The position numbers and the translations under genes were made by a program. Below, piece by piece: positions 1-64,000 of a stretch of DNA of 64,000 bases. The notes below the pieces were generated by a model. It was not told the DNA's origin. It did not search any database and was given only the letters and a program-made list of their open reading frames with translations. Position 1 is the first letter of the stretch. Each line of letters begins with the position of its first letter. This DNA is from Spongiibacter sp. IMCC21906 (GTDB lineage Bacteria; Pseudomonadota; Gammaproteobacteria; Pseudomonadales; Spongiibacteraceae). The stretch lies in the NCBI RefSeq assembly GCF_001010805.1, contig NZ_CP011477.1:1-64000 (forward strand), in the 5' to 3' direction.

Positions 1-1159
1 CTTCTGCCGCCGTACGCTCCGCGAACAGTCGATTTACCTTAAGATAAACCTCCCAGTGATCTTCCGAAACTCGCTCGCTCCCAAAAAGTATGCAAAGGTG
101 GGCCAAAAGCCTCCTTAGAGAACTTCTTGTAAAAAATATCCATGTCTTTTTTGCTTAAAGGAACCCGCGCTGCCACCAACTTTGGATAACGACTAGCCTC
201 ACTTCGGTGTGGGTTTCAAATTTGCCTTGTTTATTGTCATGCACCGACCACGCCACCCACGAGCCCGCTTTGCCGTCGGCAAAGAAACTCAATAAGGTAG
301 GAATAATGCCATTGGGCGAGGCAGGCCTGCGCCGAATCATGACACCATCTTCTACCACTTCTTCGTAGGGCAGGCGGTGATACACCATCACCAAGTCCGC
401 CTTGCCGGGCTCCAGAATGTCTCGGGCCTCGGCATCCAAACCGGCCGTGCCTAAAAAGCCGAAATGGCGGATAGCTTCCAAAATTCCCCCCGCGCCACTC
501 AGCGAGGCATGAAAACCCGCGCCGGCTTTCGGTCGCTTCCAGCAAACCTGACTCTGACTCACCTACACAAACACCGATAAAGCCCTGCTCATACATAGAC
601 AGATCATTCAGAGTATCCCCGCCACCAACACCTCTTCATGGGGAATGTTCAAATGCGCCACCAATGCCGTCAGGGTCGAACCCTTATTGACGCCTTTAGC
701 AAAAATATCTAAATACCAACTTGCGGAATACAGTAGATCGCAATCTAATGCGGCAACAGCTTTGGCCAAGGGGGCTCGCACCGCATCTACCGCTTCAGGC
801 TCACAAAAATAGGAGCAACGACGCTCCTGCGGCACATCTTGGCGTTGCAGGCCGTTAATACCGTCCAAGGCAGCTTCGACAACGTGCTCACCCGGCCAGA
901 GCTTGTCGATATCGGACTGCAAAGGTTGTATCGGCTGCTGAGTACTACCATCAACTACCGTGCAGCCCACATCACAAATAATATAATCCGGTTCAGGAAT
1001 GGTGGGGTCGGCTAATAATGGCAATACAGATTCCAGTCCACGACCGGTGACAAATGCCAGTTCAATTTCGGGGTGAGCGGCGATAATCTGATATAAACGA
1101 AGGCGATTTTCAGAAGTCCCCCCCAAAAACGTGCCGTCTAAATCGGTTGCTAACAACAT
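1..1159 (-). pseudogene. Broken bifunctional glucosylglycerol-phosphate phosphatase/synthase (ggpPS-like), runs off the left edge
   Basis: On the minus strand an open frame starts at 1159 (MLLATDLDGTF, the HAD DxDGT motif) and reads as a sucrose-phosphate-phosphatase-like HAD domain down to about 620. The frame then breaks, but homologous sequence continues in other frames: GDTLNDLSMYEQGF (about 620-585), GAGGILEAIRHFGFLG (about 520-470), then the start of a GT20 synthase domain (SPNGIIPTLLSFFADGKAGS, about 320-260), YPKLVAARVPLSKKDMDIFY (about 195-135) and EDHWEVYLKVNRLFAERTAA near the left edge. This domain order matches GgpPS-type fusion enzymes that make the osmolyte glucosylglycerol. I count at least four single-base frame changes, some in homopolymer runs such as the C4 at 617-620. 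The rest of the window is free of such errors, so decay is likelier than poor sequence, although a local assembly fault cannot be excluded. Confidence 0.8.
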
Positions 1160-1855
1160 AGTCAATTCCCGTGATTTGCAACAGCGCCGGGCATTCCCCA
1201 GGCCGATGCCTGACGTATGGTCCACGGACCTATGTTGGTGGGAGCACTCACTCGTTCGAGCCACTCCTAGCACCGCGAGACGGCGCACAAACATCCTCAC
1301 TGCATGAAGGAAGAAACCAGTAAAGGCTGATCCGAAGACCTTGATTAACCAAGCAAAAATCCGTTTAGCACTTCAGCTTGGCGGTGAAACGCAATAAACC
1401 TGATCATGCAGATTTTATGCCGCGCAAAGCTAAAAGCAGGCCTCACGGCGCTTTCCTGCAAGTCTATTCAACTGACATGGAACGCAGTGATATTCAGACT
1501 CTCCCCGGCACCCCTTGCTGCACCAAAAAAGAGCGTCACGCCCGTTTAGGCCTGTCCCCGCTCTTTCTACACAAACAAGAAACTTTCTGGCTTTTCCACA
1601 TACCAACGCTATAGCACTTAAGTATCACGGCTCCAGCACCACCAGCAGGTGGGCATTTAAAGCTAAACGCCCCTGCCCAAAAGCTGGTTGGAACAAGTCT
1701 TGCCTCGGGTCTAGTATTAGAGCTGAATTGCTAAGTTCGACACCTGATCATGAATCGCCTATTACAAGCGAGCGATCTCCAAGGTGGTAAACCGTTGGCA
1801 AAACGTGCTTTGATCGTACATGCCAGTGCAGAACTGGAGAATAATAGGGAGGAGC
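1160..1855. other. Non-coding stretch between the broken osmolyte gene and the ectoine operon
   Basis: About 700 bases with only short open frames that look like chance (for example 1378-1614) and no family resemblance. It must carry the promoter of the doe operon; a good ribosome site (GGGAGGAG, 1847-1854) lies just before the ATG at 1856. I see no regulator gene and no clear terminator or operator here. Confidence 0.5.
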
Positions 1856-3022
1856 ATGTCCGAACGTTGGAATAACATCATTACCTCGGCCCAGACCTTT
1901 CGTCGGGAGCTCCACCGCTATCCCGAACTAGGCTGGCAGGAAAACCGTACCGCTGCAGAAATCCGCAGAGCGTTAAGCTCACTGGATATCTCTTGGCGAG
2001 ATTGCGCCAAAACCGGCACTGTCGCATCGCTCGGTAAACACAAGCGCGGTAAGCACATTGCCCTGCGAGGCGATATCGATGCACTTCCCATCACTGAAAA
2101 ATCCGACAAAGAATGGCGCTCCGAACATCAGGGTTGCATGCATGCCTGCGGCCACGACGGTCACACCGCCACGTTGCTGGCAACCGCAGAGTGGCTTAAA
2201 CACAGTGAAGATCAACTCACGGGGCCAGTCACTTTAATCTTTCAGCCCGCCGAAGAAGGGGGCCACGGCGCGCGGGAAATGATCGCCGACGGTGCCTTAG
2301 AGGGCGTGGATGAAATTTTCGGCTGGCATAACTGGCCCGCCATCCCCTTTGGCAAATTGGCTTGCCCAGACGATATTGTAATGTGTGGTAACGGCACCTT
2401 TCGCATCAAACTGAATGGCAAAGGTGGTCATGCCAGCCAACCTGAATTATGCAAAGACCCCGTATTGGCCGCCAGTGCAATCACCCTTGCGCTACAGCAA
2501 ATTGTCGCTCGGCGCCTAGCACCCCAACGGGCCGCCGTAATCAGCGTCACATCCATTAATGCTCCAAGCGGGGCGACGATTATTCCGCAACAAGCAGAAC
2601 TCGGCGGCAGTATTCGAGTACCCGACATTAAAACCCGGGACGAAGTAAATCAGCTTATTCGTGAAATAAGCCAGCAAACCGCGGCCAGTTATGGGGTTGA
2701 TTGCGAGGTAGAAATCATCCCTCGCTACAACGCCACCATTAATCATGCCCAGCAAGCCCAACGCCTTCGCAGCTGCTGGCAAGACGCTTTTGGTAGCGCG
2801 GCAATGGCAAACGATATTCTCACGCCGATTATGGCGTCAGAAGACTTCAGCTATTACCTGCAAGAAATTCCTGGGGCCTTTGCCTTAATCGGCGCAGGCG
2901 AGGCAGACGAAGAAGCCTACCCTTGCCACAGTCCCCACTACGACTTTAATGACAAACTGATACCACTTGTTACCGAACTTTATGCCCGCTTAGTCGGCGC
3001 GGCATTACCTACGCCCAACTAA
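1856..3022 (+). CDS. doeB2: M20-family amidohydrolase, probable N-acetyl-diaminobutyrate deacetylase DoeB2
   Basis: A 388-residue zinc peptidase/deacetylase of the M20 (hippurate hydrolase-like) family. Visible metal-site motifs are RGDIDALPI (71-79), MHACGHDGHTA (95-105), PAEEGG (131-136) and a late MASEDFSYY. The start at 1856 is preferred over the in-frame ATG at 1820 because GGGAGGAG sits directly upstream and M20 proteins normally start here (SERWNNIITSAQ). As first gene of an operon with doeD, doeA and doeC it most likely deacetylates the N-acetyl-L-2,4-diaminobutyrate released by ectoine hydrolase. The other known deacetylase, M14-type DoeB, is not present in the window, so this enzyme may do the whole step. 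The family is firm; the substrate is inferred from context. Confidence 0.82.
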   Translation: MSERWNNIITSAQTFRRELHRYPELGWQENRTAAEIRRALSSLDISWRDCAKTGTVASLGKHKRGKHIALRGDIDALPITEKSDKEWRSEHQGCMHACGHDGHTATLLATAEWLKHSEDQLTGPVTLIFQPAEEGGHGAREMIADGALEGVDEIFGWHNWPAIPFGKLACPDDIVMCGNGTFRIKLNGKGGHASQPELCKDPVLAASAITLALQQIVARRLAPQRAAVISVTSINAPSGATIIPQQAELGGSIRVPDIKTRDEVNQLIREISQQTAASYGVDCEVEIIPRYNATINHAQQAQRLRSCWQDAFGSAAMANDILTPIMASEDFSYYLQEIPGAFALIGAGEADEEAYPCHSPHYDFNDKLIPLVTELYARLVGAALPTPN

Positions 3023-3113
3023 TCGGGCATCAAAACTATCGTTACCTTGACGCACCACGACGCGTCTATTTTGTCCCCAGCGACAAAATTCTAAAAACCG
3101 CAGGAGGAAAGAC

Positions 3114-4349
3114 ATGAGTATTTTTGAACAGCGCGAATCCGAGATCCGGGGTTATTGCCGAGTCTATCCAGTGGTGTTTGATAAGGCATTCAATGCCCGC
3201 CAAACCGACGAGAACGGCAATGAATATATCGATTTTTTTGCCGGTGCCGGGGTACTTAACTTTGGCCACAACAACGAGCGCATGACCCAAGCCGTTATTA
3301 AATATATTCAAGGTAATGGCGTTACCCACAGTTTGGACATGCACACCACTGCTAAGCGGGATTTCATGGAACGGTTTGTCAAAACCATAATGGACCCCCG
3401 CGGCATGGATCACAAAATGCAGTTTATGGGGCCCACGGGCACCAACTCTGTTGAAGCCGCATTAAAAATTGCTCGCCGCGCGACAGGACGCCGAGAAATC
3501 ATCGCCTTTACCAAAGGCTTTCACGGCATGACGCTAGGTGCACTGGCATGTACTGCAAACCAAGCGTTTCGGGGGGCAGCAGGCATTCCATTAGAACATG
3601 TCAAACACTACCCCTTTGGCGAAGACAGCACTATTACTCAACTACGGGCCATGTATAGCGACAGTTCCAGCGGCATGTTGCCTCCGGCCGCATTTTTGGT
3701 AGAACCAATTCAGGCCGAAGGCGGCGTCAATATTGCCAGCCAGGCGTGGCTGAAGGATCTGTGCGACTTGGCTAAAGAGTTTGGCTCGCTCGTAATTTTT
3801 GATGATATTCAGGCCGGTTGCGGTCGCACTGGCTCCTACTTCAGCTTTGACGGCATGGGGCTAGACCCAGATATTATCTGCCTCGCCAAAGGCATCGGCG
3901 GCATGGGCACGCCAATGGCCATGAACCTCGTCAAACCAGAGATTGATAAACACTGGTCACCAGGCGAGCACACCGGGACATTTAGAGGTCAGTGTTTGTC
4001 CTTTGTCGCTGGCTCAGAAGCCCTGAGCTATTTTGAAGACGAAAGCTTAATGGAAGAAGTGGCGCAAAAAGCCGCCACCATGCGCGGTGCCGTCGACGCC
4101 CTGGCAGATCGCTATGACAGCATAGAAATTCGAGGCAAAGGCATGATCATTGGCGTCGATGTTGGCAATGGCGATCTCGCCAAAGCCATTGTCGCCAAAT
4201 GCTTTGGTCGCGGTCTTCTCGTTTCAGCCTGTGGCAGCGGCGGCCGAGTGGTCAAACTTATTCCGCCCTTAACCATCCCCAATGACGACTTGAACACCGC
4301 GCTGGATATTCTCGTTCAAGCCACCGCAGAAATCATGGAGGCCGCATGA
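3114..4349 (+). CDS. doeD: L-2,4-diaminobutyrate transaminase DoeD (EctB-like class III aminotransferase)
   Basis: A 411-residue PLP-dependent class III aminotransferase closely resembling EctB, the ectoine biosynthesis enzyme, and its catabolic counterpart DoeD. Motifs: GPTGTNSVEAA (106-116) binds the cofactor phosphate, FDDIQAGCGRTG (229-240) holds the pyridine-contacting Asp, and the Schiff-base Lys is about K259 in CLAKGIGG. Role in the pathway: diaminobutyrate to aspartate semialdehyde. A strong AGGAGG precedes the ATG at 3114. The gene ends inside the start of doeA (ATGA overlap at 4346-4349), indicating translational coupling. No ectA or ectC is nearby, and the hydrolase and dehydrogenase neighbours point to breakdown, not synthesis. 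Confidence 0.85.
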   Translation: MSIFEQRESEIRGYCRVYPVVFDKAFNARQTDENGNEYIDFFAGAGVLNFGHNNERMTQAVIKYIQGNGVTHSLDMHTTAKRDFMERFVKTIMDPRGMDHKMQFMGPTGTNSVEAALKIARRATGRREIIAFTKGFHGMTLGALACTANQAFRGAAGIPLEHVKHYPFGEDSTITQLRAMYSDSSSGMLPPAAFLVEPIQAEGGVNIASQAWLKDLCDLAKEFGSLVIFDDIQAGCGRTGSYFSFDGMGLDPDIICLAKGIGGMGTPMAMNLVKPEIDKHWSPGEHTGTFRGQCLSFVAGSEALSYFEDESLMEEVAQKAATMRGAVDALADRYDSIEIRGKGMIIGVDVGNGDLAKAIVAKCFGRGLLVSACGSGGRVVKLIPPLTIPNDDLNTALDILVQATAEIMEAA

Positions 4350-5617
4350 AACAACGCGATGATATGACCTTTGAGTTTGCCGAATACGAGCAGCGACTGG
4401 CCGCGCTGCGCCAACGTATACAAAAGCGCCGCTTAGATGCCGTGGTCATTACCGATCCTGAGAACATTATGTATCTCACCGATTACCAGACCACCGGCTA
4501 CTCCTTCTTTCAGGCGCTGGTGGTACCGCTGGATGATGAACCATTTATGATCACCAGGGCATTGGAAGAATCCAATGTCCACGCTCGAACCTGGGTAGAG
4601 CGCACCCGGCCCTATCCCGATACCGGCGACGCCATTCAAATGCTGGTGGATGCGCTACGCGAGTTTGGTCTGGACAAAAAACGTATAGGCTATGAACGAA
4701 ACAGCTATTTTTTCCCGGCTTACCAACAGGACCGCATCCACACCACGCTGAGAGAAGCCAAGCTGCTGGACTGTTTTGGTATTGTAGAGCAGGGACGGAT
4801 CTGTAAATCGCCCGCTGAAATCGAGCTTATGCACCGGGCAGCAGTTGCCACTGAGGCTGGCATGAAGGCGGGCATTGCTGCTTGCGAACCCGGCGTGACA
4901 GAAAACGAAATCGGTGCTGCCATCAGCGCCGGCATGTTCAGTGCCGGTGGCGAGCCCCCGGCAGTCATGCCCTATGTCACCTCCGGCCCGCGAACCATGA
5001 TCGGCCACGCCACCTGGGAAGGCCGCACCGTGCAGCCCGGCGACCATGTGTTTTTAGAAGTGGGCGGCTGTTTCCGTCGCTACCATACCGCCATGATGCG
5101 CACGATTGTTACCGGCCCGCTCACCGACTCTATGTATAAAGCCCAGGAGAAAATGAAACACGCCTTGGATGCGGTACATCAATACGTGCAACCGGGAATG
5201 ACTGTATCTGACGCCGACAATTTGGTGCGAAATATTATTACTGACAACGATGTCGGCGCTCGTTTAGTGACCCGCTCGGGTTATTCCATCGGCATCGCCT
5301 TTCCTCCCAGCTGGGACGAGGGCTATATCGTCAGCCTCAAACAGGGCGAGTCAGTAGTGCTGGATGAAGGCATGACCTTTCATATCATCCCGTGGATGTG
5401 GGGCGTTGACGGCGACAAAACCGTAGGCATTTCCGACACCATCCATATTACCGATCAAGGCTGTAAATCCTTCTTCACTATGGATCGGGATTTCAGTATT
5501 AAAGCCGCTAAAGAACCACTGGCTCCTATCAAGATGGAGGAAGTGCGATCAAAGGACGCCAGTAGCAAGCAAGACAAAAGCAAAGACCACAAAGCGCAAA
5601 AATCAACAGGAGCTTGA
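4346..5617 (+). CDS. doeA: Ectoine hydrolase DoeA
   Basis: A 423-residue M24 (creatinase/Xaa-Pro dipeptidase fold) protein. The N-terminal creatinase-like domain covers roughly 1-165 and the pita-bread domain 165-395. Characteristic DoeA stretches are FLEVGGCFRRYHTAMMRT, GYSIGIAFPPSWDEGY and FHIIPWMWGVDGDKTVGISD. DoeA opens the ectoine ring to give N-acetyl-diaminobutyrate; M24 relatives that lost peptidase metal ligands are typical of this use. Start at 4346: GGAGG lies about 6 bases upstream and it overlaps the doeD stop. An odd feature is a hydrophilic Lys/Ser-rich tail (last 25-30 residues) beyond the normal end of the fold; its role is unknown. Confidence 0.88.
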   Translation: MKQRDDMTFEFAEYEQRLAALRQRIQKRRLDAVVITDPENIMYLTDYQTTGYSFFQALVVPLDDEPFMITRALEESNVHARTWVERTRPYPDTGDAIQMLVDALREFGLDKKRIGYERNSYFFPAYQQDRIHTTLREAKLLDCFGIVEQGRICKSPAEIELMHRAAVATEAGMKAGIAACEPGVTENEIGAAISAGMFSAGGEPPAVMPYVTSGPRTMIGHATWEGRTVQPGDHVFLEVGGCFRRYHTAMMRTIVTGPLTDSMYKAQEKMKHALDAVHQYVQPGMTVSDADNLVRNIITDNDVGARLVTRSGYSIGIAFPPSWDEGYIVSLKQGESVVLDEGMTFHIIPWMWGVDGDKTVGISDTIHITDQGCKSFFTMDRDFSIKAAKEPLAPIKMEEVRSKDASSKQDKSKDHKAQKSTGA

Positions 5618-5624
5618 GGTAACC

Positions 5625-6986
5625 ATGCTAATAGCACGCAACCCCTACACCGGTGCGGTCATTGAAGAATACCCCGCACTGAGCAATGAGCAACTGCACG
5701 AGCGTATCGGCGACGCCGATCGCGCCTTTGATGGCTGGCAGGCGATGACCTATCCCGCCCGCGCAGAAGTGCTTAGAGCCGTTGCTAGAGAATTAAGAAA
5801 TGACAAGCAACGCCTTGCAAAAACCATGGCCATTGAAATGGGCAAACCCATTAAAGAAGGCGGCCCCGAAGTCGAAAAAGCCGCGGTGTGCTGTGAGTTT
5901 TATGCCGACAATGCCGAAACTTTTTTAAGCAAAGAAGAACTGCCCTCTGACGCCTCACTCAGCTACGTTTGCTACCAACCACTGGGCACCCTGCTCGGCA
6001 TTCTGCCTTGGAATGCCCCGGCTTGGCTGGCATTCCGCTATTTGGCGCCAGCGCTGATGGCGGGCAATACCTGCGTCATGAAACACGACCCCAATGTGCC
6101 AGGCTCAGCACGTCTCATTGCCGAGGCCTTTCAACGCGCTGGCGCGCCAGAAAACATTATGGTCAATCTGCCAATAGAAACCGCCCAGGTAGAAAGCGCC
6201 ATCCGCGATCCGCGCATTATGGCAGTCTCCTTTACCGGTTCCGCCGGTGCCGGATCCAAAGTTGCCGCAGTGGCAGGCTCAGAAATTAAACCCACCGTAC
6301 TTGAACTGGGCGGTTCTGACCCCTGCATTGTCTTGGCCGATGCAGACCTTGATGCAGCCGCCGACATCGCGGTGCTGTCTCGCATTATCAACGCGGGGCA
6401 ATCCTGCATTGCTGCCAAGCGCATCATCATTGAAGAATCGATATATGATGACTTTTGTGAGCGACTCAGAAGCCGGCTGGCAAAATTAAAACTCGGCGAC
6501 CCCCTATCAGCGGATACCGACATTGGCCCCATCGCCAGAGCAGACCTGCGAGATAATCTGCACAGACAGGTTAGTGAGACCATTGAAGCAGGGGCCAAAT
6601 GCCTGCTGGGTGGCGAGCTTCCCAGCGGTAAAGGCTACTTCTACCCGGTAACCTTGCTGACCGATGTAGAAGAAAACATGTGCGCTTTTAAAGAAGAGAC
6701 TTTTGGCCCATTAATGGCGGCCATTAAAGCCTCAGACATAGAAGAAGCCGTGCAGCTGGCCAACGAAACGCCCTACGGTTTAGGCGCCGCCATTTGGACA
6801 GGCAATGCCGAGCTAGCCAGAGAAGTCGCCGACCGCTTGGAAGCCGGGCAAGTTGCCATTAATGGCATTGTGAAAACCGACCCTCGCCTCCCCAGCGGTG
6901 GCATTAAGCGCTCTGGCTACGGCCGAGAACTTGGCCCCCACGGCATCAAAGAGTTTGTTAACGCCAAACAAATCTGGATTAAGTAA
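5625..6986 (+). CDS. doeC: Aldehyde dehydrogenase, probable aspartate-semialdehyde dehydrogenase DoeC
   Basis: A 453-residue NAD(P)-dependent aldehyde dehydrogenase of the succinate-semialdehyde type. Motifs: PWN (128-130), FTGSAGAG (203-210), catalytic Glu in LELGG (about E227), nucleophile Cys in NAGQSC (C261) and EETFGPL late in the chain. In the doe pathway DoeC oxidises L-aspartate semialdehyde to aspartate, delivering ectoine carbon to central metabolism. It starts 7 bases after doeA with a GAGG ribosome site and is the last gene before a strong terminator, so doeB2-doeD-doeA-doeC is one transcript. On sequence alone it could equally be a succinate-semialdehyde dehydrogenase; the operon decides the call. 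Confidence 0.82.
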   Translation: MLIARNPYTGAVIEEYPALSNEQLHERIGDADRAFDGWQAMTYPARAEVLRAVARELRNDKQRLAKTMAIEMGKPIKEGGPEVEKAAVCCEFYADNAETFLSKEELPSDASLSYVCYQPLGTLLGILPWNAPAWLAFRYLAPALMAGNTCVMKHDPNVPGSARLIAEAFQRAGAPENIMVNLPIETAQVESAIRDPRIMAVSFTGSAGAGSKVAAVAGSEIKPTVLELGGSDPCIVLADADLDAAADIAVLSRIINAGQSCIAAKRIIIEESIYDDFCERLRSRLAKLKLGDPLSADTDIGPIARADLRDNLHRQVSETIEAGAKCLLGGELPSGKGYFYPVTLLTDVEENMCAFKEETFGPLMAAIKASDIEEAVQLANETPYGLGAAIWTGNAELAREVADRLEAGQVAINGIVKTDPRLPSGGIKRSGYGRELGPHGIKEFVNAKQIWIK

Positions 6987-6993
6987 CAGGCCC

Positions 6994-7025
6994 AAGCTCG
7001 GCAGCCCGCTCTGCCGAGCTTTTTT
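6994..7025 (+). terminator. Rho-independent terminator of the doe operon
   Basis: Perfect 11 bp stem AAGCTCGGCAG (6994-7004) with CTGCCGAGCTT (7011-7021), loop CCCGCT, followed by a T run. It begins 8 bases after the doeC stop. Confidence 0.92.
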
Positions 7026-7035
7026 CTCCTCGCTC

Positions 7036-7125
7036 TCACACCCTAGCAATTCCCCTTTTAGCAAGTCACACCCTAGCAACTCCCCTTCTAGTAATTCACA
7101 CCCTAGCAGCTCACACCCTGGCTAC
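7036..7125. repeat. Short tandem repeat, 30 bp period with 15 bp sub-period
   Basis: TCACACCCTAGCA starts at 7036, 7066 and 7096, and a variant TCACACCCTGGCT at 7111 (spacing 30, 30, 15). Intervening units read like TCCCCTTCTAGTAAT. It lies between the doe terminator and the next gene and encodes nothing recognisable. Confidence 0.8.
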
Positions 7126-7171
7126 TCCCCGCCAGCCAACCCTAAACCGCAGAAACTGTTATTATCGTTTG

Positions 7172-7633
7172 ATGAATAACCCAACACTTCCACCGTATAT
7201 TCAAACGCAGGACCGGGTTCTGTTATTTGATGGTGTCTGCAAACTTTGCCACGTCTGGAGCCGCTTTATTTTGCGTTTTGACCGAGCGCAAAACATAAAG
7301 CTTTGCAGCGTACAGTCTCCAGAAGGACAAGCCATTCTGGCGCATTTTTCATTGCCGCTGGATCAGTTCGATTCGCTGGTTTATGTGGAAGGTGCAAACC
7401 ACTATTTACGCAGTAATGCCGTGTTAAATGTGCTCAGGCAATTGCCTTGGCCTTGGCCTGCTTTTTATATTTTTAAACTTATTCCCCGCCCACTCAGGGA
7501 CTGGGGCTACAACCGCATTGCCCAGAACCGCTACCGTCTCTTTGGTCGTTACGCTCAGTGCCAGCTCCCCAGCACCGAGCTGCGCCAACGCTTTCTTGAT
7601 GGCCAATGTATTAAGCCATCAGAACATCATTAA
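7172..7633 (+). CDS. DCC-family thiol-disulfide oxidoreductase-like protein (DUF393)
   Basis: A 153-residue protein with the family signature LLFDGVCKLCH (about 17-27), that is DxxCxxC near the N-terminus, which gives the DCC family its name. Members are presumed thiol-disulfide oxidoreductases, but the biological role is not established. The ATG at 7172 is taken instead of the TTG one codon earlier. The stop overlaps the stop of the convergent outer-membrane gene (7630-7633), so there is no room for a terminator between them. The C-terminal part (about 75-153) is rich in Arg and aromatic residues and typical of the family. Confidence 0.8.
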   Translation: MNNPTLPPYIQTQDRVLLFDGVCKLCHVWSRFILRFDRAQNIKLCSVQSPEGQAILAHFSLPLDQFDSLVYVEGANHYLRSNAVLNVLRQLPWPWPAFYIFKLIPRPLRDWGYNRIAQNRYRLFGRYAQCQLPSTELRQRFLDGQCIKPSEHH

Positions 7634-8655
7634 AAAGCGTATTGCCACCCCAGTGTCAGCGTCGACTCCAACTCCATATGCGGCCCATCTAAACGTTGAA
7701 AGATCGGCTGGCTGTATTCCAGCGCAAGGCGGTGGCCTTTCAACGAACCCCTAATGAACAAGTAATTCAGCCCCAGGGATAAATCGGCGCGTTGCCCCGC
7801 ACGGGCATCTGGGTCAGCAGTGGGCACCATATTCGGATTCAAATCTTCTCTGGCCCCATCAATATTTTGCCAATATTGATAATTCAACCCCAGCGACGTG
7901 CTCACCGCAGTAGACCAACTCCGCGCCAACCAAACCGACACACCGTAGCGATTACCCAGCTGGTAGTCGTTATCGTTCTCTGCGGTCGGCAAGGTCAGCA
8001 TCAACTGTGAGCCCCAGCTATATATCTCACCAAAACCTTGGTAAGTCATGCCCGGCATTACATCAATGCTGCCGGACCCAAGCTGCATGGGATAGGGCAA
8101 CTTGGCGTTAGCCATAGCTGGCGTATCGTCACGCTCATCGATAGAACCAGTGGGAAGACTCAAACCTAAATTAAGGTGGACTTTATGGGCCTTAGAAACC
8201 GATTGATAAACATTCACCAAGGCACTCAGCTTCACGTCGCCAAAGCCCGCAGCTTCGGTGGTAAACCGGCCACCCATTCGGGTGACATGGTCCATCTCGC
8301 TTGAAACCCAAGGCAGCATTGCCATTACCGTCAGCTGATCACTCGGCGCATACATTGCTCCCAGCATATGCATGGTCATAACCATATCTTCAGGCGCGAC
8401 CATATACTGACCCGGATTCATCATATTGCCCGTAATCTCGGCGCTGCTGATGCCATCGCTGCCATCGAGGTTGCCGCCCATCGCCATCGACATATAGCGA
8501 TATGACAACATCCACTCACCGGCTTTATGGGTATGGTCGCCCATAACAGAGATCGGCGCATGGCTACTCGAACCCGATATGGTATTTGGTGAACCGTGGG
8601 CAAAGACCATTGAAGGGCCCAACAGCGTTACCAGTAATAAAGATGTACGACGCAT
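7630..8655 (-). CDS. Met/His-rich outer-membrane beta-barrel protein
   Basis: A 341-residue exported protein: signal peptide MRRTSLLLVTLLGPSMVFA, then an H-rich segment (HGSPN, SSHAPISVMGDHTH) and a Met-rich segment (about 50-125) with many M and MxM patterns such as MVMTMHMLGAMYAP. The remainder has alternating hydrophobic strands and ends WQYAF, an aromatic-terminated barrel end. It resembles the transporter/phenol-degradation MetA-like outer-membrane family often seen beside copper genes. The Met/His wealth suggests copper or another soft metal, which is inference. It is divergent from the RegB-type kinase gene, and a RegA-type dyad lies 60-75 bases upstream of its start, so it may belong to that regulon. 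Confidence 0.65.
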   Translation of the reverse strand: MRRTSLLLVTLLGPSMVFAHGSPNTISGSSSHAPISVMGDHTHKAGEWMLSYRYMSMAMGGNLDGSDGISSAEITGNMMNPGQYMVAPEDMVMTMHMLGAMYAPSDQLTVMAMLPWVSSEMDHVTRMGGRFTTEAAGFGDVKLSALVNVYQSVSKAHKVHLNLGLSLPTGSIDERDDTPAMANAKLPYPMQLGSGSIDVMPGMTYQGFGEIYSWGSQLMLTLPTAENDNDYQLGNRYGVSVWLARSWSTAVSTSLGLNYQYWQNIDGAREDLNPNMVPTADPDARAGQRADLSLGLNYLFIRGSLKGHRLALEYSQPIFQRLDGPHMELESTLTLGWQYAF

Positions 8656-8714
8656 ACTGCCATTTCCTACTACGCAAAAGGCGACATTCTAACAAGCCAG
8701 CCCCACGACAAAAT

Positions 8715-8729
8715 GCGACATATTGTCAC
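8715..8729. promoter_or_regulatory. Candidate RegA/RoxR-type dyad, proximal to the outer-membrane gene
   Basis: GCGAC-ATATT-GTCAC, a near-palindrome of the GCGNC-N5-GNCGC type described for RegA/PrrA. It lies in the 309-base divergent region between the Met/His-rich barrel gene and the kinase gene, which otherwise shows only A+T-rich promoter-like DNA. Confidence 0.45.
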
Positions 8730-8823
8730 GCCCCGCTTACCCGTAAAAAACGCCACGGCCGATTCCTGCTGCCCAGCCCCTTTATCCCTATTCCCCTATC
8801 CCTGCTCCTTTAAGTAAGCTGGC

Positions 8824-8838
8824 GCGACAGTTTGTCGC
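8824..8838. promoter_or_regulatory. Perfect RegA/RoxR-type dyad upstream of the kinase gene
   Basis: GCGACAGTTTGTCGC: perfect 6-3-6 inverted repeat, also readable as GCGAC-N5-GTCGC. It sits about 127 bases upstream of the GTG start of the sensor kinase and suggests autoregulation. Confidence 0.55.
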
Positions 8839-8964
8839 AGCTGCAGCAAAGCTATCATTGCCGGCACAAGATATAATATCCTGACAAATATGCTGATTTC
8901 TGTCTTAACGATTAAGCCCAGAATCGGCTTATTTAACCCGTAATAACAACTGTAAAAGAGCATT

Positions 8965-10236
8965 GTGAATCTGAATCCCGCCACCGCCAATTTGCGCACG
9001 CTTTGCGCGCTACGCAGCTTGGTACTCATTGCGCAAGTCAGCGCAGCCTATTACGCCGGTTCAGTATTGGGCTGGATGCTACCCTACCTCACATTAAATT
9101 TACTCTTTGCCGCCTTGGCTTTTTTTGCTGTTTTTAGCTGGTGGCGCAGTTTTCAGACTTGGCCTGTCACCCAATTAGAACTGTTTATACACCTCTGTGT
9201 GGATATCGCCGGGTTTAGCGCCGTACTGTATTTTTCGGGCGGTGCCAACAATCCCTTTATTTCCTATTTGCTGGTACCCTTGTGTATTTCCGCCACCACG
9301 CTGTCCTGGTCTCATACTTGGATACTTACAGGCTTAAGCGCCAGTGTTTACACGGTGCTGTTATTTCATTATGTGCCACTGGCCGCCATCATGCCCCAGC
9401 ACGATCACAGCGCCATGTCGGCCCTGCCAGCCCCCTCACTAAGCGCGCTAAACATTCACATACTGGGCATGTGGGCCAACTTTGTAGTTAGCGCATTACT
9501 GGTCACTTATTTTGTTTTTAAAATGGCCAGCGCCCTGCGCAAACGCGATGCGGAACTGGCCCGCAGCAGAGAACGCCGCCTACAAGACGAACAATTACTT
9601 GCCGTTGCCACCCTCGCCGCAGGCACCGCCCACGAACTCGGTACGCCGTTATCAACCATGAAGGTCATAACCGAAGACCTGTTGGATTTAGACGAGGGTA
9701 CGGATTCCCGACAGGATATGGTCGCGCTCAGTCAGCAAATTGACCACTGCACAAATATTTTAAAAAAACTGGTCAGCACCGCCAGGGACTTTAGCAATCT
9801 GGAAGATGAGCACGTACAGCTGCAACACTATGTCAGCGAGCTACTGGATCGCTGGCAATTGCTGAGGCCCGGCATTGATATCAAGGTTGAACTCAGCCAA
9901 ACATGTCGCGAACTCGCATTAAAGCTCGACGGTACGGTTAGCCAAGCACTGCTGAATCTCTTGAACAATGCCGCCGATGCCGAGCCCCACGGCCTTGCAC
10001 TTAGCGTTACGGTCCAAGACGAACATCTCATTTTTAATATTGCCGACCGAGGCGATGGCCAAGCCAATATCAATCGCGAAGCCTTTATCAGCAACAAGCA
10101 GAACGGGCTAGGCTTGGGTTTACGATTAAGCCACGCCACCGCATCCCGCTATGGAGGCCACCTGAACTGGACACCCAGACCTGGTGGCGGCAGCGAAATA
10201 AGCCTACACCTGCCACTGCAAAGAGTGTCCGCATGA
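8965..10236 (+). CDS. roxS: RegB/PrrB/RoxS-family redox sensor histidine kinase
   Basis: A 423-residue membrane kinase. The first 190 residues contain about six membrane segments with SGGANNPF (91-98), the quinone-responsive motif of the RegB family. The H-box is TAHELGTPLST with the phospho-acceptor at His223, and Cys262 follows 39 residues later, a spacing close to that of the redox-active Cys of RegB. An ATPase domain completes the chain, with LLNLLNNAADAEP (N-box) and GLGLGLRLS (G-box). It senses respiratory or redox state and phosphorylates the response regulator encoded next, whose ATG overlaps this stop by 4 bases. The start is GTG with a weak AGAG site. Confidence 0.9.
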   Translation: MNLNPATANLRTLCALRSLVLIAQVSAAYYAGSVLGWMLPYLTLNLLFAALAFFAVFSWWRSFQTWPVTQLELFIHLCVDIAGFSAVLYFSGGANNPFISYLLVPLCISATTLSWSHTWILTGLSASVYTVLLFHYVPLAAIMPQHDHSAMSALPAPSLSALNIHILGMWANFVVSALLVTYFVFKMASALRKRDAELARSRERRLQDEQLLAVATLAAGTAHELGTPLSTMKVITEDLLDLDEGTDSRQDMVALSQQIDHCTNILKKLVSTARDFSNLEDEHVQLQHYVSELLDRWQLLRPGIDIKVELSQTCRELALKLDGTVSQALLNLLNNAADAEPHGLALSVTVQDEHLIFNIADRGDGQANINREAFISNKQNGLGLGLRLSHATASRYGGHLNWTPRPGGGSEISLHLPLQRVSA

Positions 10237-10784
10237 CCAGCAATACAACCGCAAAAAATATTTTGCTTGTGGATGACGACCAAGGATTTCTAGATGCGTT
10301 GAGCCGATCATTAACGCGCCGCGGCTACCAAGTATTGGCCGCAAACAACATTCAAGCTGCACGGCAACAATGCGAACAGATGCTGCCCGATTATGTGGTA
10401 TTGGATTTAAAGCTGGACCAGGAATCCGGGCTCACGCTTATCCCGGAGCTGCGACAACGGTTTCCAAAGGTACAAATGCTGATGCTCACCGGCTATTCCA
10501 GTATTGCCACGGCAGTAGAAGCCATAAAGCTCGGCGCAGATAATTATTTGCAAAAACCGGCCAGTACCCGAGAGATTCTTGCCGCCCTCGTACTCCACGA
10601 CACACCGCCTGCGAATACCAGTACCGACAGCATGACACCGCCATCGCTAGACCGACTGGAATGGGAACATATTCAAAGAGTGCTGGGCGAGAACGATGGC
10701 AATATTTCTGCCACCGCAAGAGCACTGGGAATGCACCGGCGCACTCTGCAACGAAAACTGCAAAAGCGGCCGGTAAAAAGCTAA
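10233..10784 (+). CDS. roxR: RegA/PrrA/RoxR-family response regulator
   Basis: A 183-residue two-domain regulator. The receiver domain (10-125) has the acidic pocket DDD (14-16), phospho-acceptor Asp58 in VVLDLKLDQESG and the conserved Lys in LQKP. A short linker leads to a Fis-type helix-turn-helix at the C-terminus (about 145-178: NISATARALGMHRRTLQRKL), nearly identical to the RegA/ActR recognition region. It is translationally coupled to the kinase. In other bacteria this pair controls terminal oxidases, nitrogen and carbon metabolism. Candidate target dyads in this window lie at 8715, 8824 and 56573. Confidence 0.9.
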   Translation: MTSNTTAKNILLVDDDQGFLDALSRSLTRRGYQVLAANNIQAARQQCEQMLPDYVVLDLKLDQESGLTLIPELRQRFPKVQMLMLTGYSSIATAVEAIKLGADNYLQKPASTREILAALVLHDTPPANTSTDSMTPPSLDRLEWEHIQRVLGENDGNISATARALGMHRRTLQRKLQKRPVKS

Positions 10785-10790
10785 AAGCAG

Positions 10791-13718
10791 TTACTCAGTA
10801 TCTAACGTAGAGCCCACTTCAAAAACGCGGACGGTACCGCTGCGGCCATTGGCCACCAGCAAATATGCCCCCGACGTGTCTGAATAAACTGCGATATTTG
10901 CCGGTCCAATATCACCGGTATCAAACTGCGGGTCACTAGCGAAACTGCGGTTATTAATATACTGCACAAACTGCGCCCCAAATGGCGAAGTCACGTCGTA
11001 TACCAAAACACCACCACTGGCCTCTAGCACGATAAAGGCATAAACCCGTCCCTGACTACCCACCAATACAGCGGCACTAGGTTTAGCGCCTTGGCCAATG
11101 CTGCCAGCATCACGATTATTAAAATCGTTACCCAGGTAAGCCTGGGTAATTTGTGCAATATCATCGCCGGAATCAAAGACTAATTGACCGTCATCATTCC
11201 AGATAGAAAATGAACGACCACCAAAGGCCGAGATTTCATCGATATCACCATCATTATCGGTATCGCCAGTAACATTACTCACCTGCAAACGACCAATTTC
11301 TGAATTATTAGACGCAGCGCCAATACTCGGGTTAGCCGAGTCAATCGCCGGGCCATTAAAACCATCAAGATCTGCCGCAGGGACCACTTCATTAAACCCT
11401 GCGTACTGTCGAGGCGCACCGGTGTTTGCCGTCAAGTAATAACGTTGACCACTATAATTAAAGCAATCAACAGAGCCCGCCTGAAACAAACCAACAACGC
11501 CAGGACGAGAGTTAATTTGCGCTAAACCATTATTATTGGTATCCAATCCCGCCGCTGCGCCACCAAAATCTTTGCTGCCAAAAGCAGTAATGCTTTCAAT
11601 TTCCAGGCTTGCAACATTAATTTTTGCGACCGCATTATTTTCTTGCAAGACAACATATAAGCGGCTGCCATCAAGGCTCGTCGACAAACTTCCAGGCTCC
11701 AGATCTTGCGCAACTGTCGCGCCCGGGCCGGTAATTAAAACGCCCTCGGGCAATTCATCCGCGCGACTGCCACCGGTATTAAAGTCCTGAAAATCAATTT
11801 CGGTGACTATCGCAGAGGTCACCCCGCTACGAAAATCCACCACAGAAACAGAACCTTCTGGGTCAACACTATAACTATTGTTGGGCACACCTTCGTTTGC
11901 CACAAAGACTCTAGCTGCCGTTCTATCAGCGGCTATCGCTGCGGGAGAAGGACCAACGTCATACGTAGCCGTAAGACCTAGGGTAGTAAGGTCGTATAAT
12001 GCCAACACCCCGTCCTCCTGAGCATTCGCATTGGCAATGGTCACTACCAAATAATCAGCCGTCAGCGTCATCGCCGTGATTCGGCCCGCGGTTATGCCGG
12101 AACTCGTCGCCACTTCTGCTATATCTAACTCGCTAGACAGCGTTGGGCTCAATGGCGTTGCCAAGCTAAAAACATCGATACTCCCCTGAGCATTGTTGGC
12201 AACAAACATCCGCTCTCGACTCGGGTTAGCCACTACGATATCAGCGGCATTGACATCAAAGTCAGCCCCATTCGAAGCAATGGCAGAGTTTTCGTAGCTC
12301 AAGACTGGGGCAACAGGGCTCACGGTGCCATTGAGCAAACCCGGAATTGGCAGCACAACAATTTTAGATTGAACACCACGAAGTCCATATTCATTGTCTG
12401 TCGTAACTGCCGCAAAATCGCTATTCAATATCGCAAAGCCCTCAAAACCGGTACCTATTTCATCAATCCCGCCCGCGCGGGGGTCGGTTGCGCTATTGAA
12501 AACCGGCTGCTTAACCACAAAAGGATAGTCTTCCAGCGCCTGCTGTTGCTCTAGACTTGGGGAGGTAGAAGGCGAATCAAACTCGCTACCCTGAATGCTT
12601 GCTGCATTGGCAAGGTTGATACGAAAAACTTTACTAGCAGTACCCGCTTGCTCAACAAGCAATAAATCATCCGTCGCAACCGCCGACATTTCATTAACAG
12701 TTACGTCGCTTTGAACGGCAGTTTCACCGTCTGCTTGAAGGTCATATTGCGCGGCAGAATCCAAGCGATAGAGATACTCCCCGACCAAGGCATTAGGCGT
12801 ACCGTTGGCGTTCAGAGAGACCTTACCAACACGCACAATTCGGCTATTTTCAACTGCGGCAGTATTTGGGTTAGCCAATGGCCCCTTCATCGCAAAGTAC
12901 AAAAAACTATTATCAGGAGAAACCGCCAGTGCCGCGATACCTCGCTGTACGCCACGTTTAGCATAAATAGCGGGAAGAATATCTTCTTTTACGTCAAAGG
13001 TTGAACCGTTTAAGTCAGAGGCAATACCGGCCGGCACTTGACGCTCTACCACCTCGCCATCGCTTTCAACCAAGACTAGGCTTGGGCCATATTCTTCAGC
13101 AATCCAAAAGCGGCCGTTATCCAAACGCACCAAAGCTTCTGGGTCCATACCATTGGGGTTACGTTGTAGCTGATTGCCATTGGGGTTATAAGGAATTTCA
13201 TCAAGCGCCTGACTAAAGCTAGGTGGCACCCCTTCTACGGGGTTATTGAATTGATCCCGCAGAGTAGTGCGCTCAACCAAGTCTAAGGTCAGATTGTTGC
13301 CGGATTCGGCCAGCTTCCAACGCAAAATTTGCGGCCTGAACTCGGGCTGGGCAAAGACTGAGCCATTACTATTGGAACAAAAGTTATCAACGCCAATCAC
13401 CTCACCCGTATCAGTACAAGGCACCGTTGGGCCGCGATCAGTAATGGTATAAAACACGTCCCGGTCATCATCTGGCACGTGAAAAGCACCGCTACCCACC
13501 GATAAGCTCAAATTAAGAGTATCGCCCCCAGCAAAGCTCACCGAGCCAAGAGATTCGTTCACCACAAATTGAGCAGAACGCAGCTCTGTACCAATTGTGC
13601 CAACCCGTCTATCCCGGTCACTACCGCCACCACCACATGCCGACAACGCCGCGGCAACAGCGACCAATGCCACCGATTTAAAAAATCCAGAATCATACTG
13701 CTGACGAGAAAACATCAT
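10791..13718 (-). CDS. Large lipoprotein with esterase-like phytase domain and beta-propeller C-terminus
   Basis: A 975-residue exported lipoprotein: Lys/hydrophobic signal ending in the lipobox LSAC (lipidated Cys about 28) followed by GGGG. Residues about 60-500 match the esterase-like activity of phytase family (DRGPTVPC near the start, MDPEALVRL, WIAEEYGPSLVL). The C-terminal half has repeated blade-like segments (DGSRLYVVLQENNAVAKI, and similar) as in choice-of-anchor/propeller proteins. It is probably anchored in the outer membrane and hydrolyses a phosphoester or binds an extracellular ligand; the substrate is unknown. The gene is convergent with the response regulator, 6 bases apart. 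No strong ribosome site is seen before ATGATG at 13718. Confidence 0.75.
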   Translation of the reverse strand: MMFSRQQYDSGFFKSVALVAVAAALSACGGGGSDRDRRVGTIGTELRSAQFVVNESLGSVSFAGGDTLNLSLSVGSGAFHVPDDDRDVFYTITDRGPTVPCTDTGEVIGVDNFCSNSNGSVFAQPEFRPQILRWKLAESGNNLTLDLVERTTLRDQFNNPVEGVPPSFSQALDEIPYNPNGNQLQRNPNGMDPEALVRLDNGRFWIAEEYGPSLVLVESDGEVVERQVPAGIASDLNGSTFDVKEDILPAIYAKRGVQRGIAALAVSPDNSFLYFAMKGPLANPNTAAVENSRIVRVGKVSLNANGTPNALVGEYLYRLDSAAQYDLQADGETAVQSDVTVNEMSAVATDDLLLVEQAGTASKVFRINLANAASIQGSEFDSPSTSPSLEQQQALEDYPFVVKQPVFNSATDPRAGGIDEIGTGFEGFAILNSDFAAVTTDNEYGLRGVQSKIVVLPIPGLLNGTVSPVAPVLSYENSAIASNGADFDVNAADIVVANPSRERMFVANNAQGSIDVFSLATPLSPTLSSELDIAEVATSSGITAGRITAMTLTADYLVVTIANANAQEDGVLALYDLTTLGLTATYDVGPSPAAIAADRTAARVFVANEGVPNNSYSVDPEGSVSVVDFRSGVTSAIVTEIDFQDFNTGGSRADELPEGVLITGPGATVAQDLEPGSLSTSLDGSRLYVVLQENNAVAKINVASLEIESITAFGSKDFGGAAAGLDTNNNGLAQINSRPGVVGLFQAGSVDCFNYSGQRYYLTANTGAPRQYAGFNEVVPAADLDGFNGPAIDSANPSIGAASNNSEIGRLQVSNVTGDTDNDGDIDEISAFGGRSFSIWNDDGQLVFDSGDDIAQITQAYLGNDFNNRDAGSIGQGAKPSAAVLVGSQGRVYAFIVLEASGGVLVYDVTSPFGAQFVQYINNRSFASDPQFDTGDIGPANIAVYSDTSGAYLLVANGRSGTVRVFEVGSTLDTE

Positions 13719-13772
13719 TAACTATGCCCCAATACTGAACGCCACCGTTGGCGGCAACACCTGTTTATTAAA

Positions 13773-13799
13773 ATAAAAAAGGGGCGCAATGGCACCCCC
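13773..13799 (-). terminator. Rho-independent terminator of argG
   Basis: On the minus strand GGGGTGC-CATT-GCGCCCC followed by six T, about 20 bases after the argG stop. Confidence 0.88.
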
Positions 13800-13821
13800 T
13801 TTTGCCAGAACATTCTCACAC

Positions 13822-15042
13822 TTATAGCGGAGAACGTCCCTTGTTTGCAGCAATTCGCATCCGCAAAGCATTCAGCTTAATGAAGCCTTCTGCGTCCTTT
13901 TGATCGTAGGCACCCGCATCGTCTTCGAATGTGGCAATGGCCTCGTCAAACAGCGAGTTGTCTGACTTGCGACCTACTACGACCACATTGCCTTTGTAGA
14001 GTTTCAATCTAACGACACCGTTTACAAACGCCTGGGACTCATCAATCGCCGCCTGCAGCATATGCCGCTCGGGACTAAACCAGTAGCCATTGTAGATCAG
14101 CTTAGCGTAGCGCGGCATGAGCTCGTCTTTCATGTGTGCCACTTCTCGGTCCAGGGTAATCGACTCAATAGCCCGGTGAGCGCGAAGCAGAATGGTGCCG
14201 CCCGGTGTTTCGTAGCAACCCCGAGATTTCATGCCCACGTAGCGGTTTTCAACCAGGTCAAGACGACCAATACCGTTGTCACCCGCCAGCTTGTTGAGCG
14301 TGGCCAGCATGGTCGCCGGGCTTAACTCTTCGCCATTCAGCGTCACCGGATCACCGTTTTGGTAGCCCAGCTCGATATACGTGGGTTTATCTGGCGCTGC
14401 TTCAGGGCTCACGCTCCAACGCCACATGTCTTCTTCTGGCTCCCAGTACGGATCTTCCAGGTTGCCGCCCTCATAGGAGATGTGCAGCAGATTGGCATCC
14501 ATCGAGTAAGGCGATTTTTTCTTCTTACCAGAAAAATCCACCGGAATTTTGTGCTGCTCGCAGTATGCCATCAGGGTTTCGCGAGAAGTCAGATCCCACT
14601 CCCGCCAAGGAGCAATCACTTTAATACCGGGTTTCAATGCATAGGCACCCAGCTCAAAGCGCACCTGGTCATTACCTTTGCCCGTCGCACCATGAGAAAT
14701 CGCATCCGCACCGGTCTCATTGGCAATTTCAATTAAGCGCTTGGCAATCAAAGGCCGGGCGATAGACGTGCCCAGCAGATACTCACCCTCATAAATCGCA
14801 TTGGCGCGAAACATGGGATAAACAAAATCCCGCACATACTCTTCGCGCAGGTCGTCAATGTAAATTTCTTTTACACCCAAGGCTTCTGCCTTGGCGCGAG
14901 CGGGCTCAACCTCCTCGCCTTGACCGATATCGGCAGTAAACGTCACCACCTCACACTGATAGGTTTCTTGTAACCACTTTACAATCACTGAGGTGTCCAG
15001 GCCGCCCGAGTAGGCCAAAACCACCTTGTTGATATCCGACAT
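13822..15042 (-). CDS. argG: Argininosuccinate synthase
   Basis: A 406-residue cytosolic ligase that condenses citrulline and aspartate with ATP in arginine synthesis. It begins [19 protein letters not shown], containing the PP-loop ATP motif SGGLDTS (12-18), and [12 protein letters not shown] and [15 protein letters not shown] are typical of ArgG. The start at 15042 is chosen over 15069 because a GGAG site lies just upstream and the family begins at this point. Length matches the bacterial type of about 400 residues. It appears to be monocistronic, with its own terminator, and has the repeat-rich non-coding zone upstream. Confidence 0.97.
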
Positions 15043-15395
15043 TTCCGACTCCGTATTTCCCCGACCCATCGCAGGCCGCCGGGATTGAAAAAGACCGCTA
15101 TTCTAGCGAGATTCGGGGGATTTCGCTATGTGGGAGCTCCGCAAGTCCACCCTAGCGAAAAATAATCTGCAAAACTGGCAACATTAGCGCCTCTCGTGAG
15201 GCTTAACACCCAACCACCTCAGCCCAAGTTTTTATATCGACATTCTTAAGCACAGGGCAAATTACTCCGCCAGGGATTAATCTAGGTGGCCTGGACATAC
15301 AAACCAACTAGGTTAGCCCCCGCGCCAAGTCCCACTGCCGCCTTGAACAACCTCAGCCTTGCCATACTCCCGCAGGTGGACGTGCCAATTTCCCT

Positions 15396-15446
15396 CAGTT
15401 ACGTTTCCCCAGTTACGCTCCCCCAGTTACGCTCCCCCAGTTACGC
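15396..15446. repeat. 14 bp tandem repeat, four copies
   Basis: CAGTTACG starts at 15396, 15410, 15424 and 15438, exact 14 bp spacing; the unit is CAGTTACGCTCCCC with slight variation in the first copy. Confidence 0.85.
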
Positions 15447-15459
15447 CATATGGACTGGA

Positions 15460-15477
15460 TACCCGCTTTCGCGGGTA
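15460..15477. repeat. REP-like hairpin
   Basis: TACCCGC-TTTC-GCGGGTA, a perfect 7 bp stem, in a context (ggat...aaga) like short palindromic repeats dispersed through many proteobacterial genomes. Confidence 0.6.
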
Positions 15478-15620
15478 AGACTCTATTCAGGTATGAAATG
15501 AGTTCAGAGATGAGCAAAATACCACTTCCATCTACTCTCACAGCGTTGCATAAGCTTGACTCAAATGGCCCCAGACAACCCCAGAGCCAAGAGAATAATA
15601 GAAAGAAGACCCACCGTACT

Positions 15621-16313
15621 TCGTCATTCCGGACGCGTTTTTTTGCGATCCGGAATCCAGCAGCCCTAGCTGCGTTAAAGGCTTAACAGCTAGTTGTATC
15701 CCCCCACCAGCCAAGGGCGACAGCACTAAGTACCCGAGTCTCGTAACTGCCCGCATTCGCGAGCATCGCAACAGAGGAGCATCACGACCAGCAGTGACCG
15801 CAGGGCCAAGGCAATAATAGAAAAAAGGCCCACCGCACTTCGTCATTCCGGACGCGTTTTTTGCGATCCGGAATCCAGCAGCCCCAACTGCGTTAAAGGC
15901 TTAACAGCTAGTTGTATCCCCCCGCCAGCCAAGGGCGACAGCACTAAGTACCCGAGTCTCGTAACTGCCCGCATTCGCGAGCATCGCAACAGAGGAGCAT
16001 CACGACCAGCAGTGACCCCAGCGCCAAGGCAATAATAGAAAAAAGCCCACCGCACTTCGTCATTCCGGACGCGTTTTTTGCGATCCGGAATCCAGCAGCC
16101 CCAGCTGCGTTAAAGGCTTAACAGCTAGTTGTATCCCCCCACCAGTCAAGGGCGACAGCACTAAGCACCCAAGTCTCGTAACTGCCCGCATTCGCGAGCA
16201 TCGCAACAGAGGAGCATCACGACCAGCAGTGACCCCAGCGCCAAGGCAATAATAGAAAAAAGCCCACCGCACTTCGTCATTCCGGACGCGTTTTTTGCGA
16301 TCCGGAATCCAGC
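15621..16313. repeat. 217-219 bp tandem repeat, three full units plus partial flanking units
   Basis: The marker TCGTCATTCC starts at 15621, 15840, 16057 and 16274 (periods 219, 217, 217). Units are almost identical, the first differing partly by one extra T in a run. A partial unit precedes 15621 and another ends near 16313. Each unit contains a palindrome with arms ATTCCGGA and TCCGGAAT around a T-rich loop. The high identity suggests recent tandem amplification of a REP-containing segment. Confidence 0.92.
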
Positions 16314-16414
16314 GGCCCAAATTTATTAGCTTGCAAGAAACACAGAACCCAGCCGCCCAAGAGGAAAATTGTTATTTACCGAAATATGCTTATTTCCTCC
16401 TAGCTCCAGAAACC

Positions 16415-16440
16415 AAAAAGCCCGAGAAAATCCCGGGCTC
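16415..16440 (-). terminator. Rho-independent terminator of ppk1
   Basis: On the minus strand AGCCCG-N8-CGGGCT followed by TTTTT, about 30 bases after the ppk1 stop. Confidence 0.75.
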
Positions 16441-16471
16441 TATCAAGGGTCGCAGTGCCATCCGTAAAGTA

Positions 16472-18601
16472 CTATTTCTTGCGTTTTTTACGGCTTTCCG
16501 CAGGGCGGGGGCGGTAGTCCAGCTTCGGCATTCTGGGCAGCTTCCCTGAAGCCAGGTACTTATGGGTTTGCTCTTGTGAGCGAATTTTTGCCACCCCTTT
16601 CGCCCGGGGGTGGAAGTGATTACTCAAACTGGCATCAAGAATGCGCGCCTTAACATTATCGGCCCACTGAATATCCAGAATATCCTGAATCATCTTTTGC
16701 AAAGGTTTGCTGTACACCGGGCAACTCACCTCAACACGAAAATCAATATTGCGAGTCATCAAGTCTGCCGACGAAATGTAATACCGAGGCTCACCGCCAT
16801 TGCGAAACACATAGACCCGCGGGTGCTCAAGATAACGATCCACAATACTGATGGCTTCAATATTGTCACTCAGCCCCGGCACGCCAGGCACCAACGAACA
16901 CATGCCGCGCACAATAATTCGTACCGGTACACCGGCCTGACTTGCCGCATAGAGCCGGTCAATCAACTCCTTATCGACAAGGTTATTACACTTCAGGGTG
17001 ATGCCGCATTGCTTGCCAGCATTGGCATTGTCAATTTCAGTATTCACCATCCCCAGAATATTTTGCCGACTATTCAAAGGGGACACCGACAAGTGTTTGA
17101 AACGGTGGCGCTTATAGGTATAAGCAATAAAATCAAAAACTTTAGCGACCTCGTCGCCAATTTCCTGATCGTAGGTCATCAGGCTGAAGTCGGTGTAAAT
17201 CGACGCCGTTTTCTCATTAAAATTGCCGGTGCCGACATGGGTGTAATAACGCTGGGTATTTCCCTCCTGGCGCACAATAGAAATCAGCTTGCCATGCACC
17301 TTCAAACCCGGCACACCAAGGATGACGTTAACGCCACCGTCGGTGAGGCGCTGGGACAAGGCGATATTTGCCTCTTCATCAAACCGTGCCTGCAGCTCTA
17401 CCACCACCGTGACTTCTTTGTGGTTGGCCACCGCATTCAGCAAGGCATCCACCACATGGGAGTTAGATGCCACCCGATAAAGACTGATTTTGATACTTTT
17501 AACTGAGGGGTCGATGGCCGCTGTTTTTAGCAAATCGGTCAGGTAATCAAAGCTGTGGTAAGGATAATAAAGCAGTACATCCTGATCGCGGATACAGCTC
17601 AGAATATTGTCAGCTTTGGCAATTTCAGCATGGGGAATATTCGGCAACGGTTTTAACTCTAAATACGCCGGCCCTAAATTGGGAAAGCGCATAAAATCTT
17701 TAGAGTTGTGATAACGACCGCCAGGAATCATCGAATCCAAACGCCCTAAACCCAAACGTTTGACCAAATATTCCAGCAAATCATTGGGCATGGCACTGTC
17801 GTAAACAAAGCGCACCGGATCGCCTTTTTTACGGCGCTTCAGGCTCTGGGCCATCTTCTCGACAAAGGTCTGGGTCAGCTCTTCGCTTAATTCCAATTCG
17901 GCGTCACGGGTCAGCTTTATGGTATAGGCATCGGCGCTGTCCAGCGGGAAAATACCGCGAAACACCTCCTGCAAGCACACCCGAATAATATTCTCCAAGG
18001 TGATGATTACCTTGCCCCGTTTGCCCTTGCGGCTGGGGATGCGAATAAAGCGATCAAGCCGGGAAGTGGGAATTTCCAGCAGCGCAAACCGGGTTTGCCC
18101 TTCAAAGCCCAAACGAATAGCCAAATAGATAGACGCATCATTAAGCTCTGGCACCGGATGACTGTCGTCCAGCAGAATCGGCACCAGCTCTTGCTGAATA
18201 TGGCTATAAAAATAGCGTTTTACATATTCCTGCTGAGTGTCATCCAATTGTTTTTCATTGATGATGTATATTTTTCGACGCTGTAGTTCTTTTAGTAACT
18301 CGGTATAGGTCGTATCAAAACGACGTTGCAGCTTGAGCACACTCTGGCGAATTTCTTCCAGCAGCTGCTTATAATCTTCTTGTTTAGATGGCGTAGAGAA
18401 CGCCGCCAAACGACGAACATCCGCCACTCTTACCCTAAAAAACTCATCAAGATTATTAGAGAAGATGCCCAAATAACGAATGCGCTGTATCACCGGTACT
18501 TTAGGATCAGCCGCCTCTTGCAACACCCGCTCATTAAAAGACAACCAGCTAAGTTCCTTGGCAATCCAAGCCTGCTTATCACCGGTACCCGACATCGACA
18601 A
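16472..18601 (-). CDS. ppk1: Polyphosphate kinase 1
   Basis: A 709-residue enzyme that reversibly makes polyphosphate from ATP; usual length is about 690-720. The N-terminal domain begins WIAKELSWLSFNERVLQEA; FSNNLDEFFRVRVA is characteristic. The phospholipase-D-like catalytic domains hold the phosphorylated His in RYYTHVGTGNFNEKTA and the LYRVASNSHVVDAL segment. A basic tail (KLDYRPRPAESRKKRKK) ends the chain. Translation could start at either Met1 or Met3. It is divergent from ppx across 141 bases that contain a TGTCAT/ATGACA inverted repeat. Confidence 0.97.
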   Translation of the reverse strand: MSMSGTGDKQAWIAKELSWLSFNERVLQEAADPKVPVIQRIRYLGIFSNNLDEFFRVRVADVRRLAAFSTPSKQEDYKQLLEEIRQSVLKLQRRFDTTYTELLKELQRRKIYIINEKQLDDTQQEYVKRYFYSHIQQELVPILLDDSHPVPELNDASIYLAIRLGFEGQTRFALLEIPTSRLDRFIRIPSRKGKRGKVIITLENIIRVCLQEVFRGIFPLDSADAYTIKLTRDAELELSEELTQTFVEKMAQSLKRRKKGDPVRFVYDSAMPNDLLEYLVKRLGLGRLDSMIPGGRYHNSKDFMRFPNLGPAYLELKPLPNIPHAEIAKADNILSCIRDQDVLLYYPYHSFDYLTDLLKTAAIDPSVKSIKISLYRVASNSHVVDALLNAVANHKEVTVVVELQARFDEEANIALSQRLTDGGVNVILGVPGLKVHGKLISIVRQEGNTQRYYTHVGTGNFNEKTASIYTDFSLMTYDQEIGDEVAKVFDFIAYTYKRHRFKHLSVSPLNSRQNILGMVNTEIDNANAGKQCGITLKCNNLVDKELIDRLYAASQAGVPVRIIVRGMCSLVPGVPGLSDNIEAISIVDRYLEHPRVYVFRNGGEPRYYISSADLMTRNIDFRVEVSCPVYSKPLQKMIQDILDIQWADNVKARILDASLSNHFHPRAKGVAKIRSQEQTHKYLASGKLPRMPKLDYRPRPAESRKKRKK

Positions 18602-18645
18602 CCCCTAACATAAATCATTTAGCGGCATAGAGTAGCCGCCCTGCG

Positions 18646-18661
18646 TGTCATTTTAATGACA
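18646..18661. promoter_or_regulatory. Inverted repeat in the ppk1/ppx divergent promoter region
   Basis: TGTCAT-TTTA-ATGACA, a perfect 6-4-6 dyad between the two polyphosphate genes. It could be a shared operator. The TGTCAT half resembles part of a Pho box, but the two direct 7-mers expected of a Pho box are not clear. Confidence 0.4.
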
Positions 18662-18742
18662 TATTACAGCAGTCGCATTTCGCTCACACTGCCATTACAC
18701 TGAAAAAGCCTTCGTCACTACGATATTGGAATAGCCGTCCCA

Positions 18743-20245
18743 ATGCCCCAAAATACAGAGTCCTACGCCGCCCTAGATCTGGGCTCAAATAGCTTCCATT
18801 TGCTGATTGCCAGTTTTCAAGACGACCAGTTAAAAGTCCTTGATCGCCATAAAGATATGGTTCGATTGGCAGCCGGTTTAGATGAAAATGGCAACCTTAG
18901 CGACGAAGCCCAAAGCCGCGCACTAGATAGCCTGGCTAAAATGGCCAACCGCCTTAGCAGTGTTCCCAAAACACGGATTCGCGTCGTCGGCACCAACACT
19001 TTGCGAGCCGCCAACAACGCGGCTGACTTTATGAGCAAAGCCGAAGCCCTGCTCGGTGTTCCCATTAATATTATCTCCGGCACCGAAGAAGCACGCTTGG
19101 TTTATCTAGGGGTTGCCAAAGACTTCGCCCCCGGCGAACGCAGCCGCCTCGTCGCCGATATCGGCGGTGGTTCCACCGAAATCGTCGCTGGTAATCATGT
19201 CCCCAGACAGCTTGAAAGCCTGCCCATGGGCTGCGTCAACTTCAGTATGCGCTATTTCCCCAATGGCGAAATCAGCGAGAAAGGCTTTAAAAAAGCGGTC
19301 AATGCAGGCCGTCGGCTGATATCGCCGTTTGTGGAGCAATATAGAGGCCAATGGCAAGACGCCGTCGGTTCCTCCGGTACAATTCGCGCAATCGGCCGCA
19401 TTATGGACGAACAGAACCTCAGCGATGCCGGTCATATTACCCGAGCCGGTATGGAAGCCGTCAAAGAACAATTACTCAGCGCTGATAATGTCACAAAACT
19501 TGATATAAAAGGGCTGACAGACGACCGAGGCGATGTTTTTCCCGGCGGTTTCTCGGTGCTCTACGCCCTCTTTCAAGAACTGGATATACAGGCAATGCAC
19601 GTGTCCACTTTTGCCGTTCGCGAAGGCATCGTCTACGATCTGGCCGGGCGCCTACACCACCGCAACGACACCCGCGACCAAACCATCAGCAAATTGATCC
19701 AGCAATTTACTATCGACAGTAAACAAGGTGACAGAGTTGCCGCCCTCTGCGAAAAATGGTTCCCGGTGATTCAAACTCACTGCACCACCCCCGCCAGCGA
19801 AGCCATAGAACTGCTCCGTTGGGGGGCACAGCTCCACGAGCTGGGCCTGGCCATCGCCCATGGTGGCTACCACAAACATGGCGCCTATATTCTCACTTAC
19901 GCCGACATGCCCGGTTTCTCCCGTCAAGAACAAGCCCGTTTGAGCTTTTTGGTGCTAAACCATCGCCGCAAACCCAAACCCCCATCCACACTGGTTTACG
20001 GCGTCACACCAGATTGGCTGCTTGCCACCCTCCTCCGGCTGGCCTGTATTTTTTACCGTCGGCGCCAAACCATCCCTTTGCGAAATGACATCACCCTGCA
20101 CTGCGAAATGCCCGACACCTTAAGCCTGACCCTGCCCGCCAGCTGGATGGAAGACAATCCCCTCGTCGTTGCCGACCTGGAAGAAGAAGTCGAACTTCTC
20201 AAAAAAGGCACCGATATCAAACTCAACCTGCAGGTCAGCAACTAA
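18743..20245 (+). CDS. ppx: Exopolyphosphatase, Ppx/GppA family
   Basis: A 500-residue phosphatase of the actin-like ASKHA superfamily that shortens polyphosphate from the end; GppA-type pppGpp hydrolysis is also possible. Phosphate-1 motif ALDLGSNSFHLLI (10-22), phosphate-2 motif VADIGGGSTEIV, SGTIRAIGRIM and an HD-like C-terminal half with LRWGAQLHELGLAI. Length about 500 fits long Ppx rather than the 300-residue form. Its position divergent to ppk1 supports Ppx. Confidence 0.92.
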   Translation: MPQNTESYAALDLGSNSFHLLIASFQDDQLKVLDRHKDMVRLAAGLDENGNLSDEAQSRALDSLAKMANRLSSVPKTRIRVVGTNTLRAANNAADFMSKAEALLGVPINIISGTEEARLVYLGVAKDFAPGERSRLVADIGGGSTEIVAGNHVPRQLESLPMGCVNFSMRYFPNGEISEKGFKKAVNAGRRLISPFVEQYRGQWQDAVGSSGTIRAIGRIMDEQNLSDAGHITRAGMEAVKEQLLSADNVTKLDIKGLTDDRGDVFPGGFSVLYALFQELDIQAMHVSTFAVREGIVYDLAGRLHHRNDTRDQTISKLIQQFTIDSKQGDRVAALCEKWFPVIQTHCTTPASEAIELLRWGAQLHELGLAIAHGGYHKHGAYILTYADMPGFSRQEQARLSFLVLNHRRKPKPPSTLVYGVTPDWLLATLLRLACIFYRRRQTIPLRNDITLHCEMPDTLSLTLPASWMEDNPLVVADLEEEVELLKKGTDIKLNLQVSN

Positions 20246-20316
20246 TCCAAAGCATAACTATGCAGAAGCCCGCCCTGCGCGTTACAATGACCTTAAGCAA
20301 AACAAGCGCTGTTTTT

Positions 20317-20676
20317 GGGGCCGATTTGGATTCGACGCCGGTAACAAAGCTCTGTGGTGCATGCCGTGATGGCAGCCAATCACGTTAATCCAAAGCTGTA
20401 AACGATATAGTTGCCAACGACGACAACTACGCTCTAGCGGCTTAAACCCCTGCTAGCGGTCATAAGTGGATGCTTGTAAACACGAAGTGACCGTCATATA
20501 GAACAAGCTAGCGATGAAGTTTGTCTGAGACGGACTCGCGAAACTCCTAATCAGAATCGCCAATATCGTCCTGACCGTTGGGCTGATTGCGGCTAAATTA
20601 ATTAACGGAAACTAAGCATGTAGAGCCCTGAGTGGCGGACTGGCGGACGCGGGTTCAAATCCCGCCGGCTCCACCA
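20317..20676 (+). ncRNA. ssrA: Transfer-messenger RNA (tmRNA)
   Basis: 360 nucleotides. The 5' GGGGCCG pairs with 3' CGGCTCC to give the 7 bp acceptor stem, followed by ACCA at 20673-20676. The 5' sequence GGATTCGACGCCGG is the conserved D-analogue region and GGGTTCAAATCCCGC the T-arm. The tag reading frame at 20413-20445 encodes ANDDNYALAA and stop, one residue different from the E. coli tag. A possible minus-10 TACAAT lies at 20283-20288 with a short processed leader. The 3' end is the attachment site of the mobile element that follows. Confidence 0.97.
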
Positions 20677-20738
20677 AAAACACTTCCAAGGGAGACCAAG
20701 GAAGGCCTAGAACCCCAGTAAATCTGGGGTTTTTTGTG
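20663..20738 (+). repeat. attL of the tmRNA-integrated element
   Basis: Runs from CGCCGGC in the tmRNA 3' end through the terminator to TTTTTTGTG. It matches 26085-26156 with a few substitutions and a 3-4 base gap (shared blocks include TTCCAAGGGA, GGAAGGCCT and the AACCCCAGTAAATCTGGGG hairpin). Confidence 0.85.
20711..20736 (+). terminator. tmRNA terminator, now inside attL
   Basis: AACCCCAG-TAAAT-CTGGGGTT followed by T residues. The same hairpin recurs at 26129, showing it is part of the duplicated attachment region. Confidence 0.9.
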
Positions 20739-20759
20739 TCTATAGCGTCCATAGGTGTC

Positions 20760-20847
20760 TGGGGGCATCTATTGCAATCCAGTACAAAGCGGGGGCACAA
20801 TCGGGGGCATAAACGGATTTCACCAAACAGGTGCCCCCAGATGCCCC
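20760..20847. promoter_or_regulatory. Putative integrase arm-type sites, left end
   Basis: TGGGGGCAT (20760), CGGGGGCAC (20790) and CGGGGGCAT (20802) in one orientation, and GTGCCCCCA (20831) plus ATGCCCC (20841, overlapping the integrase start codon) in the other. The same 9-mer occurs twice just inside the right end (26002, 26014). Such clusters flanking the core are typical of tyrosine-recombinase arm or accessory-protein sites; overlap with the start codon suggests autorepression. Confidence 0.6.
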
Positions 20848-22058
20848 TAACAGACCCCGCAGTAAAGCTAGCCAAGCCCAAGGACAAACCCTATCGCCTA
20901 ACTGATGGCGAAGGCATGTACTTGGAAGTCTCTCCCAAGGGCGGCAAATACTGGCGAATGAAGTATCGTTTCGGGGGAAAAGAAAAACGGCTTTCTATTG
21001 GCGTCTACCCAACCACATCCCTAAAGAAGGCCCGCCAGCTTAGAGAACAAGCTCGCCGACAGCTTAGCGATGGCATCGACCCTTCTGCCCTCAAGCAAAT
21101 AACGAAACTTGTCAGCTCTACCGCCGCTGCAAACAGCTTCAAAGTTGTTGCACTCGAATGGTTTGCCAAGCAGAAGCCGACATGGGCCGAAAGTCATTGG
21201 AGCAAAGTCGATCGGATGATGGAGCGGGACTTGTTCCCCTACCTAGGCACCCGCCCACTGAATGAGATCACCCCGCCTGAACTATTAGCCGTATTGCGAA
21301 AGATTGAAAGCCGTGGCGCTCTTGAGTCTGCCAAACGCACAAAACAAATAGCCGGCCAGATATTTCGCTACGGAGTGGCAACAGGTCGATGTGAACGCGA
21401 TCCGGCCCAAGACCTTAACGGCGCACTAGCCACCCCCGTCAAAAAACATTTTGCAGCGATTACAGAACCCAAAGCTGTCGGCGCACTCCTGAACGCCCTA
21501 GAAGGCTATCAGGGAACCGCTGTTGTCCGAGCGGCCCTTCGCATTGCCCCGCTGACGTTTGTTCGCCCCGGCGAATTACGGAAGGCTAAATGGGCGGAGA
21601 TTGATTTCGATAAAGCTGAATGGCGTTATTTCGTCACCAAAACAAAGTCTGAACATATTGTGCCGCTATCAACGCAGGCTATCGACATACTCCGAGAGCT
21701 TCAGCCCCTGACCTGTAGAAGCGAATATGTATTCCCAAGCGCAAGAACACTTAGCCGGCCAATGAGTAACAACGCAGTGTTATCGGCTATGCGCCGCATG
21801 GGAATCGATAAAGATGAAATGTGCGGGCATGGCTTCCGAGCAATGGCGCGAACGATACTAGACGAGGAATTACAATTTCGACCTGACTGGATCGAACACC
21901 AGTTAGCCCATGCGGTAAAGGACGTTCATGGCAGAGCCTATAACCGCACCGCTCACCTAACGGAGCGCAAGAAGATGATGCAAGCTTGGGCGAACTACTT
22001 AGACAACCTAAAAGCGCAGGCTGCAAATAACAATGTGATAGCGGCTAATTTTGGCTGA
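20841..22058 (+). CDS. P4-type tyrosine recombinase (integrase)
   Basis: A 405-residue integrase starting MPLTDPAVKLAKPKDKPYRL, the DUF4102 N-terminal domain of P4/prophage-CP4 integrases (about 1-85). A SAM-like core-binding domain spans about 95-190 and the catalytic domain 205-385. Active-site residues are visible: Arg242 (VRPGELRKAKW), Lys near 269, His330-x-x-Arg333 (HGFRAM), His357 (LAHAV) and nucleophile Tyr367 (GRAYNRT). The start at 20841 replaces the upstream in-frame ATG at 20736, which would add an unrelated 35 residues and run into attL. It drives integration at the adjacent tmRNA 3' end. Confidence 0.96.
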   Translation: MPLTDPAVKLAKPKDKPYRLTDGEGMYLEVSPKGGKYWRMKYRFGGKEKRLSIGVYPTTSLKKARQLREQARRQLSDGIDPSALKQITKLVSSTAAANSFKVVALEWFAKQKPTWAESHWSKVDRMMERDLFPYLGTRPLNEITPPELLAVLRKIESRGALESAKRTKQIAGQIFRYGVATGRCERDPAQDLNGALATPVKKHFAAITEPKAVGALLNALEGYQGTAVVRAALRIAPLTFVRPGELRKAKWAEIDFDKAEWRYFVTKTKSEHIVPLSTQAIDILRELQPLTCRSEYVFPSARTLSRPMSNNAVLSAMRRMGIDKDEMCGHGFRAMARTILDEELQFRPDWIEHQLAHAVKDVHGRAYNRTAHLTERKKMMQAWANYLDNLKAQAANNNVIAANFG

Positions 22059-22072
22059 GGTCACTTGTAAGC

Positions 22073-22106
22073 GGGCGGGGACGGTATTGGCGTACCACCC
22101 CCGCCC
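22073..22106 (+). other. GC-rich hairpin between the integrase and the next gene
   Basis: GGGCGGGG (22073-22080) pairs with CCCCGCCC (22099-22106), with an inner GGTA/TACC pairing. No T run follows, so it may be a factor-dependent terminator, an RNA-stability element or a protein site. Confidence 0.6.
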
Positions 22107-22139
22107 TAACCACAAACCACCTGATAGAGAGGTGAAATT

Positions 22140-22418
22140 ATGGCTAATGCCGATACTACCAAAACTAGACGCCTTCCCGGCGGATTAAGTTATGACCCCG
22201 AACTGAGCGCCGGAAACCTGTTTGATGACGGCTTTGCTTTGCTGGCTACCGCTACAGAACAGATCAAACAAACGGCGGATCGTCTTTTCAACAGTGATGA
22301 CGAGGAAGAAAACAACTTGTCCGCTGCCCTCTACGGTAGCGTTTGGCTGGTCGAGCTTTCTCACGACATGCTGTTCGGAGCAAGTGAGAAACGATACAAC
22401 GAGGAGGTAAAGCCATGA
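22140..22418 (+). CDS. Small unknown protein of the element
   Basis: 92 residues, acidic, no signal peptide or membrane segment. It has a predicted helical centre (NLFDDGFALLATATEQIKQTADRLF) and a second hydrophobic helix (LYGSVWLVELSHDMLFG). A good ribosome site (GAGAGG) lies 8 bases before the ATG. The stop overlaps the next gene by 4 bases, so the two are co-translated. I do not recognise the family; similar small proteins are common in integrative elements of proteobacteria. Confidence 0.7.
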   Translation: MANADTTKTRRLPGGLSYDPELSAGNLFDDGFALLATATEQIKQTADRLFNSDDEEENNLSAALYGSVWLVELSHDMLFGASEKRYNEEVKP

Positions 22419-22642
22419 AGCAGGTTGCAAAAACATCGTCCGCATCCGTCATTGATGCGGCCTCAGCTATTGCCGAGAGAATCGAAATGCTAACTAAAGT
22501 TGTTGTACTTGGCATCGACAACGAAAACGGCGGCGACCTTGAGTTAAGCGGGGCAGACGCCTATGAAGCTGCGAGCATGATTGTCGACCTTGTACGCCAG
22601 CAACGACAATTAATTGGCGAGATTGAAATATCACTTAACTAA
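22415..22642 (+). CDS. Small unknown helical protein of the element
   Basis: 75 residues, translationally coupled to the previous gene (ATGA overlap) with GAGGAGG upstream. Almost entirely helical by composition: VIDAASAIAERIEMLTKVVV, then ADAYEAASMIVDLVRQQRQL. Possibly a small partner of the 92-residue protein. No family recognised. Confidence 0.65.
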   Translation: MKQVAKTSSASVIDAASAIAERIEMLTKVVVLGIDNENGGDLELSGADAYEAASMIVDLVRQQRQLIGEIEISLN

Positions 22643-22663
22643 GTACCGGATATAACCCAATTG

Positions 22664-22716
22664 CCACCCCTAACCCGACGGGGAACAGGCCGTAAACCTT
22701 CACCGGCTTGGGGTGG
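22664..22716 (+). other. Candidate structured RNA leader
   Basis: CCACCCC (22664-22670) pairs with GGGGTGG (22710-22716). Inside are two small stems, CCC/GGG around 22675-22683 and GCCG/CGGC around 22689-22707, giving a plausible three-way junction just upstream of the GTG-started gene at 22749. It could regulate translation or be a DNA structure; no known riboswitch class is recognised. Confidence 0.4.
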
Positions 22717-22748
22717 TAACCTTTGAAGGGGCGCAGGAAGGCTCGTAG

Positions 22749-23573
22749 GTGGATAACACCCCGTTAAGCAATCACCTCAGATATTTCAAACGCTCGGAAT
22801 TTCCCGAATGGGTGCCTACGGGCGCGCTGTTAATGCTCGAATGGTCGGTGGGTGCATTCAAGGGGAGGAAGGGATCTTTTAACAGCCAAGACGAGAAGCT
22901 TATTTCTCTTCATAGGCGCGATGAAATGAAATATTCATGGGAAAAAATAATAAGTTTCTTTTCCGAAGACCCCGACTGGGGTGGCGCTTGGTTCTCACAG
23001 ACACTCGATTATTCTTTCCCGCCCCAATACTCCAATCTCAAGCCGGTATCGGCAACAAAAGCAAAAAATTGGCAATCAGGATTTGCTAAAAATCTATTGA
23101 AATCATCCAGGTTCGCCAAAAGTGTTCCTGGGAATTTTTTTGGCTGGGAGCATGAATTTAGACGAGAGGTCGGCATATACCTCCACCGTAGAGGCCAGCA
23201 CAATGCGCATGACAAGATTGAGGATATGGTGGGGGAGCTTCCGCCGCCCAGCGTCCTACTAAATTCAATGCATACCGCCCTTTCAAATGCTTACAACTGG
23301 CACAGAGAGGAATTGTTTGGAAAGCAGCCGGAGGGAGATAATAGCTCCCGCCTTTATTTCATGAGGTCGCTAACATCCAACCTTGTTCAAGCAACAACCA
23401 AACCGCTTCGAAAGGTTGTCGCAGATGCAGCGTCAGTAGGCTTTGATTGCCAAATTTCAGAACGTGAAGTTATTAGAGCGTGCAAAGGTATATCAAGCAA
23501 GGAGTCGATAGTTCACCGAATAGACGCTGAGGCTGAGACAATTGAAAGAGTTCTAGGTCGTATGCAACCCTGA
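22749..23573 (+). CDS. Unknown 274-residue protein of the element
   Basis: Starts with GTG preceded by AGGAAGG. It is soluble, rich in aromatic and basic residues (EFPEWVPTGALLMLEW, FFGWEHEFRREVGIYLHRRG) with a helical C-terminal third (EAETIERVLGRM). No enzyme motif or helix-turn-helix is obvious. It lies between the small paired genes and alpA, the position where satellites and integrative elements often carry variable cargo. I do not recognise the family and give no function. Confidence 0.75.
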   Translation: MDNTPLSNHLRYFKRSEFPEWVPTGALLMLEWSVGAFKGRKGSFNSQDEKLISLHRRDEMKYSWEKIISFFSEDPDWGGAWFSQTLDYSFPPQYSNLKPVSATKAKNWQSGFAKNLLKSSRFAKSVPGNFFGWEHEFRREVGIYLHRRGQHNAHDKIEDMVGELPPPSVLLNSMHTALSNAYNWHREELFGKQPEGDNSSRLYFMRSLTSNLVQATTKPLRKVVADAASVGFDCQISEREVIRACKGISSKESIVHRIDAEAETIERVLGRMQP

Positions 23574-23687
23574 CACAAAACTATAAAAAATAGAAATTCC
23601 TGCCATTAGAGCTTGGATCGCAATCCGTGAAAATCCATAGGCAGCCATGCATTTCTGCTGGCGCTCACAATTTATATGGAGTTCCCG

Positions 23688-23894
23688 ATGGTAGAGCAAG
23701 CAACAGAAGCACTGTTACGCCGCAAACAAGTCGAGGCCCGCACCGGGCTAACCCGCAGCACAATCTACGCCCTGATGGCAGAGAGTAAATTCCCCAAGCC
23801 TGTACCGCTGGTAGGCCGCACTGTGGCCTGGACGCAAAGCAGCATTGATAAGTGGATTGCTGAGCGCATCGCCGCCAGTAAGTCCGCCGCTTAA
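23688..23894 (+). CDS. alpA: AlpA-family transcriptional regulator/excisionase
   Basis: A 68-residue MerR-like winged-helix DNA-binding protein: LLRRKQVEARTGLTRSTIYA, then PVPLVGRTVAWTQSSIDKWI, the standard AlpA pattern. In CP4-57 and P4-like elements AlpA/Vis activates excision or late functions. The start at 23688 is preferred to the ATG at 23676 because GGAG (23678-23681) then lies at the right distance. The preceding 110 bases have no clear operator. The protein may bind the GGGGGCA arm sites. Confidence 0.9.
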   Translation: MVEQATEALLRRKQVEARTGLTRSTIYALMAESKFPKPVPLVGRTVAWTQSSIDKWIAERIAASKSAA

Positions 23895-23908
23895 GGGAGG
23901 TGCCAGAA

Positions 23909-24217
23909 ATGAAAAAGGCCACCCCGAAGAGCAGCCAATCACACACCACCAATTCTACAGCCAGCAGCGACCAGCGCCAACGCCTTATAGCGGCATTGCG
24001 TGAAATAGGTAGCAGTGGACTAACAACAATTCAGATCCGCGAACAGCTTGATATTATGATGCCCGCTGCAAGGGTTCACGAATTGCGCTGGAATCACGGA
24101 TATAACATTCAAGCTATCCCAACGCACGACTACAACGCCCAAGGTCACCGCCATTCCTGCAAACGATATGTATTGTTCGCGGGTAAATGGGATCGAGTGC
24201 GGAGGGCAGCGCAATGA
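23909..24217 (+). CDS. Winged-helix domain protein of the element
   Basis: A 102-residue protein with an unstructured Lys/Thr/Ser-rich start and a winged-helix-like core (RQRLIAALREIGSSGLTTIQ, IREQLDIMMPAARVHELR, GYNI) of the kind seen in small mobile-element DNA-binding proteins. ATG at 23909 is chosen over GTG at 23900 since GGGAGG ends 9 bases upstream. Its stop overlaps the next gene start by 4 bases. It probably acts in replication or regulation of the element. Confidence 0.7.
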   Translation: MKKATPKSSQSHTTNSTASSDQRQRLIAALREIGSSGLTTIQIREQLDIMMPAARVHELRWNHGYNIQAIPTHDYNAQGHRHSCKRYVLFAGKWDRVRRAAQ

Positions 24218-24393
24218 ATCGTTATTTAGTGGAAGTCCGGCAAGTAATAACCACCCCCGTCACCGTTGATGCAGACAACATCGAGGACGCCCCCAAACGC
24301 GCTCTATACGGCATGGGAGAGTGTGGCGACCAAGAGGCGGGAGAGCTGCGAATTGTCGCTACACGGCTATTAGAATCGGCTGAGATAGCGTGA
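24214..24393 (+). CDS. Small unknown protein, 59 residues
   Basis: MNRYLVEVRQVITTPVTVDA begins a beta-rich small protein with an acidic middle. ATGA overlap with the upstream gene and a GGAGG-like site within it indicate coupling; the next gene begins 1 base after its stop. The pattern of a strand followed by VDADNIEDAPKRAL resembles short domains common in phage-like elements. No function assigned. Confidence 0.6.
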   Translation: MNRYLVEVRQVITTPVTVDADNIEDAPKRALYGMGECGDQEAGELRIVATRLLESAEIA

Positions 24394-24394
24394 T

Positions 24395-25207
24395 ATGACG
24401 CTTCTTCAAAAGCTATTAGCTCGTGGCGGGGCCGTTTACCTTGAAGCTGGGCAGCTCACAATCAAATCGAACGAAGGGCAACACCTCCCAGAGGATTGGA
24501 TCTGCCAACATCAAACGCAGTTGCTAAGGGATATTTCAGCGGCTACAGGGCTTCCAATATTTCAGTATCAAGGCCACTCAACTGGTCGATATGGCAGGTA
24601 CAAAGCATCCGGTGTAACACTGCGCTATGTGGATCTCGTTACCGGCGAGCAACATGCTTTAACATTTAACGCCGATCTAAGCAGAGACCGAACCACCCGC
24701 TATGGTAAGAAAGGTCAGCCACTACCTAGGGGCCAATTCAGAGTGGGTAACAATCACGCCTTTACGCTTTATTGGCAATCAATGGGCTTACCATTACCGC
24801 GCCGGTTATCAGCCTTCCACGAGTGCATGGGGAAATTAAAAACCGTTATTGTGACGGGGGTGGTTGCCTCTGACTCAAAGCTGGATAAAGCATTAATCAA
24901 GCCGCTGTCATTGTCATGTGATGAAATAAAAATCGCTTTAGATATTAAAAAAACACCCGACAACTATCCGACAAGAAACCGACAACTTTCCGACAACTAC
25001 CCGACAAGCACACCCGACAAGGAAACCGCTGAAAGCCCCAAAACCAAAGGGGTACAGAGCGATTTAAGTACGTGTGCAAATCAGTACGAATTAAGTAATA
25101 AAGAAGGAACGTATAAAGGAACATCCTTTAAGCCCCTAGTAAGTAATATATCCCCACAAGAACAAAGCAATGACGAATGGCTAAATGACTATGACGCCGC
25201 CAGTTGA
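24395..25207 (+). CDS. Putative replication-associated protein containing the iteron array
   Basis: A 270-residue protein starting MTLLQKLLARGGAVYLEAGQ, a start I associate with genes in other integrative elements but not with a defined function. The N-terminal 160 residues look globular; the C-terminal 110 are low-complexity and polar with 11-residue-spaced DNYPT repeats. Those repeats are a by-product of a DNA array of CCGACAA every 11 bp (24957-25020), preceded by A+T-rich DNA. The layout mirrors phage lambda O, in which the initiator gene contains its own origin. Role as an initiator is inference from this layout; no helicase or primase motif is visible. Confidence 0.7.
   Translation: MTLLQKLLARGGAVYLEAGQLTIKSNEGQHLPEDWICQHQTQLLRDISAATGLPIFQYQGHSTGRYGRYKASGVTLRYVDLVTGEQHALTFNADLSRDRTTRYGKKGQPLPRGQFRVGNNHAFTLYWQSMGLPLPRRLSAFHECMGKLKTVIVTGVVASDSKLDKALIKPLSLSCDEIKIALDIKKTPDNYPTRNRQLSDNYPTSTPDKETAESPKTKGVQSDLSTCANQYELSNKEGTYKGTSFKPLVSNISPQEQSNDEWLNDYDAAS
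24957..25020 (+). repeat. Iteron array: six CCGACAA repeats, 11 bp period
   Basis: CCGACAA starts at 24957, 24968, 24979, 24990, 25001 and 25014 (spacing 11, 11, 11, 11, 13). An 11 bp period puts all sites on one helix face and is not a codon multiple, so selection on DNA rather than protein is likely. A 30-35 base A+T-rich tract (about 24922-24955) flanks it, as a duplex-unwinding element would. Confidence 0.9.
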
Positions 25208-25478
25208 TTGTTTGAATAATATTGATGAACTGCCTATAACCAACGACGAGAAACGATCAATCTACAAGCAATGGGCAAGATCTGAGAATAGCGGCCCTTA
25301 CCCTGATGAATGCCGCGACTTAACTTGTGGGGCTAAAACGCGAGCCGGTACACCCTGCAAGCAGAAGGCGATATACAGCAATGGGCGCTGCAAGTTTCAC
25401 GGCGGTTTATCAACTGGCCCAAGGACAGCAGAAGGTAAAGCGAAATCAGCAGCCAACGGGTTTAAAAAAATCCCATGA
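25185..25478 (+). CDS. HGG-motif small zinc-finger-like protein
   Basis: A 97-residue protein with CGAKTRAGTPCKQKAIYSNG then CKFHGGLSTGPRTAEGKA. The four cysteines and His could bind a metal. The CGAKT..C..C.FHGG.STGP.T pattern is widespread in small proteins of phages and genomic islands of gammaproteobacteria, function unknown. The gene overlaps the preceding one by 23 bases; a second ATG at 25191 is possible. Confidence 0.75.
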   Translation: MTMTPPVDCLNNIDELPITNDEKRSIYKQWARSENSGPYPDECRDLTCGAKTRAGTPCKQKAIYSNGRCKFHGGLSTGPRTAEGKAKSAANGFKKIP

Positions 25479-25748
25479 GAGGGGCAAGATAGCGGCAAGG
25501 TTTAGACAAGGGTATTAGCACCAGAACAGCGAACCCCATGTGATGCTCAGAATTGTTAAGGCCCACAAACCCCATGTGCTATTGACTAATGTTGACACCA
25601 CAACGGCCATAGAACCTTATAAAACCTAACATTGATTTACCTATAATTTCACTAGGTCGAGTATTTCCCGTCTATAAAAAAGGGATCAAATACATCTCGC
25701 GTCCAGTCGTTCTAGGTCAAGTTTAGTAAGGTTTAGGGAAGGGTAGTT

Positions 25749-25978
25749 ATGACACCCCCTAAAGACAGTGAAACCGGCCTACAGATAGTTTTAGCAGCAA
25801 TACGCGCGCGATACCGGCGATAGAATGGGTACATCATCACACGCCGCTAATAATCCCAGAGCTGGCAATTGATGACTGGCTAACCGGGTCGGTGGATGAC
25901 GCCACCGAAATCATGAAAATAAATAAAAATATTTTAATAGCCGTATCAGCGATACAAAGCCCACCAAAAACCGCCTGA
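25749..25978 (+). pseudogene. Frameshifted small frame near the right end of the element
   Basis: ATG at 25749 with GGGAAGG upstream encodes MTPPKDSETGLQIVLAAIRA before an early stop. In another frame the text continues as AIPAIEWVHHHTPLIIPELA, IDDWLTGSVDDATEIMKINK to a TGA ending at 25978. One indel near 25810-25825 would join them into a protein of about 76 residues. The remainder of 25479-26084 is non-coding and holds two direct repeats, AACCCCATGTG (25532, 25568) and CTAGGTCRAGT (25652, 25712). Confidence 0.45.
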
Positions 25979-26001
25979 TAACAACCCTAGCGAAGCCATT
26001 C

Positions 26002-26022
26002 TGGGGGCATTTATGGGGGCAT
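26002..26022. promoter_or_regulatory. Putative arm-type sites, right end
   Basis: TGGGGGCAT at 26002-26010 and again at 26014-26022, identical to the site at 20760; 63 bases inside attR. Confidence 0.6.
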
Positions 26023-26084
26023 ATTTCAAAACACAAATTAAATACTATTTACTAATCAGCCGCTTATGGAGTCTATTAAAGTGA

Positions 26085-26156
26085 CGCCGGCCCAACAAAT
26101 CTTCCAAGGGATACCTCGGAAGGCCTGAAACCCCAGTAAATCTGGGGTTTTTTGTG
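26085..26156 (+). repeat. attR of the element, with duplicated tmRNA terminator
   Basis: Imperfect copy of 20663-20738. Starts CGCCGGC and includes TTCCAAGGGA, GGAAGGCCT and the hairpin AACCCCAG-TAAAT-CTGGGGTT at 26129-26149 with a T run. Confidence 0.85.
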
Positions 26157-26177
26157 CCTGAACGGTCTGTATGGTTC

Positions 26178-26277
26178 CGGGGGTATGCGAATAAATGGGG
26201 GTAGCTCAGTACCCCCAATGAAACTCACAGTTTCAACGATCAAGGAAGCCAAGCCAGCGGAAAGCCCTACAAGCTGT
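26178..26277 (+). pseudogene. Remnant of a second P4-type integrase with its own leader sites
   Basis: From ATG at 26218 the text reads MKLTVSTIKEAKPAESPTS, which matches the N-terminus of DUF4102 integrases (compare MPLTDPAVKLAKPKDKPY of the intact one), and then runs into another attachment-like repeat. The leader copies the arm-site layout in diverged form: CGGGGGTAT (26178), TGGGGGTAG (26196) and the inverted GTACCCCCA (26209-26217) abutting the ATG. So this is the left end of a different, almost fully deleted element inserted in tandem. Confidence 0.7.
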
Positions 26278-26282
26278 AGTGA

Positions 26283-26334
26283 CGCCGACCTACCAAATAT
26301 CAAACCTCAACTTGAAAAAGTTGGGGTTTTTTAT
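26283..26334 (+). repeat. Third attachment-site-like repeat
   Basis: GTGACGCCGACCTACCAAAT (26279-26298) closely matches GTGACGCCGGCCCAACAAAT (26081-26100), and is followed by an 11 bp stem AACCTCAACTT/AAGTTGGGGTT (26303-26328) with T run, as in attR. Likely the right end of the deleted second element. Confidence 0.6.
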
Positions 26335-26436
26335 TGCCTGCGCATCGGACTCTACTCATTAACGGGGAGCGGCACTCATCAAACGCTATTTGATTCTAAA
26401 ATCCTGATGTAAATTACTCCAATGGTTCTTTAGTTT

Positions 26437-27654
26437 TTACTTGTGCGCCTCATTCATTGGGAGATCATTGACTGCCTCTGGCCAAAGGTTTCGCGCCTTT
26501 TCCATAACATCATCTAGGTGGGGTTTAATGACTCTCCAGGGAATGCCGGCACGCTCAGCCCACGACTGAAAATTTGCCATTGAGACGCCATACCACTCTT
26601 TGGTCTTCCCTAAATTAAGCGCGAAATTACGCTCACCGTCGATATACACGCTTGTGGTAACAATATCGTATGCTGGCGAAATCCTTGGCGTTATTTTATC
26701 TGAATAAATCAAACTCCAATTTTTTAGATGCGCATCACCGTTTGCAAGCAGAATGTTAACTAGCAGTCGTCTGGCGAACTGCTGCGTATCAGCCAAGCCG
26801 TCACCAGAATAGCCGTAAAGAATACGTCCGATTTGTTGGTAGTTTGCCGAGTTGTATTTTTCATGGGCATACTTAACCAGTACTTGGGCAAAGTCTTCCA
26901 TGTGAATACGTGTATCATCAGCGCGATCAAAACGTTTAATTGCGAAAGCAAGTTTTTCATCGGGCAGGTTTATTTGAGGAAGATTGTCTAACTTACTCAG
27001 CTCAATCAGCTTAATTTCTGGAATGTCGACGCCAACTAATTCCGCAAGTTTCATTGCGGTGTATTCGTTCAGCGGCACATCTTTATGCTTGGTGGAAGGG
27101 GTTTTTACAATCCAATCCCCTAATACATCGCCCTTAGAAAGATTGTAGCGTCCGTCCTTTTCCTTCATGGAAAATTTCATCTGAACGCCAGCCAAAGAAA
27201 ATTTGTTTTCCGATGATGTCTTGTCAAACTTTACTGCTCGAGCTTTGCCGTGAGTATTAAGAACACTATCCGGCACATCGTCAGGTTCCATCGGCTCGGC
27301 TACCAAAGCGCCAGGAAGGTCGGCACCTAAGTATGAAAGGATATGGAACTCGTTATCGACATGAGTTTTGAGTCCTTGCGCAATTAACTCCCGCAAGGCC
27401 CCCTCAGGAAGTAAGTTTGACAGCGTCGGATGCAATCTCTGGTTTCTTGCCCACGACTCCGCCATTATTTTTTCAGCACGAGGAAATGCTGGGTGGGTAA
27501 TTAAACTAAATGTAGGACGACTTGCATCACTTCTGAATTCATCGGCAAAGCTCAGCACATTTCGACCACTTTGAAAGCCAGCCAAATAGCCCACCAGCCT
27601 TCCGTGCAGGCTCAACTTGAGTACATTTATTTCATCGACACGGCTATCGCTCAT
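26437..27654 (-). CDS. hipA: HipA-family serine/threonine kinase toxin
   Basis: A 405-residue type II toxin. The N-subdomain (LSLHGRLVGYLAGF) precedes the kinase core, with SLAGVQMKFSM (ATP-binding region), the catalytic loop LANGDAHLKNW, and ISPAYDIVTT as the metal-binding loop. HipA phosphorylates glutamyl-tRNA synthetase in E. coli, causing growth arrest; the target here could differ. It overlaps the upstream hipB by 4 bases. A+T content is higher than in flanking chromosomal genes, which fits transfer with the tmRNA island. Confidence 0.9.
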   Translation of the reverse strand: MSDSRVDEINVLKLSLHGRLVGYLAGFQSGRNVLSFADEFRSDASRPTFSLITHPAFPRAEKIMAESWARNQRLHPTLSNLLPEGALRELIAQGLKTHVDNEFHILSYLGADLPGALVAEPMEPDDVPDSVLNTHGKARAVKFDKTSSENKFSLAGVQMKFSMKEKDGRYNLSKGDVLGDWIVKTPSTKHKDVPLNEYTAMKLAELVGVDIPEIKLIELSKLDNLPQINLPDEKLAFAIKRFDRADDTRIHMEDFAQVLVKYAHEKYNSANYQQIGRILYGYSGDGLADTQQFARRLLVNILLANGDAHLKNWSLIYSDKITPRISPAYDIVTTSVYIDGERNFALNLGKTKEWYGVSMANFQSWAERAGIPWRVIKPHLDDVMEKARNLWPEAVNDLPMNEAHK

Positions 27655-28019
27655 GTCTCATCCCCCAGCAAGTCTTGCCACGGGTCATCTGAAAGACTTT
27701 TTCTTGCGTCTTCTTTTACAGCTTTTTTCGCGCTAGACATACGCCCCTTGTTTGGCTCGAAAGGCGGCTCGTTAATCGTTGAGAGCTCCTCCTGTTCGAG
27801 CAGCGCCATGACTGCACCAAGCTTTTCCTTTGGTATGAGCACAAGTTCGCTATTCAAGCCCTTGGCAATCAACGCCAAGGTGTCCAACCTAGGATTCCCC
27901 TTAGATTCCAAGCGCTGATATTGCTGACGAGATACACCTACTCGCAACATCATGTCGTTCTGCTTAAGCCCGAGCGCCAATCGCCGCTGCTTGATCTGCT
28001 GAAGTATAGAATTCATCAT
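27651..28019 (-). CDS. hipB: HipB-family antitoxin
   Basis: About 122 residues. The XRE helix-turn-helix is SILQQIKQRRLALGLKQNDM, RVGVSRQQYQRLESKGNPRL (about 3-60), and the long C-terminal tail (GRMSSAKKAVKEDARKSL) is typical of antitoxins that wrap the toxin. The upstream in-frame ATG at 28055 would add an AT-rich leader; 28019 is preferred. The promoter region carries repeated AGCAAC half-sites and one perfect palindrome, consistent with autorepression. Confidence 0.88.
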   Translation of the reverse strand: MMNSILQQIKQRRLALGLKQNDMMLRVGVSRQQYQRLESKGNPRLDTLALIAKGLNSELVLIPKEKLGAVMALLEQEELSTINEPPFEPNKGRMSSAKKAVKEDARKSLSDDPWQDLLGDET

Positions 28020-28050
28020 AGTAAACACATATATTGCTTTTTCGATTAAT

Positions 28051-28149
28051 AGCAACAGATTAGTTTCCTATATCCTAAAAAGCAACATATTAGCTTCTTT
28101 TAAAAAGCCATTGCAGCAAAAACATAAAAAGCAACCAATATGTTGCTTT
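28051..28149. promoter_or_regulatory. hipBA operator region
   Basis: Direct repeat AGCAACAGATTAGTTTC (28051) and AGCAACATATTAGCTTC (28081), 30 bp apart, and a perfect palindrome AAAGCAAC-CAATAT-GTTGCTTT (28128-28149). All share the half-site AGCAAC and lie directly upstream of hipB. Confidence 0.7.
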
Positions 28150-28233
28150 CCCTGCCCACTTAACTCGCTTTGTAAATCAGCCTGCGATGCCTTGCTTCCC
28201 CCTGCCTCGTACCACTTTCTGACTCAATCCGAT

Positions 28234-28268
28234 AAATTAACTAAATATATATTGAATTTAGTTAATTT
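28234..28268. promoter_or_regulatory. Large palindrome upstream of the XRE gene
   Basis: AAATTAACTAAA-N11-TTTAGTTAATTT, a perfect 12-11-12 inverted repeat, 68 bases before the ATG at 28336; likely operator for the encoded XRE protein. Confidence 0.75.
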
Positions 28269-28335
28269 GTTGCTATTGTTAAGCCAACGAAACGATTAAT
28301 TTACTTAACACCAACACTCAATGCCGGAGACTGAC

Positions 28336-29316
28336 ATGCACAGCGGAGCTTTAGTAAAATTGGCGCTTAGGGATCTAGGCTCCACTCAAAAAGAACTTGC
28401 GTCGCAAATAGGCGTTTCTGCGGCACAGATCACCAAGTGGAAACAGGGCGAGCCGATGTCTTTCGAGATGGAGAATCGGTTCAGAATATTGACCCAAATT
28501 GGAGATCGCGATCCCGAAGTTGTCTATGCCGCAGGTTCAATTGGCGATACAGACAAGTGGCAAAAACTAATAGACTTCCTCGCTAAAATTGCGAATGAGA
28601 ATGCAGAAACGGGTTACATTACTTACCCCTTGGAAGATGAAATAGGCGTATTGATCTCCCACGTTTTTAATTGTTTAGATAGACTTGGGGCAAAGATTCC
28701 AAGCACCTTTCCAGAGGATCTGGATGTTGATTACGAGAAAATATTTACGCTGGATGAAGAAGCTAGTGACGAGATTTACAATCACATTGTGACTGGCAAT
28801 AAAATTTCCTCAAGTATTTATAAAGCATTCTTGGTACTCAATGATTTATGGGGGTTCTTTGCTGCATACATCGAGGGTCTAATCGATGAAGCTAGGGAGG
28901 TAGATATAGCCGGTCTTAATCATTTCGATGACATTGAGCCCTGCCTTATTGATTTGGCATTTGGAAAGGCTGATCTCGACGCCAGTTACGCGCCAAATAA
29001 ATCCATGTTTTCTTTAGAAATAACTGAAAACTACAAATCCTGGCTGACCGATCTCAAGCGAACATGCGTAAAAGCGCAAATCCCTATTACCGTTGAACCC
29101 ATGAAATTGATTTTAGACGACCACAACAGCTTAGGACACGACGCGGAGTTTGTGTCCCTAGGTTTTGATAAGGACCAAATTCACCCCGACATTTATATGA
29201 ATGAAATCCTCTGTACACTAAGAACCATAAATCACGTACTCCCAGCGATAGTAAAAAAGCTCAACATAACTGAAGAGGAACTTAACCTGAACGCGCTTGA
29301 ACTCCGATTAAAGTAA
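28336..29316 (+). CDS. XRE-type helix-turn-helix protein with unknown C-terminal domain
   Basis: A 326-residue protein. The N-terminal HTH reads ALRDLGSTQKELASQIGVSA, AQITKWKQGE (about 8-42). The other 280 residues are acidic and helical with no recognised motif (SSIYKAFLVLNDLWGFFAAY is a buried-looking helix). GGAG at 28325-28328 fixes the start at 28336 instead of 28321. A large palindrome upstream suggests autoregulation. A+T-rich composition and position in the tmRNA accessory block point to horizontal origin. Such HTH-plus-large-domain proteins can be regulators or defence sensors; I cannot decide. Confidence 0.7.
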   Translation: MHSGALVKLALRDLGSTQKELASQIGVSAAQITKWKQGEPMSFEMENRFRILTQIGDRDPEVVYAAGSIGDTDKWQKLIDFLAKIANENAETGYITYPLEDEIGVLISHVFNCLDRLGAKIPSTFPEDLDVDYEKIFTLDEEASDEIYNHIVTGNKISSSIYKAFLVLNDLWGFFAAYIEGLIDEAREVDIAGLNHFDDIEPCLIDLAFGKADLDASYAPNKSMFSLEITENYKSWLTDLKRTCVKAQIPITVEPMKLILDDHNSLGHDAEFVSLGFDKDQIHPDIYMNEILCTLRTINHVLPAIVKKLNITEEELNLNALELRLK

Positions 29317-29482
29317 AGGTCAGATTCGTTGTCGAAAAATCCATGGAATTGCAGTTATTACTTGAAACCGCGATGATCAAACTGAATTAAAAGATCATAA
29401 AAAGCCTTGGGGTCTGTTCACTCAATCCATTCCCGTCAAAGCCTTTGACTCGCACAAGCCAACCACCAAACAAGTGAATACA

Positions 29483-30022
29483 ATGACGCTCACAGAACTT
29501 CCACCACGAATATGGCAAGAGCTTGAACGGGCCGTGGCGGATCGCCAACATTCTTGGCGCACGCCTGTGTTGGCCAGCGTTGATAGTGAGGGTTTACCTC
29601 AGGCGCGTACGCTTGTGTTGAGAGGGGTCGACAAGGCCAGCCAGACGCTGCAGTTTTTCACTGACTCCCGCAGCCCTAAAGCTTTGCAGATACAACATAG
29701 CGCTCAAATACAGTTAGTGTTTTGGAGTCCGGCATTAAAGTGGCAATTACGTGTTACAGCTATGGCGCGTGTTGAAACCAGCGGCTCTGAGGTAGATGCT
29801 GCATGGCAGCGGGTGATGCAGAGTCCGGCTCGGCAAGATTATCTCTCGCCACTTGCGCCGGGTGAAGTGTTGCCAAATGGGAAACACGATGGACTTGGCG
29901 ACGCTCATCACTTGGCTATTATCAGCGTCTGCGTGAGCCATTTAGATTGGCTGTCGCTGAGCCCCGCAGGGCATCAGCGAGCTGAAATTTCAAAGGATAT
30001 TTTGCGCTGGCTTACGCCCTGA
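29483..30022 (+). CDS. Pyridoxamine 5'-phosphate oxidase-like FMN protein
   Basis: A 179-residue split-barrel flavoprotein: SWRTPVLASVDSEGLPQART, FFTDSRSPKALQIQ and LVFWSPALKWQLRVTAMA match the PNPOx-like FMN-binding fold, and WLSLSPAGHQRA ends the domain. It is shorter than true PdxH (about 215 residues) and lacks the PdxH C-terminal dimerisation block, so pyridoxal synthesis is not assured; a general stress FMN reductase is equally likely. The ATG at 29483 is preferred over the GTG at 29474. It marks the return to chromosomal composition after the accessory block. Confidence 0.75.
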   Translation: MTLTELPPRIWQELERAVADRQHSWRTPVLASVDSEGLPQARTLVLRGVDKASQTLQFFTDSRSPKALQIQHSAQIQLVFWSPALKWQLRVTAMARVETSGSEVDAAWQRVMQSPARQDYLSPLAPGEVLPNGKHDGLGDAHHLAIISVCVSHLDWLSLSPAGHQRAEISKDILRWLTP

Positions 30023-30049
30023 TCACTGACAGCTGTGACTTGCAGATGC

Positions 30050-30640
30050 TCAGCCATTTGAGGCCATGGCAAAACCGTGGGGTTTTACGGCCTCTTTGCC
30101 ATCGAGTTTAATCAGATAGGCCTTGATGTAAGCTGCAGGAAAGTGCACGAGGGTATCTTCGCCAGGTTTTTTGGTCTCAAAACGCACGTCCAGCCCTCTA
30201 CCCAGCGCTTCTTCTAACTGCATGCGGGTGATTTCTGCGGTGACAACTTCGCGATGATCGCAGTTTAAAAATGCACTGGTGCAGCGTGAAAAGCGACGTT
30301 CTTCGGCATTAAATGGCAAGTCGTCAATTTCGAGCAGCAATCGTGCACTGCGGTAAAAGCGCCAGCCGCCAACATATCTCACTTGCAGCAGCACTTGATG
30401 ATGGGTGCGCCCTTCATCGTCAACCACACTGCGAATATAACGCTGACTAAGATCATCAACCCCGCCTTTTGGCGTTCGGGTGGTGATACTCATACCACGC
30501 AGGCTGGGCTCACCGTCTGCACCAGCCTGGTTATAGCGAGTCAGTTCAACAATATCGTCTACCGTTAATTGCTGCTGGGGTCCCGCATGTACAGACATGC
30601 AAAAGCAAAGACCAAGCAGCGCCGTAGTTAGCCCTTTCAT
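30050..30640 (-). CDS. Secreted protein of unknown function
   Basis: 196 residues with signal peptide MKGLTTALLGLCFCMSVHAG and a mature beta-rich domain (QVLLQVRYVGGWRFYRSARL). A strong GGGAGG site precedes the ATG at 30640, excluding the longer frame from 30730. The conserved pair of Cys (SRCTSAFLNCDH) could form a disulfide in the periplasm. It is convergent with the FMN protein and co-directional with the molybdenum hydroxylase genes. No family recognised. Confidence 0.75.
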   Translation of the reverse strand: MKGLTTALLGLCFCMSVHAGPQQQLTVDDIVELTRYNQAGADGEPSLRGMSITTRTPKGGVDDLSQRYIRSVVDDEGRTHHQVLLQVRYVGGWRFYRSARLLLEIDDLPFNAEERRFSRCTSAFLNCDHREVVTAEITRMQLEEALGRGLDVRFETKKPGEDTLVHFPAAYIKAYLIKLDGKEAVKPHGFAMASNG

Positions 30641-30775
30641 ATGTCCTCCCGAGGAGATTCGTCCTCTATTATTTTGACGAGCAACAGCTCGATTCTGCGC
30701 GCTTGAAGCGGCAAAATCGAGCTGCAACATTGACCTTTAGATCAATACTTACGAGAGGAAGGCCGTAAATGGATT

Positions 30776-32917
30776 TTATGCCGCGAAAAAATCTCCCCCA
30801 GCGGGCAAGCTGTAAATACGTTTACCGGTTGCCGCAAATAAGGCATTCGCTACTGCGGGAGCCACCACCGGCGTACCGGGCTCGCCCACACCCGTAGGCG
30901 CTTCGGCAGAAGGAACGATATGCACGTCAACTTGAGGCATATGGCGCATACGCACTACCTTGTAAGCGTCAAAGTTAATTTGTTCGGGCTTGCCGTCTTT
31001 TAAGGTGACTTCACTGAACATGAGTGGCGACAAACCAAAGCCTATGCCGCCTTCCATTTGGGCAGCAATCACATCGGGGTTAACGGCCACGCCACAATCA
31101 ACGGCACAGGTCACTTTCACCACTTTAAACTTACCGTCTTTTTGGGCTGCGACCTCGGCCACTTGTGCCACGTAGCTACCAAAAGACTTATGCAACGCCA
31201 CCCCATGAAAATGCCCCTCGGGCAAAGCTTTACCCCATTGGGCTTTTTCTGCGGCAAGCTTCAGCACCCCGGCATGACGGGGCTCATCTTTTAGCAGTGA
31301 CAAACGAAACGCCACCGGATCACGTCCTGCTTTTTTGGCAAGTTCGTCGATAAACACTTCCACAGCGTAGGCGGTATGGGTAGAGCCCACACTGCGCCAC
31401 CATGAGATCGGTACCTCTTCGCTAGTATTATGGGACTCAACACTGAGGTTGGGGATGTTATAGGGCAGATTTGACGCCCCTTCAACAGAGGTATGATCTA
31501 CCGATTTACCGGCACCCATAATGGATTGACCCACAATGCGCTGTTGCCAGGCATCAAGCTCGCCAGCGTCGTTTAGCGCAGCCTTCAGCTTGTGAACGTA
31601 AATCGGGCGATAGTAACCACTTTGCGTGTCATCTTCCCGGGTCCAGACCAGTTTTACGGGCTCGGAGCCACCCCAGGCTTTCACAATTTCAGCCAGTTCA
31701 ACGGGATAGTCGGACACGACCGTTGCCCGGCGACCAAAACTACCACCGGCATACAAGGTGTTAATGGTGATCGCTTCTGGGTCCAGGTCAAATACCTTGG
31801 CGATATTCTTTTGGTCCCAGCTATGGCCTTGGCAGCCATACCACATCTCTACGCCTTTAGCGTTTTTTTGCAGTGCGCAGTTCATGGGCTCCATGGCCGC
31901 ATGGGCGAGGAAGGGGAATTCGAAGGTGGCTTCGACAACATGTTTGCCACTCTCTAAAGCCGGCGTCACATTACCGTTTTTGGTGGCGCTCAAGCCCGGT
32001 TTATCGGCAAGTTTCTTGTAATCCGCGATGATCTCCTGGGAGCTGCGCTTACTGCCACCCTGCCACTGCAGTTGCAGCGCATCCCGGCCCTTTTTCGCTT
32101 GCCAGAAACTGTCGGCCAACACCGCAACCCCGCTAGGGATCTCCACCACCGCTTTCACACCGGGCAATTTTTTTGCTGCACTGGCATCAACAGACTTGAG
32201 AGTAGCGCCAAACAAGGGCGGGTGCGCGACAACCGCCGTCAGCATTCCCGGCAGTTGTACATCTTGAGTAAAAATAGCGCTGCCATCGGTCTTGCCGCTG
32301 TCTTTACGCGCTAGCTTGGCTTTGCCAATGAGTACAAATTCGCTGGGGTCTTTGAGCTTCACGTCTTTAGGCACTGGCTGCTGAGCGGCAGCATCGGCCA
32401 ATTCGCCAAAGCTCGCTTCTTTGCCAGACGCCGCATGCATAACCTTGCCCGCTTTTACACTAAGACTGGCAACCGGCTTATTCCATTGCTTACTGGCCGC
32501 CGCCAACAGCATCGCTTTCGCTGTGGCGCCCGCTTCACGCATTTGGGTATACGAATTGGCAATCGCCGTACTGCCCCCGGTGAGCTGAACCCCCATGGCC
32601 AGGTTGGCGTACTTTTTAGTGTTTGCAGGTGCCGCAACCGCCTTGACCTGCGCCCAATCTGCGTCCAGCTCTTCTGCCACAATGGTCGCCAACCCCGTAT
32701 AGGTGCCCTGCCCCATTTCCAGATGTTTAATGGTAATCACAACCGTGTTGTCAGGCTGAATGCTGACAAAGGCATTGGGCTCAAAGTTTTCGTGCTTATC
32801 GCCACTTGCCGCCAACAGCTGGCCACTTAAACTCATCCCCAAGGTTAAACCTGCGCCAGCTTGGGCGCTGCGAATAAGAAACAACCTCCGGCTCAGACCC
32901 TTTTGCATTGCGCTCAT
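30776..32917 (-). CDS. Molybdopterin-binding subunit of an IorB-type molybdenum hydroxylase
   Basis: A 713-residue xanthine-dehydrogenase-family large subunit of the isoquinoline 1-oxidoreductase beta type. A twin-arginine signal is visible (SRRLFLIRSAQAGAGLTLG), so the enzyme is exported folded. Cofactor regions: GQGTYTGLATIVAEELDADW, GGSFGRRATVVSDY and EGGIGFGLSPLMFSEV near the C-terminus, with the catalytic Glu region GVGEPGTPVVAPAV. It hydroxylates an aldehyde or N-heterocycle; substrate unknown. Its start overlaps the end of the iron-sulfur subunit gene by 4 bases, forming a two-gene operon. Confidence 0.9.
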   Translation of the reverse strand: MSAMQKGLSRRLFLIRSAQAGAGLTLGMSLSGQLLAASGDKHENFEPNAFVSIQPDNTVVITIKHLEMGQGTYTGLATIVAEELDADWAQVKAVAAPANTKKYANLAMGVQLTGGSTAIANSYTQMREAGATAKAMLLAAASKQWNKPVASLSVKAGKVMHAASGKEASFGELADAAAQQPVPKDVKLKDPSEFVLIGKAKLARKDSGKTDGSAIFTQDVQLPGMLTAVVAHPPLFGATLKSVDASAAKKLPGVKAVVEIPSGVAVLADSFWQAKKGRDALQLQWQGGSKRSSQEIIADYKKLADKPGLSATKNGNVTPALESGKHVVEATFEFPFLAHAAMEPMNCALQKNAKGVEMWYGCQGHSWDQKNIAKVFDLDPEAITINTLYAGGSFGRRATVVSDYPVELAEIVKAWGGSEPVKLVWTREDDTQSGYYRPIYVHKLKAALNDAGELDAWQQRIVGQSIMGAGKSVDHTSVEGASNLPYNIPNLSVESHNTSEEVPISWWRSVGSTHTAYAVEVFIDELAKKAGRDPVAFRLSLLKDEPRHAGVLKLAAEKAQWGKALPEGHFHGVALHKSFGSYVAQVAEVAAQKDGKFKVVKVTCAVDCGVAVNPDVIAAQMEGGIGFGLSPLMFSEVTLKDGKPEQINFDAYKVVRMRHMPQVDVHIVPSAEAPTGVGEPGTPVVAPAVANALFAATGKRIYSLPAGGDFFAA

Positions 32918-33387
32918 GATGTTACCTCCGTAGCCAAATCGGACGCGGCTTGTTTAATACCCGCACGAATCCGCTGATAGGTAGAACAGCGACAGATATT
33001 GCCCGACATAAACTGATCAATATCGTCGTCGCTTGGCGAGGGCTTGTCCTTTAACAATTTGCTGGCAGACATTAGCTGGCCCGACTGGCAGTAGCCACAC
33101 TGGTATACCGCCAAGTCATCCCAAGCAGCTTGCAAGGCTTTGGCTTCGGCGCTGTCTTCCCCTTCAATGGTAGTAATCGCTTGCCCCTCAACCGCCTGTA
33201 CCGGCAGCGAACAAGAACGCATGGCGTTGCCATTAAAATGCACCGTGCAGGCCCCACACTGGGCTATACCGCAGCCAAACTTGGTGCCGGTCATTTGTAA
33301 TTCGTCTCGTAAAACCCACAGCAAAGGGGTATCTGGCGCTGCCTCAACCTGGGTTTTCTTTCCATTAAGTGTAAAGTTTATTGCCAT
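32914..33387 (-). CDS. [2Fe-2S] subunit of an IorA-type molybdenum hydroxylase
   Basis: A 157-residue ferredoxin-like subunit. The plant-type 2Fe-2S motif is CGIAQCGACTVHFNG and the second cluster motif CGYCQSGQ with GNICRCSTYQRI. It passes electrons from the molybdenum centre. The start at 33387 (GGAG upstream) is preferred to 33417. There is no FAD subunit, as in IorAB-type enzymes, which give electrons to a membrane cytochrome c. Confidence 0.92.
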   Translation of the reverse strand: MAINFTLNGKKTQVEAAPDTPLLWVLRDELQMTGTKFGCGIAQCGACTVHFNGNAMRSCSLPVQAVEGQAITTIEGEDSAEAKALQAAWDDLAVYQCGYCQSGQLMSASKLLKDKPSPSDDDIDQFMSGNICRCSTYQRIRAGIKQAASDLATEVTS

Positions 33388-33901
33388 GCCGACTCTCCAT
33401 TTGGCTGGGTGAAACATCGCATTACCCGAAGCCTAATTTTTTAGTTCATTTTTCAGTGTAACGCTGTTGCTTATTCGCCACCAGAATACAAAACCCTCAA
33501 ACCAAGGCTAAGCATAAACGGTGTATTTCTGTGTGGCACCTATGCATTTTTTAAAACAGTTTTAATCTTTAGGACGCTGCCCACAAATTAAGCAGACCAA
33601 CAAAAGTCGAGCCCTAATTCAGTGCCCCCTATCTCAGCAGAACGCAATTCGTGTGCGCGCAAGACACCCTTTTCTAGAACCCCTACTCAGGAAAGCGTGA
33701 CGCACATCACAATACTGTTTTCGCAACGATTTTTATAGCCACAAAGCAGTGCGCGCTATTCATTAAAACAGTGCACAAATCTTAAAAATCACCGTAAAAA
33801 CCAGGTTTTTCTCATATCTCAACAATTGGCTCATAGCTTGCAATGACCAACCTGGGAAGAAAGTTTTTATCTTATTTTATCTATTATAAAGGACGTAAGT
33901 T
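33388..33901. other. Divergent regulatory region with no gene
   Basis: 514 bases between the iorA-type gene and the repeat-protein gene. No coding frame. It holds a CRP-like site and an A+T-rich promoter-like stretch (33790-33895). Confidence 0.6.
33695..33712. promoter_or_regulatory. CRP/FNR-family-like site
   Basis: GCGTGA-CGCACA-TCACAA: half-sites CGTGA and TCACA six bases apart, one mismatch from TGTGA-N6-TCACA. About 190 bases upstream of the repeat protein start and 310 from the iorA-type gene. Confidence 0.5.
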
Positions 33902-34405
33902 ATGAAGAAGTTAACTGCCGCCGCTATTTTATATTCTGCCTTTACCATGCCCGCCCACGCGGCGGATTCCATTGCCAGCATTAATGGCTTACTGGGGTAC
34001 ATCGGCAGCTCAATTGAAGGCACCACCGAATTTATAGTAAGCGACCTCAATGGAACCGCTGATTTTCTCGCTGCGGACCTGGAGGCGACTTTTGAATTCT
34101 TGGCCTCTGGGGTGGAGGGTACCACCGACTTTGTGGCGGGAGATGTCGATGCGTTTTTTGCCTTAGCCAATGGCGAAATCAGTTTGGAAGACTATCTCAA
34201 AAATAGTATAGAGGGCACTGGGGACTTTATTTCTGCAGACTTACTGTCCACCGCAGATTTTCTGGCAGCCTCCATTACCGGCACGATGGTGTTTGTTACC
34301 GACGGCATCTCTGCAAGCTCCGCCTTTCTGGTCGCCGATCTAGAATCACTAGAGTCAGTACTGCCTTCACTCCCCGGCCTGGAATCTTTAGACCTTCCTC
34401 TCTGA
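33902..34405 (+). CDS. Secreted protein made of 11-residue amphipathic repeats
   Basis: 167 residues with signal peptide MKKLTAAAILYSAFTMPAHA. The mature chain is about eight to nine copies of an 11-mer, x-G-T-x-[DE]-F-[LIV]-x-x-[DG]-[LIV]: EGTTEFIVSDL, NGTADFLAADL, EATFEFLASGV, EGTTDFVAGDV, EGTGDFISADL, LSTADFLAASI, TGTMVFVTDGI, SASSAFLVADL, with an insert after the fourth copy and a Leu/Pro-rich tail. An 11-residue period is three helical turns, as in amphipathic lipid- or surface-binding helices. No Cys, very acidic. The ribosome site is AAAGGA. No family recognised; possible roles are surface or lipid coating or a solubility protein. Confidence 0.8.
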   Translation: MKKLTAAAILYSAFTMPAHAADSIASINGLLGYIGSSIEGTTEFIVSDLNGTADFLAADLEATFEFLASGVEGTTDFVAGDVDAFFALANGEISLEDYLKNSIEGTGDFISADLLSTADFLAASITGTMVFVTDGISASSAFLVADLESLESVLPSLPGLESLDLPL

Positions 34406-34456
34406 ATCAGCTGATCCAATCTTTAAAAAATAAAAAAAATAATCCCCTATTCAAAA

Positions 34457-34481
34457 AAAGGCCGCGAAATACGCGGCCTTT
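34457..34481 (-). terminator. Bidirectional terminator, strongest on the minus strand
   Basis: AAAGGCCGCG-AAATA-CGCGGCCTTT, a 10 bp stem. On the minus strand it is followed by seven T and ends the mechanosensitive channel gene; it can also serve the repeat-protein gene. Confidence 0.88.
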
Positions 34482-34500
34482 CAATTTAGCAGAGCAACAA

Positions 34501-36798
34501 CTAAGTATTGCCCGTTTGGGTATCAACCACATTGTTGTCTGATGCAAGACGAATATTGCCCGCAGGCGCCGATCCGTCTTTGTCTTCACCAAAATACAAG
34601 GTGGTATGCGGGAAGGGTATTTCAATACCGGCTTTATCAAAGTAGATTTTCACCAGCCGGTTGTAAGCTCGGCCTACAGCCCACTGATTACCCGGTGTAG
34701 TCTTAATCACCACCCGAATATTCACCGAACTGTCAGCAAGGGCAACCACCCCGGCCACGTTTAACGGCGCCAAGATGTCATCTTTAAATTTACCCTCTTT
34801 CAACTCTTCAAAAGCCGCTTCAAGCTGAACGATGGCCTCGTCGATACTCTCGCGATAAGCAATACCGTATTCACCAACATGGTTACCAAATTCTTTGGTG
34901 AAATTAGACACCGCGCCTACCGATGAGAAGGGCACAATATGGTAGGTGCCATATAAATCCCGCAGGGCCACAGAGCGAATACCTACCCGCTCCACCGTAC
35001 CGGAGTTACCACCCGCTGATACAAAATCCCCCGTATTCATTGCATTTTCAAGCTGAATAAATACCCCGGTGATCACATCCTGCACCAGTTTTTGGGCACC
35101 AAAACCAATGGCCAAACCCAACACCCCGGCACTGGCAATTAACGGCGCGATATCCACACCAATCTCGGATAAAACGATCATCACCGTCACGACCACTATG
35201 GCAATGGCCAACGTGGTATTAAACAAGCCTAGCAGGGTCTCTGCACGGGCTGCTTCTGAGGAGCTCATGGTGTCTTTTGGCGTCAGGCGATGCTCTACCA
35301 TGCTGGCCAAAATTACCCATACCACTGCGGCAGAGAACATAATAATCAAGATATCGACAAGCGACGATACCGCTCTTATGCCAACATCACTTGCGTACCA
35401 GGTACCCAAGTCATATACCGCCCACGCGTCCAATGTAAACACCACAACAGCTATCAAGATTAAGCTGCGGGCCACTTTTAAACTTGTAGGAACATAGGTG
35501 TTCACCCGCGCTTGCAGGCGGGGCATACGGCTATTAAGCCGATCTGACAGGCTTATTTCTCTGCCAATTAATTGTCCAAGCACCACCGAGAACAACAAAC
35601 CAGCACCGCAATAGATTAAGGTTTTCAGTGTGGCCATTGCGACAAAGGGCAAGGCCGTCTCTGGGTGCAAAACACTCACCACTAGCACCGACAGCGCATA
35701 GGCCAACGCAAACAAATGCCACGTCTTGGCAAGCAATCGTAACAACAGCGCTAGCGGGCCACTGCTGGATTCAGCCCGCGTATTTAATTTGTCAGCAATG
35801 GCGCGACGATTTTTTAGGATGACGCCAGCAGCGTATAAAACCGCTATCAGAACAATTAGCGAGCTGATACCAGCACCCAATCCCGGCGACACATTAAAGT
35901 TAAGAATAGGTACCAGCACCAACACGCCATAACCGACAAAGCCAGCAATGTTGGCAAAAAACCGATTGCAGTAACCCGCCTGTGCCGCAGACACCGGCAC
36001 CAAGCGCAGGCTGGCGTAACGCTTGGCAAACAACATGCGCAATACGACTTTAACCATCTCAATAATGACAAAGGCGTTAAGGAACAAGGCGAGACGGGTC
36101 GCCACGGTACTGTCCCCCGCGGCGAGATAATTACTCACGACTCCACCACCGGCATAGGCCAAAACGACCGCTAGCATATCGACCAAACCCGCAACCACAA
36201 CAGCGACTAGCGTGCGCAGCATGGTAAATTTTTCAGAACCTCGGCTTACCCACAAACTTAAGCCCTGAAAAGAACGTCCGGCAATCGCCCTAAATAAAAT
36301 AAAGAGCGCGAAGGTGGCGGCAATCACCCCAAGCAACTGCCCTGCAGCCTGCATCATATTAGCCCGGTCAGGTAGCGGCCCGGTTGACGCTTCGGCCTCA
36401 CTGGCAAACAGACCCTGCACTGCCGTACTTAACAACGCAAACTGCTCGGCCAAACCATCCACAAACCGCTGGCTGGTGGCGGCCATGCGCCGGGCAAAAG
36501 AAACTTGCTGCGCGCTTTGACCACTGGGGGCCTCAGCGGCAATTTCTTTTGCAGGCACCACTTCTTCATTGACAGAATTCTGACTTGCCGCCTTGTTCTC
36601 TAGTACCCGCAGCTCTTCAATAAGAGTGTTTCTGACATGCTCATCTTCAAGCATGGAGGCCAGCGCACGGTAATCAACCGGCTCAGTAGAAGAAGATGAT
36701 GAGGAAGGGGGCGCAGCCAAACTCACAGAGGGAATGGCGCAAAATAATATTAATAAGATGGCCATCATGGCCGATTTTTTTACAAAAACGTTTTGCAC
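34501..36798 (-). CDS. MscS-family mechanosensitive channel, YbiO-like large form
   Basis: 765 residues: signal peptide, a periplasmic Ser-rich/helical segment to about 150, then about nine to ten membrane segments. The MscS core near 530-730 contains GLAIGFGAQKLVQDVITGVF, the pore helix with Gly/Ala packing, followed by the beta domain (NTGDFVSAGGNSGTVERVGI, RSVALRDLYG) and the cytoplasmic cage. It releases solutes upon hypo-osmotic shock from the inner membrane. Size and layout match E. coli YbiO (741 residues). This complements the osmolyte genes in the window but is not linked to them. Confidence 0.88.
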   Translation of the reverse strand: MQNVFVKKSAMMAILLILFCAIPSVSLAAPPSSSSSSTEPVDYRALASMLEDEHVRNTLIEELRVLENKAASQNSVNEEVVPAKEIAAEAPSGQSAQQVSFARRMAATSQRFVDGLAEQFALLSTAVQGLFASEAEASTGPLPDRANMMQAAGQLLGVIAATFALFILFRAIAGRSFQGLSLWVSRGSEKFTMLRTLVAVVVAGLVDMLAVVLAYAGGGVVSNYLAAGDSTVATRLALFLNAFVIIEMVKVVLRMLFAKRYASLRLVPVSAAQAGYCNRFFANIAGFVGYGVLVLVPILNFNVSPGLGAGISSLIVLIAVLYAAGVILKNRRAIADKLNTRAESSSGPLALLLRLLAKTWHLFALAYALSVLVVSVLHPETALPFVAMATLKTLIYCGAGLLFSVVLGQLIGREISLSDRLNSRMPRLQARVNTYVPTSLKVARSLILIAVVVFTLDAWAVYDLGTWYASDVGIRAVSSLVDILIIMFSAAVVWVILASMVEHRLTPKDTMSSSEAARAETLLGLFNTTLAIAIVVVTVMIVLSEIGVDIAPLIASAGVLGLAIGFGAQKLVQDVITGVFIQLENAMNTGDFVSAGGNSGTVERVGIRSVALRDLYGTYHIVPFSSVGAVSNFTKEFGNHVGEYGIAYRESIDEAIVQLEAAFEELKEGKFKDDILAPLNVAGVVALADSSVNIRVVIKTTPGNQWAVGRAYNRLVKIYFDKAGIEIPFPHTTLYFGEDKDGSAPAGNIRLASDNNVVDTQTGNT

Positions 36799-37225
36799 GC
36801 TCTCGCTCCTTGTTTCGTCATTAGTGGTTGCCGTACAGGGCGATGCAGCTATATGTTTCGGTTTGCTCTCTTCAATAGCTAAGCCGTCGAGGGTAAAGCA
36901 CTCAGTCCCAAATCGCCACCGAGCTTTAGGCTGTCACCCTCTGGAAAACAGCGCTTTCCAATAGAACGTGTCGTAGTCGAAATCACTAGAGTCAAACATA
37001 AGTAGCCCTACCCATTAGCAGTGCCACTCATGAAACACAAAGCCTAAGACTACGGTTGCACCGTAAAAGCAGATCACAAAAAATCCGACAGGCTATCGTT
37101 TAGCTTGTTCCTTAGTTTACGACGAGAACGCAAAAGCGTACTTGAGGGTAGAGACTCGGAGGAAGGTTATTACGAGACGATGTTACAGGCCTATATATTA
37201 CTGACTTACAATTTACTGAGCTTTC
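36799..37225. other. Intergenic region upstream of the channel gene, no gene seen
   Basis: 427 bases between the channel start and the end of the CNNM gene. Short frames only, no hairpin with T run for the CNNM gene, and no clear operator. Confidence 0.5.
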
Positions 37226-38302
37226 TTATTCAGCCTTATCCGAGTCAGCTTTATCCGGCTCATCGGGCACCAAACCTAAACGTCGAGCCCGCTTTACCCA
37301 AAGCTCACGAGCCAGCGCCTGCATATCAATGGCATTATCGGTTTCGTCCACAATTTCCATACCCAGTAAGGTTTCGGTAAGGTCTTCAATGGTCACCAAG
37401 CCCATAACGCCACCGTACTCATTGACCACCAAAGCAATCTGGTCGCGGTTCTCTACCATTTTGCGAAGTAAATCCGCCAGCGGCTGGGTTTCTGGCACGG
37501 TAAGCAAATCTCTGCGCAACTCCGTCAACGCAATTTCTGGGCGGTTCACGGCCGCCATCAACAGATCATCTTTGCGGATAAAACCGTGAATATTGTCGTG
37601 CTGTTCACTAAATAGCGGAATACGCGAAAAGGGAAAACGCGTATTAGCTTTAAGCGCCGCAGCAACACTCAAGGACTCGTCTAAGGAAAAAATAACCGGT
37701 CGCGGCGTCATCACATCTCTTGCCGCCAAAGCCCGAAACCGCATTAAGCTTGCCACTTGCGACGACTCTTCTGCCGTAAACACGCCTTCCCGCACGCCCA
37801 GTTCTGCCAGCGCGGTAAACTCCTCTCTGCTGATGGAGTGCGGCGCGCCACCTTTGGACAACAGCCGCGTTAAACTCTGGGCAAAGACTGCCAACGGGTA
37901 CATGGACCAAATAACGCATCGCAAAACCTGCGCACAAAAGGGAGCCATTTGTCGCCAATACAACGCCCCCAGAGTTTTGGGGATAATCTCAGATACAACC
38001 AAAATCAACAGCGTTAGTACCGCAGAAATCACCGCAAAATAGGCCTCGCCAAACACCACCGCCGCTTGCGCACCCGCCCCCGCTGCGCCTACCGTATGCG
38101 CGATAGTATTCAGGCTCAAAATTGCCGCAAGAGGTCGATCAATATCGGTTTTATAACGACTCCAAAGCTTAGCGCTTCGGCGCCCCTTTTCTGTTGCCGA
38201 GGCGATATAAGAGGGCGAAATACTCAGCAATACGGCTTCTAATACCGAGCACACAAAAGAGACCCCAAGGGCCAAGGCCACAAAGGCGATAAGAACTAGC
38301 AT
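37226..38302 (-). CDS. CNNM-domain membrane protein with CBS pair
   Basis: 358 residues. An N-terminal CNNM transmembrane domain (about 1-175, with SEIIPKTLGALYW as signature) is followed by two CBS domains (about 190-320: VMTPRPVIFSLDES and YGGVMGLVTIEDLTE). The C-terminal CorC_HlyC transporter-associated domain common in this family is absent; the chain ends in an acidic, Asp/Lys-rich tail. Relatives (CorB/YfjD/CNNM) export magnesium or cobalt. It is divergent from corA across 208 bases, so the two are likely co-regulated by magnesium. Confidence 0.88.
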   Translation of the reverse strand: MLVLIAFVALALGVSFVCSVLEAVLLSISPSYIASATEKGRRSAKLWSRYKTDIDRPLAAILSLNTIAHTVGAAGAGAQAAVVFGEAYFAVISAVLTLLILVVSEIIPKTLGALYWRQMAPFCAQVLRCVIWSMYPLAVFAQSLTRLLSKGGAPHSISREEFTALAELGVREGVFTAEESSQVASLMRFRALAARDVMTPRPVIFSLDESLSVAAALKANTRFPFSRIPLFSEQHDNIHGFIRKDDLLMAAVNRPEIALTELRRDLLTVPETQPLADLLRKMVENRDQIALVVNEYGGVMGLVTIEDLTETLLGMEIVDETDNAIDMQALARELWVKRARRLGLVPDEPDKADSDKAE

Positions 38303-38459
38303 GATTGGGTTTTAGCTGATGTCATGGCTTGCGCCAGCACCCTCTTCAAAGACCTGAATGTAAGCATACTTTCAAAGCTGAATAGCAACGTCAATCAATT
38401 CCGTATTGCCGTTACCATCGCAAACAATGCTTTCCACGCTTGCTCGACACGCTTTAGCC

Positions 38460-38493
38460 GGGGAGAATAAGCCCCCAATGCCGGTCTCCGGCA
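38460..38493 (+). promoter_or_regulatory. Hairpin pair in the corA leader
   Basis: GGGG-N8-CCCC (38460-38475) and TGCCGG-TCT-CCGGCA (38479-38493) lie 17 bases before the corA ATG, next to the ribosome site GAGGA. They could form a translational control structure; no M-box is recognisable. Confidence 0.45.
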
Positions 38494-38510
38494 AGAGACA
38501 CGAGGACGCC

Positions 38511-39464
38511 ATGCTCAGACTGTTCCGAATAGAAAACGGCTTTATCCGAGAAGTGGACACCGAAGACCAGAACTTGAAACAGGCCCTGTATCAAGCCGAC
38601 TGGATTGACGCCCACGAGCCCGATGAAGAAGAGCGTGACCTGCTACAAAGCCTGCTGCGCACAGACTTACCCGAATCAAACGAAGTTGAGGAAATTGAAG
38701 CCTCCGCACGCTGTTTTGTCGATCAAGCAGGCATGCATGTTCACGCCCTGTTTCTGGCGCCCTCAGAAGGCCGCCACACCACGGTCACCGTGGCTTGCAT
38801 TCTGCAGCCCAAACGCTTAATTACCATCCGCGATGAAGACACCGCCGACTTTCGGCTGCTGCGTATGCGGGCCCGTCGAGGCCAAGTAGAAAGCCACAGC
38901 GCCTCAGAATTACTGGTAACACTGCTAGAACAAAAGGTTGAGAACCACGCCGACAGTATTGAAGACATTCATCGTCAACTCGAAGACGTAAGCCACTTGG
39001 TATTGGAAGACGAAGAAGCCGAGCTGGAAGAAGCCATCAGCCGCCTTGCCCGCTTAGAAGACAGCAACGGCAAAATTCGTCTCTGCCTGATGGATACCCA
39101 GCGTAATATTTCCTTTTTGCTGCGCCATTTACGCAATCAACCTGAGCAGCTGGAAACCCTGCGGGAAATTACCCGAGACATGGAAACCCTGATGTCTCAT
39201 ACCGCATTCTTATTCGATAAAATTAATTTTTTGATGGACTCCACCCAAGGCTTTATCAATATAGAACAAAACCAGATTATTAAGATCTTCTCTATCGCCG
39301 CGGTGGTTTTTCTTCCCCCTACACTGGTGGCCAGCATTTACGGCATGAACTTTACCCACATGCCCGAGATGGAATGGTTGCTGGGTTACCCTTGGGCATT
39401 GGGGCTCATGGTGATGGCAGGCATTGCGCCCTACCTCTATTTTAAATCCAAAGGCTGGCTATAA
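38511..39464 (+). CDS. corA: Magnesium/cobalt transporter CorA
   Basis: 317 residues, against 316 in E. coli. Acidic N-terminal cytoplasmic funnel domain, long coiled stalk (LLEQKVENHADSIEDIHRQL) and two C-terminal membrane helices with the signature YGMNF in the loop and the basic end FKSKGWL. It imports Mg2+ as a pentamer in the inner membrane. The start at 38511 (MLRLFRIENGF) agrees with the E. coli start; the longer frame from 38406 lacks homology and would cover two hairpins. Confidence 0.95.
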   Translation: MLRLFRIENGFIREVDTEDQNLKQALYQADWIDAHEPDEEERDLLQSLLRTDLPESNEVEEIEASARCFVDQAGMHVHALFLAPSEGRHTTVTVACILQPKRLITIRDEDTADFRLLRMRARRGQVESHSASELLVTLLEQKVENHADSIEDIHRQLEDVSHLVLEDEEAELEEAISRLARLEDSNGKIRLCLMDTQRNISFLLRHLRNQPEQLETLREITRDMETLMSHTAFLFDKINFLMDSTQGFINIEQNQIIKIFSIAAVVFLPPTLVASIYGMNFTHMPEMEWLLGYPWALGLMVMAGIAPYLYFKSKGWL

Positions 39465-40190
39465 GTGGGCGATGCACAACAGCAAGCTAGCGAGTTTGCC
39501 GACTACTTTCAGCTGGACGACAGCCTTGTTTTTCCGGATTTAGCGCTAAGTATTCACGCCGCACATTTCCATAGCCAGCGCTATCAAGATCACTACTTTG
39601 ATCAAAACAGCATCCACTTTCCACCCGCCCGAAAAAAAGCCGTCAACAAACGTCGCAGCGAATTTTTTACCGGCCGCTATCTAGCCAAGTTAGCTCTGAC
39701 CCAGGCGGGCAGTCCCAGCCATGATGTGCCCGCCGACAATAACCGCTGTCCGCTATGGCCAGCAGGTTTTCGGGGCAGTATCACCCATACCGACAATTAT
39801 GCCGCCTGCGTTTTAGCTCGCACTGACCAACTCAGCGCCGTGGGCATTGATATTCAAGACTGGATGGAAGAAAACGCCGCGCAGCGACTGGCCCCGCGTA
39901 TTCTCAACGAAAAAGAACAGCAGGTTTTAGCCAGCTCAGCACTATCAGCCAGTGTGGGCATCAGCCTGTGCTTTTCAGCAAAAGAAAGTATTTTTAAAGC
40001 ACTCTATCCCTATATCGGTCATCATTTTGGCTACGCGGCTGCCAAGCTCATCAGCATCGACCGTAGGGAAAATAAAGCCTGTTTTGCCTTTGATCCGGCG
40101 CTGCAAATAGCCGCGATAGACTGCGCGACGCTGAACGTCGCCTTTCAAGAAAGGCCGCATCACATTGTCACTCTGCTGGCCATTGCATAA
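39465..40190 (+). CDS. 4'-phosphopantetheinyl transferase, EntD-like
   Basis: 241 residues; transfers phosphopantetheine from CoA to carrier proteins. Motifs: GSITHTDNYAACVLA (P1-P2), VGIDIQDWM with the Mg-binding Asp residues, and FSAKESIFKALYP (P3). The start is a GTG directly abutting the corA stop with no good ribosome site, suggesting translational coupling to corA. No carrier-protein synthase is visible in the window, so it may serve a siderophore or polyunsaturated fatty acid system elsewhere. Confidence 0.88.
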   Translation: MGDAQQQASEFADYFQLDDSLVFPDLALSIHAAHFHSQRYQDHYFDQNSIHFPPARKKAVNKRRSEFFTGRYLAKLALTQAGSPSHDVPADNNRCPLWPAGFRGSITHTDNYAACVLARTDQLSAVGIDIQDWMEENAAQRLAPRILNEKEQQVLASSALSASVGISLCFSAKESIFKALYPYIGHHFGYAAAKLISIDRRENKACFAFDPALQIAAIDCATLNVAFQERPHHIVTLLAIA

Positions 40191-40250
40191 CTCCCATGCT
40201 TACACTTGAATGACCTACACCTGCCCTGAATTAACGCTAAAGGAACCGCA

Positions 40251-40493
40251 ATGAACGACTCCCAGCTGCGAGACCAGCTCGCCGTAGATCGCACAGCGCT
40301 GGCGAATGAACGAACCCTGCTGGCATATCTTCGCACCGCGCTGGCGTTTGCCGCCGCTGGCGCCGCTATTTTGCATTTTTATGCCAACACCCCGTCGCTG
40401 ACCTGGGTTGCCGTGGGCTTAATCGTGGCAGGCGGACTAACGGGTATTATTGGCGGCATCCGGTTTTTACAGGTTCAACGCCGCTTAAAATAG
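40251..40493 (+). CDS. DUF202 family small membrane protein
   Basis: 80 residues: LRDQLAVDRTALANERTLLA YLRTALAF is the DUF202 signature, followed by two membrane helices and a short basic end. Ribosome site AAAGGA. Function unknown; relatives include YidH of E. coli. Confidence 0.85.
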   Translation: MNDSQLRDQLAVDRTALANERTLLAYLRTALAFAAAGAAILHFYANTPSLTWVAVGLIVAGGLTGIIGGIRFLQVQRRLK

Positions 40494-40758
40494 CCCATCG
40501 CCATCACCACAATAGCGCCAAATTTTTAGCTCAAGTCGCTTTGTTACGCTCCACTATTCTCAGTTTTCTCTCAAATTTGCAGTAACCGTCCCCTCAAGAC
40601 CGAAATATTTTCGTCATTTGCGGTAAAAGCCCAATTCAATGCCGAACCTTGGGTGATTTTAAGACTCTAATGGCCCACACTGTAGCTGCCCTTGCACAGT
40701 TGTCGACAAAGGGCTATAACGTCGCGCTTCAACGCACCCTAACAACCGTGAAAGGCAC

Positions 40759-41538
40759 ATGACCTCTAGCCAACATACTGATAACACCACCATCGCAAGC
40801 TTCCGCCTCAAAGGCGGCCTCTACCCCCTAACCCAACTTGAAATCAATCATTATCAAGCTGACCAGTTTCAACAGGATTTGGCCGACAAGGTAGCTGAAG
40901 CACCGGCTTTTTTTCGCCAAACGCCGGTCGTGCTCAATTTTGAAGTGTTTGATGGCGACCCAGCCATCCTCCCCTTAAAAGAACTCAAGCAGTTCTGCAT
41001 GGACTACGGCCTGCTACCCATTGCCGTTCGGGGTTATAGTGATGAGCTGGCCTCCCGTGCATTAGTTGCCGGCATGCCCATGCTCAATGGCGGCGGTCGC
41101 AAAAAAAACCGTCATGGTGAAACCGAGCCGAGCAATGCTTCGCCCACCCAAGACATGAGCGCTGCAGACACGCCGGTCGACGCAGCAGCGCCAGCCAAAG
41201 ACTTAAGTCCCGCACAAAACCGCCTTATCACCGAGCCGGTGCGCTCGGGCCAGCAGGTCTATGCCGCGGGTGGTGACTTGATTGTAATTGCTCCCGTATC
41301 CGCTGGGGCCGAAATTTTGGCCGATGGCAATATCCATGTTTACGGTCCCCTAAGAGGTCGGGCATTAGCGGGGGTAAAAGGCAACCGGGATGCGCGTATT
41401 TTCTGCCATAGCCTGGAAGCCGAACTGGTTTCTATTGCGGGAGACTTTAAACTGGACGAAGACCTGCGCGGTGAGCTATGGAAAAAATCCGTGCAAATTA
41501 GTCTCAGCGAACAAAGCTTAGAAATTAAAGCGCTTTAA
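40759..41538 (+). CDS. minC: Septum site-determining protein MinC
   Basis: 259 residues. N-terminal MinC domain (about 10-105: FRLKGGLYPLTQLEI, VVLNFEVFDG), a Pro/Ala/Thr-rich linker (about 120-160), and the right-handed beta-helix C domain (VRSGQQVYAAGGDLIVIAPV, SAGAEILADGNIHVYGPLRG RALAG). It blocks FtsZ assembly at the poles with MinD. The gene order minC-minD-minE is canonical; the 265 bases before it hold only promoter-like DNA. Confidence 0.97.
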   Translation: MTSSQHTDNTTIASFRLKGGLYPLTQLEINHYQADQFQQDLADKVAEAPAFFRQTPVVLNFEVFDGDPAILPLKELKQFCMDYGLLPIAVRGYSDELASRALVAGMPMLNGGGRKKNRHGETEPSNASPTQDMSAADTPVDAAAPAKDLSPAQNRLITEPVRSGQQVYAAGGDLIVIAPVSAGAEILADGNIHVYGPLRGRALAGVKGNRDARIFCHSLEAELVSIAGDFKLDEDLRGELWKKSVQISLSEQSLEIKAL

Positions 41539-41592
41539 CAGGCGGCACCCTGCCGCAACCATTATTCACACTATGCAAAAAGGACCAACACC

Positions 41593-42414
41593 TTGGCTAA
41601 AATCATTGTAGTCACCTCAGGAAAAGGCGGTGTGGGCAAAACCACAACAAGTGCCGCCATCAGTAGCGGTCTGGCGTTGGCGGGTCACAAAACCGTGGTT
41701 ATCGATTTTGATATCGGCCTGCGTAACCTGGACATTGTTATGAACTGTGAACGCAGAGTCGTTTATGACTTTGTAAATGTTATCAATGGCGACGCCAATC
41801 TGCGTCAGGCCTTGATCAAAGACAAACGGGTGCCCGATTTATTTATCCTTCCCGCCTCACAAACTCGAGACAAAGATGCTCTGAGTATTGAAGGCGTCGA
41901 ACGTATTTTGAAGGAACTGGCCGAAGAGGGTTTTGAGTATATTATTTGCGACTCCCCCGCCGGTATTGAGCACGGTGCTTTTATGGCCATGTATTTTGCC
42001 GATATCGCAATCGTGGTAGCCAACCCCGAAGTCTCATCAGTACGGGACTCCGACCGGATTCTGGGCATACTGCAAAGCAAATCCCGCAAAGCCGAAAATG
42101 GCGAACGAGTGCAAGAACGCTTGCTGCTAACCCGTTACAACCCCAGCCGGGTTGAAAAAGGCGAGATGCTGTCGGTAGAAGACGTGCAGGATATCCTCGC
42201 CACTGAGTTGCTGGGGGTCATTCCTGAGTCTGAGTCTGTACTGAAATCATCCAACCAAGGTGTGCCGGTGATTCACGACACCGAAAGCAATGCAGGTAAA
42301 GCCTACGCAGACGCTGTCGCACGGTTACTGGGTGAAGACCGCCCACTGCGGTTTCTGACTATTGAACAGAAAGGCGTTTTCAAACGGCTATTCGGGAGGG
42401 GCGCGAGCGCATGA
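41593..42414 (+). CDS. minD: Septum site-determining ATPase MinD
   Basis: 273 residues. Deviant Walker [13 protein letters not shown] (about 10-21), [12 protein letters not shown], and the C-terminal amphipathic membrane-targeting helix ([11 protein letters not shown]). The start codon is TTG at 41593, preceded by AAAGGA at 9 bases; no ATG is available near the conserved [12 protein letters not shown]. It recruits MinC and is released from the membrane by MinE. The stop overlaps minE by 4 bases. Confidence 0.97.
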
Positions 42415-42662
42415 GTATTCTGGGTTTCTTTAAGAGCAAGAAGCAAGATACGGCTTCTATCGCCAAAGAGCGGTTGCAGATTATCGTGGCCCACGAACGC
42501 TCTCAGCGTAACGAACCCGACTATCTGCCCAAGCTGCAACAAGAGCTGCTGGAAGTGATTCGTAAATACGTGGAAGTCGATCGCGAGCAAGTAGAGGTTG
42601 CCCTGGATAACAACGGCAACTGCTCGGTGCTTGAGCTCAACATCACTCTGCCGGGCCGCTAA
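42411..42662 (+). CDS. minE: Cell division topological specificity factor MinE
   Basis: 83 residues: [20 protein letters not shown] membrane-contact start, [20 protein letters not shown] contact helix, and the dimerisation domain. It drives Min oscillation. Coupled to minD by ATGA overlap. Confidence 0.96.
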
Positions 42663-42703
42663 ACGCAGCTTTTAAAACTGCAAATATTTTAAGCTGATAT
42701 GTC

Positions 42704-42729
42704 ACCACGCCAGATTTCTCTGGCGTGGT
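42704..42729. terminator. Hairpin between minE and emrB, probably bidirectional
   Basis: ACCACGCCAG-ATTTCT-CTGGCGTGGT, a perfect 10 bp stem between convergent genes; T-rich on the plus side but no long run. Confidence 0.7.
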
Positions 42730-44277
42730 TTATTCTGCCGTCGCCATCTCCAATTCTTCCATCTCTTGCTGGCTGATTTTTTTCGGCTTGAGTAATAACA
42801 GCAACGGAATTGAAAGCAGCACGCCAATCGCCATGTAGTGGAACACGCCCAACATACCGATAGTCGCCGCTTGTCGCTGTATTTCTGCCTCTACCTGCAC
42901 TAAACCCGATGCGCCCTGCAAGGTCGTATTACTATTGATATACCCCAATACTGCTGGATTAAAGGGGTTAATTTCTTCCACCAAAACCGAGCGAGCCATT
43001 TTGGTGCCAAAATCTTGATAGGCAAATGCTAAGGCGATTCCCACGCTGCTACCCACATTTCTGAGCAAGCTATATAACGCCGTACCATCACTGCGAAACT
43101 GGGCCGGCAAGGTAGAAAACGTCACCGTAGATAAAGGAACAAACACACAACCCAAGCCCAAACCTTGAACAAGGCCGCTGTAAACGATGGATGAGGTAGG
43201 CACATCGGGGCTGAAGGTCGACATCCAATGCAGCGAATAGCTCAGCAGAGACAAGCCGATCAAAATAGGGACTCGTCCATCGACCCAGCGCAAACTCCGC
43301 CCGGCAATCAACATCGCCACCATGGTACCAACGCCCCTTGGCGCCATAACCAGACCGGCCGTCACCACCGGATAATTTTGCAAATTCTGCAAAAATGGCG
43401 GCAATAGCGCAAAGGTAGAAAACAGCACCACCCCCATTACCGCAATCAAGGTGAGTCCGCCTACCAGGTTTCGATCTTTAAACAGCGCAGGATTAACAAA
43501 AGGTGACTTGGCGGTAAACGTGTGGGCAACAAAAAGATAAAACGCGGCAATGGCAATACCGCACTCCAACATGATTTCTGTTGAATCAAACCAATCCAGG
43601 CTCTGGCCTCGATCCAGCATTAGCTGCAAAGACGCAATGGCAATACTCAAAAAGGCAAAACCGGTAATATCCAATGGCGCAACCCGGCGCGGCTCACTAT
43701 TTGGCAAGCTGCGTTTAAGGGCCATAAAGCTGGCGATACCCACTGGCAAGTTGATAAAAAACACCCACCGCCAGCTGTAATTCTCCGTTAACCAACCGCC
43801 CAGCGCCGGACCAATAATGGGGCCAATCATCACTCCCATGCCCCAAGCCGCCATGGCGGTGCCCTGCTTAGAAGGAGGGTAAGTATCCAACAGCGTCGTT
43901 TGAGACAAAGGCACCATTGCCGCGCCAAACAAGCCCTGCAAAATACGAAACAGCACCATTTGTTCAAGACTGCCAGCAAGACCACATAAAGCCGACGAAA
44001 CCGTAAACCCCGCTATCGCGATCAAAAAGACGCGTTTCACACCATAGCGATTCGCCAAAAACCCGGCGGGAACCGTGGCAATAGCAGCAGCAACGATATA
44101 AGAGGTAAGAATCCAGGCAACTTGCTCTTGTGAAGCAGAGAGGTTGCCTTGCATATGGGGCAGAGCAACATTGGCAATGGTGGTATCCAATGCCTGCATC
44201 ATGGTGGCCGACAAGGTGCCAAAGGTCACCAGCCAGGTGGGCGAGCCTTTTTGCACGGGGCTATTCCCCGAACTCAC
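42730..44277 (-). CDS. emrB: EmrB/QacA-type drug exporter, MFS DHA2 family
   Basis: 515 residues with 14 expected membrane helices. LDTTIANVALPHMQGNLSAS is the DHA2 start motif; GWLTENYSWRWVFFINLPVG and GMGVMIGPIIGPALGG (motif C) follow. A proton-driven exporter that works with the HlyD-type partner encoded upstream and an outer-membrane TolC. It overlaps emrA by 4 bases; last gene of a marR-emrA-emrB operon. Confidence 0.93.
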   Translation of the reverse strand: MSSGNSPVQKGSPTWLVTFGTLSATMMQALDTTIANVALPHMQGNLSASQEQVAWILTSYIVAAAIATVPAGFLANRYGVKRVFLIAIAGFTVSSALCGLAGSLEQMVLFRILQGLFGAAMVPLSQTTLLDTYPPSKQGTAMAAWGMGVMIGPIIGPALGGWLTENYSWRWVFFINLPVGIASFMALKRSLPNSEPRRVAPLDITGFAFLSIAIASLQLMLDRGQSLDWFDSTEIMLECGIAIAAFYLFVAHTFTAKSPFVNPALFKDRNLVGGLTLIAVMGVVLFSTFALLPPFLQNLQNYPVVTAGLVMAPRGVGTMVAMLIAGRSLRWVDGRVPILIGLSLLSYSLHWMSTFSPDVPTSSIVYSGLVQGLGLGCVFVPLSTVTFSTLPAQFRSDGTALYSLLRNVGSSVGIALAFAYQDFGTKMARSVLVEEINPFNPAVLGYINSNTTLQGASGLVQVEAEIQRQAATIGMLGVFHYMAIGVLLSIPLLLLLKPKKISQQEMEELEMATAE

Positions 44278-45416
44278 AACTGGCCTGCAATGAGTGGGGA
44301 GCCTCCGTTCTGCTTACTCGTTGATACCTTCTTGTCACCAAACAAGGCACTCAAGGCTTGCAGGCGCGCAGGTACACCAGTATCTACGGTCACTTCTGCA
44401 CTTAAGCCCGAGCGCAGAGTCGACTCGTCGCGATGGTGGTCAAGGCTTAAGCGCACAGGTAAACGCTGCACTATCTTCACCCAATTGCCGGTGGCATTTT
44501 GGGGTGGCAACAGGGCAAATTCCGCCCCTGTCGCTTGGGCAATACTCTCTACCGATGCCGTCCACTCTTCACCGGGATAAGCATCAATTTCGACTTTAAC
44601 TTCAGCACCCGGTTTTAACTTTGCCAACTGATCTTCTTTAAAGTTGGCCTCAATCCAAATATGGCTATCCGCCACCACGCTAACCACCGGCAGCCCCGGC
44701 ATGGCATACTGGCCAATATGCGGCACTTTAGACGCCACCCCATCAACCGGCGAGCGCACTGTACAACGGGCCAAGTCCAACCGGGCTTTTTCTAGCGCTG
44801 CTTGGGCAGCCTGTACCTCAGGGTGACGCTGAATATCGACATTCACCTGACCACCCAACTGCGCCAGTGTCTCTGAGCGATCACTTTCAAGGCGGCTCAC
44901 TGTATTTAGCGCCACATCTAAATCACGTTGGGCCTGGTCCAACTGCTGATTAGACGCCACACCTTTTTTCTGCAAATCCACCATTCGGTGCTGCTGTTTA
45001 CGGGCATAAGCCAGGTCATCTTGCGCCGCCGCCAGTGCCGCCCCTTTTTGCACGTAGGCCGCTTTCAACGATTTGATACGAATATACGCCTGCTCTAATT
45101 CTGCCTGAGCGTCGTGCACACCCACTTCATACGCCTGAGCATCAACCCGCAGCAAGACCTGTCCAGCTTTCACCCGCTGGTTCTCTACCACCGCAACATC
45201 CAGAATATTTCCGGTGATTTCTGAGCTTACATTAACCACATCCGCTTTCACGTACGCATTGTCGGTGCTCACATAACGGCCACCAAACAAAAAGACATAC
45301 GCCGCAATAAGCACGGCAACAGCAGGAACGACAACAAATAGCCGGCGGCGCAGCTTTTTGTTTTGGGCAGATGGCGTTGTCACTGCGGTATTATCAACAT
45401 TGTCAGAGTCGCTCAT
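44274..45416 (-). CDS. emrA: EmrA-type HlyD membrane-fusion protein
   Basis: 380 residues: one N-terminal membrane helix (VVVPAVAVLIAAYVFLFGG), STDNAYVKADVVNVSSEITG (lipoyl half), a coiled-coil hairpin of about 100 residues, then SPVDGVASKVPHIGQYAMPG (second lipoyl half). It links EmrB to the outer membrane. The start shares a base with the regulator stop (TAATG). Confidence 0.93.
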   Translation of the reverse strand: MSDSDNVDNTAVTTPSAQNKKLRRRLFVVVPAVAVLIAAYVFLFGGRYVSTDNAYVKADVVNVSSEITGNILDVAVVENQRVKAGQVLLRVDAQAYEVGVHDAQAELEQAYIRIKSLKAAYVQKGAALAAAQDDLAYARKQQHRMVDLQKKGVASNQQLDQAQRDLDVALNTVSRLESDRSETLAQLGGQVNVDIQRHPEVQAAQAALEKARLDLARCTVRSPVDGVASKVPHIGQYAMPGLPVVSVVADSHIWIEANFKEDQLAKLKPGAEVKVEIDAYPGEEWTASVESIAQATGAEFALLPPQNATGNWVKIVQRLPVRLSLDHHRDESTLRSGLSAEVTVDTGVPARLQALSALFGDKKVSTSKQNGGSPLIAGQL

Positions 45417-45871
45417 TACGCGCCCTCCTCGCAGTCATTGGCCGCACAGATATTCTGTTTAATTCGCTCCAGCATGTCTTCTACCTGCTTGCGCTCAGCG
45501 GCACTAAAACCAGCAAGAGCCACCTTGCGGGTATGCTCTGCAATTTCAGTTAAATCCGCCAAAATAGGCTCAGCTTGCTCAGTCAAAAAGAGGCTCACCG
45601 CCCGCCGATCATTTTCTTGACGTTCACGCCGCAGCCATCCCGCCTTGACCAACCGGTCCACACTTTGGGTTACCGTCACCGGATGCACCTCCAACCAGCT
45701 CGCCAACTTCGCCTGATTCATTCCCGGCTCACGGGACAAAATCAACAGTAACCGCCATTGGGGCTGGGTCAAATTAAGGTGCTGGGCACGACGACGAAAA
45801 TCTTCCCTTACCAGACGGGCCGTCTCGATAAGCAGAGAAATGGAATTTTTTTCAGCAATAGTTTTTTTCAT
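45416..45871 (-). CDS. MarR-family repressor of the efflux operon (EmrR-like)
   Basis: 151 residues: winged helix LASWLEVHPVTVTQSVDRLV, wing ENDRRAVSLFLTEQAE and a helical dimer interface. As first gene of the emrAB operon with a near-perfect 18-1-18 inverted repeat just upstream, it almost certainly represses its own operon and is released by a small-molecule substrate. Confidence 0.9.
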   Translation of the reverse strand: MKKTIAEKNSISLLIETARLVREDFRRRAQHLNLTQPQWRLLLILSREPGMNQAKLASWLEVHPVTVTQSVDRLVKAGWLRRERQENDRRAVSLFLTEQAEPILADLTEIAEHTRKVALAGFSAAERKQVEDMLERIKQNICAANDCEEGA

Positions 45872-45887
45872 AACTGCAATAATAGCA

Positions 45888-45924
45888 ATTAATTAGCCAC
45901 CTATTCAATAGGTGCCTAATTAAT
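45888..45924. promoter_or_regulatory. Large MarR-type operator
   Basis: Arms 45888-45905 and 45907-45924 are inverted repeats with one mismatch in 18, around a single central C (outer ATTAATTAG/CTAATTAAT, inner CACCTATT/AATAGGTG). It lies 17 bases upstream of the marR start. Confidence 0.85.
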
Positions 45925-46181
45925 ATTGAATTGGCAGCATCGTTCCAACACGCCACTAAACTTCAGGAGTGAAACGCATTGCTTTTGAGTATGGCGGCGG
46001 CATGCGAAGTCGGGAATGGGAATGGGAGCTAACATCAGAAATGATGCGCTACTGACAATAACCGACCACGATACGCAGACAATCTAGCCACGAAGTAATC
46101 TATAAAAACCGACAATAAGAAGTGCGGCTAGATATTCTGCTAATGGCACAAAGCGGGCATTTGAGTAGAGAAATTCTACAG

Positions 46182-46231
46182 CCTCAACGCCGCCAACACG
46201 CGCGGCTTTTTTGTGGAGCCGCAGGCGGAAC
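46182..46231. other. attC-like palindromic remnant on the left of the cassette
   Basis: CCTCAAC followed by GCCGCC and GCGGCT, then a T-rich loop, AGCCGC, a single A and GGCGG. It has the nested-arm layout of an attC but lacks the GTT of an R' box. May be a decayed recombination site. The 45925-46180 stretch holds no gene. Confidence 0.35.
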
Positions 46232-46274
46232 GAAAAGGCCGTCGCGGTGCTTGGCCTTGATAGGGCATCTGCTG

Positions 46275-46299
46275 TATAGTTGTACGGCATCTCCGTACA
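46275..46299 (+). promoter_or_regulatory. yefM/yoeB promoter and operator
   Basis: Minus-10 TATAGT (46275-46280) with a possible minus-35 TTGGCC (46251-46256, 18-base spacer). The operator TGTACGG-CATCT-CCGTACA (46281-46299) is a perfect dyad containing the TGTAC core typical of YefM-YoeB autoregulation. Confidence 0.75.
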
Positions 46300-46312
46300 T
46301 GAGGATACCCAC

Positions 46313-46585
46313 ATGGACACAATTAGCGTAAATAAGTTTAGAGACAACCTTAAAAGTGTTGTAGAACAGGTAGTTAGTCGACATGAGCCCCTCAAGGTAA
46401 CCAGGCGGGCTGGTGAGGCATTTGTGGTTATTAGTGCCGACGACTGGGAGCGAGAGCAAGAAACTCTTTACGTGCTCCAGAACAAAAATCTCATGCAACA
46501 GATTGCCGACTCCCTTGAAACCCATACCCGTGACCAAGGCTATAAACCGACTGACGAGCAAATGAATGAGATCACTGGTATTTGA
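46313..46585 (+). CDS. yefM: YefM/Phd-family antitoxin
   Basis: 90 residues: MDTISVNKFRDNLKSVVEQV, HEPLKVTRRAGEAFVVISAD is the Phd/YefM DNA-binding fold; the acidic C-terminal helix (MQQIADSLETH) neutralises the toxin. Start at 46313 with GAGGA upstream; an in-frame ATG at 46280 would overlap the operator. It overlaps the toxin by 20 bases. Encoded as the payload of an integron cassette. Confidence 0.9.
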   Translation: MDTISVNKFRDNLKSVVEQVVSRHEPLKVTRRAGEAFVVISADDWEREQETLYVLQNKNLMQQIADSLETHTRDQGYKPTDEQMNEITGI

Positions 46586-46838
46586 GGGTAATACCTGGGA
46601 GGAGTATGAGGCCCTGCGTGAAAAGGACAAGCGGATCCACAAGGCCTTGCTCAAATTGCTCAAAGAAATGCTCCGCTCCGACGACCCTTCTTCTGGCTTG
46701 GGGAAACCTGAGCCACTGAAGCATAACCTCTCGGGTCTCTGGTCAAAGCGGATTTCGCAAAAAGATCGCTTAATATATCGCTTCGATGATAAATCCATTT
46801 ATATCTTCGCAATTGGTGGACACTACGATCAGCCCTAA
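46566..46838 (+). CDS. yoeB: YoeB-family ribosome-dependent mRNA interferase toxin
   Basis: 90 residues of RelE/ParE fold. The YoeB catalytic pieces are visible: LLKLLKEMLRSDDPSSGLGK, PLKHNLSGLWSKRISQKDRL with catalytic Arg, and the end IGGHYDQP with terminal His and Tyr. It cleaves mRNA in the ribosomal A site. The TAA stop (46836-46838) lies inside the R'' box of the attC, a common economy of gene cassettes. Confidence 0.93.
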   Translation: MRSLVFEGNTWEEYEALREKDKRIHKALLKLLKEMLRSDDPSSGLGKPEPLKHNLSGLWSKRISQKDRLIYRFDDKSIYIFAIGGHYDQP

Positions 46839-46932
46839 CGCCCGGCTCACCGAGCAAATTTTTGATGGCGGCTTTTTTGCCACGCAAAAAAGGTGACAGC
46901 GAAAATTTGTCCGGTGCAGCCGGGCGTTATGT
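46833..46932 (+). mobile_element. Integron attC recombination site (lone cassette)
   Basis: 100 bases. R'' region CCCTAAC (46833-46839) and R' GTTATGT (46926-46932). AACGCCCGGCT then CACC (46837-46851) pairs with GGTG-C-AGCCGGGCGTT (46913-46928), leaving C46917 extrahelical, the hallmark that sets the recombining strand. Inner arms CAAATTTT/AAAATTTG and CTTTTTTG/CAAAAAAG extend the fold. No integron integrase or second complete attC is in the window, so this is an isolated cassette. Confidence 0.9.
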
Positions 46933-47035
46933 TTTGAAGAGCTTGCAGGCGCAGGACGTTCTTGACGGATATGGTGAAGTATATTTACCCAACGCATTGA
47001 GCAAAAAATACCCGAGCGCCGCCAGAGATTCTGCA

Positions 47036-47944
47036 TTAAACATCACTTTTCGGTTTACGACTGGAATGTTTTTTAGGCCCCTCAAGCAATACCTTCGGCG
47101 GCGCCTCAAGATGAAAACCGTCAAAGGCTTCAGAGTTACATTCCTTCCGCAAAGGCCCCCAACAAATCCGCGCATTGGGGGAGCCGCCATCAATACGAAT
47201 GCAGGCGCCAGTAATATAAGCCGCGCCAGGAGACAAAAGATAGACAATGGCGCTGGAAATTTCTGCGGCATTTCCCCAGCGTTGTAACGGAATAGTTTTA
47301 GGGATTTCGGCAAAGTGCGCCTGAGCTTCAGGCTCATAGGTATCCAAGCCACTGCTGGCAATACAGCCCGGCGCAACGGCATTCACTCTGACACCATAGC
47401 TTGCCCACTCGGACGCCACACTTTCAGTGAGCGTCCACATGCCGCCACGAGCGGCAGCTGAATGAGAATAGTTAGGCCAGCCATTCCAGATATCAGCGAT
47501 CATATTCACAATGGCGCCACCGTTGGCTTTCATCCAACGCTTGTAGGTTTCGCGCATAAAAATGAAGCCGCCCACCAAATTATTTTTCACCACTGCCTCA
47601 AAACCTTTAGTCGTGATATCTTCAGCAGGCATTCGGTATTGGCCACCGGCGTTATTCACCAGCCCATCGATTTTGCCGTGCACTTCAAGCACCTGGTCTA
47701 TTGTGGCGATAACGCTTTCTTCCTCTCGAATATCGCAAACATGTATGGACGTCACACCCCCTGTCGCTTCAATTTCCAATTTAACCGCGTCCAATTTTTC
47801 ACGCTTACGACCAACTATTGCCACGGTAGCACCAAGAGACGCCAGCTCGTGAGCCGTGCAACGGCCAATACCGCTGCCACCACCGGTGACAATCATAATT
47901 TGACCTTTAAACAAGTCGGCTCGATAGATAGATTGATAACTCAT
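47036..47944 (-). CDS. Short-chain reductase, PECR (trans-2-enoyl-CoA reductase)-like
   Basis: 302 residues with Rossmann motif TGGGSGIG, VNNAGGQYRMP and a C-terminal extension of about 40 residues. At the usual YxxxK site the text is HSAAARGG, so Tyr is replaced by Ser and Lys by Arg; this SxxxR variant is the pattern of peroxisomal trans-2-enoyl-CoA reductase and AtuG-like terpenoid enzymes, so the gene need not be broken. Likely role: reduction in fatty-acid or isoprenoid CoA metabolism. It is monocistronic, directly right of the integron cassette, with its 3' end about 100 bases from attC. Confidence 0.8.
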   Translation of the reverse strand: MSYQSIYRADLFKGQIMIVTGGGSGIGRCTAHELASLGATVAIVGRKREKLDAVKLEIEATGGVTSIHVCDIREEESVIATIDQVLEVHGKIDGLVNNAGGQYRMPAEDITTKGFEAVVKNNLVGGFIFMRETYKRWMKANGGAIVNMIADIWNGWPNYSHSAAARGGMWTLTESVASEWASYGVRVNAVAPGCIASSGLDTYEPEAQAHFAEIPKTIPLQRWGNAAEISSAIVYLLSPGAAYITGACIRIDGGSPNARICWGPLRKECNSEAFDGFHLEAPPKVLLEGPKKHSSRKPKSDV

Positions 47945-48043
47945 ATAAAAGGCGCCATTCTTAAAATATTCTTTTTACAAACCGTAGTCTAAACACGCTT
48001 CCCACTTTTACTTCACTTGAAAAATTATTTATTTCCCTCGAAG

Positions 48044-48301
48044 TTACACCAATTCAGCGATAATCATTGCCATACAAACTACGGCCAACCAAACCTTCAG
48101 CATATACTTCCAAGGACCAGGCATTGCCCCGACCTCCATAAATGAAGTCATTATCGCGTGCACTTTAATTGTTGAAATCACAACAATAACCACAGAGGCC
48201 AATGCATAGCCATGAAACTCTTCAAAGGTTAACCAAGATGCGACCGTGGCCAGTAGCAAGCCCATCGCAACCAAACTTTTTTTATTCATTATCCAATGCA
48301 T
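48044..48301 (-). CDS. norF: NorF/cytochrome oxidase subunit IV-like membrane protein
   Basis: About 85 residues with three membrane helices of the COX4-prokaryotic family: LVAMGLLLATVASWLTF, ALASVVIVVISTIKVH, LKVWLAVVCMAMIIAE. The ATG at 48301 begins 2 bases after the norE stop, so the two are coupled. Partner of NorE in nitric-oxide or heme-copper oxidase accessory function. Confidence 0.75.
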   Translation of the reverse strand: MHWIMNKKSLVAMGLLLATVASWLTFEEFHGYALASVVIVVISTIKVHAIMTSFMEVGAMPGPWKYMLKVWLAVVCMAMIIAELV

Positions 48302-48303
48302 CT

Positions 48304-48882
48304 TTACGCCCCCAAAAAATAGATTAATGGAAAGATGAACACCCACAACAAATCAACCATATGCCAATACACCCCACCGCTCTCAACAGGTGAAATATTA
48401 TCCGCGCCATACTTGCCTTTTCGGGTATTGATAAAAAGCACGAGCAGAACAACCATCCCACCGACAACATGCGCCAAATGTATGCCAGTTAGAATGTAAT
48501 AAAACATAAAAAAATCATTGCTCAGAATGGTGATGCCATCCTGAATTTTGGCACTGTACTCTACAATTTTATTAGCAATAAATGCCACACCACAGAAAAA
48601 TGCGAGACCAATAAATACAGATGCGGCCTGCTGTAAATTCTTTTTTAAAGCCTTTACAGCCAGCACAACAAACCATGAACTCAATAAAAGTATTAAGGTA
48701 TTAATCGTTCCCAAGGTTTGATCAAGCTTGGCCTGGGATGCAATATACATTGCTTGCTGGGCGTTGCGCTCCATAAGATATGCTAAGAAAAACATGGCAA
48801 ACATACACATATCAGCGAAGACAAATATCCAAATGCCATCTTCTACTGCTGGTGCATCCTCTTTCTCTACCGAATAACTCAA
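48304..48882 (-). CDS. norE: NorE-like cytochrome c oxidase subunit III family protein
   Basis: 192 residues, five membrane helices: WIFVFADMCMFAMFFLAYL, GIHLAHVVGGMVVLLVL, GGVYWHMVDLLWVFIFPLIY is the COX3 family end. The size (about 190 residues) is the short NorE type rather than full subunit III. NorE and NorF accompany NorCB nitric-oxide reductase, but no norC, norB or oxidase subunit I/II is present in the window. Confidence 0.85.
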   Translation of the reverse strand: MSYSVEKEDAPAVEDGIWIFVFADMCMFAMFFLAYLMERNAQQAMYIASQAKLDQTLGTINTLILLLSSWFVVLAVKALKKNLQQAASVFIGLAFFCGVAFIANKIVEYSAKIQDGITILSNDFFMFYYILTGIHLAHVVGGMVVLLVLFINTRKGKYGADNISPVESGGVYWHMVDLLWVFIFPLIYFLGA

Positions 48883-48959
48883 CTCATACCCCCTAGGAAA
48901 CTGACACTGAATAGCTGCCCGTGAAAATCAATTTTCGCAGGCAGCCCTTAGATATTATT

Positions 48960-49703
48960 TTAAGCTTGCGACAGGCCCGAGCTATATTCACCCGCTGCTT
49001 CGCTCGCCTTAATACGACGATGTACTTCTTTGAGCATATAAGTACTGGCAATGGCATACCAGCCCAACCAGCAAGCATAAGGGATGTAGTAGCTCAGCAT
49101 GCCGTCCCAAGCGAACGGCCCTGTTTTGACAACGCCAGTTAAACTCGCAGGCAAAAAGCTAAGTCCGCACCAGATGGTGACAAAGCAGGCCCAGCGTGGA
49201 AATAACGGCACTTCCCGCTTATCTGCCAAGCCCACCAGCGCGGCAGCAATCATCTGCAAGGTTGTGCACGCATATTGCAGATCAATGCAGAGCCAGCCCA
49301 GATCGGTCAGCATTTGGGTGGTTGCAGGATCTTGATCAGGACGAAAGGCCGCCGCCACCCAGAAAAAGGCACTGAACGACACGACCATCACCGTAAGACC
49401 ACCACCTAGCAACTGCAGGTAAGCCATCACCGGGAAACGACCTTCAATTCTGGCCATTTGCGTACTTAACAAAGCTGTCCAAGGTAAATACAGTACGACG
49501 CATATCAGCGAGACAATAAAGCCCAAACGGATTGAGCCAAGATTATCAGCATAGCGAGCCTGCAAGGCATCAGCCGTTAAGTTTGGAGAAGGATTAGGGA
49601 AATTTCCGCCCAGAATAACCCAGAAGATAATAAAGGTGATTAAGAACGCTGGACCGCACCACGCGCTAATCAATTCATGCCGAAAGGCGGTTTTCTCATC
49701 CAT
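48960..49703 (-). CDS. Multi-span membrane protein of unknown function
   Basis: 247 residues, six to seven hydrophobic helices (FLITFIIFWVILGG, LGFIVSLICVVLYLPW, MLSYYIPYACWLGWYAIAST). No transporter motif. It lies between a MarR regulator and norE in one direction with short gaps (45 and 77 bases), so it may be a membrane partner of the same response. No family recognised. Confidence 0.75.
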   Translation of the reverse strand: MDEKTAFRHELISAWCGPAFLITFIIFWVILGGNFPNPSPNLTADALQARYADNLGSIRLGFIVSLICVVLYLPWTALLSTQMARIEGRFPVMAYLQLLGGGLTVMVVSFSAFFWVAAAFRPDQDPATTQMLTDLGWLCIDLQYACTTLQMIAAALVGLADKREVPLFPRWACFVTIWCGLSFLPASLTGVVKTGPFAWDGMLSYYIPYACWLGWYAIASTYMLKEVHRRIKASEAAGEYSSGLSQA

Positions 49704-49748
49704 CGCTGTATACCTCGCTTGTTGTCATCACACCAAGCTCGGCTTTAT

Positions 49749-50261
49749 TTAGCGATACTTGGCCTCGTCGAAAGACACAATCGCCTTTCTTAATAATTTA
49801 TCTAATACCGCTTGCTCATCCGAATCTAGATCGGCAAAAGCATTGGCTACCGGGTCAGCAATGCTAGGGGTTAGCTTATTGACGACGTCTCGCCCACGCT
49901 TGGTGAGCACAATAACGCTCCGCCGACCATCGAGCGCACCCGCTTCACGCCGCACGTAGCCTTCTTTTTCCAAGTCGACCAGCACCCTGGACATACTCGG
50001 ACGACTAGTGCCTACCAACTCACTTAACTCACTGGGAGAGGCATGGCCTTTATCGCTCGAAACCAAGACACACAATGCGTGATAACTATGCTCTGTCAGG
50101 CCAAGCTCACTAAAAACCCCAGTAAAAAAATCGCCCAAACCATACGCTGCAATTCTCACTAAACGGACCAAAATCGTTTGCTGCTTTGGCAACTCAGGCA
50201 GCGCCTTTGCTAATGGCTCAGTAGAACGCTCAACAGACCGAAGCCTTTCGATTCCTCTCAC
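49749..50261 (-). CDS. MarR-family regulator of the norEF cluster
   Basis: 170 residues: winged helix SPSELSELVGTSRPSMSRVL, wing AGALDGRRSVIVLTKRGRDV. Start is GTG at 50261 with GGAG upstream. As the first gene of the marR-membrane-norE-norF cluster it probably controls it. No obvious large operator like that of emr is seen. Confidence 0.82.
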   Translation of the reverse strand: MRGIERLRSVERSTEPLAKALPELPKQQTILVRLVRIAAYGLGDFFTGVFSELGLTEHSYHALCVLVSSDKGHASPSELSELVGTSRPSMSRVLVDLEKEGYVRREAGALDGRRSVIVLTKRGRDVVNKLTPSIADPVANAFADLDSDEQAVLDKLLRKAIVSFDEAKYR

Positions 50262-50407
50262 CCATTTATCTCCAAAAAAATACCAAGCTAGAGATAGTAT
50301 GAGGGGGGCACTACCCCGTCAATGAGACAACTTGAATAGAATGCCTAAACAAAGCTTAAGAACCGGAGGACAACTGGCCACTAAACACAAAGCGGCTTAT
50401 TTTTATT

Positions 50408-50434
50408 AAAAAAGCTGCCCTAAGTAAGGCAGCC
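50408..50434 (-). terminator. Orphan minus-strand terminator
   Basis: On the minus strand GGCTGCC-N8-GGCAGC followed by six T. The nearest upstream minus-strand gene already has its own terminator at 50631, so this may end a small RNA made from about 50435-50630. Confidence 0.5.
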
Positions 50435-50630
50435 AATCCGCAAGTGAGGGTGGTCACATTACGGAATGCAAAACCAAGTAATTTCAATATGATTTCAGAT
50501 GAAACTATTAGGCCGCAACTCTATTCTGCTGTCAAGATTAAATTTCTTGCGTAGGCTTTCTAGATTAGAGATTCAAACGAGTGAAACCGTTCATTAGCCG
50601 CTTTAAAGATGCTGACTTTTATTCAGACAC

Positions 50631-50657
50631 AAAAAAGCCGCCATCACAGGCGGCTTT
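50631..50657 (-). terminator. Terminator of the retropepsin-like gene
   Basis: AAAGCCGCC-N6-GGCGGCTTT, a 9 bp perfect stem with T run on the minus strand. Confidence 0.9.
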
Positions 50658-50675
50658 CAAGAAGGCACTAGGGCT

Positions 50676-51242
50676 TCAAATGCCAATATCCTCATCGTAG
50701 CTTTTGCTGGCATACTCCATTAACTTTGAGCTGGCGTCACAATGGGGCTTATTGATAAAAGTGCGGCGCACATCCATTAAACCAAGGCTCTGGATGGTCC
50801 TGCGCCCCAGCAATACTGGATAATTCATATCTTCCCGGTTACGCAAGCTGAACTGCTCTTCATAAACCGTATCGTTCAGACAAATTTTCATTAACACCAC
50901 TGGACGATGGTCTACGCCACCGGCGCCCCGCAATTTAAGATTGCGATGTACCGGCAACTCGAAGGTTTTTTCAACTTCCTTATCTTTGTATTCATCCTCC
51001 ACATCAACAGTAAAGCGCACCCAGTCTTCGCCATCCTTTTTAAACTCTTCTAAATTTTCTGCATGCATAGACGAGGTTAATGCACCACTATCTAACTTGG
51101 CTTTAACCGCCACCCCCCAAGGTTCAATAGTGGCCATTTCTAGCCAACCAAACACGGTTTTATCCGCTTTTGACTCGGCACTTGCCGCACCTACAAAACC
51201 CAACATGATTGCAACGAAAAAACACTGCCATTTCATTAACAT
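50676..51242 (-). CDS. Exported retropepsin-like aspartic protease (RimB/ATP-dependent zinc protease family)
   Basis: About 188 residues with a signal peptide (MKWQCFFVAIMLGFVGAASA). VFGWLEMATIEPWGVAVKAK LDSGALTSS contains the DSGA catalytic triplet of the PF05618 family; LLGRRTIQSLGLMDV is the second signature. Members are pepsin-fold peptidases once annotated as zinc proteases; this one has a signal and so acts in the periplasm. Start at 51242 or 51236 fits TAGGAG. Monocistronic. Confidence 0.85.
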   Translation of the reverse strand: MLMKWQCFFVAIMLGFVGAASAESKADKTVFGWLEMATIEPWGVAVKAKLDSGALTSSMHAENLEEFKKDGEDWVRFTVDVEDEYKDKEVEKTFELPVHRNLKLRGAGGVDHRPVVLMKICLNDTVYEEQFSLRNREDMNYPVLLGRRTIQSLGLMDVRRTFINKPHCDASSKLMEYASKSYDEDIGI

Positions 51243-51362
51243 TAACCAACTCCTATTGATCAATACCTAATCCGCTTAATGCGTCAAAGCGCCCTACATG
51301 GATATTCTGGACAATAAGGGCTGAAAGGGGTTCCGGGTAAATATTTACATCCGCGCCAGCTA

Positions 51363-52766
51363 TTAGCTATTTAGAACAGTGTCACCCTCCCCCCGCGCCT
51401 CACTTCGACGGCGCTTCTTTTGCTGTTTTTGTTCATACATCAGCTCATCGGCACGCTTCACCAATTGCTGAAAATGGCTAAATGTCCCCTCACTCCAGCT
51501 GGCCATACCCACACTGTAACTCAGCGTATACTGCCGTTCTCCGCTATCATTTAATACTTGGCAGTTTTCACTTAACCGCGATATAAGCTCCTTGCACGCA
51601 GCAGGGTCGGATGGCACCGCGACCACATACTCATCACCCCCAATACGTCCGACAAGGTCACTGCTACGAAAAGTTTTGCTGAGTAGGCCCGCCATATCGC
51701 TAAGCAATTGATTGCCAATTTCATGGCCCAAAGTGTCGTTTGTGGTTTTCAGATTATCTAAATCAAAGAACAACACACTAAGATCGCCATCCATCCTCCT
51801 GGCATCTCGCAGCGCCTGCTCGCCCAATAGATAAAAACCCCGCCGGTTGTAAAGCCCGGTCAATTCATCCGTCAGTGACATATCCCGTAAGTCACGCTCC
51901 AGATCATTGATCCGCCACGCCATCATAATGACCATCCAAAAAAACAGCAGCGCAATAAAGGCCGTAGACATCGCCGCCGCATAGGCATTGCTCACCCAAC
52001 CCGCCGAGGCAGAAATTTTAAAGCCATAGGACATGGCAAAAGGCAGCAGCAACGCAATTGGGGCCGCCATTCGGGAGATTCGGCTACCTATCCCCACCCC
52101 TACAATGACACTAAAAACGCCGTACTCCGCCCGCCGAGACACCACTAAAAAGGTGAGGAGCAACATGCAAACCAGAGTATGCGGCGACGTCACCGTATCC
52201 GCTGACTGGCCATACAAACCCGCCGCACCAAAACAATAACCCGAAAAAATGATCAAGCTTGTAATAATCAGGGCCATCGCCAAGACATCCGACACCTTTG
52301 ACATCAGGCTTTTGCGACTGCGATTAAGCAGCAATGTCAGGCTCAGCAAAAACAAAAATGCCGACGACTGCAATGACATTAAGCCGGGGCGAGAAGCTGC
52401 CGTATCAGCGACAAACAGGGTTTCCAGTCCCAAGCCAGAATCAAACACATGCACCAATAGCGCAGACAACCCCAGTAACAAGGCCATGCTCGCAAACAGC
52501 AAACTAAGCTTTAGCTGTTGGGCGCTGCGGCGCTCTTGAGCAAAACTGAAGCTCGCTGCCGCCAACAGTAGCCCCAGCCCCGTATTAAATTTCATTAGTG
52601 ACCAGCCATCGGGGAGCAGAGCACCGATTAGACCCGGCGCAATCCACGCAAGACATACCAACGCAGTAACAACCGCAATAATCGCAACAGCAGCGTGTTG
52701 GCCAGCATGCAGACGCGATAAAATAGTTAAATCTGGCTGACTGGATGACAGCGATTCGCCTTTCAT
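51363..52766 (-). CDS. Membrane-bound diguanylate cyclase (GGDEF)
   Basis: 467 residues: N-terminal 290 residues form about eight membrane helices, then a GGDEF domain (LTDELTGLYNRRGFYLLGEQ, DLDNLKTTNDTLGHEIGNQL, GRIGGDEYVVAVP) at about 295-455. The A-site is GGDEY, a tolerated variant, so cyclic-di-GMP synthesis is expected. No EAL or PAS domain. Membrane part is of an unclassified 7-8TM type. Confidence 0.9.
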   Translation of the reverse strand: MKGESLSSSQPDLTILSRLHAGQHAAVAIIAVVTALVCLAWIAPGLIGALLPDGWSLMKFNTGLGLLLAAASFSFAQERRSAQQLKLSLLFASMALLLGLSALLVHVFDSGLGLETLFVADTAASRPGLMSLQSSAFLFLLSLTLLLNRSRKSLMSKVSDVLAMALIITSLIIFSGYCFGAAGLYGQSADTVTSPHTLVCMLLLTFLVVSRRAEYGVFSVIVGVGIGSRISRMAAPIALLLPFAMSYGFKISASAGWVSNAYAAAMSTAFIALLFFWMVIMMAWRINDLERDLRDMSLTDELTGLYNRRGFYLLGEQALRDARRMDGDLSVLFFDLDNLKTTNDTLGHEIGNQLLSDMAGLLSKTFRSSDLVGRIGGDEYVVAVPSDPAACKELISRLSENCQVLNDSGERQYTLSYSVGMASWSEGTFSHFQQLVKRADELMYEQKQQKKRRRSEARGEGDTVLNS

Positions 52767-52931
52767 AAGGCAGCCTCCGAATAAATGTATCTGTAATTTA
52801 TCGAATCAGCCCCAGAAACCCAAGCAGAAGCGATGATGGGTCGGTCATTTAGTGACCTAGGCCTCTTCTTGAGCAAGGATAAAAAATTATTATTTCGCTA
52901 CTACAAGTGATGACGGGAGGTTAAAAAACAC

Positions 52932-54236
52932 TCAAACCAAACCCAGCCATTGTCGGCAAGCAGGCAGACACCGCAGCAGCGTTTTTTCAATGAGCAACAA
53001 TGCAATCAAAGACAAAGCAAAGGCCGGCAACAATACCGCCAACAACAGCACCAACGCACTGACCCAGGCCGCAATATGGCTTTCTGTGGGCAAAGGCGGC
53101 GCACCAAGAACGGCTATTGGCCGACGTCGCCACCACATAACACCACCACTAATTGCCAGCAACACCAGTCCGAGAACCGCAAACAAACCCAATAGCTGAT
53201 TGAACCAGCCAAACAACTGGCCTTCGTGGGCAGCAATCGCCACCCCAATCACCCGGTCTGTCAGACCTCGCTCTGCAAAACCTGTTTGCGATATCAGCTT
53301 GCCAGTGGTGGCATCCAACGTCGCCTCAGCGCGCAAGGGTCGATTCTGGCTTTGGGATTTCAGCTGCCATTGGTCTGGCCGGTTCTTTAGCGGACTCAAC
53401 TCCACCGGCGGCGCAAAATTTAATGCCACGGCGGTATCAATGACGGTTTGCTGTAATACTGGCCGGGACTTCAGCGACTCGGGCTGATGGTGATGCTCTG
53501 CCCGAAGCGACCAATCCTGCGCTGCAGGTGGCTGCCCCCAGCTACGCAGCTCTTTAAAAGCGCTTCCCCACAACAACGCCCAAGGCAAACCACTGATTAA
53601 TAAAAACAACACCAGCGCTGAAATCCAGACGCCCGTAACGGCATGAATGTCTCGCCAAAACAGACGCTTGCCGCTAAACAGTCGCGGATACATCACCCCC
53701 GCCAAGCCCTTGGTATTTTTAGGCCACCACAGGTACAAACCACTCACAATCAATACAACGGCCCAGCAGGCAGCAACCTCCACCAGAATTGAACCCACCT
53801 TCCCCGCCATTAATTCGCCATGAAACTCACGAACCTGACGGATGAACTGTTCTTCAAAGGGTATCGTTTTGAGTACAAAAAGGTTCTGGGGATGGAGATA
53901 AACCAACAGCCGCTGCCCTTGCTTAGACAGGGTGATTTTGACCGCATCGCCAGCCTGCGCTGGCAGCTGATAAGCAATAAACTGAGCACCGGGCACAGCC
54001 TTTAGGGCAGCCTGAATTTGCGCCTCAGCGCTGGCCGCCTCGCCCTTAAAAGGTAAATTCTGATAAGACTGATCTAACCAAGATTCTATTTGCGGTTTAA
54101 AAAGGTAAATTCCGCCGGATATTGCCAACGTAAGAATAAACGGAATACAAAAAACGCCAGCATAAAAATGCCAGCGCCAAATTCGTCGATACAATTTAAG
54201 CCGAGTCGGCTCAGAGAGCTTCCGCTTAAAGATCAT
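52932..54236 (-). CDS. PepSY-associated membrane protein, probable iron reductase
   Basis: 434 residues: four-helix PepSY_TM protein (YRRIWRWHFYAGVFCIPFIL start, WRDIHAVTGVWISALVLFLL, WWRRRP near the end). Relatives next to TonB receptors act in reducing Fe(III)-siderophores at the inner membrane. It overlaps the preceding TonB receptor by 11 bases, so they form one operon. Confidence 0.83.
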   Translation of the reverse strand: MIFKRKLSEPTRLKLYRRIWRWHFYAGVFCIPFILTLAISGGIYLFKPQIESWLDQSYQNLPFKGEAASAEAQIQAALKAVPGAQFIAYQLPAQAGDAVKITLSKQGQRLLVYLHPQNLFVLKTIPFEEQFIRQVREFHGELMAGKVGSILVEVAACWAVVLIVSGLYLWWPKNTKGLAGVMYPRLFSGKRLFWRDIHAVTGVWISALVLFLLISGLPWALLWGSAFKELRSWGQPPAAQDWSLRAEHHHQPESLKSRPVLQQTVIDTAVALNFAPPVELSPLKNRPDQWQLKSQSQNRPLRAEATLDATTGKLISQTGFAERGLTDRVIGVAIAAHEGQLFGWFNQLLGLFAVLGLVLLAISGGVMWWRRRPIAVLGAPPLPTESHIAAWVSALVLLLAVLLPAFALSLIALLLIEKTLLRCLPACRQWLGLV

Positions 54237-56514
54237 AAGAAAGATTCACGTAAAAAGTACGGCCCGGCCAAGGGTGGGCGACATAATCAATATCGTTCAG
54301 CAAATTATCGATACCAATGCTGCCGCGAATTTGCGGGTTGAACTGGTAACTGCTTTTAAAACCTAAGCGCAGATACGCATCTTGGGCACTAAAGACATTG
54401 TCTTCCCGGTCCGTATTATCCAAGCGGCCATAACTGTCGCTGGCATATTGCACACTGCCGCCCACATCCAGTTTTTCAGAAACGTGGTAGGTTAACAGTA
54501 CATTGCCACGCCATTTAGGCATACGGGTAAATTGATTACCTTCAATACTGGGGTCAACTCGATTTTTAGTAATTTCCGCATCAGTCCACGCCAAATTAAA
54601 ACGCAAACCCAGGTTCAGCAGCATAAAATTGTAGGCGTTAACAATAAGTTCAACACCCTGGGTTTCCACCACATCCACTGGCACAAAGGTTCTGACCGAG
54701 CCGCCACCGGGCAAGGTGGTACTTTGAGATTCAATAACATCCTGAATCGTTTCCCGAAAAATATTCACTCGCACATAGCCATTTTCAAGCCCGCGCTCAA
54801 TCATGAGGTTGTGGTGCAAACCTTTTTCCGGTTTTAGCTCGGGGCTCGCCTCACTCAAGCTGTTAAAGGCTTCAAACTGGCTGAAGAGTTCTTCTACAAT
54901 CGGGTAGCGATATGCCCGTGCTATTGCATAACGCAGCTGCCATTGCTCAGCGGGCTGAAAACCCAGCGCAAACTTGGGGGAAAAGCTCTCGTCTTCCCGG
55001 CCGGGCACATCAACTAGATCCAAACCCGGCGTGGCGACATTGTCGTCGGCGTAATAGCCACTGCGACTGCGCCAAGACTCAAAACGACCGCCCAAAGAGA
55101 GGTCCCACGCAGGGGCAAAATCCCAGTTCATTTGCATAAAAGCTGCCGCCAAACTGGTTTCACCACCACTGGCATCCACGGCATTGTCTTTTTGGCCTGC
55201 CGCATAATTGCTGGAGCTAAACACTTGGGTGTTCAGTTCGTAAGCCTCATAACGCAGCCCCGTTAATACGCTCATACCGTCAACGCCGACCTCATCAAAC
55301 GCCAGTTTGGCCTCCAGGGTCTGCCAACCGGTATCGCCGTAATCCACCACTTGGCCGCTGCCATCAAAGGCGGGATTATTGGGGTTAACCGTCGAGCTGC
55401 GGGTCTGGTCTTTTAAAATTTCAAACTGATTGATATTAGCTTCAAAATTAACGCTATCGCTGAGCGGTCCTTTTAAACGCAAGCCCAGCGACAAGCTTTG
55501 CCGCTTCGCCTCGCTCACACTGAGCCGAGAAGCCGGAATGGAAAAGGCCTCGCCGTCTTGTTCAACATCGCCAGCCCAAACCAGCTCGCCATTGGCATCG
55601 CGCACATAGCTATTGGGGGCATCGCTGTAAGACTTACGATCTTCAAAGGCGATATTGGCCAGAGCAATCCACTCGCCCATTTCATAGCCCAGCTTTAACT
55701 TAAAATTATCGGTGCCAGTATCAACAATACCGGTGTCACCAAAAAACAGCTGGGGATTCCCGCGCTCATCATTACCGGCAATCGCGCCAGTCACAGGGGT
55801 GGCCCCAGGGTTGCTGCTGGCACCACCATAATAAAAACTCTGGGGCTGGGAATCGTTTTGCAGGTGATTGTAAGAGAGGTAATAACTCAAGGCGCCCTGT
55901 TTGTCGCCGTAAGAAATAAAGGTTTTATAGCCGTCTACGCTGTCATCAAAACCGTAGGCATCAAAGTCCTGACGAAAATAACCCACATCAATATGCAGCT
56001 CTTGCTGTTGGGGAATCGCCGTTTCAATCAGCACCACCCCGCCCATGGCGTTGCCGCTATATTCAGCAGAAAAAGGGCCATATAACACTTCAAGCTGAGC
56101 AATTTCGCTGGCCGATACCATAGTCCATCGGGGAGCACCGTTCCAACGGGATTGCAAAAAGTAATGCAGCGGCACACCGTCGGCAAACACCATTGATCTC
56201 GACGTTTGGAACATATTGCTGCCGCGAATCCCTAAAGTGCCATTGGCGTCACCAATAAAGCGGCGGCGAATAACCAGGCTGGGCTCGTACTTTACGAGGT
56301 CTTCTGTGGTTGCGGCATTAATGCTGAGCATATCCTCTGGCATTAATACGCTGTTAGGACTGGTATAACCCGCATCACCACTGTTGCGCTTTTCACCCCA
56401 GACTTTCACTTCCTCCACACCATAGTTGGATGGCACAGGGGCAAGTTCCGAGGCCGCCCAAAGTGGCGACGACATTAGCGCAGAAACAGCAAGAACGAGA
56501 CGAGATGAAAGCAT
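54226..56514 (-). CDS. TonB-dependent outer-membrane receptor
   Basis: 762 residues. Signal peptide MLSSRLVLAVSALMSSPLWA, a TonB-box-like start (EEVKVWGEKR), plug domain (LSINAATTEDLVKYEPSLVI RRRF, SGNAMGGVVLIET) and 22-strand barrel ending in a Tyr-rich final strand. Start at 56514 is chosen because the longer frame includes a non-signal leader. The ligand is not identifiable: no siderophore-type plug signature. The gene is preceded by a RegA-type dyad and an HPP gene. Confidence 0.87.
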   Translation of the reverse strand: MLSSRLVLAVSALMSSPLWAASELAPVPSNYGVEEVKVWGEKRNSGDAGYTSPNSVLMPEDMLSINAATTEDLVKYEPSLVIRRRFIGDANGTLGIRGSNMFQTSRSMVFADGVPLHYFLQSRWNGAPRWTMVSASEIAQLEVLYGPFSAEYSGNAMGGVVLIETAIPQQQELHIDVGYFRQDFDAYGFDDSVDGYKTFISYGDKQGALSYYLSYNHLQNDSQPQSFYYGGASSNPGATPVTGAIAGNDERGNPQLFFGDTGIVDTGTDNFKLKLGYEMGEWIALANIAFEDRKSYSDAPNSYVRDANGELVWAGDVEQDGEAFSIPASRLSVSEAKRQSLSLGLRLKGPLSDSVNFEANINQFEILKDQTRSSTVNPNNPAFDGSGQVVDYGDTGWQTLEAKLAFDEVGVDGMSVLTGLRYEAYELNTQVFSSSNYAAGQKDNAVDASGGETSLAAAFMQMNWDFAPAWDLSLGGRFESWRSRSGYYADDNVATPGLDLVDVPGREDESFSPKFALGFQPAEQWQLRYAIARAYRYPIVEELFSQFEAFNSLSEASPELKPEKGLHHNLMIERGLENGYVRVNIFRETIQDVIESQSTTLPGGGSVRTFVPVDVVETQGVELIVNAYNFMLLNLGLRFNLAWTDAEITKNRVDPSIEGNQFTRMPKWRGNVLLTYHVSEKLDVGGSVQYASDSYGRLDNTDREDNVFSAQDAYLRLGFKSSYQFNPQIRGSIGIDNLLNDIDYVAHPWPGRTFYVNLSYDL

Positions 56515-56572
56515 AGCAGCAATCCTGATGAAAACTGCCGCGCACTTTAGGTGAATGCCCTCAACGGGCAAA

Positions 56573-56587
56573 GTGACAAATTGTCGC
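56573..56587. promoter_or_regulatory. Candidate RegA/RoxR-type dyad upstream of the TonB receptor
   Basis: GTGAC-AAATT-GTCGC (minus strand GCGACAATTTGTCAC), same class as the sites at 8715 and 8824, 59-73 bases before the receptor start. Confidence 0.5.
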
Positions 56588-56630
56588 AGTGGGTCGAATT
56601 TTACAGCCGGTTTAGATTGATGCCAGGGAA

Positions 56631-57581
56631 TCAGGTTCGCTTGCGCACCCAACGGCTATCTCGCTGCTCAACCTCAAAGGCCACCCAGCGCCGAAACGCT
56701 GACAGACGACACACGCCGACTTCATAAAGATCAGCACCCGCGACATTTTTATAAATCAGCTGCACCTTGGGGCCCTGAAGAGAATCCGGTAAATCAATCA
56801 CTTGCCGCACCGCCCAGTCAGCCCCTAACGCGCCGTTACTATAGTAGGCTCCACCACGGATTCCCGGGCCCGGCGAATGACTGCGGGCATGTTCACAGGC
56901 CTTCTCAAACAGCGCGGCCAATTCCTCAGAGGTCACATCCACATAGGTATCCAAGGACAGCATCGCCGCAGAAAAATCCTCATGACTCAGCTGTAACCGC
57001 CCCGACTGACCGGGAACATCGCGACTGCGATTCATTAAGGCGATGGGGTAACGACGCCAGGGAAAGAGGTTATTAAAGGCCAACGCCAAACCGAGGATTA
57101 CCGCGACATTAATGGCGACCGGAAACAGTAAATACGAAAACCCCAGCTCATGAATTTCTGGGCCACCAATGACCGCCGCCAATGCAGTAGCGCCGCCGGG
57201 AGGGTGAACGCAGCGCAAATAGGCCATCGCGCCTACCGCCAAACCCACCGCAATCGCCGCCGCCCAAACAGAGTGGGGAAGCCAGCGATAACAACTTACG
57301 CCAATGGCCGCAGACACCAGGTGCCCTGCCAATACCGACCACGGCTGGGACAACGCCCCATGAGGAACGGCAAATAACAGCACCGCCGACGCCCCCATCG
57401 AGGCCAGCATGAAAATACCCGCATGGGCACCCAGATAATGCTGCGACACAGCAAACACTGCGACAATTCCCAACAGGGCACCCAGACTTGCCACCCATTT
57501 TTCCCGATGGGAGGTATGGCTGGCATCAATCCCAAACCAATGCGCGAAAGAAGACAACGCTAAAATCAGACTTTGCACCAA
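56631..57581 (-). CDS. HPP-family membrane protein with unusual C-terminal domain
   Basis: 316 residues. The N-terminal 190 form an HPP membrane domain with four helices and the signature CVHPPGGATALAAVIGG. The other 120 residues are soluble (SQEELAALFEKACEHA-like, WVAFEVEQRDSRWVRKR) and not a CBS domain as usual. HPP proteins include nitrite transporters in plastids. It is the gene upstream of the TonB receptor and may be its co-regulated neighbour. Confidence 0.8.
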   Translation of the reverse strand: MVQSLILALSSFAHWFGIDASHTSHREKWVASLGALLGIVAVFAVSQHYLGAHAGIFMLASMGASAVLLFAVPHGALSQPWSVLAGHLVSAAIGVSCYRWLPHSVWAAAIAVGLAVGAMAYLRCVHPPGGATALAAVIGGPEIHELGFSYLLFPVAINVAVILGLALAFNNLFPWRRYPIALMNRSRDVPGQSGRLQLSHEDFSAAMLSLDTYVDVTSEELAALFEKACEHARSHSPGPGIRGGAYYSNGALGADWAVRQVIDLPDSLQGPKVQLIYKNVAGADLYEVGVCRLSAFRRWVAFEVEQRDSRWVRKRT

Positions 57582-57755
57582 AACTGTGCCTCAAAAAAGT
57601 CTCGCATAGTAGCTTTCGCACCAAAATGAATCAATCGACTATTCAGACCAAGCTGCTCCCTTCTTGCATTTAAGAATCAATCTTATTACTATTTACCGCG
57701 TTTATTACCACTCTCAAATGGCCATTCAGCCGCCCCCATCGTCAGGAGCATCTCC

Positions 57756-59954
57756 ATGTCCGCGCCCACTCTGCGGTCAACACGCCTAAATCAGGGCCCA
57801 GCCCTAACACTGGCGATTGTTTTCACATTGCTATCCCCAGGTTTAATCGCTGCCGAAGAATTAGCCCCCAAACGTGATGTAGAAGAAGTGCTGGTGACCG
57901 GTGACGGCTCCCAAGTATTGCTATTGGAAGCCTACCCCGGTGAGCAAGTAGCTCGGGGAGGCCGGGCAGGTATTCTGGGCAATATGGATATGATGGATGC
58001 GCCCTTTACCAGCACCAACTACACCAACGCCCTGATTCGCAATCAGCAGTCCCGCAGTGTTGCCGACGTACTTCAGAATGACCCCGTGGTGAGAGTTTCC
58101 ACCGGTTTTGGTAATTTTCAGGAGCTGTATATTATTCGGGGCTTTCCGGTGTACTCCGACGACATGACCTACAACGGCCTGTACGGCATTCTGCCCCGGC
58201 AGTATGTGGCCGCAGAACTGCTAGAAAGAGTAGAAGTTTTTCGTGGCGCCAATTCATTCTTAAACGGCGCCAGTCCCGGCGGCAGCGGTGTGGGTGGGCT
58301 GGTCAACCTTGTGCCAAAACGCGCGGGGGAAGAACCAGAAACACTGCTCAGCGGCGGCTTTGAAAAAGGCGGGCAAATCTACACCGCGCTGGATATGAGC
58401 CGTCGCTTTGGCGAAACCGAGGAAAATGGCCTGCGTTTGAATATTGTACGCCGGGATGGCGACAATGCCATTAGCGATCAAGACCGTCAACTTAGTGTGT
58501 TCTCCTTGGGGCTGGATCATCAGGGCGAGCGTTTGCGCTTGTCTGCAGATATCGGTTATCAGGATAACCGCATTGATAATCCGCGCCCCAGCGTCACCCC
58601 CACTGGCGAAATTCCCAAACCACCCGAGGCCGATAGCAATTACGCCCAACCCTGGACTTACACTGACGAAAAGCAACTGTTTGGTGTGGTCAGAGCCGAA
58701 TACCAGCTAACAGACAGTACCAGCCTATGGGCTGCATTTGGCGGCCGAGAAGGTGAAGAAGACAATGTGCTAGCCAATCCCAGTACCGACAGCGATGGCA
58801 ACACCACCGCCAGCCGCTTTGACAATATCCGGGAAGACAAAATCTACTCCAGTGAAGTCGGTTTGCGCAGCGATTTTGAAACCGGCAGCATCGGTCACCG
58901 TCTTATCGCCTCGGCCTCTTATTACAGCCTGGAATCCAAAAACGCCTTTGCCTTTTATCTGGACAGCTTCGCCAGTAATCTCTACCAACCGGTAAATCGT
59001 CCGGCCCCAAACAGCAATATTTTTCCCGGCGGTGATCTTAAGCACCCATTGATCACCGAAGAAACCGACACCAGCAGTTTGGCCATTGCCGACATGCTGT
59101 CTTTTATGCAGGGACGCGTGTTACTCACCCTCGGTGCCCGCTACCAGAAAATCGATAAAGGCGGCTTTGATTACAACAGCGGTGCGCCCGACCCGGCGAG
59201 TAATTACAGCGAGAGCGCCCTCACCCCGGTTACCGGCCTCGTCTACAAAATGGGAGAGAGTATCGCGCTGTACGCCAACTACAGTGAAGCCTTGCAACCT
59301 GGAGAAACCGCCCCCGCCACCAGTAATGGCAACCCGGTAAGCAATGCCGGAGAGTCACTGGACCCCTTCCGTTCAGAACAATTTGAAATTGGCGCAAAAT
59401 ACGACGGTGGCAATATCGGCGGTTCAATCAGTCTATTTTCCACCAACAAACCCAGCAGCCTAGTGGAGGCGAGTGTCTTTACTGACAACGGCGAGCAACG
59501 TAATCGCGGTATTGAATTAAGCGTGTTTGGCCAGGCAAGCCAAAACCTCAAACTACTGGGCGGCCTCAGCTGGATTGAGAGCGAGCAAGTCAATACTACC
59601 GGCGGGGCGGACGAAGGCAATGAGGCCATTGGCGTGCCCAATCTACAGGCCAATATTAATGCCGAGTGGACGCTGCCCAGCATGCCCGGACTCGCCCTGG
59701 ACGCCCGAGCCATTTATACCGGCGAGCAATATGCCAACTCGGCAAACACCGTAAAGTTACAAGCTTGGACAAGGCTGGATGCCGGGCTGCGCTACACCAC
59801 CACCTTAGGCGGTAATGAAGTGAGCTTTCGCGGTCGGGTAGAAAACCTCACCGACCGTCACTACTGGGCTTCCGTGGGCGGCTTTCCCGGCTCCAACTAC
59901 CTTGTGCTAGGCTCGCCCAGCAGCCTGGTACTGTCGGCAACGATCAAACTATAA
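57756..59954 (+). CDS. TonB-dependent siderophore receptor
   Basis: 732 residues with signal peptide and plug domain: SVADVLQNDPVVRVSTGFGN, LYIIRGFPVYSDDMTYNGLY, RVEVFRGANSFLNGASPGGS GVGGLVNLVPKRA (the FhuE/FpvA siderophore-receptor signature). Barrel ends with LVLSATIKL. It starts a three-gene cluster with a small membrane protein and a PepSY reductase, a typical siderophore uptake layout. Iron regulation is likely but I could not find a clear Fur box in 57582-57755. Confidence 0.92.
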   Translation: MSAPTLRSTRLNQGPALTLAIVFTLLSPGLIAAEELAPKRDVEEVLVTGDGSQVLLLEAYPGEQVARGGRAGILGNMDMMDAPFTSTNYTNALIRNQQSRSVADVLQNDPVVRVSTGFGNFQELYIIRGFPVYSDDMTYNGLYGILPRQYVAAELLERVEVFRGANSFLNGASPGGSGVGGLVNLVPKRAGEEPETLLSGGFEKGGQIYTALDMSRRFGETEENGLRLNIVRRDGDNAISDQDRQLSVFSLGLDHQGERLRLSADIGYQDNRIDNPRPSVTPTGEIPKPPEADSNYAQPWTYTDEKQLFGVVRAEYQLTDSTSLWAAFGGREGEEDNVLANPSTDSDGNTTASRFDNIREDKIYSSEVGLRSDFETGSIGHRLIASASYYSLESKNAFAFYLDSFASNLYQPVNRPAPNSNIFPGGDLKHPLITEETDTSSLAIADMLSFMQGRVLLTLGARYQKIDKGGFDYNSGAPDPASNYSESALTPVTGLVYKMGESIALYANYSEALQPGETAPATSNGNPVSNAGESLDPFRSEQFEIGAKYDGGNIGGSISLFSTNKPSSLVEASVFTDNGEQRNRGIELSVFGQASQNLKLLGGLSWIESEQVNTTGGADEGNEAIGVPNLQANINAEWTLPSMPGLALDARAIYTGEQYANSANTVKLQAWTRLDAGLRYTTTLGGNEVSFRGRVENLTDRHYWASVGGFPGSNYLVLGSPSSLVLSATIKL

Positions 59955-59969
59955 GGAATATACAACGGC

Positions 59970-60512
59970 ATGATTTTGGTATTTTCCGCACTCTGCCTTT
60001 CAGCTCTGGCGATGGTTTGTCTCTATCTGTCATGGCAAAACCGCAGCGCCACTCAAGCATGGCTGATGCCGACAGGCTGGCTATTTAGCGTGGCTGCCGC
60101 CGTGGTTTGGATTACGCTGAGCGGCATTGAATTTGGCCTGGCTTACGGATTTTTGATTGTCCCACTCATGGCCTGGCTAGCCGTTATTTACAACCTGGAA
60201 ATTAAACGCAAAAAACAGCGTATTGCCGAGAATATCAATTTTGTGGTGCCCAATAGCCGCACCCTGTTCAGGCACTTTGCCTTGTTCTTAATTGCCTTTC
60301 CCCTTTCTGCCATTGCCGCAACCTATGCCACCACCGGGCTGATTAGCCTGCTGCCCTGGAGCGCAGTAAACAGCATGGTGTTTATCGTATTTGCTGCCCC
60401 GGTCTTATGGGGGCTGGCCGCATACTGGGTTTGCGCAGACCCCAATCGCTTTCGCCCTGCACTCTGGATTAGCCTCGCGGGTTTGGCCGGCGCGGCCATA
60501 GTACATATTTAA
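59970..60512 (+). CDS. Small polytopic membrane protein of the siderophore cluster
   Basis: 180 residues, five hydrophobic helices (LSALAMVCLYLSWQ, AYGFLIVPLMAWLAVI, FLIAFPLSAIAATYA, VFIVFAAPVLWGLAAYW, LWISLAGLAGAAIVHI). It begins 15 bases after the receptor and 14 bases before the PepSY gene. Similar proteins accompany siderophore receptors, function unknown. Confidence 0.8.
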   Translation: MILVFSALCLSALAMVCLYLSWQNRSATQAWLMPTGWLFSVAAAVVWITLSGIEFGLAYGFLIVPLMAWLAVIYNLEIKRKKQRIAENINFVVPNSRTLFRHFALFLIAFPLSAIAATYATTGLISLLPWSAVNSMVFIVFAAPVLWGLAAYWVCADPNRFRPALWISLAGLAGAAIVHI

Positions 60513-60526
60513 GGACGACGCCAATA

Positions 60527-61951
60527 ATGAAGCAACTGCTCTCACCCTCACTGGTTAAAAACTCCCTCAGCAGCCACTCGTGGATTGGCCTGCTGGTTGG
60601 CGTCTTTATGTATTTAATCTGCCTGTCTGGCACCTTGGTGGTGTTTTACCCCCAATTTGAACGCTGGGAACAACCCCAGATCAGCGAAGACATCAGTGTC
60701 AGCCCCAGCCAATTGCAAGCAGCTTACGACAAGGCGCTAAAGCGAGGCACAGAAGAAACCGAGCATATGTTTATCGGCCTGCCCTATAAGGATATGCCCC
60801 GAGCCTCTGTTGCATCGGACCACGGCGGTTGGTGGCTTAACGACGAGGCCGAGCTGGCCGAAGAAGTTAACCACGACTGGACCCACGACCTGATCAACCT
60901 GCATATTGGTCTGCACCTGCCCCACACCATCGGCACCTTGATCGTCAGCATTTTTGGGGTGATGTTAATCAGCTTGATCGTTTCTGGATTTTTGGCCCAC
61001 CCACGCATTTTTCGCGATGCCTTTACCCTGCGTCTGAAGGGCTCCAAGCACTTGGAACAGGCCGACATTCACAATCGCTTATCGGTCTGGGGGGCGCCTT
61101 TTCATTTAATGATTGGTATTACCGGCGCTTATTTTGGTCTGGCAACGGTGATGAGCCTGGTACTGGCCCAAGCCTTTTTTGACGGCGATACTGACAAAAT
61201 CATTCCGTCGGTATTTGGTGAAAGCCCCGTTTTAGCGCAAGCTGTCGACAATGCCCAAGTTGGCTCGGCACTCGCCCAAATGCCTGAGCTAGCACCCGAC
61301 GAAACCCCGTTTTATATCACCGTGGAAGACGTGAACACCCCGGAACAATTTATTATTGTTGGCACTCAGGTTCCCGAGCGACTGATTTATGCCGAGCAGT
61401 ATCGCTTTGATGCCCAGGGCAACTATTTAAGCAAGGTGGGTTTTTCTGACGGTGAGGCCGGGCGCCAGACCATTTTCTCGGTATACCGCTTACACTTCGG
61501 CCATTTTGCCGGGGTGAATATGCAGATACTGTTCGCTATTTTTGGTTTGGCCCTGACCGTGGTGTCGGTTACGGGGATTAATATCTGGTTTGCTCGCCGT
61601 AAATCCCGGGACGCCCTCAACCATCTTTGGGTGGGCTGTGTCTGGGGCGCACCGCTGGCCATTACCATCACCGCCATCGCCCAAATTGCTTTTCAGTTAC
61701 ATTCTCCGGCGCTGTTCTGGCTACCGCTGTTGGGCTTTAGCGTGCTTACCGGCTTTGTCCGCAATGAGCAAAAAAGCAAAGCCATCATGCTCTACGCCAA
61801 CGCGGCCGCCATAATGGCCTTGCTTGTCATTCACGGCCTGAGGTTTGGGGATAACGCCTTAAGCGGGGTGTCTTTGGGCATCAATACCGCTCTACTGATT
61901 GGCGCCATCGTTATGCTGTGGATGGTGCCTCGCACTAAAAACAAGGCATAG
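60527..61951 (+). CDS. PepSY-associated membrane protein, siderophore iron reductase-like
   Basis: 474 residues, PepSY_TM family: SLSSHSWIGLLVGVFMYLIC, HDLINLHIGLHLPHTIGTLI, IHNRLSVWGAPFHLMIGITG contain conserved His residues able to bind heme. About six helices plus extra ones at the C-terminus. Members such as FpvG/FoxB-like proteins reduce or strip iron from siderophores. Last gene of the cluster. Confidence 0.87.
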   Translation: MKQLLSPSLVKNSLSSHSWIGLLVGVFMYLICLSGTLVVFYPQFERWEQPQISEDISVSPSQLQAAYDKALKRGTEETEHMFIGLPYKDMPRASVASDHGGWWLNDEAELAEEVNHDWTHDLINLHIGLHLPHTIGTLIVSIFGVMLISLIVSGFLAHPRIFRDAFTLRLKGSKHLEQADIHNRLSVWGAPFHLMIGITGAYFGLATVMSLVLAQAFFDGDTDKIIPSVFGESPVLAQAVDNAQVGSALAQMPELAPDETPFYITVEDVNTPEQFIIVGTQVPERLIYAEQYRFDAQGNYLSKVGFSDGEAGRQTIFSVYRLHFGHFAGVNMQILFAIFGLALTVVSVTGINIWFARRKSRDALNHLWVGCVWGAPLAITITAIAQIAFQLHSPALFWLPLLGFSVLTGFVRNEQKSKAIMLYANAAAIMALLVIHGLRFGDNALSGVSLGINTALLIGAIVMLWMVPRTKNKA

Positions 61952-62032
61952 GATTACGTCGCTTAAGGCCCTATTCTCGAGGCAAATTTTGGTTAAGCTT
62001 GAGATATCACCGAATCAATCAGAGGTGCCTTA

Positions 62033-62521
62033 CTAGCGATCTGACTCACCGTCTTCATCAAGGGGGCGGTGCTTGTTGGCAGACTTATCAAGGCCTTTGT
62101 CGGCACCCTTGGGTTTAGCACCCAAAACACTGCGACCCAATATTCCCACCGATTTATTCACCCCTCTAATCGAGCCATAAACCACATCAGAAATAAGATC
62201 GTGGGTTTCCCGCACCACCTTGCCGGTATCCCGGGTCATCGCATTGGCTTCAAGCATGCCAAAGGGAATCCGGGAAATGCCCATGTGCAAACCACGCACT
62301 GTTGCGGTTCCCGACTCCACAAAGGTCTCGACAAACTCTTGGGCGTCTTCCATCTGCCATTGCAGCGTTTGCTGGTAACGCAGCTCCAGCAAACGGGCGG
62401 CATCTTCACGCAATCGCAGCGACAATGCCTGAGTTTGCTGACTCAACTTCGCCACCCCTTGATACACCAACACCACCAGCGTTAAAGCCAATATGGCCAA
62501 GCCGTATTCAATCAAGTCCAT
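62033..62521 (-). CDS. Membrane-anchored protein of unknown function
   Basis: 162 residues: one N-terminal helix (YGLAILALTLVVLVYQG), a predicted coiled coil (LREDAARLLELRYQQTLQWQ), then VRGLHMGISRIPFGMLEANA and a polar tail rich in Lys and Asp. Its ATG at 62521 lies inside the end of the preceding gene (14-base overlap), so the two are coupled. No family recognised. Confidence 0.65.
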   Translation of the reverse strand: MDLIEYGLAILALTLVVLVYQGVAKLSQQTQALSLRLREDAARLLELRYQQTLQWQMEDAQEFVETFVESGTATVRGLHMGISRIPFGMLEANAMTRDTGKVVRETHDLISDVVYGSIRGVNKSVGILGRSVLGAKPKGADKGLDKSANKHRPLDEDGESDR

Positions 62522-62879
62522 AGAGTTGAATCTCGGTTTGCACACCTTTCATCTGCAACTCTTCTCGCAGAATATCGCCAGTGCGTTTATAGACTTTGCG
62601 GCGAATCACATCCGGCGCCACACTGCTTATCGGCCCGGCAAACACCGATTCTTTAGACGCCAGCTCCACCGGGTTGAGTATCTTGATACAAATTAAGGGT
62701 TCGATACTTGCCCGCTTCAAGTGTTCAAAGTCGATGGGTTGAGATTGCCACGCCTTGGCCAAGGTTTGCTGTTCAAGCTGCAACTCCGCCAGCAATACCT
62801 GCTGGGCACGCAAGCGCATCCATAAATATCCCAGCGTCAAAACCAAAACCGTAAAAAGAATAATCAGCAGTATTTGCAT
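62508..62879 (-). CDS. Small membrane-anchored protein of unknown function
   Basis: About 123 residues with one N-terminal helix (LLIILFTVLVLTLGYLW) followed by a soluble basic domain (ICIKILNPVELASKES). The start at 62879 puts the helix at the N-terminus. Coupled with the next membrane-anchored gene, suggesting a two-component envelope complex. No family recognised. Confidence 0.6.
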   Translation of the reverse strand: MQILLIILFTVLVLTLGYLWMRLRAQQVLLAELQLEQQTLAKAWQSQPIDFEHLKRASIEPLICIKILNPVELASKESVFAGPISSVAPDVIRRKVYKRTGDILREELQMKGVQTEIQLYGLD

Positions 62880-62967
62880 AGCGATGTGTTCAAGCCGGTT
62901 CCATTTCAATTAAAGATAGCAGCATCCCCGCCACTGTTAACAGACTAATGACATATAAACCCAGGGC

Positions 62968-64000
62968 CTAGCCCCCTTGTTTTGGTACAACATCCACCAT
63001 TTTGTCCAATGCCCGCAGCTTAGGCGACAAACACCAGCCAGCCATCGTAATCAGCAATGCAAAACCCGCGCCCACCGTAGCCGCAGGCACAGCACCGACC
63101 ATTGCCACTGCGCCACCGGCCCGAAAGTCGCCAAGGTCATTAGACGTGGCAATAAACAGAGAATTAACCGCATTAACCCGGCCCCGAAGATCATCCGGGG
63201 TGGCCAGTTGAATCACCGTAGAACGCAAGTTCACGCTGACCATATCGGCCCCGCCGTAAACGAACAAGGCAAGCAGACTCAGCCAAAGCTGGTCAGACAA
63301 GGCAAACACCAGAATGGCGCCGCAAAATACCAGCAGCGCAATAAATAAACGCCGCCCCACGCCCCGCGCCTCAGGTAATCGAGACATCAGCGTTCCCGCT
63401 ACCACCGCCCCCAATGCCGGCATGGCCCGTAACAAACCCAATGCTTGAGGACCAACCGCCAAAACATCTACCGCAAACACCGGCAACAATGCCACCACGC
63501 TGCCCAGCAGTACAATCAACATATCCAGGGTGATGGCAGGCAAAACATAGGGATTGGCAAACACAAAGCGAACCCCTTGCAGCAGCGCCCGACCATCTCG
63601 CTGAGACGTCTGAACCACTCGGATATCTGGCAACTGGGAGAGCAATAGCAAAGACAAACCCGCCAATATCACCAACACCCAGTAGGTGGCAAAATCCAGT
63701 TGTGCAATCAGTACCCCGGCAACGAAGGGGCCAGCTGTCATCGCCCCATTCCAAACGGTACTCGTTACTGCCACCGCTTTCGACAAGTCGTCTCTACTGA
63801 CAATATTAGGGAGCACCGACTGCAAAGCGGGCCCAAAAAATGCCCGCGCACAGCCGTTAATAAATAACAGGGCAAAGACGACTTCCCGATTAAGCTGCCC
63901 CGACGACAGCGATAACGCCAGCCCCAAAAACACCAATAGCTGCAAACTGCCACAGGCCAGCAACACCCACTTTCGAGGAAAACGGTCAACGACCCAGCCG
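62968..64000 (-). CDS. MFS transporter (EntS-like), 5' end outside the window
   Basis: Frame is open to the right edge; residues before the Met-like TTG at 63966 continue as GWVVDRFPRKWV, MFS motif A of the MFS_3 (EntS/drug exporter) group, so the true start lies beyond 64000. At least 344 residues seen, about ten helices, including LFINGCARAFFGPALQSVLP and GLSLLLLSQLP. It may export a siderophore or drug. The start given in a Met-only reading would truncate the protein. Confidence 0.9.
   Translation of the reverse strand, partial: GWVVDRFPRKWVLLACGSLQLLVFLGLALSLSSGQLNREVVFALLFINGCARAFFGPALQSVLPNIVSRDDLSKAVAVTSTVWNGAMTAGPFVAGVLIAQLDFATYWVLVILAGLSLLLLSQLPDIRVVQTSQRDGRALLQGVRFVFANPYVLPAITLDMLIVLLGSVVALLPVFAVDVLAVGPQALGLLRAMPALGAVVAGTLMSRLPEARGVGRRLFIALLVFCGAILVFALSDQLWLSLLALFVYGGADMVSVNLRSTVIQLATPDDLRGRVNAVNSLFIATSNDLGDFRAGGAVAMVGAVPAATVGAGFALLITMAGWCLSPKLRALDKMVDVVPKQGG

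Follow-up and report, generated by a model that had tools for sequence, protein, structure and literature searches.

The window analysed here (64,000 nucleotides, positions 1 to 64,000 of contig NZ_CP011477.1 of Spongiibacter sp. IMCC21906) harbors, next to the tmRNA gene ssrA, an island that encodes a tyrosine integrase, an AlpA-type protein and a 270-residue putative replication initiator, hereafter Rep. Six phased copies of the heptamer CCGACAA lie within the rep gene itself. The features referred to below are the following, with positions counted along the window.

20317-20676, forward strand: ssrA (tmRNA, found by ARAGORN), the integration target; its 3' end is attL
20674-20768, no strand: left end of the island, an att-flanking repeat that includes the island's terminator, repeated at 26092-26186 (79%)
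20736-22058, forward: tyrosine integrase, start codon uncertain (PF00589, PF22022, PF13356)
22140-23573, forward: three ORFs of 92, 75 and 274 aa, no match at E 0.001 or better
23676-23894, forward: AlpA-type regulator/excisionase (PF05930, E 1e-18)
23900-24217, forward: winged-helix HTH_39 protein (PF14090, E 1.8e-11)
24214-24393, forward: 59-aa ORF, no match at E 0.001 or better
24395-25207, forward: 270-aa putative replication initiator, Rep (relatives, AF2 models)
24803-24841, forward: codons 137-149 of rep, for the second helix of a predicted helix-turn-helix (HTH), a putative recognition helix, which covaries with the iteron core
24957-25020, forward: iteron array, six CCGACAA (counts, Tandem Repeats Finder, synonymous test, family conservation)
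25067-25122, forward: conserved second block (block 2), a candidate unwinding element that starts 48 nt past iteron 6
25151-25201, forward: codons 253-269 of rep, C-terminal helix with a conserved N-[DE]-[DEQ]-W-L-like motif, a putative replisome contact (pLDDT about 55)
25185-25478, forward: ORF of 97 aa that overlaps rep at its end (PHROG 6177, of unknown function, E 3.6e-8)
25997-26100, no strand: right end of the island with attR and TGGGGGCAT repeats as at the left (putative integrase arm sites); G004, G006 and G013 share this right end
26101-26298, no strand: remnant of about 0.2 kb left by another, related element and enclosed by two copies of att, followed by the native ssrA 3' flank

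The extent of the island follows from a comparison of its ends with those in related genomes. As in the window, ssrA in G013 is directly adjoined by the integrase gene, and in that genome the right end (window 26001-26098) runs straight into the native ssrA flank (window 26278-26341); the right end in G006 is as in G013, and the island is therefore about 5.4 kb long (20677-26100). Within the window, a second copy of the ssrA 3' end with adjoining island sequence lies at 26080-26186, and a further copy, of just the att part, at 26278-26298. G004 and G013 likewise have a related integrase gene after ssrA. The remnant at 26101-26298 suggests tandem integration and loss at ssrA, and partial ssrA 3' copies of 26-54 bp (one of 185 bp in G009) occur in G005, G008, G009 and G017 of the genus; judging from these sequences, ssrA looks like an integration hotspot.

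Searches of the nine island ORFs against Pfam and PHROG gave no primase, helicase, loader, capsid or terminase at E 0.001 or better, a search that a divergent loader, helicase or primase could escape, and matched no partition gene. The 97-aa ORF weakly matches a terminase small subunit family (E 0.0062), the five island ORFs of no known family had no match in PADLOC, and the host genome has no Pfam match to a portal or TerL ATPase.

All six CCGACAA copies that the preliminary description had placed inside the 270-residue gene were found there (starts at 24957, 24968, 24979, 24990, 25001 and 25014), and the open frame 24395-25207 (270 codons) contains the whole array. The 11-bp period claimed for it holds for four of the steps but not for the last (11, 11, 11, 11 and 13 bp). 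CCGACAA is found 22 times in the window, where 7.9 copies are expected, and none of 100 shuffles reaches 22; Tandem Repeats Finder detects the array with periods of 11 and 22; and the agreement score of the six phased heptamers is 42 out of 42, the maximum in 20 local shuffles of the whole window being 31. An A+T-rich flank had also been described: the tract to the left of the array is indeed A-rich in the window (20% GC over 40 nt), but the same flank averages 46% GC in the family and lies below the N-domain in GC in 12 of 18 family genes. Being unconserved, the left tract was dropped as an unwinding element, which it probably is not. The conserved low-GC block sits on the right of the array, at 25067-25122.

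The Rep family, its arrays and its elements

The rep gene is present in one copy in the window's genome. Counting that genome each time, the family was found in 4 of 21 genomes of the taxonomic family, in 11 of 390 of an order sample and in 1 of 369 of a class-wide sample; since the last yields the own genome alone, the Rep family is either rare or patchily distributed. Scanning genome contigs with a profile brought up 16 Rep loci, in Zhongshania, Neptuniibacter, Amphritea, Neptunomonas, Microbulbifer, Parahaliea, Stutzerimonas, Porticoccaceae, HTCC2207 and SAR92. The family itself came from whole-genome searches and this profile scan: searching phages, plasmids, viral contigs and genome contigs with single proteins returned nothing, phage and plasmid records gave no Rep match, and the Rep profile matched nothing in viral contigs. 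Relatives in four viral contigs were reached via the iteron pattern and then by a search with one protein found in that way, L229, which is 40% identical to the Rep of the window. In two contigs of G016, C43 and C44 (L010 and L011), the sequence starts inside Rep at residue 42, and a full copy is on C64; these starts are probably assembly breaks at repeated islands.

The preliminary description had proposed checking whether each homologue carries an iteron family of its own at 11-bp spacing, and this turned out to be so in nearly the whole family. Counting the window's gene, 25 members of the family span the region, and in 24 of them six iterons with steps of 11-11-11-11-13 bp are found at the same place when that template is imposed. 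In these counts L024 is left out because its match (profile 57-135) stops short of the array, L020, L021 and L023 are counted apart because only their array part was matched (in L020 and L023 together with the tail), and two contig-edge fragments, L040 and L041, are counted in (L041 fills 13% of the tree columns). The geometry does not depend wholly on the template: with none imposed, 20 of the 21 Rep genes tested have 11 bp as the best or tied-best period in the range 8 to 25, and a free chain search recovers 11-11-11-11-13 in L002, L003, L005, L006, L020 and L023 and, in L004, the last five of the sites. The commonest core varies by lineage (CCGACAA, CTGACAA, CAGACAA, CCGGACAA, CCGGGTAA, CCGGATAA, CCGATAA, CAGGGAA and GGCACAA). 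Arrays are degenerate in L026 (36/42) and L016 (35/42). A homologue lacking spaced repeats, which had been named as evidence against the origin reading, was met with only once among the 25: L019, the most distant relative (21% identity), is a related protein with no array.

Block 2 is likewise fixed in place. An automatic search puts it 48 nt after the last iteron in 13 of 18 genes, and in the other five it stands at an equal offset in the printed sequences, L016 being one base off for a reason related to the anchor. Its GC content (mean 0.42, window 0.33) compares with 0.51 for the N-domain and is the lower of the two in 16 of the 18 genes.

That selection acts on the DNA of the array, as had been claimed, is borne out by codon permutation. 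When the protein of the window was kept and its synonymous codons were permuted, none of 2000 permutations reached the score of 42 (mean 32.6, maximum 39), and the array is thus not a by-product of the protein. Over 21 genes, including that of the window, the observed score was reached in 0 of 2000 permutations in 13 and in 1-28 of 2000 in seven, L019 accounting for the last with 1680 of 2000; when codon order was shuffled, the fitted score was never reached in 20 of the 21. Third-codon-position entropy in 15 genes is 1.65 for the N-domain versus 1.11 for the array and 1.17 for block 2. One could suppose instead that the array is a side effect of peptide repeats in a low-complexity linker, since the linker is disordered in the AlphaFold model and contains a loose peptide repeat, PDN..T...Q. 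Such a protein-level repeat would be at odds with the permutation result (at most 28 of 2000 in 20 of 21 genes) and the low third-position entropy, and also with the coordinates, by which the heptamer is read in all three frames, so that we find this explanation hardly credible.

The array can also stand behind another protein. At two loci of G547 (L020 and L023), array, block 2 and the tail EQTNDQWLADY lie downstream of a different N-terminal ORF, which in L023 is 42% identical to the 'replication protein O' of Pseudomonas phage vB_Pae_U1. Phased arrays are present in all three of the loci matched in the array part (L020, L021 and L023), and in L020 and L023 three of the six iterons show CCGGACAA, which is also the core of L036 and L475. 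Since the two ORFs are separate at both G547 loci, these pairs may be degenerate.

The elements that carry relatives are diverse. Among the 21 loci fetched in which a rep ORF was called, 18 have a related integrase gene upstream of rep and in the same orientation, the remaining three being two contig edges and L039, where the integrase is on the opposite side; an ORF of the AlpA cluster lies between the two genes in 11 of these 18 loci, and also in the window. The L009 element bears type I restriction-modification and Fic genes (Pfam) as cargo, and BLAST clusters tie restriction-modification genes to L007, L008, L010, L011, L030, L031 and L032; in L007, L008, L009 and L030-L032 the core of integrase, in some cases AlpA, and rep thus occurs in islands with defence cargo. 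In the L229/L475 viral contig, 15 ORFs were compared with Pfam. They include an integrase, an HTH_17 regulator (not AlpA) and Rep, together with a capsid, protease, portal, HNH, small and large terminase, connector and head completion set, in which the HNH and TerS matches are below curated cut-offs; no tail family was matched among the 15, and five, Rep included, had no match at all. L477 has capsid, portal and large terminase genes on a contig that ends soon after. L478 has protease and capsid genes and an ORF of 1118 aa that matches a tape measure family (E 2.3e-51), so L478 may be a phage. The same gene led us to reject the idea that the relatives are all tail-less satellites, to which the Rep module is therefore not confined. 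The term satellite-like in the preliminary description agrees with the 5.4-kb island of integrase, AlpA and rep at ssrA and with relatives bearing head and packaging genes, but L478 has a tape measure gene as well.

Predicted structure of Rep and covariation with the iteron core

Rep of the window matches nothing in Pfam, PHROG or NCBIfam, the families of phage replication protein O in these collections included, and one PDB sequence at E 0.98; single members of the family give sporadic matches with E above 0.03. The earlier view of an unannotated protein that could define a new initiator family agrees with this absence of relatives in Pfam, PHROG, NCBIfam and PDB, the initiator role being putative. 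In the AlphaFold model, residues 1-180 have block means of 85-95, residues 186-252 lie below 50 and the C-terminal helix is at about 55; the N-domain modelled alone reaches a pLDDT of 93.7 and a pTM of 0.85. By our reading of the secondary structure in these models, a beta-barrel is followed by helices 122-129 and 138-150, which resemble a helix-turn-helix. Foldseek against the PDB found nothing at E 0.001 or better and no solved initiator, the best match being the single-stranded DNA-binding protein PrgE in its DNA-bound form (E 0.036, probability 0.84), and there are weak structural matches among viral proteins to an SSB (E 0.016) and to DUF669 (E 0.076). The array DNA encodes the disordered linker, which resembles the plan of phage lambda O, in which the initiator gene contains its origin; the predicted structure fits the lambda-like plan put forward in the preliminary description, with a putative DNA-binding N-domain and a C-terminal helix that is low in confidence.

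A covariation scan of residues 1-182 against eight core positions, on the 19 of 24 rows left after near-copies were dropped, ranked residues 143, 149 and 137 highest, the signals of 143 and 149 depending on two rows, L477 and L478. The next residues, 96, 14 and 17, lie outside the helix. Arginine 137 is present in all 15 rows with C at core position 6 in all six iterons and missing in all nine rows with C at that position in three iterons or fewer. It changes about three times on the best tree and once on well-supported (starred) branches, numbers with which a sign test cannot reach significance. The core is CCGGACAA in 6 of 6 iterons in L475 and L476 and GGCACAA in 6 of 6 in L477 and L478; block 2 is similar, and L475 and L477 have the first 90 integrase residues, as printed, in common. 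Taken as sequences, these rows suggest that initiator and iteron core change together, on few independent events. The natural pairs of CCGGACAA and GGCACAA in related elements would make initiator-origin recognition testable without engineering.

Interpretation and relation to known systems

We think it probable that the 270-residue gene encodes the initiator of a 5.4-kb integrative, satellite-like island and contains the origin of that island, on a plan like that of lambda O and in an unrelated family. Array, conservation, DNA constraint, fixed geometry, covariation, predicted domains and island boundaries are computed features of the locus; beside them we infer that Rep binds, that strands are opened and a replisome component recruited, and that the island is excised and transferred. 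In this model the N-domain, folded over about residues 1-180, would bind the six iterons through helix 138-150, and the 11-bp phasing would set the bound Rep molecules on about one face of the DNA. The resulting nucleoprotein array might then open block 2, 48 nt downstream, and the linker would end in a C-terminal helix recruiting a host or helper replisome component; we propose such recruitment since the island has no recognised primase, helicase or loader. It is natural to ask which protein of the host block 2 and the shared tail bring in.

It could also be that a different protein (the winged-helix neighbour, AlpA or the initiator of a helper phage) reads the array, as an origin or operator, and that the 270-residue protein acts at the opened DNA as an OB-like protein that binds single strands. 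The weak OB- and SSB-like structural matches (PrgE, SSB, DUF669) would fit this, and so would the occurrence of CCGGACAA in three of six iterons behind a different N-terminal ORF in L020 and L023; L020 has in addition a winged-helix-like gene (HTH_91, E 0.0013, below the curated cut-off). That CCGGACAA recurs there with a non-homologous N-terminal ORF is not predicted by a simple model in which the N-domain is the one reader. However, the covarying residues are those of Rep's own helix (137-149), and in L007, L009, L030 and L031 the AlpA gene stands directly before rep with no called ORF between, so that we judge a different reader unlikely; binding of single-stranded DNA by an OB fold as the main function of Rep was kept as part of this alternative only. 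Phased repeats also act as centromere or packaging sites, which leads to the further thought that the array is a packaging, partition or recombination site that happens to fall within a gene. The weak match of the 97-aa neighbour to a terminase small subunit family points the same way. Yet a low-GC block adjoins the array at a fixed distance, the array covaries with the protein encoded there, the N-terminal part can be replaced by a RepO-like ORF and no partition gene was matched, and we give this explanation very little chance.

Returning to the probable origin within rep, several known systems are comparable. In lambdoid phages the O gene holds iterons and an AT-rich tract and is bound by O, as described in passages of PMC7466680. 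The window has in common with lambda O and ori-lambda that the iterons lie within the coding sequence of their own (here putative) initiator; unlike there, Rep has no sequence match to phage O, the core of 7-8 bp is repeated in 11-bp steps and no P-like loader was recognised in the island. For SPP1, passages of PMC6316719 describe direct repeats of oriL that lie within gene 38, are bound by gp38 and go with an AT-rich DUE. The repeats are again inside a (putative) initiator gene, but the family searches made gave no relation to SPP1, which has its own loader, gp39, and helicase, gp40. Gram-negative PICIs have an integrase, an excision function, rep and an iteron origin, and the rep-ori of EcCICFT073 drives plasmid replication (sections of PMC6092414). 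The window island resembles them in having an integrase, an AlpA-type regulator/excisionase, rep and iterons; in PICIs, however, the origin comes after pri/rep and contains an AT-rich region with an iteron set on either side, whereas the window's island has one set inside rep and no recognised primase. The PICMI of Vibrionaceae, a marine satellite of 6.1 kb with int, alpA and a replication gene and no capsid remodelling genes in the text available of PMC10803314, shares with the island the integrase, AlpA and a putative replication gene, but it has prim (DUF3987/DUF5906) and sits at fis; the island has no primase match and sits at ssrA. Finally, the gene list of L229/L475, with no tail family matched, fits what the available part of PMC13230959 says of cf-PICIs. 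The window island differs from these in having no recognised head or packaging genes, and L478 differs in having a tape measure gene.

We also asked how common such arrays are. In viral contigs, GACAA at 11-bp spacing occurs at at least 120 loci, and so do two control patterns, the reversed core AACAG at 11 bp (at least 120) and GACAA at 12 bp (at least 120). Among the matches listed, which are not random samples, a same-strand ORF of 170-420 aa with the array at nt 300-460 was found for 61 of 120 loci with GACAA at 11 bp, for 66 of the 118 scored (of 120 listed) with AACAG at 11 bp and for 20 of 120 with GACAA at 12 bp. Because both controls also reach at least 120 loci, 11-bp GACAA was rejected as a mark of the family in viral contigs, and among the matches listed the GACAA core is not special. 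Of 381 genomes of the order, four have the 11-bp GACAA pattern, the window's included, and one has the reversed control. Eight array-bearing viral ORFs were scanned against protein families and gave DnaB_2 (one), Phage_rep_org_N (one), Lin1244_N (two), a weak PaaX match (one) and nothing (three). In the viral contigs L102-L221 and L240-L354, 11-bp repeats fall in initiator-size ORFs in about half of the matches listed, and there may be a general rule of phage origins behind 11-bp phased repeats.

The plan as such is not new, because intragenic origins are known from lambdoid phages and SPP1 and 11-bp arrays, built on two or more different cores, occur in many initiator-sized viral ORFs. What appear to be new in the open-access literature are the protein family, the fixed arrangement of six iterons with a last step of 13 bp and block 2, the cassette behind a different N-terminal ORF, the pairing of protein and DNA, and a replication module with no recognised primase that is common to small islands and capsid-bearing elements. 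Since such a module is common to restriction-modification islands and capsid-bearing elements, elements of this kind would be findable by origin geometry. One may go further and suppose that this is a new initiator family of beta-barrel and HTH whose helix and core change together in a readable way, set on a portable cassette, made up of the array, block 2 at its fixed distance and an NDEWL-like tail, which is met with behind an unrelated RepO-like ORF too, and that the cassette serves generally to recruit the replisome in those marine and related satellites and defence islands that do without a primase of their own; this wider proposal is offered tentatively, as one about which we are somewhat more doubtful than confident.

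Other repeats and genes in the window

Outside the island, positions 26437-28055 and 28046-28149 comprise a HipA/HipB-type pair (PF07804, PF13657, PF01381) and, upstream of it, three AGCAAC-containing repeats with an inverted repeat; the pair is divergent from a gene for a 331-aa HTH protein, and the arrangement looks like an autoregulated operator. On the other side of ssrA, Tandem Repeats Finder reports a 217-bp tandem repeat at 15578-16318 (3.4 copies, 96%), just downstream of an ORF of 709 aa at 16472-18601 that is polyphosphate-kinase-like by our reading, and short tandem arrays at 7035-7127 and 15391-15446 with periods of 15/30 bp and 14 bp.
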